DNA from: Tetmemena sp. SeJ-2015
Taxonomy: Eukaryota > Ciliophora > Spirotrichea > Sporadotrichida > Oxytrichidae
Assembly: GCA_027382625.1 (NCBI GenBank)
Contig: JAJKFJ010021309.1
Location: 1-64,000 of the forward strand
Reading direction: 5' to 3'
DNA: 64,000 nt
Within the stretch, counting starts at the first letter, position 1. Every line of letters starts with the position of its first letter. The notes under the pieces are model-generated. The model saw only the letters and a program-made list of their open reading frames with translations, searched no databases and had not been told where the DNA came from. The translations under genes were made by a program, and so were the position numbers. This document shows, in pieces, positions 1-64,000 of this stretch.

Positions 1-865
1 TAGCTTGAGCCATTCTAAAACAATGCGAGTCAAGATACAAGCTACATTAGGGTCAAGATCAGCCGATCATTTCAAAAAGATGGATCCTCTTCAGGTAAAA
101 CCTCTCCGCATGGAAACGATCCACTGCAAGGGTGGGTAATGTCAGTTCTACTAGAGAATATATTGTTCACCTATAGAGATCTGTAGAGGAAATTGTAAGT
201 TATCATGTAACTCCATAACACCTCATTGAGGCATTCTTGGTCGAATTAAGACTCTTAATCGCTCAGAAGCAGAGAGGACACCTTAAAAGCTCTGATTGAA
301 GCAATCTGTTGTGCTGGAATTGAGAATGAATCAGTTTTTTTAGCTCTAGCAACATCCTGTACTGGTATCTTGTGCAGAGCATGTTTGCCAGGGGCAGGAT
401 CTAAGTTTCGATACTCTGGAGACTCTGTGCGAGATCTTCTCTAGCTTACTACTGAAGGCTTGAGATGATCTCGTTGAATTAAGTTAGATTAATTGACGGT
501 ATATTTAAGAAACCTTTACCCCTATTTTAAAAATGCTACCTTACCAAGGTCTTCAATTTCTCTATCATTATCAACGATGGAAATCTTTTAGAGTACAATT
601 TTAGAGTTTGAATTTAAATCAACTGCAAAGACATATGGTGCAGTTCGATATGCCATACTTCTATTTCAAAACAGATGCTAATGGAGGTAAAAAGTTCAAG
701 AAATTCCTAGATCCCCACAATTTTAACATTATGATGCAAAGTAAGATGCAAGAGTGGAAGGAAAACGCAATGGATATGTTTGGAGATGCCATTGGAGAAG
801 ATATCAATAACCCTAAATCCAAACACATCGTCTCAAGGAAGAATATCATCAAAATTAATTTTTAA
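1..865 (+). CDS. 3' part of an unrecognised protein gene, cut by the left window edge
   Basis: The frame is open from base 1 with TAA/TAG read as Gln and meets TGA at 466-468. A second open segment (533-865) continues in the same phase if the piece between two CTCTA repeats (439-443 and 560-564) is removed, which joins RDLL to YHYQRWKSF. The joined protein has a hydrophobic, Cys-containing stretch (LATSCTGILCRACLPG) and a basic C-terminal part rich in Phe, Lys and Met. The final frame has no nearby TGA: it runs into TAA at 863-865 and AT-rich DNA. Removing a segment between ATTTTT repeats near 857 and 905 would place a TGA directly after KINF, but that is only a suggestion. No family was recognised. 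The gene converges on the helicase gene, leaving about 130 bp between them. Confidence 0.5.
444..564 (+). other. Candidate IES, pointer CTCTA
   Basis: The segment lies between CTCTA copies at 439-443 and 560-564. It carries in-frame TGAs at 466 and 475. Excision of 121 bp keeps the phase of both flanking open segments. The flanking protein is not conserved enough to prove the junction. Confidence 0.45.
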
Positions 866-993
866 TTGTTGAAATTTAAATATACTTATAATCATAATAC
901 CGTCATTTTTGAGAGAAATTATCTTCATAAGATCGATTTTTAATAATTTTAAGAAAATTTTTTTAAAATAAAATTCTTAAGAAAAGGATTCGA

Positions 994-3900
994 TCATTAG
1001 AAATCTTTTAGCATTTGCTTGAAAAGCCCTCCTTTTTAGATAAACTCATCCACTTTCTTATATCCGTACACCTTATCATTCTTATTCTTGGCCTTATCAA
1101 TTATATATTTCCAATGACAGTTTCTGGTCAAAAGTGTTTCTTTTCCAACCACAATCAAGTGCCTTCTGGCTCTAGTGATAGCCACATTTAATCTCCTGCA
1201 GTCCTCAATAAAGCCTAGATTCCTGGTTCTCACACAACCCACAATAATTATATCCCTCTCTGCACCTTGAAAAGCATCAACAGTTGAAACTTGGATTGCC
1301 TTCAGTGCATCATTCTTTGAGTCAATAATCATCTGATTTATAAGCTCCTCTTGAGCTTTATAAGTCACAATTACTCCAATAGAAAAGTCTGGTGTGTCTG
1401 TGGCTTAACCGTCATTCAAAGTAGAGGGATCTTCATCATCAGAACTTGAAGATGAAGACTCGCCTTTTCCTTCTTGATTTTAGCAAATCAGCCAACACAG
1501 GTAATCCAAGAGAGCAACGATGAAATGAGCTTCATAGTAGTTACGATAGGAAAACTCACTCTTAGATTCTTAACCCTTTTCGGCTGAAATGAAAGTCACT
1601 GGCTGAAACTGTTTGATAAGTTTCTTCCTTGCATTCGCTCTAACTCCATTCTCCAGATAATTTTCATAGAAAAGATCGTTTGCTATCTATGCAATCATAG
1701 GATGGCACTATATCATATTAAGTGAGTGAAAATTTTAATTACTCTATATTAAGTTCGAAGTAAAATGCAGTAAAATTGATCCTTCATAAGCCTGACAAAG
1801 AGTGGTAAATGAGGAAGCATATTTTCATTTCTTGCTCTGTTTTTGCTCTCATCAAGGATTTGTTATTATTGAAGCCTCTTTTCCTTGAAATTGAAAGAGA
1901 TAATAGGAGGAAGTTGCAATGGATCTCCCACAGCTATCAACTTTCTACAGTTGAATCTTGAAATTGGGAGCAAACTTTGAGGCTCAAGCATCTGAGAGCA
2001 TTCATCAAGAATTACTATCTTGAATTGCATGTTCTTCATAACTTCAAAGCCTGTAGATGCACAAGTTGCCCCAACAACACGCTTCTCCATTAAAAGTTTT
2101 ACTCTTTCTTGGATAGTCTGCTCTCTAATATGTTTGATGCTCAACTCAATATTTTAAAGCTCTTCTTAGATATTTTCAGTCATCTTGTGAGCACCTACCG
2201 AGGCAAGCAACTCCTCTCTCATAGTTTCTAATTCCTTAAGAGCCTCCTTATCCGCTTGCTTCTTATTTGATGCTGAGTGGTGAGTGTATCTTAATAAATG
2301 CTTATTAATTTTCTTGAGAGATCCTACTCTCGCAAAGTCTTCAAACTCTTAAGTTATAAATTAACTAATGTAGATGTATTTACAATTTTAACTCAGAATT
2401 CTTAAGCATCAGTAATATTCTATCTACCGCTATATTTGTGAGGGCACACACAAGAATCTTAATTTTTGTGTCTCCAATCAAATCGAGAAGAGTGCAAATG
2501 AAGCGAATTATGGCTACGAGGAGATATGACTTGCCACAGCCAAAAGCACCATGAACTAAAATTACATTTGAGTCTTCAGCAGGATTGCTCGTACTTTCCG
2601 CTACACTAAGAGAGTCCATTACGTCATCAATAGCATCTTAGTTTTCTGGAGCCTTGACTCGTTCTAAAAACCATTTAGTAACCTCATTGAGCACACACTC
2701 TTGATCCCTGTTTAAACGGAACTAAATGCAAGCTGCTTGTCTTACAGCATCAACTAATTTTGGGCAGCACTTTCTTCAGCACCTTAAATTTGGCTTTGCT
2801 ATTCTTGATTGAAAGAATACTGTCAACATAAGGATTCGATCTTTCTTTAAACTCTATCAGATTTTCTATTAAGCTTGAGAAACCGTTCAGATTAACTGAC
2901 TTAAAAGCGTACTTGTACTGATCTACCTTGTTTCTCACATCATCAATTGGCCCGATGATTGAAACTCTTAGCTTTATTTAGCTCTTATCTTTCTTGTTAA
3001 CACCATGCCAACAACTTTTTACAAAGAGCATCTCACTCACGTCATTCAAATTCTGATTTGTTATCAAAGGTCTCTTAATGAGAACCCACAAATCATCGAC
3101 CATCATTTCAAGCCTTGAAAACTATCTCATCAGCTCGGCATCTCCTTGCATGTTCTTAAAGCATATCATAAAAGAGCCTGGTTTCTCTTCATCAGAGTCA
3201 TCTTCACTCTATTTTTCTTCCTCACTCTCAGATTCTTAATCCTATTGATAACCTTAAGCCTGATAAGGCTACTTGGGCTCTTTATACTTTAGCTTTCGCC
3301 TTATTTTTTTTCTTGAGATTCTTGAATTTAGCATTTTAGATGACTCTTTAATTGCCTTGACTTGGCTTATTATATTAGAGGTTAATAGGAAATATTTTCA
3401 TCTCTGTTCTCTAATTATCATAGTCCTCTTTTATGGCATATTTGAGCATTTCTAATACGGCTAAGATGAAGAAACCAGCATAAGATTCTCTATTTTGAAG
3501 GATTTGTGCTCTTGGAAACTAATAGATTGGGTGTCGAATTGAAAAGTCTATCATAGCCTCACTAAATGATTTGATTTATTGATTTCTCTCTTAAATTGCC
3601 CTCTCGTGGGCATCTTTTAGCCTCTCAAGAGCGTTCTGTTTTTAAATTTGATCTGTAAGAAGTCTCTTGTGCATAGGGGAAGAGATCTTCTTTTCCACTG
3701 TGCTTGACTAAAACTTATTATACTCATGATGGCCTTCTTAATCAGTGGTTTTGGAAATCTCATCAAATTTCCTTTTCTTCTTACTCTCTTCAATAAGTTT
3801 TTTAGAATCGGCTCTATTGCCCTAATCTTTTTGATTTTAGCTTGATTCATCTTGCTCATCTATTTAATCATTCTAACTTTATTTTAGCTCCTCAAGCTCC

Positions 3901-5449
3901 ATCAATTTGTCTTAGCTGTTAGTAGTTCTCTACTACTTCTAATTTCTAGGGTCTTGAAATGCTAAATACTACTTTTCAAATTCAGAGCGCTTAGAAGTGT
4001 CAAGGTCCTAGGGAACGGGTAAGTTTAGACCCTACTCCTAAGCCACTCTTTTGATAAGGTGAGAAATATCCTGTACAACCCCAGAACCTTTGCTTTTCTT
4101 TTCTCTTGCCTAAGTATCATCCTGTGCTTAGGTTTAGTTTTTATCTTTGGAGGCTTGAGAGTTCATGAAGTTAGCAACAGAGAATTTTTAAGTCTCCTGA
4201 TCATCTTCCCCTTCTTCATCTGACTCACCTTTGAACACATTAAGATCATCTTTATGATCTAGTCCTCTAAAGCTTTGATCTGTCTCAAGGAAAGATTATT
4301 TTAAGCCTTCAAATCCTCGTCAACACCTAAATGTCCCTCCTTCTCTCTTCTTTCCTTCGCTTCTTGCCTCTTTAAAGCAACTTGCCTTAGATACTCATCA
4401 TAGTCTTTGTTACCGCTGGCCTCTTCAACTTCTTGACCAAGATTTAAGGTTGGGTTCCTCATATTCATCTTAATGTTGTAGCCATGGTTTTGAGCTGAGC
4501 TATTAGCTGATGATGCTATTCCATTATCTGAGAAGACTTAGTTTCGTAAAATATTGGCCCTCTTTTAAACCTCTTGAAGTTGCTGTTAGTCTCTTTTCGC
4601 CTATAACTATCTCTACCTTTCTTATTCAAGCTGAGCTGGATTAACTGAGTTGTCCTCATCGCTGTCGTTAATAATCTCCTGTACTTTTTAAGGACATTTG
4701 AAAGCCTTCTTTGGGAATCCCAGAGTGGCTTTTTTCACGCCAGCATTCATAGTGATGGGAAGTCCTTTGCCAACAGATCCTGTCTTCTCTCCCTTAATCA
4801 TGATTGGACTCTTCTTCTCCATTTCAGATTTAGTCTTTGAAGACTTAGATCGCCTTGCTTCGAACTGAGATTCTCGCCTCACTGATAACCTCCCTTCTTT
4901 TCTTCTACCCTAATAAAAATATTTAAGCATGCAACAAGTGATTTACTTCTATTCTAACTATAAACTTGTTGAGTATAAATTCCTCATCTTCTTTCAAGTC
5001 TGGTAGAATCCTGAAAAATTTGCTATCCAGCTAATTTGTTCTGCAGCTTCTTGCAAACAGAATCAACTAAATAACATAAGATAAATGCACAAAAATAACA
5101 TAACATAGAATTGATGGTATTTCGAAATAGTAATTACCTTTGCATTCTTGATGTGATACTCCATAAATCCGTCTTCCCAAACTTTTTATTTTTGTTTAAG
5201 ATGCTTCGTGTACTGGACATCGTAGTATTCAACTTCGACTGAAACTTAATCATTTGGCCCAAGATGAAGGAAGCCTTCGCTTGTTGAAAGCGTGACTCCA
5301 TTACTCTGCGAGCCATAATTCTGATAGGGATTTTAGCTTTGATGAGGGAAATTATTCTGGGAGGGGGCATAGTTTTAATCTCCCTGATAACTTGGCTATT
5401 ATTGAGGTGGGCCGTGGAGCCTCCTATTTTAAGCTGCATTTTTGTTCAT
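994..5449 (-). CDS. ZGRF1: ZGRF1-like superfamily 1 DNA/RNA helicase
   Basis: Minus-strand gene starting at ATG 5449 (MNKNAAQNRRLHG) and ending at TGA 994. The N-terminus carries a DUF2439-type domain (VEYYDVQYTKHLKQKQKVWEDGF, then a segment ending EEFILNKFIVRIE). A long Gln/Glu/Lys-rich linker follows, then the helicase: P-loop GAFGCGKS, Walker B DECSQ, GDPLQLPP, the LLRTQYRCHP motif, motif V STVDAFQGAERD and motif VI RRLNVAITRARR. The DUF2439 plus UPF1-like helicase order is that of ZGRF1, a 5'-3' helicase acting in homologous recombination and crosslink repair (family knowledge). No GRF zinc finger was identified. Three GT-AG introns fit: 5067-5137, 4910-4946 and 1708-1742. One IES lies at 4242-4291. 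The gene uses TAA and TAG as Gln dozens of times and TGA only as stop. Confidence 0.9.
4242..4291 (-). other. IES in helicase gene, pointer AAGAT (ATCTT on coding strand)
   Basis: AAGAT occurs at 4242-4246 and 4292-4296. Unexcised, the acidic linker frame changes abruptly. Removing 50 bp joins the preceding KAQNN to LNVFKGESDEEGEDD in one frame that stays open into the helicase domain. Confidence 0.8.
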
Positions 5450-5608
5450 TTTAAATTCAAATTAGTAACAAAGGATATAATTTAAAAACTAATAAAATGA
5501 GAGATTTTTCTGAATTATTTTCTTGTCTTTCTTTATCGTTTAGATTTAAAGGCTTAGAAATTATGGTAATGATTTTTTTATTTATTTAAATAAATATAGA
5601 AAGATAAA

Positions 5609-8600
5609 ATGTTTGATATCTAAACAAGGCAGCAGCACTCTAAAAGCCAAATAAAAGCAAAAAATATCTTTCCTATTAAGGTCCTAATACCCTAACTTTC
5701 TCATTTGAATTTGAACCTATAAGTATCTCTCACATAGTATGATATCATAAATAACCTTGATAATAGCCTCTACTCAAAGTTACAGTATTACATTTTTTCA
5801 GAATAACAAATTCCATTTTTAAAAATAAAAACTCATCAAAGGAACAAGAAAAAGAGCTGTGCTTCATACCTAACCATAATTTAAAAGAATTCATTAGAAA
5901 TCCAAGGCAGTTTCTCCATGACTAGGTCATTCTCTATTTCTTGGTCTAAATTCAGATAAATACACATCCTCATATCATCAATATCATCACTCAGACCTCT
6001 CCCACTAATAATTTACAGCAAATTGCGAAAGCGGAAATTTATTTAGGACTTTAAATTTATTAATTTTCATATCTGAAGGAGATAACACTATTTAGAGTGT
6101 TGGTTTAATTTATTATCATTTTTGTTTTTTAAGTTGGATAGATTCCTTTGGTTGATATAATCCTAAATTTTTCAAGCCTGAGAGAATTTTTTCTTCAATA
6201 CTTGCTCTCTTAAGAAACCTTTCTCCCTTTAAAAGTTAATAAATAGAGCTCTGACTAAGAGAGAAGAAAAAGAGGACTTATTATTTAAGAGTTTAAGAGA
6301 CTGTTCGAAAATCGAGAACTACATGAATCGTAGCTAGAATTGAAATTTATAGAGGGAGGTTTACTTTAAGATATTTAAGATGATGATTGTGAGTGGAATT
6401 CAATTTTGAAATAGATATTGGAATAGGAGAAGCCAATACAAATTTTAATCATCAACCACTCTGTTTAGAAAAGCGAGTTCACTATCACATAATAATATTA
6501 TTTTTATTCAAACTTTATCAGGCAGATTGAGGAGGAAAGATTGTATTTGAATTTAAACTTAAATATGACAAAGGCTTTTTAAAATTCCTAGCAATTCAAA
6601 GAAAAGATGGCATAAGAAAATTAAGCGTTCTTCAAAATAGATAAAAGATAATTAAAAAATAAAAATGACTTCATTTAAATTCTAAAAAGGATGCTACTTG
6701 GGTTAACATAAAATAACTCCCTTAAAGCAGAGCACATTATACTTTGCGATAAACAGATACTTTTAAAACTAGAAGATTATAAGATGACGAATTTTCACGA
6801 AATTGATGAGCAGGATTTTCAAGAAAAAATGATTATCTCTTCTTCTATTGATATTTATATAAAGAAATATTTTAAAGATGTCTAACTCCAAGCTTTGGAA
6901 TAAGTGTGTCAATTGGAAGTGGAATAAAAGTTAGCGCAGATAATCTAAGAAAAAGAGAAGGAGGAATAGTGCAACTTGAAAGAAATAAAAGTATAGTTGG
7001 CATATTTTAAAATAAAAATAAACTAATTATTTAAAGGGTATTCATCTTGGTTTTAATGAAACTATTTTTAGCTATAGTAAGCTGAGAAGCAAACTATTTA
7101 TTTAACTTTGATGGAGAAAAAATTAGATTAAATGAATGATAAGATGGATTTGATTCTGACTTTATTGTAATCTTATTGAAAAGAAGAAGAAAGGGTAAAC
7201 CTTACAGATAAATAAACAAAGTAGTAACCTCAAATAACACAATAAATGAAGAAAGATTAAGGATTGGACATTGAAAATTAAAGGAAAATCATAATGGGTT
7301 CACGGCAGACGTGAATTCACTTAATCCTCCTAGCAACTTTTAAAATAACTCATACTCTAATTAAAACTAAAGTGAATCTACTTAAAGGAAAAGCTATTAG
7401 CAAAATCATTTTTCTCATATAAATGATAATAACCATGATCGATAGAGTTAAAGCAGCCATCTCAAAATAATTAACGACCCCAAATTGACTTCACACAATT
7501 CAGTTATGCCTTCTCAAATTGCCAATGAAAGTCCAATGTTTGACTAGAATCTAGGCCCTCTTTCTAAGAATTTTTATAAATTAAATGTTTTTAAACCATA
7601 GATCTTCAATACATGTGGACTAGATGATGCTTCTCAGTCCTCCTTAAAATTTCTAGCTGTCTCAAAAGCATCTTCTTTCCCCACAACCATATTAATATAT
7701 TCTATAAATAGATGAAGTAGATGTAAAACTAGATGCCGCTTCATCCTGCACTCATGATTGGCTTTCCAAGCAACAACAACGGGCCTTAAAAATCATCATC
7801 TGCAACTTCTCTTAAAACTCCTGCTTCAATAAACTCTGAGAAAATTTTTGAAGGAGTTGAGAAATAAAGAGCCCCAGATAACTTTAATGGTTAATATGCA
7901 CAATAAGATTCCTAGTACAGAGTGAGAAATAAGGAGTCTCATCTAAGAATAGGTAACCAAACCAAGTCTTAATGAAGATGATATAGTAACAAAAATGTCT
8001 CATCCTGTGATTACTATTGACAAGTTTAAGGTTTTCTTAATAAATATTTTTTAAAATAATTTCCATTTTAAGGTGAGCTCAAGTGAATTAGAGCTAAAAA
8101 TTAGCTAGTCCGAAGACAATAAGCGAATAAGTTAAGCAGGCAAGAACCTTTATAATTCAGAAGGCATTAAGGAGCTACCAGACTAATCTAAAAATTTATT
8201 GATTAAATTTTATAAAATTAATCTCAAAAGAGTGACAAAGAAATTGAAGTCAATTTTAAACCTAATAAGAAGACAATGAAGATGAAATTGCAAGCCACCC
8301 TTATTTTTTATTTCCTCTACTACTAAAGAGAGATTCAAGGAAGTACTGTTTTCCCAAATTCAATTTCACCCTCCAAAACGATTTTAAACTCATTAAAGCT
8401 TCTAATCCTTTAATAGCGCAATTATATTAGTCAGCTTGAAAAATACTGGCCAAGCCCCTATTCCTAAATGCTTCAATTATTTTTGTTATAAGCAGATAAT
8501 TTTCTTCGGAGTGATAAACGGAACTTCCATCTCTTCTAATCAAGTTTAGATAGAGCGCAAGGAAACGGAAAGCTTAGAATTCAAATTAGGAAAGAAAGAA

Positions 8601-9250
8601 TCCTCTCTCTTTGATTTATAAATAATGATTTTAAAAGAAAATTTATAAAATAATTAAGATTAAACTACTGGTGAGCTTTTGATCCCATTGGACATTTCAT
8701 TTGAACTCTTTTGTGTTGAAAACAATGAAATCATATACAAATCAATTAAAGCCAAATTAAATTTGATTTCCTCTTGAAAAAAATATTTGCAGTTCATAGT
8801 GATTAGTCATTAGCATATCCAATCAATATTTAGAAAGCAAGTTTTAATATATTTTGCGAAATTTAATTCAGCTATGGAAGAAAAAACTTTCCTAAATGAA
8901 GGTGGAGGAGTAAATCATGCAGCTCTTTTAGTCTGTAATACCAATAGGATAACCAAACTATCGAAGTCTATCATAAAAGAAATGTAAGTTAAAAGTAATA
9001 ACGTAGTCACTTGATCGAATGTATGCACTGAAACACTTTGAGATAATAATCTTAGAGGTTAAAATGTTAGATGATTGATTGCTATTTAGACAATAATGTT
9101 TAATCAAAGGGACTATAGTAAGAATTTTAATTAAAATCGATGATTGGTTTAAGTACTAATTGGAGAGTTGCAACTTCGTGTCAGTTGAAATCGCAGATTC
9201 TCCCCTGATCTGCAGCTTGCTCGATAGCTTATCAAAAATTAATATGAGTT
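5609..9250 (+). CDS. Unrecognised Gln/Asn/Ser-rich protein gene, several IESs unresolved
   Basis: Coding texture on the plus strand starts near ATG 5609 and runs to roughly 9040-9290, switching frame several times. Recognisable coding blocks include a Lys/Glu-rich block near 5830-5940, a His/Ser-rich block near 5950-6060, a coiled-coil-like block 6170-7050 (rich in Gln, Leu, Glu, Lys), an Asn/Ser/Gln-rich block 7300-7650, and MIGFPSNNNGPQ onward from about 7754. Two GT-AG introns fit well: about 7658-7710, and a 31-nt one ending just before a block beginning VTKPSLNEDDIV. An IES is called at 8190-8224. The last 600 bp show several alternative frames, so the stop is not fixed; the region could even hold two genes. 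No domain was recognised. The start and the general coding call are inference from codon pattern. Confidence 0.45.
8190..8224 (+). other. IES, pointer TAATCT
   Basis: TAATCT lies at 8184-8189 and 8219-8224 around a very AT-rich 35-bp segment without a GT donor. Excision joins LPDQS to QKSDKEIEVNFK in one open frame. Confidence 0.75.
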
Positions 9251-9523
9251 TCTTCTTTAATCATCTCAGGAGCACCTCTCAGTAGTGAATATGACTCGCG
9301 CAGTCATTTAATCCTCATCATCGTCTTCATTAAAACTCGTGTCGCTTATAACTCTTGACTGAGCACTCCCAGACAAAAGTTGCAAGGATGAAAGTTTTTA
9401 AATTTCTTGCTGAATCGAATGGTGTAATTATTATTTAAATCTGACACACTTCAAATGCCATTGATAAATTCTATTAAATTAATATCTAATTTAATTCTCT
9501 TTTTTATTAAAATCTCAGCTATA

Positions 9524-12500
9524 ATGACACTTGCACAACCTAAGCATGTCGAGAAGTTTGTTTAACCACATGTGAATTTAGTTAACGCTGAAAATGTAAG
9601 TTTGGTGACTAAACGTTTTTTAAGTTTTCCATAAAACGGACAAGAGTATTATACCTGAGAATCTAAAGGAAAAGAATTGTTAAATGCAAGCTCTTCATGT
9701 GCTCTTATCTTTCTTCTTCTAATTAAAGCCTCTTTATAAACGTTAATTTTAAAAAGAATGGCTGCTCCTGACGTTCTCAAACTCCATCAGCAACAACAAA
9801 AAACTCAGTTTGCTCAAGCTTGCATGAGAGCTCGATCAGGCCAATCTGATCTCCACGACTCCTGCCAGTTAACCAGCACGCAGCAAGTCACCAAGGCCAA
9901 CCTCAAATCAGTTGGCGACTCGACCCTCTCAAAGACCTTGGGTGAGTTCACTCGAACTTGCCGAGGGTGAGAACTAAAGATGGTCGAGGGAGTTCGGAGG
10001 TTCAGTTCCACCGCCAACTGATTTGAGGTCGGCCTCGGTGGGTTGCTGCGTCCTGGTTGACTGGCAGGAGTCGTGGAGGACAGACTGGCCGGGTAGAGCT
10101 CCCATTCTAGCTTGACCAAACTGCGTTTTATGTTTTTGCTAATGGAGTTGGAGAACGTCAGGAGCAGCCATTCTTTTAACGTTTATAAAGAGGTTTTAAT
10201 TAGAAGAAGAAAGATAAGAGCTCATGAAGAGCTTGCATTTAAGAATTATTTTCCTTTTTATTCTCAGGTATAATACTTCGTTTAGCTAACAAAAGAGTTG
10301 GACAGTTTAAAAAGCGAATATGAATTAAAGTTACAGCAGCTAGAGCATTTTAAGTCAGAGCTGGCTCTCAGTCAAAGCCAAGCTCAGTATCTTGAGACGG
10401 CAGAGCATTAAACTCAGATGAGACTCTCTAAGTTTCTAAACAGCACAGCAGCTATGAATAACATGAGTAACTTATCTAACTCTATTCTTAGTGGGCAAGC
10501 AGTTTCCTCATATGTCTAAAAGCATCACAAGAGCATTGATAGTTATAATTATTCTATTTGAAGCATGGTAAACTTGAATGTTATGACAAGCAACCCAATG
10601 AAAGCCTTTTCCCCTTTCATGACTCTGAGAGTATCACTCAATACCAATGGTATTGATGAGCTAAGTCAGAAGATGGAAGATCTTATTATAAAGTTAGAGA
10701 GCATATATTCTTCCTAAGAAAGCGAGGATATGTAAACTGAGATCCTGGGAAGGATGAGGAGCGATATGTTGCAATAGAAGGAGTGCGATCACTTTACGCT
10801 TTAAAAGATACTGCCTGATGTGAGAGATATGAGCAACACCATGCAGATGTTCCTCCACACCAAATTTGTGAATCAAACCAGGGTCAATAAACCTAAGAGC
10901 TTAGAACTTATTGTAATACAATTTAGAAATTGGATTACTGCAATGAGTGGGATAAATAAATGCAAAGCCGAGATGAATGAATTCAACGCCAATAAGGCTG
11001 ATAGACTAATTGCCAAAAGAAATGAACTCATAGAAGAGGAAAGAGAACATTAAGATCTTTAAAAGGTAATGGACACTAAGGAGAAGTAACTAGACAATTT
11101 CAAGAAGAAGCTAGCTATATTAAAGAAAGAAAATGAGTCAGTGAAGATAGATGAAATTATCACTAAGTTCTTCGAAAAAAGAAACATTGAAGAGGATGCA
11201 CTTAATAAAATGGAAGTTCTGTGTCATCTCGAAACATTCATGATTAGGAGGAAGGAAACCAATGATTTCATTGAAGAGGATGACTTGAAATCTGTCAAAG
11301 TATATAAGGTCTTGGTACTTGCCTTACATAAATCGCTATCGTTTAAGAACAAAATCTGGCCCCCTCCTTCTACAAAAGTAGCATTTTTCGGTGTCAAGAA
11401 GAGAAGCACCAATTCATCTATGTCGTTTATATTTTTCCATAGACATAACTCCAACTTAAACTCCAAAGGCATCACACAAGTATGACACTAAATAATCACC
11501 TGCTCATGCGGAATACTCTTTAGCCAAACTCACTAATCTCCAGCAAAAAGAGAAGTAAGGGCAAGAATAAAACAGGAGAATTAAGGTGAGATGGGCTCAG
11601 TTGAAAGATATGTTTGATTTGCAAAGATGCGAAGACTTCTTAGTCAAGCAGTATGAGAAAGTGATGATTTTGAATTAACTATTGAATGTCAGCTTCGATG
11701 AAATGACTACCGAGAAGAATAAAAAGAAGCTGCTACTTGAAGAATTGCAAAAAGAATTGGAGAGATATAAAGAGGAGTGGATTAGTTCCCAGAAATTCCT
11801 TGTAAGTTATTCTTCACACTTATGATAAAACTGAATAAGATACTCTCTTTTCTTGCATAGTCTTCACTAATTTTAATGATTATATAGAATGAGGATGAGA
11901 ATTACTTGCCAGAGTCATATACAAACATGCTATTCTTGTTTGATAACTATCTGAAGGTGAATGAATTGAAAGGCAAGATATTCTAGAGGAAGCAATTTAG
12001 GAAAAAGATTTTTCAATTCTTGAATGATCTGATGATAAAGTAACTACCTTCCTTTCCTTGTTCATCTTTATTCTAGAATAAGTTACAAACTTGATAAGCT
12101 GAAGCAAGTGGCTCCTCAATTAGAGTTCTACAAATTGGCTTAGATAGTGCAGAAATTTATGAGCGATATACTGAAGAATCAAAAGTAGGAGCTTACAGAG
12201 GAAGAGGAAAAAGTTCTCAAACTTATGAGAGCCAAGTCTAAGTCTAAAAAGCTATAATCCTCTGCTTTGCTAGTCATGAATTTAACAGCTCTGAAAAAGA
12301 AGCAGACCTCAGGATAGTCCACGTCAGCTACCTCACTAATAGAATGAGTGAGAATTCTAGCTCCACTCATCAACTTAACATCCCAGAGGACAAAGGGAAA
12401 TCTCCTAATCAACAATAGATGGTCAGCTTCTTTAGGAATCATTTATCTTAATTTATCCCAGCTCGTCAGTTAAGAGCAAGAAGAATGGCAAGAACAAGAA

Positions 12501-15500
12501 AAAGAAGTACTCAAAGGGAGGAGACGATTTTCAAGGCAAGATGCTCTTCTCTAAGGTATAAGAGGCTCTTAAAGACTATCTAAATTCCATGCTGTTCATA
12601 GACTACCTAAAAGTTATAGCTTCAGGAATTAAGGAAATGATATACGATGAGCAGTATCAGTACGAGGCGCTCTAAAGATCCTTGGATTTTGTTCCTATTA
12701 TTCTTACTTTCACTCATAGTTATTTAAGTAGATTTAATTTCGTTTTTATGCAATACCTAGAATCTAGACTTCAACAATAGAGGCTTAAAGCCCAAGTAAT
12801 TTAACACTGAATACCAGAGATGCCAAAAAATATTTGCCATTAAGCCCAGAAATCCAGTGGTTAAAGAGTTTCTAAGTGTTTTATAATATCTTTGCTAATA
12901 GAGTATCATGATTTGATGCAAGCCAAAGAAGAAAAACCACTATTCCTACTAGAGAGCAGACTCAAGCAAATTATTCTCTCATTTTTATTGATGATTGCAA
13001 AGAGTGATTGAGAAAGATGACTAGGAGTTCGAGTAAGGATTGACATAGAAGCAGTATAGATAAATAAAGGAAGAGAGGATCAAGTTAGTCAAAGATAAAC
13101 AGTTATAGAAAGAAAGAATAGAAGCTGAAAAGAAGAAGCTAGCCATGATTTCCCCTTCTCAGCAAAGACTGCTAAATATGAACTTAAATTACAAGAGTGC
13201 AGATGCACTAAATGGAGGAGAAAATACAGTCAAGAGTTCTAAAAACTCTCCAAAACAGAAAAGAGAGACTTTCAAGGATATTTATCAGATAATGCAGGAC
13301 TTTTAAAAAGGAGAGATGAGGTTTCTAAATAAATTTGTGAAGGAGTGTGACGATGTCTCTCTCAAGATCAATAGATTCACTGCAGCGGTCATGCCACCTT
13401 CAGAGAAAATGCAGCTAAATATTGTAAGGATTCTAATTATGAATAAGTCCTGGATTGATCATTTAAATGTAAGGTCCTATTTGAATCTCCTTTTTTATTT
13501 CTCCAACAATTCCTTTATAGGATATAAGTTGTAAAATTTATCTTAGGCATTGCAATTCTATTTATTTTTTAATGCTTAATACTTAACTTATTTAAATTAT
13601 AAGTGATTCGTCTATAACAAAGATCACGGTAGGAATTCCACTACTGATGGGAGTGATGAAAATGTATCTGCTCAAGTCTCGCAAAGAATCTTATCGAATC
13701 TTGAAAAATTTGGAAGTGGACTGAATTTTACAAAAAAGACAGAGTAAGTGTCCTAAGAGACAGGAGGAGTAAGACTTAATTTCGCACTTCAAGGTCTGAC
13801 TTCTAAAAAGGCACAATCTTCTTTAAGCGCTAGTAGTTCTCTCGATAGTCAAATTGAGGGCGAGATCCTAAGTGAAGGGAGGAGAAATTACTAGACCGTG
13901 CCCAATAAAGATAGACACCTCCTTATTTAAAATCAACAAGAGGGCTCTTCACCCACTTCAAACTTCAGTCCAAAGAATAAGCTCTATTCGAGATAGTCTA
14001 AGGTAATTCAGATTGGAGATCTCAAAGACAACAAAAGCCCAGAAAAGGAACTTAATACAATTGAGAATTTTCATGATCTTAATGAGTCAGATGGGGCATA
14101 TAGCGACAGAAGTGATAAAAGTAGAAGCCTGGGTATTAAAAAAGTGGAAACAGCTAAATAAAGAATAAGCACAGGCAGTTAGCTGCAGCAACTAGAAGAG
14201 GAAATTAAGTTAGCTGAAATGCAATAGCCATCTCACAAAATAAGCACTTTCAAGATGGCTTCTATGGCGCAACAAAGGACTGACAGTAGAGACTATTTCT
14301 CTCAAGCTTAAAGATCAACTGGCACTTTTGACAAGTCTAGCAACTTTAAGGACAAGTAACAATAATCAAATTCCATCGATAAGTTCATTGTTTCAACTGC
14401 TGATGAACAGCATAGATCTCAGTATTGCTTAATCTGAAAAGAATGTTTTAATTCTCAAAACATTTTCTTCTTTGAGTGTTTAATTATAGTTTCACAATAG
14501 AGTAAAGCCTCAATCTTCTAGAAGAACAAAGATAAAAAGTCTATGAGAATACTGTCGCCTCAAATGACTCAAGGTTAAACACTGAAGAAGTCCCAATCCT
14601 TACTAAATATGGGGCCCTCCTCAGGATTAAGACTAAACCCATGGTGGCTTCTTCCAAGCCAGAGTTAATTCCCATTAAAAGAGGATGCAAAGATTTGAGG
14701 AGTTGAAGCAGAATGCAAAGCCAGTGGTGCTTCTCTAAGATATGCTAAAGTAGTAAGCATCTAACCAGAAGATGAGGTCAGAGAGACACCCTGGTGGAGC
14801 TAGCTATATTCAAAACCTCAAATAAAAGTCCAAGGAAAGTTACAAGGAAAGTAGCAAATATCTTGAGAACATGCTTAGCTTTTAGACTACTTACAAAGAT
14901 AATGGCCTCTTCAAAAAGATGAGGATTAACTCTCCTCCTCAATAAAAGAGTTAAATTAAACCTACCAGTAATAGACAAGGAGAGAAGAAAATCTGAATTG
15001 CATTTAAACGACAGATAGTTGAATCTTGTCTCCCAAGAACTTGGGTACTAGTTTTATAATCCTGTTTAGAAGCTATTGAATGAGGAAGATCAGGAACAGG
15101 AAGAAGCTTTCCTTGCCTTATCATCTCCAGAGAGAGGCTACTTGCATTCTCCAGAGATGAAGCTCTCTAATTAGTAGTATGAACGACCTTCTACATCCTT
15201 CTCCAATATTATATACAAATTTCTGACTTAAAAGTTCTAAATTATAGCTTGCATCATAATTTCAATTATCCCTAGTAGCAAAGAGCCTCGACTAGAGATT
15301 CCCTGAGATTTTCTTACAGTTAGTCCCTTTTAAGCTCTTAGAAAATGAGCCCTGACGCTTACTCTGGGTTAAGCCCATAAAATAATATGCACACAGAAGA
15401 GGGAGACTACAACTAGTAGCAGGAAGGAGATACTCAAAACATGATACATACACATAGTAAGAATCAAGAAAACTCCAGATAACTTCCTCTCAAGAAGTAC

Positions 15501-15643
15501 AACTTAAACGCTCGAAAACAATCGAACAAGAACCATTTACAGGATAAGAAGAATAAATTCATGGCTATAGCGTAGCTGCTAATATCAGGATTGATGATTT
15601 GCTATCTGGCAAGCCTTCTTACAAGAATAAACAGATGTTATGA
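9524..15643 (+). CDS. Large coiled-coil, Gln/Ser-rich protein of unknown function
   Basis: ATG 9524 opens a 24-codon exon (MTLAQPKHVEKFVQPHVNLV) ending at a GTAAG donor at 9596. The acceptor at 10285 leads in phase into LTKELDSLKSEYELKLQQLE. Long heptad-like helices follow, then a WPPP-containing linker, a further coiled-coil block, a basic block (KKNGKNKKKKYSKGG), another helix and a Ser/Asn/Gln-rich tail of several hundred residues. It probably ends at TGA 15641-15643 after KPSYKNKQML. Several short introns are likely, for example GT-AG near 11315-11350 and 11390-11440. In-frame TGAs and phase shifts near 10557, 12905 and 12995 mark unresolved IESs. Length is about 1,700-1,900 residues. No family was recognised; a cytoskeletal or basal-body role would be a guess. 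Confidence 0.65.
9596..10285 (+). other. 690-nt intron hosting a palindromic element
   Basis: The donor GTAAG is at 9596 and the acceptor TTTAG ends at 10285; both flanking exons are in phase. Other introns in the window are roughly 30-130 nt. A CGTTT direct repeat (near 9614 and 10279) would leave a 25-nt intron if everything between were eliminated as an IES; that is a hypothesis. Confidence 0.7.
9645..10277. mobile_element. GC-rich fold-back (palindromic) element inside an intron
   Basis: The arms 9645-9917 and 10012-10277 are inverted copies of each other, near-identical at the outer ends (AGTATTATACCTGAGAAT) and more diverged inward, with a loop of about 94 bp. The middle is visibly GC-richer than any gene nearby. 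Each arm carries a start codon pointing inward (ATG 9758 on plus, ATG 10171 on minus) followed by a short reading frame beginning MAAPDVL. The left frame is 70 codons and ends at TGA 9968. A TA dinucleotide flanks both ends but belongs to the palindrome, so no clear target-site duplication is visible. No transposase is encoded. It could be a MITE-like non-autonomous element or a germline-limited inverted duplication of foreign or gene-derived sequence. Confidence 0.7.
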
Positions 15644-15937
15644 ATTTATTTTAAGGTCAGATAGTAGGGTAAAGTTAAGTTGTTTATTCATATTAATTTT
15701 TGATTTAATCATTCCATCCATTAAGTTATAATGACGATACTCATTTTTTAAAATATTTTTCTATCAATAATCAACACGAATGTAAAATTAAAATAGAGTG
15801 AACTAATGAGTATAGAATTTATTAAATTTGAATTAGAAAAATAAATAAAAAGGAGAGATCGTTCATCATCGAATATACAAATCCTAACAATCCTTATACT
15901 CTACATTGTATTTTCCTATCAACTTTGTAAACATAAC
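15644..15937. other. AT-rich intergenic region
   Basis: No coding frame, repeat or RNA was recognised. It separates two plus-strand genes and must contain a macronuclear chromosome end or promoter if the genes are separated during development (inference). Confidence 0.5.
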
Positions 15938-17922
15938 ATGGGCAATACTTGCAACACCTGCAATTGCGATGGCAAGGGCGAAGCAGCGCCTAATGAATTC
16001 AATATCCAAATTTAATTATCTCATTCAAAAAATCATTTAATGATGATATAATTTAATTTAGCTTTTAAAATGATAATTCTTATATTTATTATATCCAAGT
16101 AAGAATACCTCTTCCAAGTTTTGTATTATATATCAATAAATTAAATTTAGAAATTTTACCATAAATTAAATCTCTACTTCAGTAAAATATATTAAAACTC
16201 AAAGAGTAAAGTATCATAAAATAATTTGCATAAAAAATATACTTTTCTGCTCGGACAAATGTTTTAATTTAAAATTTCTTATAGAGTTAACTAAATCAAA
16301 AATGATTTAGAGAGTATCTGAGAATGCCATTTATGAATATTTTAACTGAAATGGATGTTTAGGACTAGGCACAGTATATGAAAAACTATAATAACCAAGT
16401 CAACTCTCTCCCTAATTAGATTCATTATACTATCTTTCTAAACTCAGGAAATGTATAAGAAAGACAACACCGCCAGAGCTACAAAGACATGAGTGCGTAG
16501 AACTAGTACTCCAACTCGGGAAACAATTCCACAACCAATCAGTAGCAAGTCAACAAGAGGGGCACCTACTAAAATTCTGCATTCTCTCAAAACTAGGCCA
16601 CTAACGGCGGAGGTTCCCGAAAGGATTTAACAGACGATTATCTTAAGAAGAATTTACAAAAGATTATTAAGATTCAAGCTCTGTTCAGAGGAATGAGAGC
16701 CAGACGCATCACTAAACTCCTCAGAACTAAGCACATCGGATCTTCCAAGTATTTCACATATGAAGAGTCAAAAGAAACTGTCACTAAGAAAGTTTACAAC
16801 CCTGATTAGCAAAGAGAGAGAAGGCCTCCCTATACTTTCAAGATAATATTTCCTTATTAAAAAATCTTAAATGAAGACAGCAGCTGTGTACACTGGAGAG
16901 TGGAAGGGAGGTTTTAGAGATGGCTAAGGAGAGCAAAGATGGCCTGATGGAGCAGTCTATGTGGGAGAGTGGAGAGAAAACAGGGCTCATGGCAAGGGTA
17001 AGTTCATCCACGTGGATGGCGATATATACGATGGATTTTGGGCTAATGATAAGGCTAACGGCCACGGTGTTTATAAGCACGTGAACGGAGCTTAATACGA
17101 GGGTCAGTGGAAGGATGATCTACAGCATGGTTTCGGAATTGAAACCTGGACTGATGGCTCAAGATACGAAGGCCACTATTCTCAAGGCAGAAAAGACGGT
17201 ATTGGTTCATACCAGTGGAACGATGGGTCTCAATACACAGGCGACTGGGTCGAGAATAAAATCAGTGGCATTGGGATTTACTCTTGGTTGGACGGCAGAT
17301 CCTACGAAGGAGAGTGGAAGAATAATAACATGGAAGGAATGGGAGTGTACATTTGGAACGACGGCAGAAAATATGAAGGGCAATATAAAGATGATAAAAA
17401 GCATGGGTTCGGAGTTTACACCTGGGCTGATGGAAGATCTTACGAGGGCTTCTGGTGGAAGGGCAAACAACACGGTATCGGTACTTACTTTGTTCCCAAG
17501 GACGAGAAGATGAAATTCGGTTTGTGGGAAGATGGGAAACGCATAGAGTGGTTCAACGAGGAAGATGTAAGTAGGATCAATCAACGCTAACTTGACTACA
17601 CTTAGTTCTTCAACTAAGCAGATTCAGCGGAGATGGTAATTCCCAATGCTTCATTCAAAAGACCAGGCGGCTTTGATGACAGACTCAGCGACATTAAGCG
17701 TAAAATTGCTACTCTCAGATCAAGAACACAAAAAAGTGGAATGGGAGGCTCTTCTTCTCAAGGATATGGATATGCAGGTAATATAATTATAAGAAATATT
17801 TAATGCAAATTTCATGCAGATATTTTGTTTTAGAATACAAAAGGAGCAAACTATTGAAAATTTTGTCAATAATCTCTACTAAATCATTCTGGTCCTTAGA
17901 TAGAGTTAAATCTCTCTTCTGA
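15938..17922 (+). CDS. IQ motif and MORN-repeat protein with N-myristoylation-type start
   Basis: ATG 15938 gives MGNTCNTCNCDGKGEAAP, a Gly2/Cys-rich start suited to N-myristoylation and palmitoylation. After a 335-bp IES the frame continues ILTEMDVQDQAQYMKN, then a Gln/Asn/Ser-rich linker, an IQ-like calmodulin-binding motif (KIIKIQALFRGMRARRITK) and RRPPYTFK. A 34-bp IES precedes about eight MORN repeats (units such as YTGEWKGGFRDGQGEQRWPDG), ending GLWEDGKRIEWF. A basic Ser-rich tail follows. A GT-AG intron near 17780-17833 would give a stop at TGA 17920-17922; without it TGA comes at about 17851. The architecture is common in ciliates. MORN proteins bind membranes and organise cortical structures (family knowledge). 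The 3' end converges on CFAP100. Confidence 0.88.
16006..16340 (+). other. IES in MORN gene, pointer AATAT
   Basis: AATAT occurs at 16001-16005 and 16336-16340. Excising 335 bp of AT-rich DNA joins APNEFNI to LTEMDVQDQ in frame. The segment holds several TGA codons and no coding texture. Confidence 0.75.
16843..16876 (+). other. IES in MORN gene, pointer AAG(A)
   Basis: AAG at 16840-16842 and 16874-16876. Removing 34 bp joins RRPPYTFK to TAAVYTGEWKGG, exactly into the first MORN repeat. There is no GT donor, so a spliceosomal intron does not explain the break. Confidence 0.8.
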
Positions 17923-17982
17923 ATAGATCTATTAGACTTAAATAACATTCTTTCTAGTAGCTTAATTTAATTTTGATTAAGT

Positions 17983-17995
17983 GTGCAAGTCAGCA
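17983..17995 (-). other. Scrambling pointer, body copy (TGCTGACTTGCAC on minus strand)
   Basis: The 13-bp sequence ends the minus-strand CFAP100 body. The same 13 bp occurs in opposite orientation at 19773-19785, at the start of the terminal CFAP100 segment. Confidence 0.85.
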
Positions 17996-19689
17996 TGAGG
18001 ATCAATAGTGTTCTTGTACACCTTGTGGATGTCTCTCTTGAGCTCGTTCAGGATTTCCACAATATTCACATCAGCCTCTTCATCTTCTCCCTTTCCTCCT
18101 TTAGCTTTGTCTCTCTCTGCCTGGGAGTTAGAGATGGTATTGACGCTACTTCTCTTCTTTAGCTCGTAGAGGTTCTTCTCACTCTCTGCGATCTGCTCCT
18201 CCAAGTTGCGCTTGTTCTTCTCATGGACGTCCTTCTCTTTCCCTAATTTCTCTTGTAGCATAGCAAACAACTGTTTCTGGTTTTCGAGCGAGTGCTCCAC
18301 TTCCTAACTCATGTGAATCAGGTACAAGTTCTTCTCTTCAAGCTCCGAGAAGATATTGTTCAGCTCATTGGGGTCAGTGAAGAATAGCTCCTCATCAAAG
18401 AAGTCTTCAGATAGCTCAACTAAATCCTCTCTAAAGAGCATCTCGAACTTCTAGTCCCAGTCCTTGTCAGTCATCGTTTCTCTCTTAAGCTAAAAACACA
18501 CTATGATACTAATTGTATAGCTGCTAGATCTGCTGATTCCTTCTTCCAGCAGCTCCTCCTCTATGCATCCCAGCTTGATTATCTGACTTCTAGGTTGTTT
18601 ACATATCTCCAATGTTTGAAGCGCCTCCTCCTTTGGCTTATTCAGTGAATAGCTCATCGTCGTTGTCTCTAAAGATGAGTGCATCGTTTCGCTTGTCCTT
18701 CCTATGGAACTCTATCCACTCTCTCTTTATTCGGTCTCTCTTAGTCCTCTTCATCCTCTCCATCTCAGTTATCCAGTTTGGATGAGAGAGCTCTAGTAAG
18801 AACTCCTTATGTGCTTCTAAGCCTGTCAGCACGTCCTTGTTCTTTTCAATCTCACTCTTCAGATTTGCAATTCTTGTATCTATCTCTTAAATTCATTGTT
18901 CAATTCATTGGAACATATATGTGTCTATCTTCTTGATCTTGGTTTCCTTCTTCTTTCTGACTGCAACCATTCGCTCTGCTTCTTTCTCCTTCTCCTGTGT
19001 GGTTATATTATCCAACTCGATGAAGCGCATCAGCTTAATGTGATCACTCTCAAGTTAGTTGCCAGAGTCCTTGAGTGCTATTGCCTTTCGCTTCGACTTG
19101 TGATCTAGTTCCTCTATTTCCTTTCTAATGGTGGTGTTTGAAAGCTCAACCAGGAACATTTCTTTCTTCTAGTCTATGAATTCATTGATGTTCTGAGGTC
19201 TCTGCTCCCTTGGGAACTACACTCTTGATTTGGCGATGTGCATGGCTGCAGAGATATAACCTCTCTGAGTGGAATTAAAGTTGTAAAGGTTTTCTTCAAT
19301 TTGAGCTGGAGGGATATCCGAGTCCTTCACTTTGCGAAGTGGTACTCTTGAAGTGGCTGTCTTCTTGTCCCAGATTTTCAAATTTTTTGCCTTCTCCTTT
19401 GCTTCTTTACGTTTAACAATTAAAAGCATTGATTTATGAAAAGTAAGTAGGTTTCTGTTTTTCGGTTTCTCTAGTGATGAAGACCTCCTCATCATTTGGA
19501 GGGCGAAATGGCGAATACCCAGGCATCATCTACACACACATTTACAATATTTCTCTTCCAATTTTTCAAACATAGATATAGCAATTTGACATTGTTTAAA
19601 GCTTTTTAATTAAAGTTTATAGTTACCTTTGAACCCTGAGGCATGGTGGCGCCTCCTTGAAGGCTAAGTTACGACTCCATCTCGTCCAT
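17983..19689 (-). CDS. CFAP100: CFAP100 (CCDC37), N-terminal and central part of a scrambled gene
   Basis: ATG 19689 (MDEMESQLSLQGG), GT-AG intron 19530-19626, then GYSPFRPPNDEEVFITRE, the KIWDKK segment, a long DUF4200-type coiled coil (EFIDQKKEMFLVELSNTTIR, then HKEFLLELSHPNWITEMERM) and a second conserved block FTDPNELNNIFSELEEKNLYLI. CFAP100 pairs with CFAP73 in the modifier-of-inner-arms complex that ties inner dynein arms to the axoneme (family knowledge). IESs sit at 19411-19450 and 18880-18923; one more phase change near 18490-18640 is unresolved. The body stops at NTIDPHADLH, inside the 13-bp pointer at 17983-17995. The expected C-terminus is not downstream; it is found inverted at 19773-20182. 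Beyond the pointer the strand is only AT-rich readthrough. Confidence 0.9.
18880..18923 (-). other. IES in CFAP100, pointer TCTATCT (AGATAGA on coding strand)
   Basis: Copies at 18880-18886 and 18924-18930. The 44-bp segment contains two in-frame TGAs. Excision joins KIKKID to TRIANLKSEIEKNKD within the DUF4200 coiled coil. Confidence 0.85.
19411..19450 (-). other. IES in CFAP100, pointer GTTT (AAAC on coding strand)
   Basis: GTTT at 19411-19414 and 19451-19454. Excising 40 bp joins FITRETEKQK to RKEAKEKAKNLKIW, restoring a frame otherwise shifted. No GT donor is present. Confidence 0.8.
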
Positions 19690-19772
19690 TTTATTTCAAT
19701 TTGTTTCTTAATTATCCAAACTCACTTCTAAATCAATGTAAATTATCACTGTGAATCTTATTACCTGTGGTT

Positions 19773-19785
19773 TGCTGACTTGCAC
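19773..19785 (+). other. Scrambling pointer, inverted-segment copy
   Basis: Identical 13 bp to the minus-strand sequence at 17983-17995. Flanking bases differ on both sides, so the repeat length is exactly 13. Confidence 0.85.
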
Positions 19786-20182
19786 GCAAAACAAACTCTA
19801 GATATCCTTACAGTAAGCATTCATCAAAGTAGTATAATTATTATTTTAGGATATTGAAATTACACTAGAGAACTACATGAAGGAGATCAAGCACATCGAA
19901 GATGAGGACGAGAGTGAAGTAACCAAGGAAGAGAAAGCACTCAAGGGTGAATACAAGAGAGCACAGAGGGAGAAGAACCATGTCATCAAGCAGGAACAGA
20001 CCGAGAAGAAGAACGCTGAACTTAGACTTAGAATGGAAAGAGTCTACCAAAAGATGGGAAGACAGGCCATGCCACGCTCTATGAAGAAGAAAGTCAAGAG
20101 AGAGAAAGCAGTCGTTAAGATCGATGAACACACTCTCGACAGACTCAGGTATTTAGGCCAGATCGAGTAGCAAGACCAGTGA
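19773..20182 (+). CDS. CFAP100: CFAP100 terminal segment, inverted relative to the rest of the gene
   Basis: This plus-strand segment begins with the pointer TGCTGACTTGCAC and encodes ADLHAKQTLDILT. A GT-AG intron (19813-19849) is followed by DIEITLENYMKEIKHIED and a Lys/Glu/Arg-rich helix ending MGRQAMPRSMKKKVKREK and GQIEQQDQ, with TGA at 20180-20182. It has no start codon of its own. Read after the minus-strand body it continues DPHADLH into AKQTLDILT without a break, and it resembles the C-terminus of CFAP100 proteins (basic helix with a MPRS-like motif). It lies just beyond the 5' end of the gene, so building the macronuclear gene needs an inversion. An independent small gene is unlikely given the shared pointer and phase. 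Confidence 0.9.
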
Positions 20183-20336
20183 ACGAAATAGCAATACATA
20201 TTATTTAAGATGTTTTCAATTCCTTGCTAAATTGTTGAAATCTAATTATCTAAAGTGGTTTAGCATTTTCAATCTTTTGAAGCAACATTCATAGTAAATA
20301 TTAATTCATTTCTCCTCACATTAACTTATATATTCA

Positions 20337-22305
20337 TCATAAATAGAAATTGGTGCTAAATAAGATAGCTACTTAAATATTTTAAGATTGTTTATGCTTA
20401 AAATAGAATAGATTCAATAGAAAAAATGAAATCGATTATAATCTCTCTCTGATTTAGTAAATTTGGGATACTCCTCTTGATTAGTTTAAAGGTATCTTTA
20501 TGGCTGCTCTTGCTACAATTTGATCGCCTGATTATGGGAGTTGTACTAATTTTGACTAAACTGCTATGAGCCTAATTGATTCGCTTCCACTGCCTAGCTT
20601 AGACTAATTTGCTTAAAAACATGGAATGAACTAGACAGCAAATTATATTAATTAGATAGAGACAAATAAATTATTATCGTTCCTTTGCTTCTTCTTTCCT
20701 GCTGTTTTCAGGCAGGCTGCTGACTAGTGATTAGGAGAGTAGTAAGCATTTATGCTTCCACTTACTCCCAACGATAATTTCTAATGCCCCTTGAATCCGA
20801 ATTCATTAGTAGGCCTGTGCACTCCAAATTCGAACTTGAGAGAGGGTGAATTCCCAAGCTGATTATTTACGCTTGTAGTTTAGTTGTAGACTGATTCCTT
20901 CTCAGTCATGAGATTAGTTTGAGAGCTCCTTAGGTTTTGCATTGCAGATTTAGTTTGCTCAAGTAGAGAATACTGCTCCTTGGCCGATGTCTGAGATCTT
21001 ACTCTCTTAAGTTTGGGATTGAAGACATTGCTCTTACTCTTGCTGTTGACTTGGTTCGTAGATGCGATTATGTTCTGATACGAACTTGTGTTTTTAGCAG
21101 TGCCTGCTTAATTTAAAATCAGCTGCGGTGCTATTCCGATCTGAAAGGCGCTCTAGTCAAAATTCTGAGTGGCTAGCTTCAAATTGGTGTTGGAGTTTTT
21201 CTTGCTAAAAGTTTATCTTGCTTTTATTGAGTTGTGAGGAAGCTGCAATGGCCTGTCCTCATTTTAGCTGCTATTTATATTTTTCAAAGACTTGTTTTAT
21301 CCCAATAACTTTTTTGCTGTCTGATCATTCTTATTACTTAAATGTTATTAAATAAAAAATTATCAGTAGCAAAGGAAATAAACTCTATTGATAAAAAGGC
21401 TTTATATCATGATCTACAAAAGTGTGGAATTTTAAAACTTATATTTAATTCATTGCATTCTATAAAATGATATTATGAGTTAGCTTTTAATTAAATTGTT
21501 TACTCATAATATTATAGCCCTAAGGATTAGTCTATTCTTAGGAAGCTCAATGCATCTCCTTGATTTGAAAGGTCTTAGAGTTAGAGAGTAGCTGATCGAT
21601 TGAATTCAGATTGAAGTCCTTGATGTTAATCTCTGATGTTTCATTCAGATTGTCAATTACAAAATTGGAGCTGTTTAAATTCCTCAGCATATTTCTTCTC
21701 TCTATCTAATTCGGTGAGAACTCATTGTATTGCGCAGGCTCCGCAACAGTTTAGTAATTGAAGATATCACCCAACGCGAATTAGTCCAAACCTATGTAAT
21801 TTGAAGCAGCTGCGGAGATTACCTTCTAACTACTGAGCTCCTGATTTGGTTTCTTTGGGCCGCTCACTAAAACAAAATTTATCAACACAAATATATTCTC
21901 CAAAGTTTTCCAATGATGGTAATTATACAAGACAATTCATCTCTACTTACTCCGACAGATATCTTCCTCGTCCTCGATGTTCTCACTCATATTTCCATGA
22001 GAAGAGTGCTTATTTTCTTAGCTATCCTTTTCCTGAAAATCCTAGCTTAGACAACTAAACTTGAGTTGATTAGAGTCCTGTAAATTTATTTGCAATTTTT
22101 ATTGATAGGTAATTAATTTTTTGTTGCTATTTATCTAGACTTGTTCACTCTTTTTCCGCTTGGAGGATTAAGGACAGTTATTATCTAGCTCATTATTTAC
22201 AGCGCTGTTATAGTTTGAGAAAGTCTTGGTTTGGTGAATTAGCGCCTCGTTTAAGGACTGGAAAGTTCCCTCTAGTTGAGACTTGAGCTCTGCACTCGCC
22301 TTCAT
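20337..22305 (-). CDS. Unrecognised Ser/Asn/Gln-rich protein gene (possibly two segments)
   Basis: ATG 22305 starts MKASAELKSQLEGTFQSLN. A GT-AG intron of about 84 nt (near 21845-21930) leads into MSGPKKPNQELSSQKV, and the frame reaches TGA at 21547 after TFQIKEMH. A second open minus-strand block (about 21330 to 20400) has the same composition: Ser/Asn/Gln/Lys-rich, with the motifs LEQTKSAMQNLRSSQTNL and VHRPTNEFGFKGHQKL. It lacks a clear start, so it is probably the continuation after an AT-rich IES (21330-21545); ATGCA near 21551 and 21460 is a possible pointer pair. No domain recognised. It is divergent from the gene starting near 22400, suggesting a shared upstream region of under 120 bp. 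Confidence 0.5.
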
Positions 22306-22399
22306 ATTATAATTATAATTTTTGCTCTCTGCAGATTCAAATTAATTTTATCAACTTATCAACTGCACAACCATTTAAGATTTACTTGAAGAGAGATAA

Positions 22400-25300
22400 G
22401 TTTTTATTGTTAAGAGAGAGATTAAGAACTGAGAGAGGCAACTCAGATTCAGAGTGTCTAAAAAGAAGGAATCGAAGAAAAGAAAAGCATCAAGAACTTA
22501 CCTATACTTACTGAGTCAGGCTCTGGGATCCTAAAATACGCAAAGCTTTCTAACTTAGCTTTTAAGAGAAAAGCAGGCAGTTTGTAAAACTAAGATCAAT
22601 AAGATAACTGCTAAAGCTCCGATAAAAAGCCTTCTAAAGCTTATGGAAGTCCTCCTGACAAGATGAGCTTTTATAACTTCACTCAGGTAGCAAAACCCCA
22701 AGGCAAATATCTTCAGTTTAATTTAAAAGTGACAAGTCTTTTGGTGGAAAGGACTTTACATATGAGGAGAGTCTGTGTATCACAGAGGAAAACAGATTTT
22801 AAAATGAGATAAATCCAATCAAGTTAGCTGACTTGGAATGGGGAGATTAATATAAGCTAGACAAGCTGCTAAGATAGTAAATTCAATAGATTGAGGAGAA
22901 GAAATTTGATCCAAATACTTACTTCAGGTACGATGACTTCATGATTGAGGAAGCATTTCAATGGTTTGACATAGCTAGAAGGGATCAAGAAGTTCAGCTG
23001 CTAAAGAGAAAATCATCTGCAGGATTTGCTCAAAACACATTCGTGAATCAAAGTCTAGCTGACTTCGGAGTAGGAAACTCCATTTTCAAAATGCAAACTC
23101 AAAACTTTTGGAATGTGGGAGGATACAACTAGAATGAAAGAGGGTTCTCAGTGATAATGGGAAACTCTAATGGATTTGAAGTGGCTGGAGGTTTCAATGG
23201 AGGGCTAATTTCACCAACCGAGCTTAATTATCATGATCCAAATTTCAACCTAAACCTATTAGCTTCAGAAAGTAGCTCAGATGATGAAGGTGGAGATGAA
23301 GCTGAGAAATTCAAGAATACCTTCTTGAATAACAAGAGTGCAACTAAATATATGATGATGAGGTCCAAACTTAGAAATGATAACAACTTGCTTCTTAAGT
23401 CTATTGAAGACAATAAATTCATCAAAGAGTAAGAAGCTTAAAGTGAGGAAGAAGTCGAGGGTGAAGAAGTTTAGTATAGAAGTGGAGAAAAATTCTACTA
23501 AAATTAAGCATAAGGTTAGTCAATTGCGGATGAAGAATATAACAATCTTACTCCTAAAGTACTCTCAAGCGGGGAAAATAGTGAGGATGAAAAAGAGGAT
23601 AGACCCTTATAAATGAGAACGAACTTTAAAGTTCTTGAAGAACTCATTGAAGAATCTAGAGAGGAGTCAATGAGAGGTGACTCAACTTAAAACATTCGAA
23701 TCCCTATCTTTGATAGCAGCAGAGCATCTCAACCCCAAATTCAGTTTCAAATTAAAATGGACAACGATGAATTACAAGACATTTACTAGCAAGATCAACA
23801 TAACGCAGCAGCATAAGCTACAAATAGAATGTATGATTCCGATATTTTCGTCATGTCAAATACAACTTTCGATGAGGATCTGGCAAGCTTGAGCTCTCGA
23901 CGTGTCTCACAAGGGTAAAAGTAACCTTTCAGAAATGAGTTTCTGAGTTTTGTAGACAATAGCTAAGATTTGTCAGCACTGAAAGCTATGGGCCTCAATT
24001 CCTCTCAAATTGATTAAATAACCAATCATTTGTTTGCCCAATAGTAAGATTAGCAGAATCACTCCAGAAAATAGCCAAAGTAAGACTTCAAAAATGCTTA
24101 TCAAGAGAGAAAGCTAAATGAGTATGAGAAAGCTAAAATTGCTAAAAATAGGCAGCACATTAAAGCTGGCATGAATACTAAAAAAGTCATCCTAGTCAAA
24201 GGAAAGGCCTCTTACGAATTCAATACAAACTCTTCTGCTTCCAAACTAAGATTAAACATTTGCATCAACAAATCTGTAGTCAGTCATGCATGAGAAGAAG
24301 CAATCTTAGACTAAATTCTCTAACTATGTTTCTTCGAGTAATAACCTCTCTCCTATTTTGAGCAATATGTAAAACTCTAGCAGCTTCTTTTAATTTAAGA
24401 ATGGCTAAAATGTTTAGTATAGACCTAGCAACCAGAGCTAGTATAATTCTATATCTTCTTAAAACTTTGGGTTTCACAGATAGTAATCCTCGATTTAGAA
24501 CAGCAACGTTTTCTTAAGAAACAGTGGTCATTTTTCAATACTTTCTGGAGGGTAAACCAATCAGTCTACAAATCAAATGCAGTCTTACTAATATTCTAAC
24601 TAAGGGAAAGATAAGCCAATAAGAAAGCCTGAACCTTATTAAAAGGGGTTAATATCAAGCTTTCCGATATTGATTCAAGGGGCTTAGCAAACCTTAACTC
24701 ATCATTCCCCTTCCTGTTCATTAAGTATGAGACAAAATCTATCCCCAGGGCCGGGCTATAAGGTAAGAGAGAGGAGTTCAGTTGTTTAAGATGAACATAC
24801 CAGAATCACTAGAAATAGGTCTAATCTAGGACCTATAGCCTTGCATCTCTCAGACAGCGATATTTCCAGGAGTAAATTCATAGTGCTGTCTTCTGCAAAG
24901 GATTAAATTCAAAATCTGGGTTCAGTTCACGGAAAAAATAGCAAAGCCAATAATCCCCAGACAGTTAAGACTGCAAAGAGCAGAGGATCGCGAAAGATTG
25001 ATAAATTTGACTAATGCAACTAGAGATAATCCTAATAAACTTTCAGTCTTCAGCCACAAGAATAGCTATGCAGTTAATGAATCTCTGAAGTCAAATAAAA
25101 GACATAACAAGACTTTGGGAAGCACAGAACTCAAACAGCAAGTTAACGCTGCTAAATTACGGAAGCAAAAGTCAGACAATAAAATAATTGAGGAGTCTTC
25201 TGCAGTTATGTTCGAGGGTGCGAACTCTATGATTACTTAGAAACTTCTCGCATCCATTAAACAAAATGTCATTAGGAAAAAGCTACAGCAATAGAAGTCA

Positions 25301-26724
25301 GATAAGTTTCAATCAAATGGCGTTGACAATTTTATGGAGTATTCTCCAGGAGAGGAAGGGGCAAGCTAGGAGCTTTATTCATAACAGCTTAACAGATAAA
25401 GAAGTAAATCAGAGATTGAAACTATCTACGAAATAGGTTAAAAGCATGAATTTATGATCCCCAATAAAGAAATAAGCAGAGACAATCAAATTTAAAAAAG
25501 GCTGACTAGTTATAATGCTTAGAATCCATTGTCACCCGGAAAAAGTATTAGAAGTGTAGGGGTTTCCCATACAATAATGGGAAGACAATGTCTGACATCA
25601 ATAAATTTTATGAAGAGCGTTCAGAGCATAACATATCAGTCTAATCTAATTTCATTCACAGGAACTATCATAACTCTAGTGCGTAATCTAAGTTCGATGT
25701 AAACTAAGCTGCAAACTAAAGCAATCAAAAATAGAGAGGTGTTGAATTCTTTAACAGCAATGATAATTCCTGTAAGACTTTCGATGCAACAAGTTAAGGA
25801 AGTGGCTCGCATATTTTTAATCAAAAGGTGACCTAATCAATCTTTATTAACTCTGTTTTTAATTTTTTTCATCTCTGGCTAATCAGTTCTTAAGCAGCCA
25901 AGCATTTTGTACAACGGGTCGAAGCTTGATATCAAAATGAGTGAAGAGACGAGTTAATCACCTCAGATTAAGAAACTTCGCAATAACTAAAGCTAGCAGC
26001 AATTTAAGCTAAATTTTGGAATTTAGCCTCATCTAGTGAAAAAGTATCAAAGCCCTACTGCAGCTCAATAGTAGTCCAGCACGGGAATTAATGAAAGCCT
26101 GATTTATTAGCAAATAAGCGGAAAGAACTTTAATAATGATTCAGAAATTATTCAAAACAATAACACACATAGTTAGTATTATAAATAATTTTAGTTCCTT
26201 AATCCAACCTTAGATTAATAAGACGAAGAGTATTCCATAATAGCCGAACATGAATAGAGGATATTATTTTGTACATATATTTATTAGGTTATGGCCAAAG
26301 CTTGAATCAATCGATACAGAATTAAAGTGCACTTCACTCAATTTCAAAATTGAATAACGGGTAGTCAATTTCTGTCATCAAACAACGAATGTGAGGAGTC
26401 CTCATAAAAAGAGCATGATGATCCTTAATTCTTCAATTGGTTCTAGCAGCAATAATGTATCCTTAAAAATATTTATTGATGGGGAATGAATTTTTATATT
26501 ATCCTTGGTGTAAGCTGCCTTGGGGATTTACAACGACCGCCAACAGAAAATTAAAGAAAGCAAAGCTAGTTAGAAGTTTGATCACCACTCTAACAGTTAC
26601 ACAAGGTCGGGGGTTAGCAGTAACTACAATTCGAACAACAATTTAAACCATCAGAAATACTTAATTTTTATACTAGGAGTCATAGAAAGTGGTCGACTAT
26701 ACTGACTCTAGGATCTCCAAATGA
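22400..26724 (+). CDS. Large unrecognised acidic and Ser/Asn/Gln-rich protein
   Basis: Coding texture begins by about 22400, though no convincing ATG precedes it (MSFYNFTQ at about 22661 is in frame with part of it). A very long open frame runs 22728-24288 (SDKSFGGKDFTYEESLC onward), with FRYDDFMIEEAFQWFDIARR, an acidic segment and many Gln from TAA/TAG. Phase changes near 24285, 25010, 25570 and 25850-25920 mark IESs; the following blocks remain Ser/Asn/Gln/Lys-rich. The probable end is TGA 26722-26724 after VVDYTDSRISK. Total length is about 1,250-1,350 residues. Low-complexity linkers with scattered helices suggest a scaffold, but no family was recognised. Confidence 0.5.
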
Positions 26725-27018
26725 TTACCGTAAATTATTTAGCTAAAGATCAAAGTTTATTTTTAATAAATACAAAGCATGATTTATATTCCTGATTATG
26801 GTTTTAAATTAGTCCATATTTTAAATAAATTATTAAATTGATTATAAAAAATTCATAATTTTTAAATGCAGAATAGAGGTTAATTTATGACTTGCCCATC
26901 TTAAAATTTTATAATTTTAAGGCTATCTTAATTTATACATAATTTGTGAAGAGAAGGATTTAAATTCCAAATGTCAATATAAAAATGAAAATAATTAAAA
27001 AATCAAATGTTTTATAGG
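26725..27018. other. AT-rich convergent intergenic region
   Basis: It separates the 3' ends of two convergent genes. No coding frame, repeat or RNA was seen. Confidence 0.5.
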
Positions 27019-30000
27019 TCAAAGTGTATTAGTCTTAATGAGCCTATGAATCTTGTTAAGCATCTTTCTATATTTGCTGTTTTCGACTATGATTTCGTAA
27101 ATTATTTTAGTAAGGGACTTCCTTAGCATGCTCTTGTCATCTATGCCTTCATCCTTTATAGATTTTGCCTCCCTCATTATAGAACTAAACTACTCACCAA
27201 GAATTGAATAGCCCATATTGCTCAAGACTATCGTCAAAAAATTTAATTTTTTTCCTCTCTTTTTAAGTCAAGCTTTCCGAAGAGGTTACTTTTTCAAGAT
27301 TCCTATGTCACTGTTGTCAAAGGCTTCTCTCACAGCTAGCAACTCATCTGTCACTCTCTTCATGAAGAGCTCATTTTACTTTAAATCTAAGACTTCCTGC
27401 CTCAGTCTCTTAATCTAACTTCTCTGCTGTTCAACCAAATTTTAAGATTGCTGCTGAGTCATCAGGAGTCTTAGAGAATGTGTTCTTAGAATTAATATCT
27501 AAACAAAAATTGATAAATTTAGCAGTAACCTTACACTCATCGATATCCTGATTTAGTTGCTTAACATGTGCACTCTTGATCCTTTGAAAATTTTCCTTCA
27601 AACTCTTGATTACTTTGAAGCTCTGTCTTTGGAACTCATCATTAGATTAGAATATCATAATTACTCCTTGAGTTCTATTTGCTTTGAAATGAACTTATGT
27701 TGCTTTTCATAGATTTTTGCAAGCTCTTGCTTAAGTAAGTGAGACTGTCCTAATTAGTTCCTATGCTTTTAATCAATCAAGTACTAATTATCTTCATCAA
27801 TATCATTTTTGGTCAATCGAACTGTTTCTCTCTTGTCAATTGAGTATCCATGATTTAGTTTGATTTTAAAGATTAAGTCCCTCTTAGTTCAAAAGCAGCA
27901 CTCTCTCCTAAACTGTTATAGTCGAAATGCGTTCTAGCAAATCTTGAAATTTCCTGTCTCTCATTTTGTGTATGATAGTTTGTACTTGCTTGCAGTGCGC
28001 ATTTTATTTTTAGAGCTCGCTCTTTCTCTTGAAGGCTCATAATCCATCCTATCTTGGCCTTTTGAGAGTATCTTCAGCAATCTTTCAAAAGAGAAGTTAA
28101 AATCTCCTATTAAGTTATCTAGGCCCGTTGTTACTGTATCCCGATACTACTAATCCTCATTTAAAGAGTCATTCAAGTAACTGTTCTGCCATGAAAGAAG
28201 ACTTCTTCATGTTTGGCTGTTTAATCAAATCCTCAATTATGTAAACTTGGAAGTCTAGCATCTCCTAAAAGTCTGCCTCTACTTTTCCAGCTTTGGCTGC
28301 TGCATATTTAAGGGCACTAGTCACCTTTATAGATCAATATATTCAAAAAATGGAAAATAAATAATCGCTACTTAAGGATCTATTTGAAAGAATTCTGCTA
28401 GTTATCTTTTTCAAGAGAATTGCTATTGATTTAAAAGAGTTTTTGAATTGCTATCGATATAAAATTTGAGCATTAAAATAAAATTTTAACACAAAGATTT
28501 TTTTAAAATTTAGAATAAAAATCTTGATATTAAAAATCTATTACTTGCCACTTTTTAACTCTAGAGTGTCTGTTCCTCCTCATCCCTTAGAAGTTTAGAA
28601 ATCAGTGGAGATTGAAAACTTTCATAAATGTAATTTCCTTTTGTAGATAACTCTAGCTATGATTACTTTGATAAAATAAATTGAAGGTTTCAATTAAAAA
28701 ATTTGCCTTTTTTTTGTTTAAAATTTAAAAAAAGCAAAAAAAAACCCAATTTTTGTTTTTTATCAGGCTTTTCATTTCTATTACAGATTGATAAATTTGA
28801 TCTTTGAGTACTCTAAGTCCAGATGCAACAAGCAGAGTCTGTTCTCGCTCTATTTACTACATCTGCTCCATTTGAGCCTAGTAAAGTTCTAATTATTCTC
28901 TGAGTTGGTCTATCTAAACATCCTTCCTCTGATCTTCTTTTGTGGATGACTTAAATGATATTTTCAAAAATGGAAAAATTCTTGTGAGATATTTTCTTTT
29001 TGAGGTTTGGCTTGGGCTTTGAAGCGGAGATTTATTATTCATTGCTCTTAAGTTACTACTTCTAGAAGCTGTTCTATCCCTCTGCAAATTTGTAAATCTA
29101 AAATTTAATTAGGTGTAAATTGGTATCCTATATTTTTATGCTACTTCTAAAATAAGTTTATAACTTTTTTTAAAATTCTCAGATTTGCAGTAGATTACCC
29201 TCCCTTGGTTTGGCTAAGACTGTTTCTATCATTTGGGGATCTATTAGCTTTACTTCCATAATTATTTTTGACAGCACTATTGGGATTGCTCTTATTATAA
29301 GTTCTCTAGCTAAAGGTGAATTTATTTTTATTGTTGCTATTCAAATTTTCAATTGAATCTTCTAGTCTCTCCCTATCGGAATCACTCTCACTATCTTCAT
29401 GTTACTAATCTTTATCCTTGAGTCTCCTGAGTTACTGAATCTCCTTGGTTAGTTCATTAAAACAAATGAAAAACACTTTCAGCATTTTCTATCTCTAACT
29501 TTTTGAGAGAGGAGTAAGCTTCCTAAGCAACCAAATCAGTTTACTTTACTAGGTCCTCCTTCAATTAATTATTCTGGACTACTAAATCCTGAACTTTCTG
29601 TCTCAAAGAAGAGGTTTCAATTTAAGTTTTCTGTGCTTAATCTCTGAAGACCCTCTCCATATCTTCTTGTCTGGATTAGTTTTGAAGGGAAAATATTGCA
29701 ATAGCATCTATCTTCTGACAAAGGACAGATGGAATACTCTCACTTCGAGGAGTTATCTCCAATAAAAAGAGAAGAAAATATTATATAATCAAATTGTGAT
29801 ATATCTGTTCATAGTTGATATTTAACTTGTCAATTAGGTTCTGAACATGCTATGAGATAAAATTATTCTCCGTTTCAGATTTCTCTTGATAGTAAAAATA
29901 AAATTCTAAACTTAGTAGGCTGCCTTCTCTTTTACTTCCCTAAGCTCTCTCACCACATTTTCAAAGTCAAATCTGAGCTACCTCAGATCTCTCTTATAGT

Positions 30001-32452
30001 TGTCAATTTCAACTGAAAGATCTTGCTCTATAATCTTAGACTCTTCCTTCTGATTGAACTACTGCCTTAAATTTTAAAGCCAAAACATAAATTTGAAATT
30101 TAAATTAAATTTTCAGCATACTTGGCAAGCATATTTTCATCTGAAATAACGGCTGCCAGTTTATGGCACTCATACTTTGCAAAGGAGTAAGCGTTATCAG
30201 CTTGGCGTCTGAATCTTCTTCTGCTGCTCTATGTACTCTGAGCGCTCCATATGCATGAACTTCAACATTCTTTGCTATTCGATGTTTATCTATTGCTTTA
30301 AACAATTGTAAACAAAGCAAGCACATAGATTTGCAGTAATGTATACTTGAGGGACCAGCATTTTTATTGCCAGTTTAGAAGCTGAGTCTCCATTTCTTCA
30401 TTCCTCATCTACCACATTTCAACTTCCCCTAAGACTTTGGCATGCTGCTTCCTTATCTCTTACAGTTGGAATTCTATCTTTGGAGTTTGGTGTTGGGATA
30501 GCTGCTAAATGAAACTCTTCAAAAGCTTCTCTCTCTCCCAAGATTTCTGCAACTGCTTTTTTAACCAAAGAGTTAGAGGACTCAGAAGTGATTGCCCATC
30601 TGCTTCAGGAATATCTTATTTAATTCATAACTTTAAGTTTAATAATAAAGACTCATATACAATTTTTTATACGATTTAGTCGAAAAATATAACTAATTTT
30701 TAATCAAAATTATTTTAAAAAATAGTAAAGCTTAACTAAAGCGAGTTCTAATGTTACTTATCAATTTTTAAAATTATTATTTATGACTTATATTTATATC
30801 CTCTTGCATGATACTGAAGTCAGGAGATTTACTAAATCTAAGTTTCTTCTTTTTAGCCTTACCACCAACTTTATTTACAATGTTACTAGTTTCATTCTTG
30901 AATGCCGAATCCCTATCATTAAAGCTTTAGAAATCCATCATAACCAAGAAGTCAGAATAATTATCCTCATCTCCTCTCAACCGAATGCTACTATTATTCA
31001 CATCTCTAGCTTTAGCCGGATAGCCGAATTCTCCTTTCACCAAATTTTATTGCTTATCAGTAGGAGGTTTCTATCTTGACTTTGGACGAGTAGAACTTCT
31101 ATTTTCTTTATTCAGTTTAGTTAAATCTTTATCCCACTGTTAGGCCTTTTTTATTATCTAATTAGACTTCTAAGCTTATAAGAAAATAAAAGATAAAATT
31201 AAAGCTGCATTAGGGGAAATTACACCTTGGGATATTCCACTCAACACAGATTTGGCTAAAGCAGTTTGCTAAGGTTTTTAATTTGAAGTATCTTGGGCAT
31301 TGGTTTTAGAAAATGAAGGTACAGGATATTTCTCAGATTGCTACCACAAGCTTAAACTTTTGATCTAGTTCTTTGTTTGCTCGCAAATTAGCTTCATTTC
31401 CTCATCTTTCTGTTTTAACGCAGTTTATTTATCTTGATCCTGATCCTGGATTCTCTTTTGTAACTTAAAATTAAACTCTTAAATACTTTGAGACCTCTAA
31501 CTCAAGTAAGGCAATCTTATTTGCGTAGTCAGTAATTTATTGCATAAATGCTACTCAAAATTAATGAGCACTTTTGATTTAAGTTATGAATAATTAGTAG
31601 TTTGAAGTTGATTTTTATCCTGCTTGTTCAGTTTCTCATTTAGGTTCTTATGCACTAGATGGCTTTAAATCATGAAAATATTGTCTTACTTATTTGATGC
31701 TCTCTTAGCTCTCTCTGTGCGTCTAGAGTTTTGATTTTCTCCTCTTCGACTGTTTTAGAAGTTTGGACTATGAGTAACTCCATCTGTCTGTCTTTCTCTC
31801 TTAGCTACTCATTAAGTCTATCGATGAGTTTACTCTAGCCCCCGGTTTCATTCCTCTCCTTGAGTGCCATTTAGTTCTCTTGATTTAGCACTTTAATCTG
31901 AGTTTTGAGGAGGGATATTTACTCCTCATAACTTAGCAACTGCTTTGTTGCCTTCTCACACTATTGAAAGCTTGAGATTTATTTATTCATAACAGTGAAA
32001 TTAATCGGTGGTTACTTACCTCTATGTTTAACTTTTTTATGATGTGTTGAGCCTTATCAAGAGAAGAGTCCTTCGCCTCATTTGATTCTTCTTTACTTGC
32101 TAACTCAATTTGTAGATCACTCTATACACAAAATTTAAATGAAAGAAGAATGAAACTTGGATCTTACTATCTGAGATTCTAGCTTAGAGATTTGCTGTAT
32201 CAGACGGCTGTTGAGCTATTCTAGATTAGTATTCTCGTCTTTTAAAAGCTTGTACATCTAAGGAGTCACCACAGTTGGCTTAAAAAATAATATTTTATTT
32301 TTTAGCTAAGGTGGGTTGGATTATTTTCGAGGCAGTGGTTTTGGGCTAAGCACACCACTGGCAGTTGAAGAAGCCATTATCTGAGGCCCAGATGCTCTAG
32401 TTCCCAAAGAGGAAGAAGGCTTGGGCTAATGCGATCTGTAAGAAGAAGACAT
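27019..32452 (-). CDS. Long coiled-coil protein of unknown function
   Basis: ATG 32452 gives MSSSYRSHQPKPSSSLGTRA, a Ser/Pro-rich head, then leucine-zipper-like helices (YKLLKDENTNLEQLNSRLIQ) interrupted by a GT-AG intron at 32122-32167. Further coiled-coil blocks cover about 31350-32000, 29850-30600, 28800-29700 and 27020-28330, with Gln-rich linkers. An IES with pointer GATAT (30611-30795) joins the block ending FSIMQED to IPEADGQSLL, showing that the apparent two genes on either side are one. The C-terminus is basic (KYRKMLNKIHRLIKTNTL) with TGA at 27019. Several other AT-rich breaks (near 28350-28580, 28690-28750 and 29750-29900) are unresolved. About 1,500 residues. A ciliary or cortical structural role would be a guess. 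Confidence 0.6.
30611..30795 (-). other. IES, pointer ATATC (GATAT on coding strand)
   Basis: ATATC at 30611-30615 and 30796-30800 flanks 185 bp of very AT-rich sequence. Excision joins SIMQEDI to PEADGQSLLSPLTLW in frame, making one gene out of two apparent ones. Confidence 0.75.
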
Positions 32453-32576
32453 TTTTCAATTCTTAATTTTCAGTTGAATTTAAAATTCAACAAATTTATT
32501 TGAATTCTTTCTAATGAAATCTATTGTAAAAATACAAGAGTTAATAATATTTATTATCGAGATAGAATTTGCAGTA

Positions 32577-33213
32577 ATGGTAGATAGAAATGACCCCAAC
32601 GCTATCCCAGAAATCAGTGCCTCAGATGTATAGAAGGAAGGCTGGCTCTACAAGCAGTCAAGGTTCATTAAAGAATGGAGAAAGTAAGTTAATTTATCAT
32701 AAACAGAGAGGGAAAGATAGATTTGAAAAATGAAAGAGATTTAAAGACTATTTTTTCCATATTCTATTACACTTCAGACTCTAATGATGCGCTAATACAG
32801 TTTATTGTAGGAGATGGTTTGTGCTGACTAAATCTCACATTCTAAGTTTCAAAGACGCCTAAGTTTACAAGAACCCTACTGAAGTGATTCTCATCTCCTC
32901 TTGTAGTACAGTTAAATCGGTCGAAGAAGAAATAAATAAGCCTAATGCCTTTGTAAGTATTTCTCTTTAAATTCGTCCACCCTCCAAGCTTTGAAACTTT
33001 TCACAATCGGAAAATCAAGGATGACTCCTTCAATAATTTGAACAATAGCATAAAACTTATCTTTGAATATAGAAACTTGAGGTGAATGGCAGGACTTACT
33101 ACATGCAAGCTGAGAATTACGCAGAAAAGGAGGGCTGGATAGGAGCCTTGGGTAAAGCTATGATAAAGAAGACAGTGCTTCTGGATAATGATGACGAAGA
33201 TGCTTATATGTGA
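32577..33213 (+). CDS. Small pleckstrin-homology (PH) domain protein
   Basis: ATG 32577 starts MVDRNDPNAIPEISASDV. The PH fold follows: KEGWLYKQSRFIKEWRKRWF, FVLTKSHILSFKDAQVYKNP, a beta segment ending KPNAF, then KLEVNGRTYYMQAEN and the C-terminal helix EKEGWIGALGKAM with its conserved Trp. TGA is at 33211-33213. Two GT-AG introns (32684-32810 and 32953-33072) join the strands in phase. About 130 residues, so essentially a free-standing PH domain with an acidic tail. PH domains bind phosphoinositides or proteins at membranes (family knowledge). Intron 2 contains a CTTTGAA direct repeat that could flank an IES nested in the intron. Confidence 0.88.
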
Positions 33214-33353
33214 CCCTAATAAAGATGAATAGCTTAAACTATATGGCTTAACTAAAATTGCGAGATTAATTGTTTTGAATTCAAAATTTCTCAAATTAAT
33301 TGCCCTTGAGTTTAATACCTCGCAAAATAAGTAATTGAACTAAGTTATTAAAA

Positions 33354-35059
33354 ATGGACCGAGGCTATGAGATAAAAAATAGTCAGTTTGGCTGGCAGCT
33401 GCCCTGGCATGCAAAATCTAAGACTTTATGTAAAGGTAGCTGCTTCGTCGGTCCTAAAGTACACTAACATTATGTAACCTTGGTTATCATCTTAATAAGT
33501 AAATGCATTTTAAGTAATCGCTATATTGATCTTGATATGCTTGTCTATTGGAGGTTGGGTATCAAAAATCAATATTTTCATAGAAAGGTCTAAAAGTGAG
33601 GCAATTTATATTTGGCTCTTTGGAGGATATCTGGTTTTGGGTTTGCTGATGCTGATAAAGTTCATAGCTACTTCTTACTCCGATCCTGGTATAATGTTTC
33701 GCCACTACGATTATGACAACTTGAAAAACAAATACGATGAGAGGAAGAGGAAAGAACGAAATATATGCTTAATTATTTTTCATTATAAATCTGAGAATGG
33801 AATTACAGCTGGAGGAAGATGAGTCTAGTGATTCAAGTGACTCCGATTAAAATCAGTTTAATGACTTAGATAGCTTAAACAAGAGTAATGCGAGTGCGCA
33901 AATCTTGTATAGAGAGTAATATAGCAAGGAGTAAATACCTCCCACATTTGAAATTCATTCTAAAAAGCAATTTAGCACATTTAGTAATACGCTGATGTAA
34001 AATAGAAACTTTAGCAAGGGAGATGAAGATCAAGAAACTCAGTATGAGCTTTAAAAGCATAATTTGGGGGAGTAACAAAACTCAATTCCTTACATTTACA
34101 GAAGCAGATTTTGCAACACTTGCTTCATTTATAGACCTCCACTTGCTTCACACTGCCGCTTTTGTGATTAGTGTGTAGATAATTTCGATCATCATTGCTA
34201 CTTGACAAACAATTGCATCGGAAAGAGAAATATTAAAAGCTTTGTTCAATTTGTAAACTTAACAGTCCTCACTTCGACTATATTTCTGTTATGCTTCATA
34301 AATTTTTGGATAGAAGATCAGATAAGTTAGTGTGCTAAGCTTTCACAATTCAAGTTGCAAATGCAAGAGACATTTTAGCTTTATGGCTTGATCGTGCTGG
34401 CTATTTTCACAATAGTTGAAGTCCTGGCTCCATTTTTAAGACCAGTGTCAGTGCTAGCTGGTTCAATGTTCATAGTGATACAAGCATAACAGCTCTAATC
34501 CATCGAATATCTCAAGCATGTGCCTTATACTATCCTCTTTTTGATTTACCCTTATCTTTATTTATGATTGAATGCTAAGCTTTTGGCTCAGGCTTGCGCT
34601 ACAGTCTTCGCTATTTATTCCTGATATATTAGGACTACTCTCTTAAAGAATACTTTGTATTGAAACAACTGTAAACTCCCAAGCAGAAATTAGTCAAGTG
34701 CAATAATCCATTTGTAGGTTTCAAGAATCTAATCTTCTTCTATCTCAATTTTCAAAGCATCGAAAGTGAGTTCGACAAAGAATTTACAAGACCAAAAGAG
34801 GAGAGACAGCTAAGAAGCCAATGACGAAAGTGACGATGATGATAATTTAAATGAGGAAAATGGTCTGCTAAGAAAATAAAGAAAGTGAACTATTACGAGA
34901 AGCTAAGAAGCTAATGATTTCAAAACGATTATTATACTATAAAGAGAGAAAATGCAGCTGAGAAAATAAAGAAGTGAACTATTACGAGAACTAGGCTTAA
35001 AGAAATTTAGAAGATTTTTACTCACAGAGTTAAAGAGAGAAAGAAGTAATACTTCTTGA
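33354..35059 (+). CDS. DHHC-type protein S-acyltransferase (palmitoyltransferase)
   Basis: ATG 33354 (MDRGYEIKNSQFGWQLP), two N-terminal membrane segments (LVIILIAILILICLSIGG and IYIWLFGGYLVLGLLMLIKF), DPG motif (SYSDPGIMFRHYD), acidic loop, then the zinc-binding Cys-rich domain with CNTCFIYRPP, HCRFCDQCVDNF and catalytic DHHC followed by YLTNNCIG. Two further membrane segments and a PaCCT-like NNPFVGFKN motif follow. It ends in an acidic, then basic tail at TGA 35057-35059. The enzyme transfers palmitate to cysteines at membranes. Five IESs (33497-33518, 33763-33790, 34566-34618, 34770-34833, 34884-34973) each restore the frame. Unexcised, the gene has several in-frame TGAs, so it is non-functional in this form. 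Confidence 0.92.
33497..33518 (+). other. IES in DHHC gene, pointer TAAT
   Basis: TAAT at 33493-33496 and 33515-33518. Excising 22 bp joins VTLVIIL to IAILILICLS, giving an uninterrupted first membrane segment. Confidence 0.7.
33763..33790 (+). other. IES in DHHC gene, pointer AAAT
   Basis: AAAT at 33759-33762 and 33787-33790. Removing 28 bp joins RKRKERN to LRMELQLEEDESSDSSDSD in frame and removes the TGA met otherwise. Confidence 0.8.
34566..34618 (+). other. IES in DHHC gene, pointer TATTTAT
   Basis: TATTTAT at 34559-34565 and 34612-34618. The segment and its surroundings show in-frame TGAs. Excising 53 bp joins YPYLYL to FLIYQDYSLKEYF and onward to the NNPFVGFKN motif. Confidence 0.88.
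34770..34833 (+). other. IES in DHHC gene, pointer CGAAAGTGA
   Basis: The 9-bp repeat lies at 34761-34769 and 34825-34833. Excising 64 bp joins NFQSIES to DDDDNLNEENGLL in frame. Confidence 0.88.
34884..34973 (+). other. IES in DHHC gene, 13-bp pointer AGAAAATAAAGAA
   Basis: The pointer lies at 34871-34883 and 34961-34973. Both copies are followed by a further GTGAACTATTACGAGAA, but the first copy has one extra A. Joining at the 13-bp repeat gives RKQRSELLRELGLKKF; joining later would create a TGA. Confidence 0.8.
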
Positions 35060-35154
35060 CTTTTATAATTCTTACTTCACTTAATTTACTACACTAATTA
35101 ATCGTTAATTAAAGTCTTGGTGTTCTAATTCTGTCTGTCTGAGGAGTCATTTGT

Positions 35155-37035
35155 TCATGAGATATCTAAGGTGTAAATTAGAAGTCCGGCTGATACTCCA
35201 ACGTTCAAAGAATCTACCATATTGAAAGGGTACTTGCCAATCATCTCAGGGCTTAGTTAAGGTGGGATCATAACTCTGTAGTCTGCCAGTTTATTGATGG
35301 TCTTTGATACCCCTTCGCCTTCTGATCCCAACACAAGAATGATATTTAAGATTACTAATCATATCGCATTCATTGATATTTTCATCTTTGTTTATTCTCA
35401 GGTCGTCGAGAGATTATATCTTAGTCGTTTTATAAGGCATATTAGGATCATCCTCTTCACCTGTATATTTTTCATGATACTTCTCTTTTGACTCTTCTCC
35501 CTCTTCTAGGAATGCATCATCACTTTGAGATAACTTTCCCTTCTTTTAATCGTGTTAATTCTTCTGACTCTGCTGCTTTCTGTTCTTTGTGGATTAATTT
35601 TCTTAATCTGAGTCTTCACTCTCAATTAAAATTTCCCTCTCAGGCTCGTGCTTGTCATCAAGGCTATCTATTCAATTTAAAAGCTTTATTTATGGTTATT
35701 ATTTTCAGTAATGAAGCTAAAATTATATCTTATGTATCTTACAGGAGGAGATACATCCATACAAAATTTTTATACTGTAAATAGATTCATTAAATATCTT
35801 AAATCTATGCTTTGATTCCTTTTTTAAATAAAAATGACTAGCATTTTATAATAGTTTTTAAATTATTCCCTCGATGTCAGTACTGATGATCTTAAATTAA
35901 TGGATTCCACCTTGAGCATCCATCATGAAATTTTTCACGAACTTTACTGCGTACAGAGGGATAAACTCCAAAGCTCCCGAACTCACTTTGCTTACTGTTG
36001 CAGTAAGTCCGCAAGCATTCAATTTTATCTATATATAACTTTAATTGTTTTTTTTTCATAATAAATTTATTATAATTTAATAACTAAACCTCTTTTATCT
36101 AAAATATATAAATAAGACACAAGAATAAAACGAAATGGAGATATGGATTGTTTTAGTTGACTAGAATTCCATCTACACCGATGAACATCGCACTCCTCAA
36201 AATGCTTCCAAAATTATTAAATTTATACCTATGACTCGTTTAATTTTGTGGGTCAGTTATTTGATCTAGGAACAAAAAGAATTAGCCTTTCTTTGGTTCA
36301 TCCTTTAGACTCTCAATATCAGTTGGTTTTCTAATTCTCACATAGTCAATCTTACTCGCTTTTAGAACTACATTTTAATGTGGCTTTTGCATCATATCAA
36401 GTTATGTTAAAATGTAGTATTTATGCATAGTGAATCCATTAAGCTTAACTTACAACAAAAATATAATGTTTAATTTTAACTTTGTGGAGGTACTTGACTT
36501 TGATACCTTGACTCTAAGCCATCCTAAATATTTGTTCTATCTTAGGGTGAGACTTTCTACTCTCGTTTCCTTTTTCATTAATGTTCAGATATAGCTTGGA
36601 CATTTTACGTCTTTGAGCACTCAGACTTGCCAGCACTGGGTTTATTCCAAAAATGTACTCGTCCTTCCTAAAGTCAAATCAAACATCCATATTACTACTC
36701 ACATTTTCTTTATAGGAGGGGGAGGAGGTGTAGAAGACCCACTGAAACCTTATATCTTCAAAAAAATAATCTAAGATAAAAACCTTAAGTGGTTTGCTGT
36801 TGCGAATTTGTGAAAGGGGAATAGTACTCTTACTTGTCTCCACTTGAACTAAAAATAAAACTCTTCTTTTAGCTTTGGAAATTGCTCCTGTTTTAAGTTT
36901 AATATATATAGTGATATATTTATAATAAATTAACTTATAGTTGAGAAAAATCTGAATCTCTAGTCTATCTAAATAGAGCTCAAGGAGTGTAAATGTTAAT
37001 GAGTCTGAGATGCACCTTCCATTTATGAAACACAT
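35155..37035 (-). CDS. SpoU-family rRNA 2'-O-methyltransferase, MRM1-like
   Basis: From the N-terminus: substrate-binding domain (FRKDEYIFGINPVLASLSAQ, then KIEQIFRMAQSQGIKVKYLH), linker, then the SPOUT domain with motif 1 DQITDPQNFGSILRSAMFIG, middle part TVSKVSSGALEFIPLYAV, an acidic insertion (DSLDDKHEPEREILIESEDS), and motifs 2/3 ILVLGSEGEGVSKTI and SLNVGVSAGLLIY. TGA is at 35155. These motifs form the knotted S-adenosylmethionine site; the family methylates ribose in large-subunit rRNA, and the MRM1 branch is mitochondrial (family knowledge). Three IESs (35338-35356, 36017-36146, 36212-36241) restore motifs 1 to 3. Another break lies near 35600-35860, and the N-terminal exon (up to about 37035) is uncertain. 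Confidence 0.85.
35338..35356 (-). other. IES in SpoU gene, pointer AAT (ATT on coding strand)
   Basis: AAT at 35338-35340 and 35357-35359. Excising only 19 bp joins NINECDM to ILVLGSEGEGVS, the conserved motif. The pointer is short; the support is the restored motif. Confidence 0.7.
36017..36146 (-). other. IES in SpoU gene, pointer ATT (AAT on coding strand)
   Basis: ATT at 36017-36019 and 36147-36149 around about 130 bp of AT-rich DNA. Excision joins GILVNQNN to ACGLTATVSKVSSG. Confidence 0.65.
36212..36241 (-). other. IES in SpoU gene, pointer AATT
   Basis: AATT at 36212-36215 and 36242-36245. Excising 30 bp turns an interrupted motif 1 into DPQNFGSILRSA. Confidence 0.85.
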
Positions 37036-37208
37036 CTCTAAGCTAGAGGCATGAGGGTCTTTAGCTGAAACCTAAACTTTGTGATCATAGTTATATTTAT
37101 ATAATTGCACTTATTTAATTTAACATCAAATTGTTTTCCACATCAAAATTTACTTCATTTGCCAGTTAAACAATCAATCTATTTATTCGATAATGATTTG
37201 ATAGCTCT

Positions 37209-38948
37209 TCACTATTCAGAGCTTAATTTTTAATTTTGCCCTTGTGCTGTATTTCCGAGAATGCTCCTCTGGAGCTTAAAGTTCTTAGCTTGTCTGCTTT
37301 AAATAAGCTCTTTGGCTCTCTTAAGAGATTGTGCCATGTTTAAATTGTCATTCAAGTCAGGAACGAGGTACTTCTGATTTTTACTGAGCTCTATATGAAA
37401 ATGTTGAGAAATAAATACAAAGAAAGAAAAGATAACTTACTGAGCTTGATCTATGTGTTTTACTAGCTAACTTTCTCAGATTAGTCCACAATAACTACTC
37501 TTTTTCTCTAGGCCAGATCATCTTATGAAGCTTGGCGATGGTTATTATACTGATCAGGCAAACTTTCCTTTTCTTGTTAATTCAATACAGTTACAAAACC
37601 ATTAAATTTAAATGCCTTATAAACCGTTCAAGTGTGGAGGATTTATTTACTAAATAAATTCCTATTACTAGCTTTGATTATAAGTTTATGACAGTTTTTT
37701 GTTATTAGAATCGTTAATTTAGTTCATTAGGATTCTTTGCGAATTATATGCAGCAGCATTATTTTATAGCTTTCTTGCCCCGTTAATCACAGATTGTGAT
37801 CTCGTTTAATCCTAAGGCTTGTTGCTTTTTAAATTCATCTTAGGGAACCTTGAATCCATTTGCTCTTTAAACAAAGACATTTTATTTGATTGCTCTCTCT
37901 GAGTCTTATCTCCAAAGAGGGCTATTTGAGAAGAATCGTGCTCGTGTTTTCTATTCAGAGCGGATTTGAAATTGCTGAAGTACTAATCTTGCTCCTCTTC
38001 GTTGTTAACTGTCTTATTTTGGATCTTCATTTCGCTCTTATTGATCAAGGATTTGTCACTGTCTCTTCTCATGTATGCCAGAGTCAGGATCTTTTCTAAC
38101 TTTGGATCTTGTTTCGTCCCTTCCAAATGAATTTAAAGAATAAAAGTATAGATGAACAGCCTTGATCTCAGGGAAACTTAAATCTATCTAAGTTTTGATC
38201 CAAGGCATTTATTCTTCGCCCATGTAGCATTTCTTAGTAAGCCTTATAAAATTCGAGAGTGGCTTTGCCTGCATGATAAGAGTGTTTGGAGGAGATGATT
38301 TTGTGTCTCCGCTAAGAATTGAATTTGCAGTGCCATTTTTCTACATTTTGGGAAACTAACCGTAAGGAGGATTGTCTGTCGTCAGTCTGTAGGTTGGGGA
38401 GGAGTCCCTCTCTACAAGACTGCTTAGATTCATAGAGCTCTTGTAAGTTGTAATGAACTTATATGCTTTATCTTAATTATGATCAGAGCTAGAGCCATCA
38501 AAGGACTTCATTCTTGACTGACTAGTGGGAAGTTATTGTTGGGTGTAATAATTATTTTGATAGACATTTTGCCCTCCATCAAATCCAGACTGAGATATCT
38601 AAGAAAGGTCATCCCCTCTATATGGATCTCTAGTTATCACTCCACCTATGAGGCTCATATTTCTAGTGCGAGGAGAATGCTGTATCCTGTTCTCTAAGTT
38701 GCGGATCATACTGCTCTTATCAATCACAAACTTGGCTTTTGCCTCTTTGATATCCTCAGGGTTTGTCCACTGCTGGCAATCTTAAAGTGGAACTTAATCC
38801 ACTATCCCCAGATTGAGCCCTTTTGATAAGGATCTATAAATATGTTCTAACATGGATTATAAATAGCTTAAGAATCCATTAATTTCAGTTCTTTCTCATT
38901 AGATTGACTTACCTAAGCTTGCCTTCCCCTTCTCAGTTCACTCTCCAT
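37209..38948 (-). CDS. Unrecognised Ser/Asn-rich protein gene
   Basis: ATG 38948 starts MESELRRGRQAQVSQ. The frame shifts once to DIKEAKAKFVIDKSSMIRNL, followed by a long open stretch rich in Ser, Asn, Gln, Asp and Tyr (SGFDGGQNVYQNNYYTQQQL, SSMNLSSLVERDSSPTYRL). A helical segment (PKLEKILTLAYMRRDSDKSL, then SEMKIQNKTVNNEEEQDQYF) and a basic C-terminus (RAKELIQSRQAKNFKLQRS) end at TGA 37209. At least three phase changes (near 38760, 38130 and 37400-37700) show unresolved IESs. No domain recognised. About 530 residues. Confidence 0.5.
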
Positions 38949-39088
38949 TGCCAGAAATAATGATTAGCAGCTTCTGTTGGAGAACTTTACTTCCCCGGCT
39001 TCTGTAACTTACTCTAGCTCTTGCTCATTAATTTTATAATCAATCGAATATAATTAAATGCTGTAAAATTGCTTTTTATTTTCAAGGT

Positions 39089-40946
39089 TCAAATTTGATA
39101 AATGTTGTTCGAACAGCAAATGAACGTCTTAACTTATTTATATAGCACACTATAAATATCTAATTTTGTAAGAATAGCAAAATAGATAGCTCTCCTATAA
39201 ATGCGTATTCTTAACTATATACTGCCCTCCAGCGGGACTAATTTATTTTCAATGCTGTATTTATTTAGATGTAGGTTTAAATCTTCATTCTCAGAAAAAA
39301 TGAAATATATTTTTGCTTATGTAGGAGTGTTGACAAAAGAGCTAGCAGCAGTAGAAGCATTTTTACTATGATTAGGTTTAATGGGTTTGCTAGCTTTCTC
39401 TGGTAAAATTGACAGACCCACTCCTAGAACAGATGCATTTTTTGGGCCATTGGCTTAATTATTGATTTAGTTTTGTCTTCGCTCTTCCTCTCTTTGAAGC
39501 CTGATGACATCAATATCGTAGTAGTAGCCACTGAACAAGTTTTGAATTGAGTTTCTCCTAAGAAGAAGAGAGTTTTATCTTAATAACTCAGCATTTTCCT
39601 CCTTCCACTAATCATTCCCGTTTGCTTGCTTGGCATCGAAGTTATCATCACCTTGATCGGGGAAATAAGGGGCTCTCAGTTTCTTGTCTAGAAGTGCCTG
39701 CCAGTTATAATCTTTGATCCACACATGTTGCTTTACTTCGTTTGGTCCGTTTAGGCCAAGCCTGTTGGCTGGTTTTCTTTAAAGACACTTATTTATAAAG
39801 TCAGCAGCTTCGATACTCCATCCTTCAGGCAATTCATGCTTTTTTATTTACACCTGTTTGGCAAAGATGGCATCTCTAATCTCCTTCCTTGACTTGCCGT
39901 TGTATGGTCTCTAAAGAATGGCTTTAAAGAGAAACTCATTCTTACTCTTCCAAGCATGAATTCGTAACCAATGACACCTAATGCGAAATAGTCTACTGCA
40001 CAACAGTGATTCTATCTGCACATAACCTCTGGTGCTATAATGAAGTTTAAGGGTTTGAACTAATTTAAAAAGATAGGGATACTTACCCATGTAACCAGGC
40101 GTTCCCGAGGTGTCTTATGAATTTTCTGGGGTCCATATTCTAGCTATTCCAAGATCAGTAATTCGAACATAGCCATTGCTCTCCATCACTACATTTTCAG
40201 GTTTAATATCTCTGTGGATAACTCCGTTGTTATGCATGTACTCTAATCCCACAATCATGCATGCCATCATAAATGATTATAGATGAAATGCAATAGTAGG
40301 TTTTAATCATGAACTCTGCAATAATTTAGTGAAATCTTTAATTAAATACTTGTTTAGTCCTCATTGAAGCGCTTCTTTTTACCAATGTGAAATCTCAAAT
40401 CTCCTCCAGTAAGGAGATCGCACACCAAATACAAGTCTTCTCTGTCTTGGAAGGCGTAGTTCATGTTTATTAAAAATCTACAAATGGAAGTTAATTGAAA
40501 GTATTTTGCTAAAATATTTCGAATTATAGCGTTTGAGTGAGAGGCAAATCTTCTTACGGGTGCTTAAGCTGTGCCAGTAACTTTCTCTCATTCATAACCG
40601 AATTCACAGATCGCTTAAAACGCTAAGAATTAAAAAGTTTTAAACTTTGTAATGATTCTTGCCTTGGACATTTCTTTCATTGCATATAGCTGCCCCGTCT
40701 TCTTTTTCTCTACTCTCCACACCTATCATAAATCTTAGCAACCTTTATATCATTAGAATTTTATAAGCTGATTTCAGCCAAGGGCTAATTTCGAATACTG
40801 TTCGAATTGTGTTAATCTGTTTCTTGTAGGATTATTTAGCCCCATCTTGTTTTAATAATCCATGTAAAATTGTGTAGATGTGCTCTTACCTTTCCAAATC
40901 CTCCCCTGCCAATCACATAGTGGAATATGAAATTATTTTTGCTCAT
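39089..40946 (-). CDS. AGC-like serine/threonine protein kinase
   Basis: ATG 40946 (MSKNNFIFHYVIGRGGFGK) gives the glycine loop in the first 19-codon exon. Then come VWRVEKKKTGQLYAMKEM (ATP-binding Lys), SVMNERKLLAQLKHP, the hinge YLVCDLLTGGDLRFHI, VIHRDIKPEN (catalytic loop), ITDLGIAR (DFG replaced by DLG), SGTPGYMAPEV and DYFALGVIGYEFMLG, then the NRLG-containing segment LQRKPANRLGLNGP and an AGC-type tail (NWQALLDKKLRAPYFPD). GT-AG introns are near 40830-40889, about 40465-40550, 40316-40349, about 40050-40100 and a 35-nt one near 39910-39945; IESs are 40266-40305 and 40614-40644. The stop is taken as TGA 39089, but the tail beyond FVNTPT is AT-rich and may not be coding. Confidence 0.9.
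40266..40305 (-). other. IES in kinase gene, pointer ATCAT (ATGAT on coding strand)
   Basis: ATCAT at 40266-40270 and 40306-40310. Excising 40 bp joins DQTKFM to MACMIVGLEYMH, the conserved helix before the catalytic loop. An intron (40316-40349) lies only 5 nt beyond the pointer. Confidence 0.85.
40614..40644 (-). other. IES in kinase gene, pointer CTT (AAG on coding strand)
   Basis: CTT at 40614-40616 and 40645-40647. Excising 31 bp of AT-rich sequence joins KARIITK to RSVNSVMNERKLL. Confidence 0.8.
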
Positions 40947-41731
40947 CGCCGCTATAAAACTTTTGTTTATTGAAAAGAACAGTCTAAATTTAAGTTTTCA
41001 AGGCTTTAAAATGAGGAGCGTACCCTACTTTTATCAAAATTGCAAGGTCTGCTAAGTAATTCCCATTAAACAATTTAATTTATAATGGGAAAAAATTATA
41101 TGCCAAATTTACACACTCACTCTTAATTTATAAATCAATAACAAGGTTAAAAAACAATAACTATTAGAAATTGCAACATATATGCTTTTAAAATAACTCA
41201 GGACGAATGTATAGTTAAAAGTGTAAAGGGCTTTAAAATCATTTATATTTCGAATACTGTTCGAATTGTGTTAATCTGTTTCTTGTAGGATTATTTAGCC
41301 CCATCTTGTTTTAATAATCCATGTCAAATTGTGTAGATGTGCTCTTACCTTTCCAAATCCTCCCCTGCCAATCACATAGTGGAATATGAAATTATTTTTG
41401 CTCATCGCCGCTATAAAACTTTTGTTTATTGAAAAGAATAGTCTAAATTCAAGTTTTCAAGGCTTTAAAATAGGAGGAAGGGAACCTACTGTTTTCAATT
41501 TGGTCAAGAGCATCTGCTCTGAAGCTGCAATTTCCCATTAAACAATTTAATTTATAATCGGGAATAAAATTATAACACAGATAAGCCCAAATTTATTCAC
41601 ACACACTCTTAATTTATAAATCAATAACAAGGTTAAAAAACAATAACTATTAGAAATTGCAACATATATGCTTTTAAAATAACTCAGGACGAATCTATAG
41701 TTAAAAGTGTAAAGGGCTTTAAATTCATTTC
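40788..41731. repeat. Tandem duplication covering the kinase first exon and its upstream region
   Basis: Two units, 40788-41246 and 41247-41731, start with the same ATTTCGAATACTG and end with a shared AAGTGTAAAGGGCTTTAAA. They are near-identical over the intron start, the 57-nt first exon and about 80 bp upstream. They diverge in a short stretch (around 41030-41075 versus 41490-41535) and are again near-identical after it. The exon copy is intact in both. Confidence 0.88.
41349..41405 (-). pseudogene. Orphan duplicate of kinase exon 1
   Basis: This 57-nt segment is identical to the kinase first exon at 40890-40946, including ATG, the glycine-loop codons and the following GTAAG donor. The second exon follows only the inner copy, so this one is either an alternative first exon or a leftover paralogous MDS. 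Confidence 0.75.
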
Positions 41732-42874
41732 TTGGATTTTCTGTGCAAAATTGAAAGCAGGACTTCGGGCTCTGGAGGTTCATTCATACTCAATATTGAG
41801 TGAAAAATTATGAAAATTATTTAATCATTCATGTTCATATTCATGTCGGTGATTTTCCCTCCGAAGCCTGATTTATTGCCCATTATGAAATCGTCATCAT
41901 CATCCCTGAAGGAACTCTTATTAAAAGTTCTTTTTCTGGAGGCGTTACCGCTGCTAATGGCCTCTCCCCTTTCTGCCTTTTCTCTGGCCATTTTCTCAGC
42001 TATTTATTTCTTATAGTTGTTAAGAATTTTATCTCCCTCTTCCTTCCTAGACTTTATAAAGAATGAGAAATAAGATTATTTGAAAGTTAAAATTTGTAAT
42101 AAACTTGACTGGATTCATCATAGCATCTAGGATCTTCCTCCTTCTGTAGCTACTGATGAACAACGAGAAGGGAATATAGGGATTTTCCTCCACCTTTAAT
42201 TAGCCTGAAGTCAACTTCTTAAAAAATTGGTAGATGGCTCCTGTCCCTCCTCCTGCGTTCTAACCGTCCTTAGCCTATAGAAAGTATTAAAAAAAATCTT
42301 CTAGATAGAGCTTATAAGATAGGAAATCAGGGTATGAATATAAATAAGAACTTACAGCGTTGCTTCCTCCCTTAATGATGGATAGGAACTCCCCAAACTC
42401 AATCTGCTAAGAGCCATCCTCGTCCACCAAATCCACGATTTCTTGCACCTATTACCTGTTTTCCACAAGCCCCAAAGCTATCAGAGGATCCTCAAGCTCA
42501 TCAACTCCTATGCTTCCTGAGCCATCTTAGTCCAGGGAGTTGAAGTAAGTTCTTAATTGCTTCAATTCCTCATCATCAAAGTCAATACAGTGCTCTTTTC
42601 CATGGCGCTTGAGCCAGTTTCTCAAATTAGACTCAGGCCTAAACTGTAAAATTATAAGCAAGGCAAGTTTTAAATTCCTATAGTTTCAGAAACCATTTTA
42701 CGACTTTGTGTTTTAAATTAATGAGACACTTACAATTAAGTCTTCTGATTTGATAGCTTCCTCAACCTCCTCCTCTTCATCAGAGCCTCCTTCATCATCT
42801 GAGTTCTTTTCGTATTTATCGTAACTGAGGTTTGATGCTGATTTTTCTTCTTCTAGTTTACTCCTTCGCTGCAT
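41725..42874 (-). CDS. EF-hand calcium-binding protein
   Basis: ATG 42874 (MQRRSKLEEEKSASNLSY), an acidic head, a GT-AG intron after KSEDLI, then RPESNLRNWLKRHG. Two EF-hands follow: loop DQDGSGSIGVDE in NSLDQDGSGSIGVDELEDPL, and loop DEDGSQQIEFGE in VDLVDEDGSQQIEFGEFLSI. A basic/Lys-Glu helix (YKKQIAEKMAREKAERGEA) and a tail containing IMGNKSGFGGKITDMNMNMN lie beyond two short AT-rich gaps (near 42060-42110 and 42280-42360) that look like introns. The frame reaches TGA at 41725, inside the end of the tandem duplication; the last 25 residues may not be real. Loop positions 1, 3, 5 and 12 hold Asp/Ser/Glu residues fit for calcium. Function beyond calcium sensing is unknown. Confidence 0.82.
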
Positions 42875-43155
42875 TATTCTTCTTAATTATTTTTCTTGAT
42901 TTTACTCTCAAATTATATTCACTCATAATTCAATCATAAACCGAATTTTCTTCTTTCTTGGGGGGGATAGTTTAATAAGTTTAATCCAAATTAATTATTG
43001 CAGAAACAAAAAATAGATGCAAAGTAACTTTTATTTAGCATGTTTTAATTTAATTCAGTATAATAAAAGATAAAATAATTAAAGAATCAATTATGTTTTG
43101 AGAATACTTGTCACAAATATTAAGTCTTTTACATAGTGATGTTAATTAAGCTGAT

Positions 43156-44457
43156 TCATTGCTGAACTGGTTGAATGAGATGCACAACGCCTTCAATCTT
43201 GTCGTCAATCCTCTCTTCTCCTGCAAATGCAAGTATGTGCTTGTTTGGATGCCACTGCATGCAGTACTTACTGCTACTGCTTGTGTAGGTAAATAGAGTC
43301 TTATTGAAGTTAGGCCCATTCAACCCAAGCAGTCTAGATGGATTGAAGTCTGAGAGATATTACGCTCTCTTTTAGATTGTGCTGTCAATTCCATTCATTT
43401 CAACATCCTCCTCTTAAGTTGAATAATTCTGCTCTGCACTCCCCATTTCCATTTTCATCTCTTCCTCGTCGTGGATGTCCCTGGCTAGTTGCGATTTATT
43501 GACTCCTTCATAGATATCTACTTGAAACTTCTTAGTGTCATCTTCAGAAATGCTTCCAATGTATTGACCATCATGCGATATACCAACTTAGTTTACCTTT
43601 AAATCGTTATTTGATATGCTCCTAAACACTAGCAGTTCATTCATATCCCACAAACTTATCAGAGAATCTCCTCCTCCCGATACGAAGTAGCTGTTGTTGC
43701 CACTTGGATCCACTGCCAGAGAGTTGCAAGCTGTAGAGTGGAACTTAAGTTGAGTGAGAGGCTTGGAGGAAAGAGTCTGCCCATTGAAAACTGTGATAAG
43801 TCCAGTGGAGTCAGCAACTAGCAGCAGCTGTCCATTAGGCGATTTATCCCAAGTGAAGTCATTCACCTCATTCTTGTGTCTTCATTAGATTTTAATGCTA
43901 TCAAAAATAAGAGTTGAGTGAATTCTTGTACTTGATAGTGGTAACTTGCTTGCCCCACATCCTAGTGTCGTAGAAACACAGCTCCTCCTTCACATTGGAT
44001 ACTCCAAACATGGTTCCATCAGGATTGAAGCATAGATTGAGGTTCTCCTCCTTTGTCTTCTCAGTTCTTACTGCTTTTCCAGATTTGACGTCCCAAAGGC
44101 GGATTGCTCTGTCTTGAGCACAAGCAATTGAGAGTAGTTGATTATCGTTCTGAGGATGCCAAGCCAGAGATTGCACTTAGTCTAAATGGCCCTTGAGTTC
44201 CGAATGCTTGATGAGGTTGCTTCCATCCAAGCTGAAGATCTAAATACGATTAGAATTAATGGAGAAGACAATATTTACCTTGACTGAATTGTCGTAGCAG
44301 CCAAGAGCAATCTTTGAGCCAGTTCTGTTCCACTGCAGACAGAACACTCTCTTCTTCGAGGCAAGGAAGTCACTAATCTTAAAGCCCTTAAACAAATCTG
44401 TGTTGAGATCTTAGGCTAGAAAGAAGCAGGGAACTACGGCTCAAGCAGCGCACTCAT
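43156..44457 (-). CDS. THOC3: THO complex subunit 3 (TEX1) WD40 protein
   Basis: ATG 44457, then SDFLASKKRVFCLQWNRTGS and LGCYDNSVK, GT-AG intron 44240-44278, and WD40 blades: ELKGHLDQVQSLAWHPQNDN, RAIRLWDVKSGKAVRTEKTK, FNPDGTMFGVSNVKEELCFY, VNDFTWDKSPNGQLLLVADS, HSTACNSLAVDPSGNNSYFV, GGGDSLISLWDMNELLVFRS and a final blade with MQWHPNKHILAFAGEE. TGA is at 43156 after HLIQPVQQ. The ALVSLWD-type motif and the final variant blade are typical of THOC3, a member of the THO complex that couples transcription to mRNA export in the nucleus (family knowledge). An acidic insertion (EEEMKMEMGSAEQN) precedes the last blade. IES at 43870-43921. The first 15 codons are out of phase with the rest, so the N-terminus has one more break. 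Confidence 0.88.
43870..43921 (-). other. IES in THOC3, pointer ATTCTTGT (ACAAGAAT on coding strand)
   Basis: The 8-bp repeat lies at 43870-43877 and 43922-43929. Unexcised, the frame stops at a TGA; excising 52 bp joins VTTIKYKN to EVNDFTWDKS between two WD40 blades. Confidence 0.9.
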
Positions 44458-44673
44458 GTTTATCATTTTATCAAATTTAATAAATAATATAATTATTGCC
44501 ACAAAATAAATAAAATGTAATTGCAAATATATGTTATATAAAAATTTAAGAGTTAGAAAAATAAATAAAAACAAAAAAGCATGTCTTTAATAAATTTTTA
44601 TGATGTTGCAAAATTTTAATTGCAATATTTTAAATATTTTGGTCTTTATAAATTAAGAGTCACTTGAATAATG

Positions 44674-47600
44674 TTATGATGAAAATATAATAGAGTGAGA
44701 TATCATCAGTCTCTCTTTCTTTTTATTAAAAATAAGCTGTTCCCTGTCACTCATTTCCTCACTTGACTCCTGAATCTTAGTGAGTCTGTTGCCTTGTCTC
44801 TGGTCACCCGATCCGTACCTCTCCTCCAAAGCCCTCTCTTGACTCGCCAAATCATAATATACTATAAATAATAACAACAAATCAAACTTGTAGAACTTGT
44901 TAGCTGCCTGAGCTAAATTAGGTGCACCCATCATCTTGGCTCTCACTTCCTCAGGAGGTACAATTTAAAATCATCATAGTTGGTAATTTAGTCTTTGATT
45001 TCATCTTCATCCACATCATCATCGTCAGGAGGTTATTGTGATGTTTACTTCTGCTAATTTTTCTTCTCTTGCAGCTGCTGATTGATCTTGATCTGTGCTG
45101 GATCCTAGTACTCATCTTCGTCATCATCATCTCCGAACACACTGTCGATGCCAGTTGCTAATTCCTTTGCTAGTTCTTTCTTCAGTCTGATGATGCGCTT
45201 AGGTGGAGAGAATACTACCTTCGAAAGAGTGCGGAAGGGCTAATCCAAAAATACACCCACTAGCAACCCAATCAGATACACGTTCAGCACCAAAGCGAAA
45301 AACACAAACAGAATTAATAAGATGAAGTAGTTACTACTTATACTGTTGAATATTTATTTGAGAACATTTTTGTGGTCGAAGTAGGTGTGCTTCAGCTGAC
45401 TGAAGAAAACCAAAAACAGAGCCACTCCTTAAATCATGGCTGTAGACAGATTTATGCGCGAAAGAGGTCTGAAGAAAGCACTCGCGTAAATGTCTCTTAT
45501 GATACTCAGCTTACCCAAAAATACAGGGATAAAGATTGCTTACACTTTATCAAACACAAATGAGCATTTTATTTTTAATGCTACTCCAGAGAGGATGAAA
45601 ATGTAAGTGAATATTCCATTAAAAGCCGCATTTAAAGCAATAGGCCACCTGCCATAGTCAACCCACTACTCATTATCGTATTGCCCATAGCAAGAATACC
45701 TAATGAAAATTGTGATAGTAAGTACTAGAAGACCAAGTAGTTAACAAAGCAGGCATCTCTGTCTGGTTCTTCCTAATGAAGCCATGAAAGTAAAGGTCTT
45801 TAAATGCTGTAGGTCTCTCTTTGAACAAGCTTGGCTGTATTCAAAATAAACTCTTTTATCATAACTTGCATTTTATTGAAATTTATTTGAAAATTTAGAA
45901 GATTGAAAATAGCACACCCATAGAATAGTATCCAGCAGGTCCAAAGGGTCTCCTGTATATACAGTTAAACATGCTATTGTCGTCTATGTTCAGCATCGTG
46001 GGCAGATTTTTCTTTATAGTTACAACTACCAAATAAGTGATTGAAGCTGCCATTAAAAATATATCCTAAATTGAATTACGAACAGGAGATATGAAAAAAC
46101 TAGCATTCTTTTGCCCTTCCTCTGGTAGAGATATATTGAGGGCATCATTATGAATATGTACAACTGAATCTCATTTGCAACAAAGTACGACCAATACATT
46201 CAATCAATTTATAAAATAAATATAATTCCTGGTTAGTCAACCCAAGGGTATAGATTTTATATGAAAAGAATTATGGTCCACCAATATTCTCTGAGTGGTT
46301 TCTGTAAGTACTCTTCATTCTGGAAAGTGAAGCTGGGTCCAGAGCCACAAAAGTTGAACAAAGTCAAGAGGAAGATCATTATAACGTAAGTTGGAAAAGC
46401 AAGTCGCAGCCACCTTGAAAGTATCTATTTAAGTAGCTGCCTTTTAGTTAAAAGTTAGACACAAGTTGCCTGAGAGTCAGGGTTTCTTCCCTCATCTATC
46501 GAGGTAAATATATATCATAGAGAGATATGATCACTCTTACCTTTTAATTTTTATTAGGAATCTCATTCAAGTGAGATAAGTCTGATCTTTGGAACTTTTT
46601 AATAAGTGCAAACATGCCAATGAAGCCTGAGATGAAGTAGAAGAATGAAATTGAGTAGTCAGCGCTCACTATTATCTGAGTAAAAAACTGATTCAGCATC
46701 TGCTGCTTCAAGTAAGTGCTTGTATTTCCAAATTAAGAGGCAGTCAAGTAACAGTGCCCTAGCATCACCCAAGTCATATTCATGAATAAGAAAAGCTTAG
46801 AAAATGGTTTTAAATTAAGAATTTGAGGCCGTTGAATACTTCAAACCTCTTGTCTTTGATAGACTTGTATGGCTTGAAAAATATCTCATTAAAGTTTCTG
46901 GTAATTGAGAAAGAGTAAATAACTAGCGCCCACTTCTCTTTTCTTGACTGTATTGAAGTTTGGTTATGAGCGTTCTCCTCTTCCACAGCTTCAACCATTG
47001 ATGACTAGTTCTTTCTATTGCCTAATTAGTGGTACTCTACTACATACCCCAAGATTGATAAATTTTCATTTCAAATAGGCGGATTTAATTTAAATGAAAG
47101 TGCAAAGAAGATAAGGAGAATGACTAGCATTACTGCGAATCCAGCCTCGTTATCTGTAAACTTGGTCTTTAAAAAATTACTTGACAACTTTAAAAATATG
47201 ACTACTTTACTTATCTATTGATAATCATCTTAAGGGAAAGAGTAAATAGGATCCGCTGGGTTTTATACAGACTGAGTTATTATCATACCCTGCTTGTAAA
47301 TTTTATTAAGTACTTGTAAAGATGAGAGTTGGCATTCTTTGGGAACACATAGCCCCATTTGAACTGTCCTCCTTTGCTGTTCTCTATCCTAGCTTTTGAT
47401 CGTTATCAAGGCGTATTTTAAATACTGATTCCTAGTACATTAGTCATAGTTTCCTAAATCCTGAACTGATTTGCCTGATGCCACAAACATTTTATGCAAT
47501 TAATGTAAATATTTGCTTCATTTAGAGAAAGTTCTCATCATTCTTTTGATTAAGGATATTTGAAAAAGCTTGAGAGCACTGCTAATCTTCTAAATGTGAG

Positions 47601-47722
47601 GAGGAATTAAGGAGCTTGGATCCAAGGCGCATCAAGTTCAGAGGATCAAGGGGAGAAAGCTAGAAGCCTTGGACTATCCCTAATGCCAATGCAAAGCTAA
47701 TCTGTGCGAGAAATACTTTCAT
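44674..47722 (-). CDS. NRF-6-type membrane acyltransferase (acyltransferase 3 family)
   Basis: ATG 47722 starts a signal peptide (MKVFLAQISFALALGIVQG). A Cys-containing extracellular NRF domain follows (MFVASGKSVQDLGNYDQC, then MGLCVPKECQLSSLQVL). Next is the acyltransferase-3 core: SFSITRNFNEIF, NGLKF and a WVMLGHCYLT segment (conserved His), YSISFFYFISGFIGMFALIK, YLRLAFPTYVIMIFLLTLF, GPSFTFQNEEYLQKPLREYW, ending with FILLILFVFFALVLNVYLIG and LLVGVFLDQPF. An acidic cytosolic tail ends near 44674. About ten membrane helices are expected for the family, whose members are nose-resistant-to-fluoxetine-like O-acyltransferases of unsettled substrate. IESs at 44848-44877 and 44962-44984; several introns are unresolved. 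No TGA follows in the last frame, so the stop is approximate. Confidence 0.82.
44848..44877 (-). other. IES, pointer CAAATCA (TGATTTG on coding strand)
   Basis: CAAATCA at 44848-44854 and 44878-44884. Excising 30 bp removes an AT-rich run and joins ANKFYKFDL to ASQERALEERYG. Confidence 0.7.
44962..44984 (-). other. IES, pointer AATTTA (TAAATT on coding strand)
   Basis: AATTTA at 44962-44967 and 44985-44990. Excising 23 bp removes a frame shift and the TGA that follows, joining DEDEIKDQI to VPPEEVRAKMMGAPN. Confidence 0.8.
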
Positions 47723-47792
47723 TTTATTACTTTAAATCCACTTTCCCTAAATACTCTATCTTCACTCCAAATTAGATATGATATTTTAGTTT

Positions 47793-48313
47793 TCAAAAAA
47801 TTAATTCATGTGGTTTAAGGTTGGTATAGTCACCTGACTTGCCTCCAGATTTTTTCAATAGCTTTGTTTCCCTTTGATTTCAATTCCTTTGTAGATGCCT
47901 TTGCACATATCATAGACTGTGAGAGCAGCAACTGATGCTCCAGTCATTGCTTCCATTTCACAACCAGTTTTGTCTTTTAAATATACATGGCACTAAATGA
48001 ATTATGAGGAGGCAAATATTTTACCTGAATCAAAAGCTGACAACATTTGCAAATCAAATTTAAATTAGAACTTAACGAAGTCAAGTGCAATCTAATGACA
48101 GAGAGGGATCTAAATTTATCAATGAAAAAGAAAGCTTACTAAATCTTAAGTTCTTTTTGCAGCCATGATTCCAGCTATCTCAGCCATAACTAGTGCATCT
48201 CCTTTTGAGAGATTCCTCTCTTTCAATTTAGTAAAACTTTCTTCGTTTAGTTAGACAATGGATTGTGCGACTGCTTCTCTAGTTGTTACTTTCTTGCCAC
48301 TAACATTCACCAT
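47793..48313 (-). CDS. MOCS1B/moaC: MoaC, cyclic pyranopterin monophosphate synthase
   Basis: ATG 48313 gives [18 protein letters not shown], then [20 protein letters not shown], a GT-AG intron (48110-48139), IPLCHQIAL (conserved PLCH), a divergent middle, [20 protein letters not shown] (conserved motif), [15 protein letters not shown], and [19 protein letters not shown] with TGA at 47793. MoaC acts after MoaA in molybdenum cofactor synthesis. Here it stands alone, unlike the fused MOCS1 of animals. The phase changes near 47865 (between GIEI and KSGGKSG) and near 48030 mark further introns or IESs; direct runs of AAA flank the former. The length of about 160 residues fits the family. Confidence 0.88.
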
Positions 48314-48658
48314 TAAAAGTAAATAACTCTTAAATTGAAGTCTCTAGGATTTTTGCCTCTTTTTAATTAAGAGAATCGTTGCTATTTTAGGAAAATTATC
48401 TGCTTTAAATTTTAGGAAGAGATTTAGTGTTTTGGTTCACAGCTTTTCCCTAATGAATAGAGAAAAAAGAAAGTACACTCTAGGTTTGTAAGTATCAGAA
48501 GTCGAGATTAATTTTTGATAATGGAATTTAATACTTTCATGTTTAATTATTTTTATATTCACTTATTTTCTAAGTTAAGTACTGAAGGGATTCTTTTTTA
48601 AGTATAGAAAAAATGCACTCTAAATAATTTTATAATTTAAATTCAAGGATTAATTGTA
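48314..48658. other. Divergent intergenic region between moaC and DPY30
   Basis: AT-rich with no open frame or repeat recognised. It holds the upstream regions of both divergent genes. Confidence 0.5.
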
Positions 48659-49130
48659 ATGGCAGGTAAGTTATACAGTTCACTCCAACTAAAACTTCAA
48701 TATTTGACAAACTTTGACTGATCCTAATTTTGCTTGCAGATAAGAAAGCATCTCCTAACGTCCCTCAAGGATAAGACTAAGTAAGCCTTCTATTTATAAG
48801 ACCTCCATTTCTTGCAAACATATGAATTAATTCCATTTTCACTGGAAGAAAGTACTTAATTGATTTCAGTAGGATGGAGGCCTGTAGTCACTTCCTATCA
48901 GAGCATACTTGGATCAAACTGTTGTCCCACTCTTACTCGCTGCACTTTCAGAAGTAGCCAAGGAAAGGTAAGCTCATCCCAATATTTATCACTCTCAAAC
49001 ACAGGGAACTCATTTTTATTCTACATATTTGCCAATTCTCATAATGAGCAAAACTGTAACCCTTCTCTTTAGACCTCCCAACCCAGTTGAATTTGTGGCT
49101 AACTACCTACTTTAGCATAACTCTAAGTGA
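48659..49130 (+). CDS. DPY30: DPY30-domain protein
   Basis: Four exons: 48659-48665, 48740-48780, 48870-48967 and 49073-49130, all with GT-AG introns. They give MADKKASPNVPQGQDQQDGG, then LPIRAYLDQTVVPLLLAALS and EVAKERPPNPVEFVANYLLQ ending HNSK, TGA 49128-49130. The last 40 residues are the DPY-30 motif, a helix-turn-helix dimer. The total of 67 residues makes this a minimal DPY30. In other organisms it docks either to ASH2 in the COMPASS H3K4 methyltransferase or to AKAP-like helices in radial spokes (family knowledge); the sequence alone does not decide. No IES is needed in this gene. Confidence 0.93.
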
Positions 49131-49490
49131 TGAGTACGCTTTAAAAAGAATGCACTCTCAGCGCAAAGCAGATAGCTTACTATAAACAAAAAGTTTAAAT
49201 TTATTTTAAGTTTAACATTTTACTGTTTGCTTGGAAGCTGAGAAGTATTCTCGCACTCTTTTCATAATATTAAAGTATATAAGAACAATATTTGCTCAAC
49301 TTTATTTTCTTATCCAATTAGAAAATACCCTGACTTCCAGCAAATACACTCATTTGCCATTTTCGATTAAGTTTTGTCAGTGACTTGTACATGGCACTAA
49401 ATAATTTAATCAAAATGTTCTTGCAAATGTAAAATGTGGAATAGAAGTTTAAATAATAATTGAGCAATTTATAAGCGAGTAGTAATAATA

Positions 49491-50685
49491 ATGAGCGAAT
49501 CAGACGCAATAAAAGCTTTAAACGTCGCCATCGAAGCCATAAAAACAGAGGAGTTTGAAAAGGTAACCTTAATTACTGAAACCAGACTTTAATCATCCCC
49601 ATTTTTTGCAATAGGCTATGTTTAAAAAGGTAGGTGAAAAGTTTATTTAGCTATGAGATTTCTGGACAAGAGCATCAGAATAAAGGAACTGCAGAAAGCC
49701 ATTTATCTGAGGAGCTAAGTTCAAAAGAAACTACAAGGAGAGAATATCGCATTTGATGAGTTCAAACAGTCTAGTTTCAACCAAAATGGGAGCACTAGCA
49801 AAGCTGCTCCTTCCCCCGCAGAGTCTTTCAAGAGTAGTAGCTCAGCATCCACTGCTGCTTCCACAAGCCCTCAAAAGCAAGATATATGCTAATCAATTCA
49901 TAATGATTCTGTGTATACTTAAAAAGAAGAGGAGGAGGTGAAGAATTACACAGAGGAAGATGTAAGTAGAAATAGAAGGAGACTGAATCGAATCTTCATT
50001 AAACTCAAAAACACGTTTTAAATTAGCTTGCCAATAGGTTAAGAAATGCAGGGAGATCATTAACAAGAAAGACTACTATGAAATTTTGGGAATAACTAAG
50101 ACTGCTAATGATGATCAAATTAAGAATATACCCTTTCTTAAATTTCCCATTTTTAAGAAGGCCTACAAAAAACTAGCTTTGAAATTCCATCCAGACAAGA
50201 ATAGAGCACCTTAGGCTACAGATGCTTTTAAGAAAGTTTCTTAAGCTTTCACTTGTCTTAAATTGGATTATAATTAGGAAAAAAGAAAGATGTACAACGA
50301 GCATGGCTCAGAGGAAAACTTCTAGCAACGCTACAGATAGCAGTACAGAGAAGAGTTTGACCCTGATGATCTCTTCAGAATGTTCTTTGGAGGAAATATG
50401 TTCACTGCTGGTTTCTAGGGCCCTCGTGGCCACTACAACGTCTACAGAAGAGGAAACTTCAGAGATGATGAGGAGACAGAATAAGGCAGGAGGTAGCCTT
50501 AGACCCCTGGCCAGCAGATACTCTCTACTCTTGCTCCTTTGCTTCTATTCTTCTTGTTGACGTTCATGTCCAACATAGATAGTTTCTCGGGAGCTTCTCA
50601 ATTCTCCTATTCAATTAGGCAAACAGATAGATTTAGATTAAAAAAATATTGTAAAGCTCCTATAATCATATATGAAATGCGATGA
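49491..50685 (+). CDS. DnaJ/Hsp40 protein of the DNAJB12/DNAJB14 type
   Basis: ATG 49491 ([20 protein letters not shown]), intron 49563-49614, then [18 protein letters not shown], a Ser-rich linker, a second intron, and the J domain [39 protein letters not shown] with the HPD motif. The [15 protein letters not shown] segment, a Gly/Arg-rich stretch, and one membrane helix ([14 protein letters not shown]) followed by [13 protein letters not shown] and the start of a DUF1977-like tail come next. This is the layout of ER-membrane DNAJB12/14 co-chaperones, which recruit Hsp70 to the cytosolic ER face (family knowledge). IESs at 49621-49655 and 50127-50159. The TGA at 50683-50685 probably precedes further C-terminal residues, since family-like sequence (VETKNYFNQMARRYRNSE) continues behind it. 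Confidence 0.9.
49621..49655 (+). other. IES in DnaJ gene, pointer GCTATG
   Basis: GCTATG at 49615-49620 and 49650-49655. Excising 35 bp joins TEEFEKAM to [11 protein letters not shown]. The first pointer copy is exactly the first six bases of exon 2. Confidence 0.88.
50127..50159 (+). other. IES in DnaJ gene, pointer AAGAA
   Basis: AAGAA at 50122-50126 and 50155-50159. Excising 33 bp makes the J-domain helix continuous: NDDQIK to [14 protein letters not shown]. Confidence 0.88.
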
Positions 50686-50739
50686 GGCGTAGAGACAAAA
50701 AACTACTTTAATTAAATGGCGAGGAGGTATAGAAATTCA

Positions 50740-51336
50740 GAAAATTAGTACAACCTCTATCAGATGTAAAATATATTAATTATCAATAGCAAATCTTTAG
50801 AAAGCACAGAGTGTAGATATGAGTTGGTGTGAGAACCTCAAAACTTTTAAAGTAAGGTTTAATGGATTTAATTGATCTTTGCTGTTTAGTAAAAGCTAAA
50901 GTCCTACTACTGATAGGATGAACTGTTGTATTTGGTAAACTCTTAATTTGATTATTTACAATTTGATTAACGATATCCAGAGATAAATTTACAATTTTAA
51001 GTCAAAGAATTAGCATTCGCATTTCATGTCATATGAGTGAATTAAGTCAGCTTCAAATCTTTCATCCAACTAACAATAAAATTAGCAGTTTATAGCTACC
51101 ACTGAATATCTACTTACCCTCTTTTTTAGTTGCGCATCCTCTTGAAACTTGGCAGCAGTGGTATTTAAATATAAAATATGCTCTATCCAATAGGTTTCTC
51201 CAATTCTGTAGGATTAAGCCATCACATTAAATCTATCTGCTTAGGGAAAGAATGTTAAATTGTCTATAATTCTTTTTTCTGGGTCATTCAGACAAGCGAA
51301 ATCAATCTATGATATATTTTAGATAATCCCAATCAT
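50740..51336 (-). CDS. Unrecognised protein gene
   Basis: ATG 51336 starts MIGIIQNISQIDFACLNDPE and continues FFPQADRFNVMAQSYRIGET, YWIEHILYLNTTAAKFQEDA, QLKKR. A GT-AG intron leads to LDERFEADLIHSYDMKCECQ, FFDLKL. Beyond about 50990 the frame stays open to about 50740 but becomes AT-rich and hydrophobic, so the true stop probably lies near 51000 behind an IES. It is convergent with the DnaJ gene. Only three Cys, no domain recognised; about 115-190 residues. Confidence 0.45.
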
Positions 51337-51403
51337 GTAAAATAAAAAGTAAAATAATTAAGTTATATTTATTTATCTCCCTGCTCTATTTAACTCAAAT
51401 AAA

Positions 51404-54400
51404 ATGAAGAAAGGTAGGTAAATGGATATGCTCTTAAAAAGATGAAAAAGATTTCTGCATTCTTTCTTTGGAAAGACTTTATCTATCTCTCGAAAAAGAT
51501 TTCCCTATGTCTTTCTCTTTAATCTTCTTTGTTCTTGGATTGAAATGATTAATTTTACTTTAGAAGGGCCAAAAAAACCTAATAATTCTGAGTTAAACTT
51601 TGTTTGATATTCAAATATATAGAAGTAGAAATTTTTTATTCCAATTTAATCTTTACTTAAAAGAGTGAGATAAATTGCATTTATAAAGGCAACATTGATT
51701 TTGTATTTATAGAATCTTTTTATTTTAAATTACTCAAAAAATAGAGACTCTTAGTTTACAACATTTGAGGTAAAAGATTTTACAGCAGTACGGCCAGACT
51801 TATGAAAAGCTGATCAGTAAAGCAATAATTATTTAGTGAGTGAAATTATTTGCTTTAATTTAAGTTTAGTGTGATCCTTTCCCACATGAATGCAGGCGGC
51901 TCTTTCACCGTAAGCATTTTAGTAAAGAGTAATCAATATTTCTAAGGTTGAAGACGTGGAGAGAAAAATTGTCCATAAAATTGAGAGTGGCTCCTCAAGT
52001 ATCGGCTCGGCTGAGAGACTTCCAACTTTTACTTCTAAAAATAATAAAAACGAAAGAGTCATTAACTCAGTCCAGCAATCCTAAAATGTTCAAATGTCCA
52101 GGATTTTAAAACCTAATACATCTATTGAAGATAAGAGTAGCCTTATATTATATGTATATTTTATAAGATAAGGAAACCATAGTCACTCCAAAGAGAGTGA
52201 GGAGTTTAATTCAATCTAAGAACTAACTGCAAAAAGTTATAAATGGAAATGCCTATAATAACAATACAGGAGGAGATGACCCGCCTAAATCTTCAAACTA
52301 AGCTTCAGCTTCATTCCTTAAAAATAAAAGATACACAGTCTAGTTATCACCACTTTAAGATCTAATAAAAATTACTTCATATAAATATCATAACCTTTAT
52401 TATTAATCTTTAAAACGGAAAGAAAAGTCATCTTTAGACAATAAGTAACAACAGTGAGCTTCGAACAGCAAATTAAAAACTGTTGATGACTACTTAACAA
52501 TAACAGCCGCGATAATATGGAGTGGATTATCCCTTTATCTCTGGCATCACCACAAATCAGCCTATTCTTTCCCCATAGATGGATAAGGCAACAAAGATAC
52601 TTGCAGACTCGCTCAGTAAGGATCACTAAAATTTTGTAAAGCACACAAATAACAGGAACTCTAAGCTAAGTGAGTCATCCCCAAATAAAATAATTAGTGG
52701 TGGAGGCTTTACTGCATATGGAGCAGATGCATTTAAAATTAATAAAACTTTTGCGAACGTAGATAGCTCAATTGGTAGAAATATCTCACCTGAAAAAATT
52801 CCACCAAACTAGAATGTCAACTAGAGATTTATAAGATGTTTCCTTAATCATTTCATGTTTATAAAAGCAGATTTAGTCTAATTAAAAACACAGCTGATTA
52901 GATAATTGCGGATGAATAAAATGCGATGATGAGAACTTAAGCCACCACATTTTAAAATAATTATGGGAACAAGAGTTCATAAAACAAAAACACAGGTCGA
53001 TTCAATAATCACATTAGAGGAAATACTCACACTTTTTAGAATAACGATTATGCAGGAAGTGGAAGTGGGAGTGTTTACTAAGAATCATAAGGAAGCGGCA
53101 GTTTTAGCAGTAGCTTCACAGCTGGAATGATAATTCAATGTTTCTTTTAGAGTAGTTTAATGAGTAGGAAAAAGCAGAAGAACTATACTATGTGGGACAT
53201 AGTTGCACTATAGGACTCTTATCAGGCTAAAATAGACGAGCAATATAATAAGCAACAGAAGAGATTGCGTCATTAGCAGCTAGCACAATTCTTGAAGCAT
53301 CAGCATGATCAGAGATAAACATCCACAAACACTTACAATAAGCTTGAAAAGGATTTCGATAAATAGAACATCCAGAAAACTTTAGAGACTTAATACGCTA
53401 TCGAGGAGATCTTTAAGCAATAGAAGTTAAACAGACTTCAAAACATAGCAAGGGAAAATTTCAATTTATTTCAAAAATTTTCAAATCTAACAAAGCACTT
53501 TGTTGTTAAGAAACATCAAAGTGAAGAAACCTAGCAGTAAAACACTAAGGAAGTGAGTCAAATAGAGCAAGCATATCATATGTTCGAAAGGAATTAAGTT
53601 GCAGAGCAATAAAAGCAGCTTGATAAGAAGTTAAAATTGAGAGAAGAAGTTAATAAATGATATCAAGGAAAAGCAAAGATCGCAGAAAATGCTTCAAGTA
53701 CTTGACAAGCATCATGAAATTTATTATAGGTTTAACTCAAATGAGATTCAAACTGTGAGTGCGCAGCATCATTTCATGGAGGAGAGAGACAATCAATTCT
53801 ATCTCTTTTTTACTTCATCCTATTTAAATTGAAGGACCATTTATCGAAGATACAACATAGAGATGAAAAGCTTTAATCTTTCTACAAGAAGCCTGAAATC
53901 AAAACGCATGCTTAAGCGGAAGATTTAAAGACTCAAGAAATAGATACTATCATAAGGAAGCAAGAGCAAGAAGTTAAAAGAAGAGAGATAGAAAATGAAA
54001 GAAGGAGATAAGCAAGGAAGAGACAGCTAATCGAAGATATGGTTACAACTAATAAGTAAGCTGAATAGAGCAAGCTAGGATAATCAATGATGTAAACTGG
54101 TTATATGAATAGATCGTTTATGGGCTCAGTTAATTCTTCTTAGCTTGGGCTCGGTTAAGATGCTTTGAACAAAAGATCATAAAGCATCTTTGAAAATGAG
54201 GCTTAATCTACAGCAGGAATGCTGAATGATTACATGATAGCTATGAGGAATAAGTAGAATGATCAGCTTCGAAAGACTCAGCTGAGAGAAGAACTAAATA
54301 GGCAGATGCAAGAAAAAGAGAGGACTAAGATGCTTGATAGGGTCAAAGTTGACGATAAAGAATTCGCTATCAATAAAAAATTGCTGATGAGGTCAATTAG

Positions 54401-54506
54401 TCCTGAGTTATTTAACAAGAGTATCACCTATTTCTAGGGTTATAACGTAGAGGAGGATGATGAAAAATTGGAAGAAGAAATGAAGAGACTTAATCGTCTT
54501 CTTTGA
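51404..54506 (+). CDS. Coiled-coil protein of unknown function
   Basis: A short ATG exon at 51404 (MKK then GTAGG donor) may be the start; the next coding block begins near 51940 (VEDVERKIVHKIESGSSSIG). Ser/Asn-rich blocks follow to about 53130 (RNISPEKIPPNQNVNQ, among others), then a long highly charged, Gln-rich coiled coil (MWDIVALQDSYQAKIDEQYN onward; LEKDFDKQNIQKTLETQYAI). The C-terminal block is MLNDYMIAMRNKQNDQLRKT, ending ITYFQGYNVEEDDEKLEEEM and KRLNRLL at TGA 54504-54506. Many phase changes (51430-51900, 52150-52560, 52850-53130, 53660-53830) show introns or IESs not resolved. No family recognised; about 750-850 residues. Confidence 0.5.
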
Positions 54507-54639
54507 CAGTTATTCAACAAAATACATAGTAATTTATATTACTTAGGGATACCCCTTTTTAAGTTGATTTTTTACTCTTAAGTTTTATCACATCATGGAT
54601 GAAAATTAATTAAATATAATTATCTATTTAATTTTAAAA

Positions 54640-55560
54640 ATGATGTAAAGCGTGCCTAAAAGTTAGATCACTGATCAGGACACAAAGCTACCTCCTTTAA
54701 GAGTGAGATAGGAAAGTCTATATCTTATAAATGCAAAACAAGCTCAGAATGCTAAGTTCTATTTCAACACTTAGTCAAATGTAAGCAGTATTTACGAGTT
54801 TAAGATAAGTTTAGAAAATTGTTTAAAGAGATCTACTTTGTCTCACTGAGAGGGAAATTTTAAACTACGACTCCCATAATGAGTAGCTTACAGATTTTGA
54901 AACAAAACTTAAGAAGTCTCTTAAGTCTTGCGTTTCTAACGCACTCTCAAGATCAGGTAATCTTTTTATATTCATAAAATATTTTGATTCCCATATGCAT
55001 TATAACTTACAATGAATATAGGAAGTTTCTTCTGCATGTATCTGTAAGATGGAAATTTCAACATTTTTCGGATGAAAGACAAGGCCGAGTTTTCAATCAG
55101 AGGAATCTAAAAGCCTGATTCTAGGAAGGAAGAAACACCATTTTCATAACAGCCTTACCTCTACATCAATGATCAAGGCCAAATATTGTAGAATCGATTC
55201 TTAAGTAAATTGAAAATTGAATTTAAGTTTTCCAATTCCCCATTCTAGTTTGCTTTTTAGAATAATAATTTTGAAGTTTCCAAACTCTGACTGTTTATGG
55301 ATGTGGACGATGGCTAAGAATCAAGAGAATCTTAACACCTTATCTGATTCCCTTGGAAACTAACCAGGTTCTCGTTTGCTCAGTGGAGTTGAATCTTCTA
55401 AAAAACCTCTCACTAGATCTAGCTCAGTCGATAAAAGGAATAATGCTTCAGACAATTAATTTGGAGCGTCTTTATTACTAGATTTTAAAGCGTTCATCGA
55501 AGTTTATTTCAAATTAATTTTTTAATTCAGAACTCTATAAATTTTTATTAGCGATTTAGA
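54640..55560 (+). CDS. Unrecognised protein gene
   Basis: ATG 54640 starts MMQSVPKSQITDQDTKLPPL with RQESLYLINAKQAQNAKFYF, then a GTAAG donor near 54780. The next block is EREILNYDSHNEQLTDFETK, then an intron (about 54957-55019), and a beta-rich stretch (GSFFCMYLQDGNFNIFRMKD, then YLYINDQGQILQNRFLSKLK). A Ser-rich tail (GVESSKKPLTRSSSVDKRNN) follows a phase change near 55290. No TGA follows in that frame before the next gene, so the end at about 55560 is arbitrary. No domain recognised. Confidence 0.45.
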
Positions 55561-55717
55561 ATAAATAAAGAGATAAAATAAATATAAGAAGAAAATTTTT
55601 CTTTTATCTTAAAAATTGCTATTAAATATTTTTTTCTCTCCCAAGATAGTTAAATCTTAATTGATAGTCGAGTAATCACTAGATAAAACGCTTAAAGGCA
55701 CTTGGCTTAACATTTAA

Positions 55718-58590
55718 ATGAAAGATATCAGTGGTCCTTTTCCTAACAGATTGAGCCCTTTTCAAGATGGCTTTGATCTTAAATTCCTAAATAATCTCTC
55801 AAATCAATAGACACAAGGTTCACAGTCATTTTTCCAAAGCGACTCAGTTAAGTTAGTGCAGTTCAAATTATTCAGCAAACACGATTATTTTGGGAGAAAA
55901 GATATACAAGGGGAAGGCACTTAAATGGACGAAGATATGATTGTGGAGATGAGTTCATAAAATCTAAAAGTTAACTTCACATCGAAGGGTGGCAATCATT
56001 ATGAATCGAGTTCAAATAATAGTCAGATCAATTAGAAAATATCGAAAGTTGAATATGTAGCAGCAAACCCAAGTAAGGGGAGAAATGTGATCACTAAATT
56101 AGACAATTCTTGCTAGCTTGCGTTAACAGTACTTAATAGCGTTCACATGGTCTATTGCTAAGTTATAAGAATTATCATTCTATTTATTATAGATCTTTAT
56201 TTTATCTTTTCAAACTTTGACACATCCTTTGCGACTTCTATTAAGCTCTTCAACTTTGTATAAACTGATGACTGCCCGACATTCGATAGCAGAGGAAAGA
56301 CTAACTTGTGCATATGACGATGCTTGTTGGACTAATAACGATGCATTTGTTGTTTTGATATTCAATTCGTGTTCTTTTGCCGTTCTTCCCAGACTTGGAA
56401 GTAACCTAGTCGGCATATTTAACCCCACTATCATGAACATCTCTCAAAAGATGGTTGATTAATTCTAGCATTATAAAAATCCAAAGAAGTTCAGTGAACT
56501 CATCCTCCCAATTAATTAAATCCAAATTATTTTCAATGCAAATGCAGCAAAAGAATCCAAACATCAAAATGAGCTTTGCATAAAATCTTAAGACTATTCA
56601 AATGCATCCACATGAGGACTCTCTCATTATTAGTGATGGCTCATTGGTTTTTATATTCAGAATAGAATATGAGCCTGAACTTACTGATCTTTTCAACAAA
56701 ACCAACATGATATATGATTTTTATTGAGCTACTTCTTTATGAGGTTTTGCATTTCACTTGATAGATTAGCCATAGATCCAGATATATTAGAAAAGATCCC
56801 TTAGCTCTTAACCAATAAACTACCTCTTTTTGAGTTTGAAAAAAATGTAGAACTAGACGAAGAAGAAGATCCAGGTTAAGTAATTATGACCGCCTCTCAA
56901 ATCAATCCCTATGATAACAATGCCAGAAGAATGGAAACCAATTAAAGTTTCAATGCTGAGTTCACTCTTGATTGCTTTTATTATAATTAACTATTGCTAG
57001 ACTGTCCTATTGAATTTGAAACATCTACTGATGGGATTGAGATGGGCCAAGAATATTCCTTTAAACTATTCTCAATGGCTGATAACTGTGATAAATGATT
57101 GCTTCTTCTATTTCCTGAAGAACTCTGAACCAGTTTATGCTTTCCATGCACTCAGAATCGCTGAAGCTTATTGCAAAAAATCCCTTTTCACAACCGAATG
57201 TGAGGGTGATTTAGATGCTTTCCAGGCAAGAAATTAGGAATTTCACTCTATGAGAGATTAGCAAGATTTTACTCAGTTTGAAAATCTGAAGAAATTCTTT
57301 GATGCAGTTCATGATATGTATGATTACCACAACACTCAGGATTATATGTCAAAAACTACAGCAGAAAAGCTTCTCATCAAATATGACATGTTTGAGAAGC
57401 TTCCACTTAGAATGACTAAGGGTAGTGGTAATTGGCGCTTTCAATTTACCAAAAACTATACTCTTCTCGTCTATTACAGCTTAATCTAGTTCAGAAACTA
57501 TCAAGCTGCTAACTTCAATATTCTATTTTTGGTGTTTGCTTGCTACATCCTTTAGAGATATCTCGACTCCATGTTTTCCTATCATCTTTAGAGGATAATT
57601 GAGATCGTTTATCGCAATTTCCAGCTTTAAAAGAAGTCTGATGACTATGAGCTATTCTTGGGCAAATCAGGGAAGAATTTTATAATTGGTCCTCCTGAGA
57701 AAATGAAGGTCTATCAAGACTGGGTAACTTAAGTGCTTAAGCTCTCTCTAGATCATTTATCAAGTCTATATGAGCAAGAGAATATGGAGAATGTTATGGA
57801 CATATGCGTAAATGAGCTGGCAGGCAATTGGGACAAGATAGAAAAGAATATTAAGTATCTTGGTGATAATGGTGCAATTTATAGACTTGCTTCATAATGT
57901 GCATTTTTTATTGCGAGCTTGATCAATCAGCACTATGCGGGAGAGCTACACGATAAAGATGAGATAGTAAGATTTATTAGGAAAACAGTGAAAGAATACT
58001 CAGACTCACAAGATGAGTGCGAATAGCCTACCAAGAGGAAAGTCCAGTAATTCAACATAGGTGCGATGCTCTCTATGATCACTACTCTTGCTATGAATAA
58101 TCAAGTTTTGCTCAACACTTAGAAGATAAATGTCTTAGGTCTTTAGAATTTCGTTCAAAGGCTAGCAATATAAACTGGAAAATAAGGTTAGAGAAATGAG
58201 ACTGATAACTTCTCTCAAAATTTTCAGTAATTTTTAGTCCAGTAGGATTGTCTTAATTCTGGTGAAAGCTTGATAAGCGATCTAACAAAATTTGACAAAG
58301 CTACTTAACATGAAATTCTTGGCATAATATGCTTCCTAATAAATGACATAGATTTGGGCTTAAAATTTAACAGTGAAATACCTAATAGAACTATAGAAAA
58401 CAATCTACTTACAGCATTACAGATGTCAACATTCATTAAGTAATGCTAGAGACAGCTAGAAGCAATCAACATACAAGCTAAAAACATTGATAGTAGCTAG
58501 CTACAAAGCTCAAAAAGTCTTTAAGTTTTCAACAAGAAGGCCGATTGTATTTATTTGTTGTATTTAATGTTACTTGTATCTAGACTATGA
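55718..58590 (+). CDS. Unrecognised large protein gene
   Basis: ATG 55718 starts MKDISGPFPNRLSPFQDGFD. Blocks continue to AYDDACWTNNDAFVVLIFNS and RLGSNLVGIFNPTIM, then MSFAQNLKTIQMHPHEDSLI, an acidic block (LFEFEKNVELDEEEDPGQVI), and from about 57090 to 58588 one uninterrupted frame (CFFYFLKNSEPVYAFHALRI onward) with amphipathic helices, ending LLVSRL at TGA 58588. Breaks near 56150-56310, 56620, 56730 and 57080 are IESs or introns. Length is about 850-900 residues. The helical C-terminal 500 residues resemble no family I can name. Confidence 0.5.
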
Positions 58591-58770
58591 AACTTCATGT
58601 TAAAATAATCACAAATCACAAGTCTTTTTATTTTGATATAAAACGATAGATTATTTTTAAATTTGGTTTTATTTCATTTAATGCATTTAAATTATTAATC
58701 TCTTAATAAAGTACAGTATTTTATTATTTTTTTATTCATTTCATTAAAACCTCTAAATAATTATTTGACT
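58591..58770. other. AT-rich spacer with an 8-bp direct repeat
   Basis: GACTATGA occurs near 58583 and 58766 at the two ends of this noncoding stretch. Excision between them does not restore a frame, so the spacer is left as intergenic. Confidence 0.4.
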
Positions 58771-61700
58771 ATGAGGATTTGTTTGAAGAACTTGAAGATC
58801 TAATTTTAGAAGCTCTATTCAGATAAAAACATTCAAAATTTTTCGGAAAAAGCAAGCGACTATATCTACGCTTCACTTTTGATGCTTCCACAGAGTGCCT
58901 CATTAATTCTTCGTGAGGAGCTTGCTCATTAGTCACTTAAAAAGATTTCGAAGGTGTTCAAGTTTCTAAAAATGCAAAATCCACTACTTAAGCAAAACAG
59001 TAATTTCATTTAACTCAATGAGAGAGGCAAATAAATAAAAGACACTTTTAGACAAGCTTGGTTGCATAATTTAATAGGAGAAAATGCTTTTGCATATTAA
59101 ACTCTTATGAATGATTATATTTATCTTCATACATAATATTTGGAGTGCGCAATTCCTTAAGAACAAATAAGAAACATGCTCCTTTCTTAAATAGAAATGG
59201 CAATAATTGCTTTGATTCAAACTGATTCTGATAAGTTTATTATTGCAAAAGGAGCAAACAATTCCTTTGCCCTAATTAATTCTGATGGAGATAACAGCAC
59301 TTAAATCTCTGCGCTATTCATCTAGGACTTCAAAAAGCTTGCGAAGGCAATCTTATATCTGAAATCATTGATAAATGTGCATAAACTAGATTATATGTAA
59401 TCTCAGCAAGCAGCTTAGTCGATGATGCATGGAATCTATTCTTAATAAGAAGATTTTTCAGTTATTGAGAATTCCATTTGCTATGCTGAAAGTTTATTGA
59501 AGCTATCACTGTTTGAAAAGTACCAGCCATCTCAAATTCTCATTTCAAAAGCTTTCTCCATCATAAGAAACTGCCTAAACTCTCAAAGTTGCATGCATAT
59601 TTCAAATATCCTTAACTTACTCAATTACCATAGTCTAAACAGAAGCAATAAACAAAAGCTTACTCAAATCCTTGACCAAGTTAAATCTCAATCACAAGAT
59701 GAGGGAATGGTTGCAGTCCAGCACCACCTTGAAAATTTAATGTTCTCTGAGGAAAACAAAACTAGCAATCCGTTAGAAGGACTTATTATGCAGCAGTAGG
59801 ATGATTTGATAAAGGCAATAAATGAAAACATAAGTTTAAAGAAATTGTTGGCTGAGGGAGATATCCTTTGCAAGAACTCTAAGATGAGGCTCTTTGAAAG
59901 ATGTTTGCAAGCTAAAGAGATCTTTGGTTTATCGTTCGACTATTCATTTTACTATGACAAAGGTGCATTCGAGAAGAAAGTTCATAATATTTTCGGACTT
60001 TCAGATAACGCGTTAGATAAATTTAAGGTACACTAGCAAAAGAGAGAGATGAAAAAATTGAACGAACAATCTATTTAATTAACTTTATCTACTGTTTCTC
60101 ATTCAAGAGGAAGATAAGGACTTCCATTACATCTTAACTTTTCTTAAAACGAAGGATTCACTGACCCAAAGCACTCTTAGAACTTTAGCTCACTAGAATC
60201 TTCGCGATCTAATTTCATTATTCTTGAAAGCCCCGGTAGGGCTTCATTATAAAGTAATTCTAGAGATGGTGAGACAGCAGCTGCTAGTAACGAATTGATG
60301 AAAAATATTTTGAGAAGGAGGTAGGTTTTCGATAAGTAAGGTGGAAAAGCAAATGGGAATTCCCTTGATAAGGACAAGCAGTCATTCAAACTAAATTAAG
60401 AAGTTTAAAAGCTGATAAACAGAGGAGCTATCAAGATTAAGAAAGTTTATCATTAATATTTTTGCTCCAAATATTTTAAGTCTAAAAGCAACAAGAAAGC
60501 AAAGAGATAGAAAAGTCGCCCACTCAAAGAAAGAGAAGTGATTCCATTGTGTTTGAGAATAGAGTTCAAGCAGTAGCTCAGGTGAATAAGATAACAAAGC
60601 GAAGAGATTCTATTAGAAGATAGTTTATCATCATTGGAAATTAAAACGATTGTTATGTATTTTTTGCTCAGAATGACAAAGATAAAAACTAAGGGAAAAG
60701 GAATCAGCATAGAAAGGGATAAATGTCAGTGATACCATAAGGCTACCAAACAAACTTCAATTTGAGAAACTAGAGATAAGTAGATGCCAATATTCCATTG
60801 CAATAGAATTCCAATATCGCACCCTAGCGCTCTGGCCCTCCTCCAGGATTACCAAAGGCAGCCGGACCTTCATAGAAAAGAACTCAAGCATAGCCTAAGG
60901 CAAATAAATCTGAAGCCTTAATGACAAGAGAGTAAAGGCTCTCTTCTGTAATTTAGAAGATGAGATAAGCTACTTTAAGATTTTCCTTTAAAACATGGAA
61001 AGAGTGTAATTTGGGTCACTCGTAAAAATCTGATACACAATAAAGCAAACAAGAAATTTCTAAGCAGCATAAAATCAAGCCAAACTAAGGAAGCTTTAAT
61101 CTTCTTCTCGTTAAGAAAGAAGGTGATGGATATACAGTATAAGATGCGAAGCAAATTCTTAAAATGAAAAAGCATGGCAAAAACAAAAATTCAATATCAA
61201 TTCAGTCAAACCAGGCGATTTCTCAGTCCTTGGACTAGAAACTTTAAATGGGAAGCTCAAATCAATCTGAGTCGACTAAGCAGTTAATAAATTAAAAGAT
61301 CAGCTTGGCCAAGCCATTTCAATTCGTCCGTATTCAAAATCCTTCTCTCGGATCTGTCTCTAGCAATTAAGTATCATCAAAAGGGATGAATCTGAATTCA
61401 AATGAAGACCCTACTTCAAATACAATAATTTCTTAAGATTAGAAATAAATTAATGCAGCTAAATTGATCGTATCTGATATCAACAAGCTGAGAGAATAAA
61501 AGCAAGGTCCAATCATTTATAAAAGTGATTAGACGAAGTTTAGTTAGATTTAGGGGCAGTAATCTTCTTCTAAGATTCACAAAATTCAATCTATCACCAA
61601 GACTAATCAAAATGAGAAGGATGCATCTAAAGCAAAAAAGAACGAGCAGTATCTTCAATTTATGGTAATAGATAAACTTTATCTTAAATTTTTATAGCAA

Positions 61701-61784
61701 AAGTTCAAGTAGATTTCAGAGAAGATAGAAAAAGTTCAGCAAGACGCAAATCAAATCAACTCAGATTTCTCCAAATTTAACTGA
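58771..61784 (+). CDS. Unrecognised helical and basic Gln/Ser-rich protein gene
   Basis: The open frame from about 58771 (MRICLKNLKIQFQKLYSDKN) runs with no TGA to about 60580, mostly alpha-helical (LIGENAFAYQTLMNDYIYLH, CYAESLLKLSLFEKYQPSQI, LEGLIMQQQDDLIKAINENI). After a phase change near 60530 a long Ser/Asn/Gln/Lys-rich region (SDSIVFENRVQAVAQVNKIT, RSGPPPGLPKAAG) runs to TGA 61782-61784. A TAA/TAG-free reading is impossible: Gln codons of that type occur throughout. About 1,000 residues. An alternative frame at the 5' end (DYEDLFEELEDLILEALF) is also open, so the start is not fixed. No family recognised. Confidence 0.5.
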
Positions 61785-62099
61785 CTTATTTTCATTACAT
61801 TTCTATCTTAAAAAGTTATCAATTTAATTTCTCAATGTAAACTATATTTAATCAATAAACTTTCAAAAGTCCTATAATTTTTGTAATTCATTATTGCTAG
61901 TTAACTTTCCAAAGACTTTGGGGCTAGCTGTAAGTTTTTATTTAATTCCACTGTTTTAAGTTGTACTAACTCCAGACCTTAAATTAATTCCTCGAGTTGG
62001 AGCAGTCTATCTATTATTTACTACAAACTTTTCTTATAATATAAATCCTTCCTCATTTCTCTTAGCAATTATGAAAAATAATACAAGACTATTATACAT
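61785..62099. other. AT-rich convergent intergenic region
   Basis: Between two convergent 3' ends. No gene, repeat or RNA recognised. Confidence 0.5.
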
Positions 62100-62886
62100 T
62101 CAATTATTTCTCTTAGCAGAGTTTGTTTAAAATTGATGTTCGACTTTTTGTGGACTTGAGCCATTCTTGGTGCTCTCATACTCCGATAGTGGAATAAACT
62201 CAAAAGGTGCAAGTAGATCTTGCTGATGCTTGTATTCATTAAGCTAATCAGATTCAAACTTATCTCTCTGAGGTGCTTGAGTTAGTGCCTAATTTTGTAA
62301 TTATTTTTCCTCTTACTTCAATATCTTAGCCTCCCTATTACTCACACTTTGTCTTTCTCCAAAGGTTTATGCTCCATCGAACTTCTGATAATTATCTTTA
62401 ATCTGTTTGTAATTAAGCTTTTTGTGTTGTTGATCATACAAGTCTCTTTAATTAACCTTTTCGAATTCCGCCTTTATTTGCTCTTCTAAGACCTTTTGAC
62501 TTATTTGAGGATAAGAGCCATATTCGTAATTAGGATCGTCTATCTGTTCCTTATCTTTCTGCTTATCAAATGAACGTGTTCTATAAAAATAAATTCAAAA
62601 TTATTCTCTTCGCACTTGCGACCCCCTCATAAAGATCTTCAGAGCCACTGTATTTGTTGTTTTCTTAATAGGATTCGGAGCCTCATATCTGTGAATAGGG
62701 CTCACATCTAAGATTTCGCCTCCGTCTACTATGAAATTCCTCTAAAATAAATATACCTCTTCTCAAAATGATTATTGTATGCACTCTTTTAAACTTCTCT
62801 TGGTATTCTTTACTGATTTAGTTTTATTCTACTAGTGCTTCGCTATCCTTATAAATTTAAAAGTAATAAATTTATTATTTTAGCAT
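62100..62886 (-). CDS. Unrecognised small charged protein
   Basis: ATG 62886 is followed by DSEALVEQNQISKEYQEK, then, after one or two short IESs, RNFIVDGGEILDVSPIHRYE and APNPIKKTTNTVALKIFMRG. A 27-bp IES joins SQVRR to TRSFDKQKDKEQIDDPNYEY. A Gln/Lys/Glu-rich helix (QKVLEEQIKAEFEKVNQRDL) follows, and the tail ends VEHQFQTNSAKRNN at TGA 62100. About 220 residues. The charged, Gln-rich helix suggests a structural protein; no family recognised. Confidence 0.6.
62580..62606 (-). other. Candidate IES, pointer TCT (AGA on coding strand)
   Basis: TCT at 62580-62582 and 62607-62609. Excising 27 bp removes an in-frame TGA and joins MRGSQVRR to TRSFDKQKDK. The pointer is short. Confidence 0.6.
62739..62793 (-). 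other. Candidate pair of abutting IESs
   Basis: CCTCT repeats flank 62739-62755 and CTTCTC repeats flank 62759-62793. Removing both joins KEYQEK to RNFIVDGGE, leaving a segment of only three bases between them. Confidence 0.5.
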
Positions 62887-63090
62887 CCTAAAAATTAAAA
62901 AAAAAGATTAATATTGAACTTAATATCCGTATTTTTCTATCTTGTGAGTAAGCGGTCCTCAACTTCATATAGGTTACTGTTCCTTAAATCTTCACATACA
63001 AACAACATTTTTAATCAATCCTTTAATAAAAATGTGATTGTATCTTTAAGTAAATTATAATTGATAGATAGATATCTTAGAACACGTGAA

Positions 63091-64000
63091 ATGGAATCTT
63101 CTGATTAGAATAACTATGAGTTCCCCTTGAAAAAAGAACATGAGAGGATCATGGTCGAGAATGGTCTTGATATCCTCTACATATATATTTATTCAATCTT
63201 AGATGATATAGAGAGAATAATTGCCTTGAGAAAAAATATTCATCAGTTCCCTGAGATAGCTTTCAAGGAATTTGAGACATCCAGGAAAATTAAAGAGCAC
63301 TTGATCTCTTTTGGAATCGAGGAAGAAAATATTAGACACACAGCTATCACTGGACTCGTCGCAGATATCAAGGGTCTTGCTGAAGCAGTCGAAAATGAAG
63401 ATGGAAAAGTGAGCATGGTAGCTCTGAGAACAGATATTGATGCCTTGCCCATTCCCGAAAATAATCCTCATCTCGAATACAAATCGTAAACAAACTGCGC
63501 TCACATGTGTGGACACGATGGACATATTGCAACTCTTCTATCCGCTGCTTAGGTACTCGCAAAAAATAGGGATAAGATTCCAAAGAACAAAACTATCAGA
63601 CTACTTATCTAGCCAGCTGAAGAATCTTAAATCGGATCTTCAGGAGGTGCAAAACCTATGATAAACGAGGGATGTTTGCATGAAGTGGATGAAGTTTATG
63701 GATTTCATAATATCCCTAATTTTGAAGAGGGAGATGTCAGAGTTAAGGATGGACCTATAATGGCTGCGAGCACTATCTTAGAATGCATAGTGAGAGGAGA
63801 AGGTGGTCATGGATCAAGTCCACACATGTGTAATGATGTAATCACAGCGACTGCTTCAGTAGTAAATAGCCTCCATAATATGAAATCAAGAGCAATAGAT
63901 AGCAAGGAGAACTTCATTTTATCGATATCAAAGTTCAAGTGTGGCCATACTTTCAATGTATTTCCTGACGAAGGATTGATTTCAGGTTCTATTAGAACAT
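63091..64000 (+). CDS. M20-family amidohydrolase (aminoacylase / IAA-amino acid hydrolase-like), 3' end beyond window
   Basis: ATG 63091 starts MESSDQNNYEFPLKKEHERI. After the IES the protein reads GLDIERIIALRKNIHQFPEI (M20D N-terminus), GLVADIKG, VALRTDIDALPI (metal-site Asp), CAHMCGHDGHIATLLSAAQV (metal-binding Cys and His), LLIQPAEESQIGSSGGAKPM (catalytic Glu region), GFHNIPNFEEGDVRVKDGPI, then the dimerisation domain with VRGEGGHGSSPHMCND. It is open to the window end. The family hydrolyses N-acyl amino acids or amide conjugates with a dinuclear metal centre. No signal peptide is evident, so a cytosolic enzyme is likely. TAA and TAG read as Gln at several conserved positions (for example IQPAEESQ). 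Confidence 0.93.
63174..63209 (+). other. IES in M20 gene, pointer GATAT
   Basis: GATAT at 63169-63173 and 63205-63209. The 36-bp segment is in frame with no TGA and would insert twelve Ile/Tyr/Leu-rich residues. Excision gives NGLDIERIIALRKN, matching the family spacing. Confidence 0.75.

Follow-up and report, generated by a model that had tools for sequence, protein, structure and literature searches.

Inverted terminal segment and a 13-bp pointer pair in a probably scrambled germline CFAP100 gene of a spirotrich-type ciliate

Passages of PMC9797194 describe how the macronucleus-destined segments of spirotrich ciliates are linked at pointers, one copy of each being retained, with translocation or inversion needed as well at scrambled loci; a template RNA that guides rearrangement is also mentioned there, with a citation of Nowacki 2008. 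The published spirotrich loci described in excerpts of PMC9797194 and PMC2394655 are of the same build as the locus considered here, and their pointers are generally longer at scrambled than at plain junctions. One such locus is actin I of Stylonychia lemnae and Oxytricha trifallax, which is likewise a scrambled micronuclear gene with some inverted segments and short IESs. As given in the portions of PMC2394655 drawn on here, the actin I pointers measure 6, 17 and 19 bp at three scrambled junctions and 3-10 bp at plain ones, and the plain IESs are mostly removed first, with the inversion following. Two differences from the locus described below can be taken from the same portions of that paper: actin I also needs segment 9 to be moved, whereas CFAP100 would need one inversion only, and the inverted part comprises segments 1 and 2 in S. 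lemnae actin I but the 3' end of the gene in CFAP100 (PMC2394655).

Scrambling by inversion only has been counted over whole sets of scrambled chromosomes. In the sections of PMC10901763 used here, the inversion-only share is 21.4% in Oxytricha trifallax, 37.7% in Halteria grandinella, 45.0% in Euplotes vannus and 69.4% in Strombidium cf. sulcatum. Chromosomes of the inversion type and the CFAP100 locus are alike in having at least one segment in the opposite orientation; however, the calls described in those sections (PMC10901763) come from a comparison of macronuclear with micronuclear assemblies, whereas for CFAP100 the call is made solely from germline-like DNA, by protein homology and microhomology. 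CFAP100 is absent among the matches listed in the literature on scrambled micronuclear genes.

The window, by which is meant the whole 64-kb stretch of DNA that was analysed, contains a locus that is very probably the micronuclear CFAP100 gene of a spirotrich-type ciliate in scrambled form, for which one inversion at a 13-bp pointer pair would be needed. Its main features are as follows.

17983 to 19689, minus strand: N-terminal and middle part of the putative CFAP100 gene, with an ATG at 19689 and several segments separated by IES-like inserts
17983 to 17995, minus strand: 13-bp candidate pointer TGCTGACTTGCAC closing the minus-strand part on its 3' side, the sole copy on that strand in the window
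19690 to 19772, no strand: 83-bp spacer from the start codon to the inverted segment, which would have to contain the 5' UTR and the macronuclear 5' end
19773 to 19785, plus strand: 13-bp candidate pointer TGCTGACTTGCAC opening the inverted C-terminal segment on its 5' side and giving an in-frame join
19773 to 20182, plus strand: inverted terminal segment, by homology the CFAP100 C-terminus up to the TGA (20180-20182), which alone matches P0011 and P0014 (2 of 16 homologues)
19813 to 19849, plus strand: putative 37-nt intron GTAAGC...TTTTAG, whose spliced product, containing LDILTDIEITLENY, resembles P0002, P0011 and the 8glv chain in length and pattern

The sequence TGCTGACTTGCAC stands on the plus strand at 19773-19785 and as its reverse complement at 17983-17995 (minus strand), with one copy per strand in the window, and comparison within the window shows that the bases flanking the two copies differ on either side. 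The minus-strand homology to CFAP100 ends with DPHADLH, within the copy at 17983-17995, and when the minus-strand part and the plus-strand segment are joined via the repeat, they continue in frame (NTIDPHADLH, then AKQTLDILTDIEITLENY). If the 37-nt GT-AG intron is omitted, the joined frame reads through to the TGA. A minus-strand part and a plus-strand C-terminus of one gene are found here together with an exact 13-bp match on opposite strands, in the orientation that the join requires. It had been claimed in a sequence-only reading of this DNA that the minus-strand gene stops abruptly at DPHADLH, that the same 13 bp opens a plus-strand segment at 19773-20182 and that this segment has no start codon. 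The second of these statements agrees with the present results in coordinates, strands and the 13-bp repeat. The first is true of the homology, which does end in the 13-mer, but not of the minus-strand frame, which past the repeat stays open for 32 further codons before it meets a TGA; similarly, the third describes the segment as a whole, but within it there is an in-frame ATG (YMKE), which could start an ORF of 101 aa (101 codons to the stop).

The 32 open codons and the internal ATG would be in keeping with two separate genes, or with trans-splicing of two transcripts from opposite strands. Either arrangement has next to no chance of being correct, since the parts overlap in an exact 13-bp DNA repeat, which is the signature of a pointer and not that of a splice-site pair, and since the plus segment encodes, at its 5' end, the residues that adjoin the break in the homologues. 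The plus segment was also considered as an independent gene, and this was rejected.

Inverted 13-bp repeats are common in this AT-rich DNA: the 64-kb window holds 334 such pairs, 82 of them within 2 kb. Consequently, what counts is not the presence of a repeat but its position exactly at the break that homology defines. Random pairs of opposite-strand points, examined over 15 bases each way and at 9 offsets, gave a match of at least 13 bp in 2 of 200,000 draws. The abundance of nearby pairs would favor an artefact of assembly or whole-genome amplification as the source of the inversion, by which a collinear germline gene was flipped between chance 13-bp repeats, and amplification chimaeras do often fuse inverted neighbours at short microhomologies. 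However, such a flip would require two breakpoints, both at the same 13-mer and both in the coding frame, whereas a typical amplification chimaera has one junction, and a repeat of only 13 bp would not mislead an assembly if this was built from long reads. In addition, a search of the assembly revealed no collinear copy, the 27-mer spanning the joined, collinear junction has no match there at up to 2 mismatches, and the germline look of the gene is independent of the inversion. An artefact is consequently judged to be unlikely.

With TAA and TAG read as Q, consecutive frames of the minus-strand part are coding, and no stop interrupts the plus segment before its TGA; this code (code 6, with TGA as the stop) fits. 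The joined protein would have 610 aa and carries DUF4200 (PF13863, E 2.6e-14). It aligns with the solved CFAP100 chain 8glv_AW as a single domain that spans the junction (13-594 versus 22-560, E 3.6e-33), and 9fqr and 8j07 each match it in two stretches that lie in the same order, although the second stretch of 8j07 is weak (0.0022). The axonemal protein CFAP100/MIA1/CCDC37 in these structures (PDB 8glv, 8j07, 9fqr) belongs to the same family and has the same N- to C-terminal order; its gene is not known to be split and inverted in the organisms from which they came. The presence of DUF4200 together with collinear similarity over the whole protein places the predicted product in CFAP100 (MIA1/CCDC37).

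A protein search with the joined sequence yielded 16 homologues, each with a precomputed DUF4200 domain; in this search scoring was limited to the 8000 candidates with the most shared words, and the query was an earlier join, without four residues that are now placed in the exon before the intron. The best homologue, P0002, shows 48% identity over 84% of the query length and is continuous across the junction (AIDQNADLQAKQNIDLLVEIEIKLDEYIKEQQYI). To avoid circularity, tblastn (code 6) was used to locate nine of the 16 homologues on the raw window. In this way P0002 was located on the minus strand with residues 28-48, 48-301 and 298-469, from 19514 down to 17965, and on the plus segment with residues 460-471 at 19774-19809 and 470-488 at 19841-19897, both of these plus-strand pieces being weak and taken from a low-threshold list (E 0.27). 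Residues 444-551 of P0011 fall on the plus strand at 19841-20158 (E 1e-9). The C-terminus was therefore placed on the plus segment for two of the nine, P0011 and, weakly, P0002. Nothing convincing was found there by tblastn on the raw window for the other seven, which include the full-length P0014 and P0016: P0003 gave a single out-of-register match (E 0.89), and the remaining six gave none.

In phmmer comparisons of the joined protein with the minus-strand part only, joining brought a gain of at least 5 bits for 5 of the 16 homologues (P0011 +52, P0014 +32, P0002 +25, P0010 +14 and P0017 +5) and no gain for 11 (P0016, -2 bits; ten others, mostly shorter proteins, -0.3 to -1.2). The plus part alone matched two homologues by phmmer, P0011 (8e-11) and P0014 (4e-7); against the PDB it retrieved no CFAP100 and one match at chance level (E 0.11). 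The identification of the gene as CFAP100, and of the plus segment as its missing C-terminus, is supported by these comparisons of predicted proteins.

The sequence-only reading had held, further, that the plus segment encodes exactly the missing C-terminus. The alignment of the joined protein with 8glv and the tblastn match of P0011 bear this out, but the segment contains a gap, which is best read as an intron, with a possible ambiguity between intron and IES. A direct repeat, GATAT, also flanks the C-terminal intron (window 19801-19854), so that an in-frame excision of the IES type could also take place there. Excision at GATAT was tried as an explanation of the gap and rejected: it would drop four residues that are kept in P0002, P0011 and the 8glv chain, and it is because the homologues retain these residues that the gap is read as an intron.

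The minus-strand part is divided by the following inserts.

18886 to 18930, minus strand: putative IES, 45 bp removed, with a 7-bp pointer AGATAGA and two in-frame TGAs; removal gives KETKIKKIDTRIANLKSEIEK, gap-free against P0002
19415 to 19454, minus strand: putative IES, 40 bp removed, with a 4-bp pointer AAAC; its excision leaves TRETEKQKRKEAKEKAKNLKIW, which P0002 has in identical form
18492 to 18522, minus strand: possible IES of 31 bp with the pointer AGCT; alternatives are TAGC (34 bp), TTAG (19 bp) and several GT-AG
19527 to 19644, minus strand: IES of 118 bp with a 6-bp pointer ATGCCT, or an intron; the best-looking of five listed GT-AG alternatives is 97 nt (19626-19530)

For the AGATAGA insert there is one weak GT-AG alternative of 42 nt (18914-18873), which would add one residue, and for the AAAC insert no GT-AG alternative was found. 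Nor was a GT-AG alternative found for an insert of 33 bp in the J domain of the DnaJ gene (50120-50159), which is IES-like and has a 7-bp direct repeat, TTAAGAA. Inserts with the features of germline IESs are therefore present in two genes, with AAAC and AGATAGA in CFAP100 and TTAAGAA in DnaJ. Within CFAP100, the scrambled pointer of 13 bp (n = 1) is longer than those of 4 and 7 bp, and perhaps 4 and 6 bp, at the inserts, which is the expected direction.

The contig to which the window belongs is 89,483 bp long, and a perfect (CCCCAAAA)3 is present on 3 of 5213 contigs, always in the interior and never at a contig end. Given this length and these interior positions, the assembly is not one of telomere-capped nanochromosomes, an argument that is weakened by the fact that telomeres may have been trimmed before deposition. 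Counts of the reversed telomere pattern (4 forward, 24 reverse) are no real control, because a reversed telomere unit is again a telomere unit. Contig C2828 (20310 bases) bears at 3860-4156 an interior array of telomere-type G4T4 repeats; shorter arrays, also interior, are seen on C204 and C2542. Of the 16 homologues, 14 have a longest contig of 1.2-2.2 kb, a length typical of nanochromosomes or transcripts; the values for P0016 and P0017 are 163 kb and 6.9 kb. Judged from its inserts and contig structure, the window DNA looks germline.

The DNA of the CFAP100 locus occupies a single place in the genome. P0011 has five matches there, of which three are the CFAP100 pieces in the window (in both orientations) and two lie on C1978. 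At C1978:28325-29352 there is a CFAP100-like DUF4200 gene, whose matched pieces stand on the plus strand in normal order with frame changes between them and are followed by an open frame containing KTGKQPMTRS. In its first piece this gene is 26-31% identical to the homologues, compared with 48% between the window copy and P0002; with such low identity, it is taken as a separate, divergent paralogue and not as a collinear copy. A collinear CFAP100 elsewhere in the genome was considered and rejected, the sole other matches of P0011 being pieces of this paralogue. The existence of a second CFAP100-like gene, and a collinear one, would be of some help to the explanation that an inversion mutation broke the gene in the window and left a dead copy that is not descrambled. 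Hardly any credence can be given to this explanation, because both parts have open frames and conserved residues, with no frame damage beyond the IES-like inserts or introns. Moreover, the gene on C1978 is divergent from the homologues to an extent that the window copy is not, and P0011 finds no further CFAP100-like place in the genome.

For the other genes in the window, the matched profile pieces of THOC3 (minus strand, 44440 to 43159) and of a helicase (minus strand, 2399 to 997) are collinear, and the DnaJ gene (plus strand, 49987-50682) and a kinase gene (minus strand) each keep to one strand as far as they are matched, the kinase being matched in part. No inverted piece was seen in the matched parts of these four genes; consequently, the case for scrambling in this genome comes here from a single locus. 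Scans of the window with Rfam (gathering threshold) and for tRNAs gave no matches. Beside the minus-strand kinase gene, at 40788-41730, there are direct repeats of 225 nt at 40788/41247 (99%) and of 133 nt at 41112/41598 (98%). A tandem-repeat scan of 38000-43000 returned 0 rows, despite the direct repeats that the repeat search had found there. An open frame at 41456-41037 (minus strand) contains GRGGFGKV, which is like a kinase loop, and has no Pfam family. The repeats at 40788-41730 may represent a local duplication of a germline gene segment.

The preferred reading of the CFAP100 locus remains that of a scrambled micronuclear gene. That its assembly needs an inversion had already been claimed from the letters, and this fits well with the present results, in that the break lies within a perfect 13-bp repeat on both sides and the orientation is the appropriate one. 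In the rearrangement that we infer, CFAP100 would be split into several macronucleus-destined segments, the last of which is inverted and lies 83 bp upstream of the ATG. As the macronucleus develops, the short IESs would be excised at direct-repeat pointers, and the two inverted copies of TGCTGACTTGCAC would recombine so that either the main part or the terminal segment flips. Since the pointer copies face each other, one recombination would suffice to flip the gene and put the C-terminus behind it, and one pointer copy would stay at the junction, resulting in a normal CFAP100 gene. The order expected for CFAP100 would be that of actin I, where inversion mostly comes after the removal of the plain IESs. 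RNA from the old macronucleus would probably guide the recombination, and the macronuclear 5' end would fall within the 83 bp from 19690 to 19772 if the two segments do not overlap. In the gene-assembly literature, an operation of this kind is called "hairpin, inverted repeat." It is also conceivable that the inversion is optional, in which case cells that leave the segment unflipped would produce a shortened CFAP100 with the 32 extra codons at its end. This is very unlikely; if it were so, two protein forms would arise from one germline locus via alternative descrambling.

The earlier statement that inverted scrambled segments are already known from hypotrich germlines is sound, for such segments form a standard class in spirotrich ciliates, according to the sections of PMC10901763 cited above. 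Because inversion-only patterns are already widespread in that account, the CFAP100 locus would be a further clear example of known ciliate scrambling (PMC10901763). The locus is compact and well delimited, with one inversion and one 13-bp pointer pair in 2.2 kb. Its merit lies in this compactness and in needing no macronuclear reference, since germline-like DNA and protein homology are enough to read it; this suggests that scrambled genes may be recognised in a germline assembly even where there is no macronuclear counterpart. Minimal loci of this kind would be useful for testing the roles of pointer length and guide RNA in inversion.
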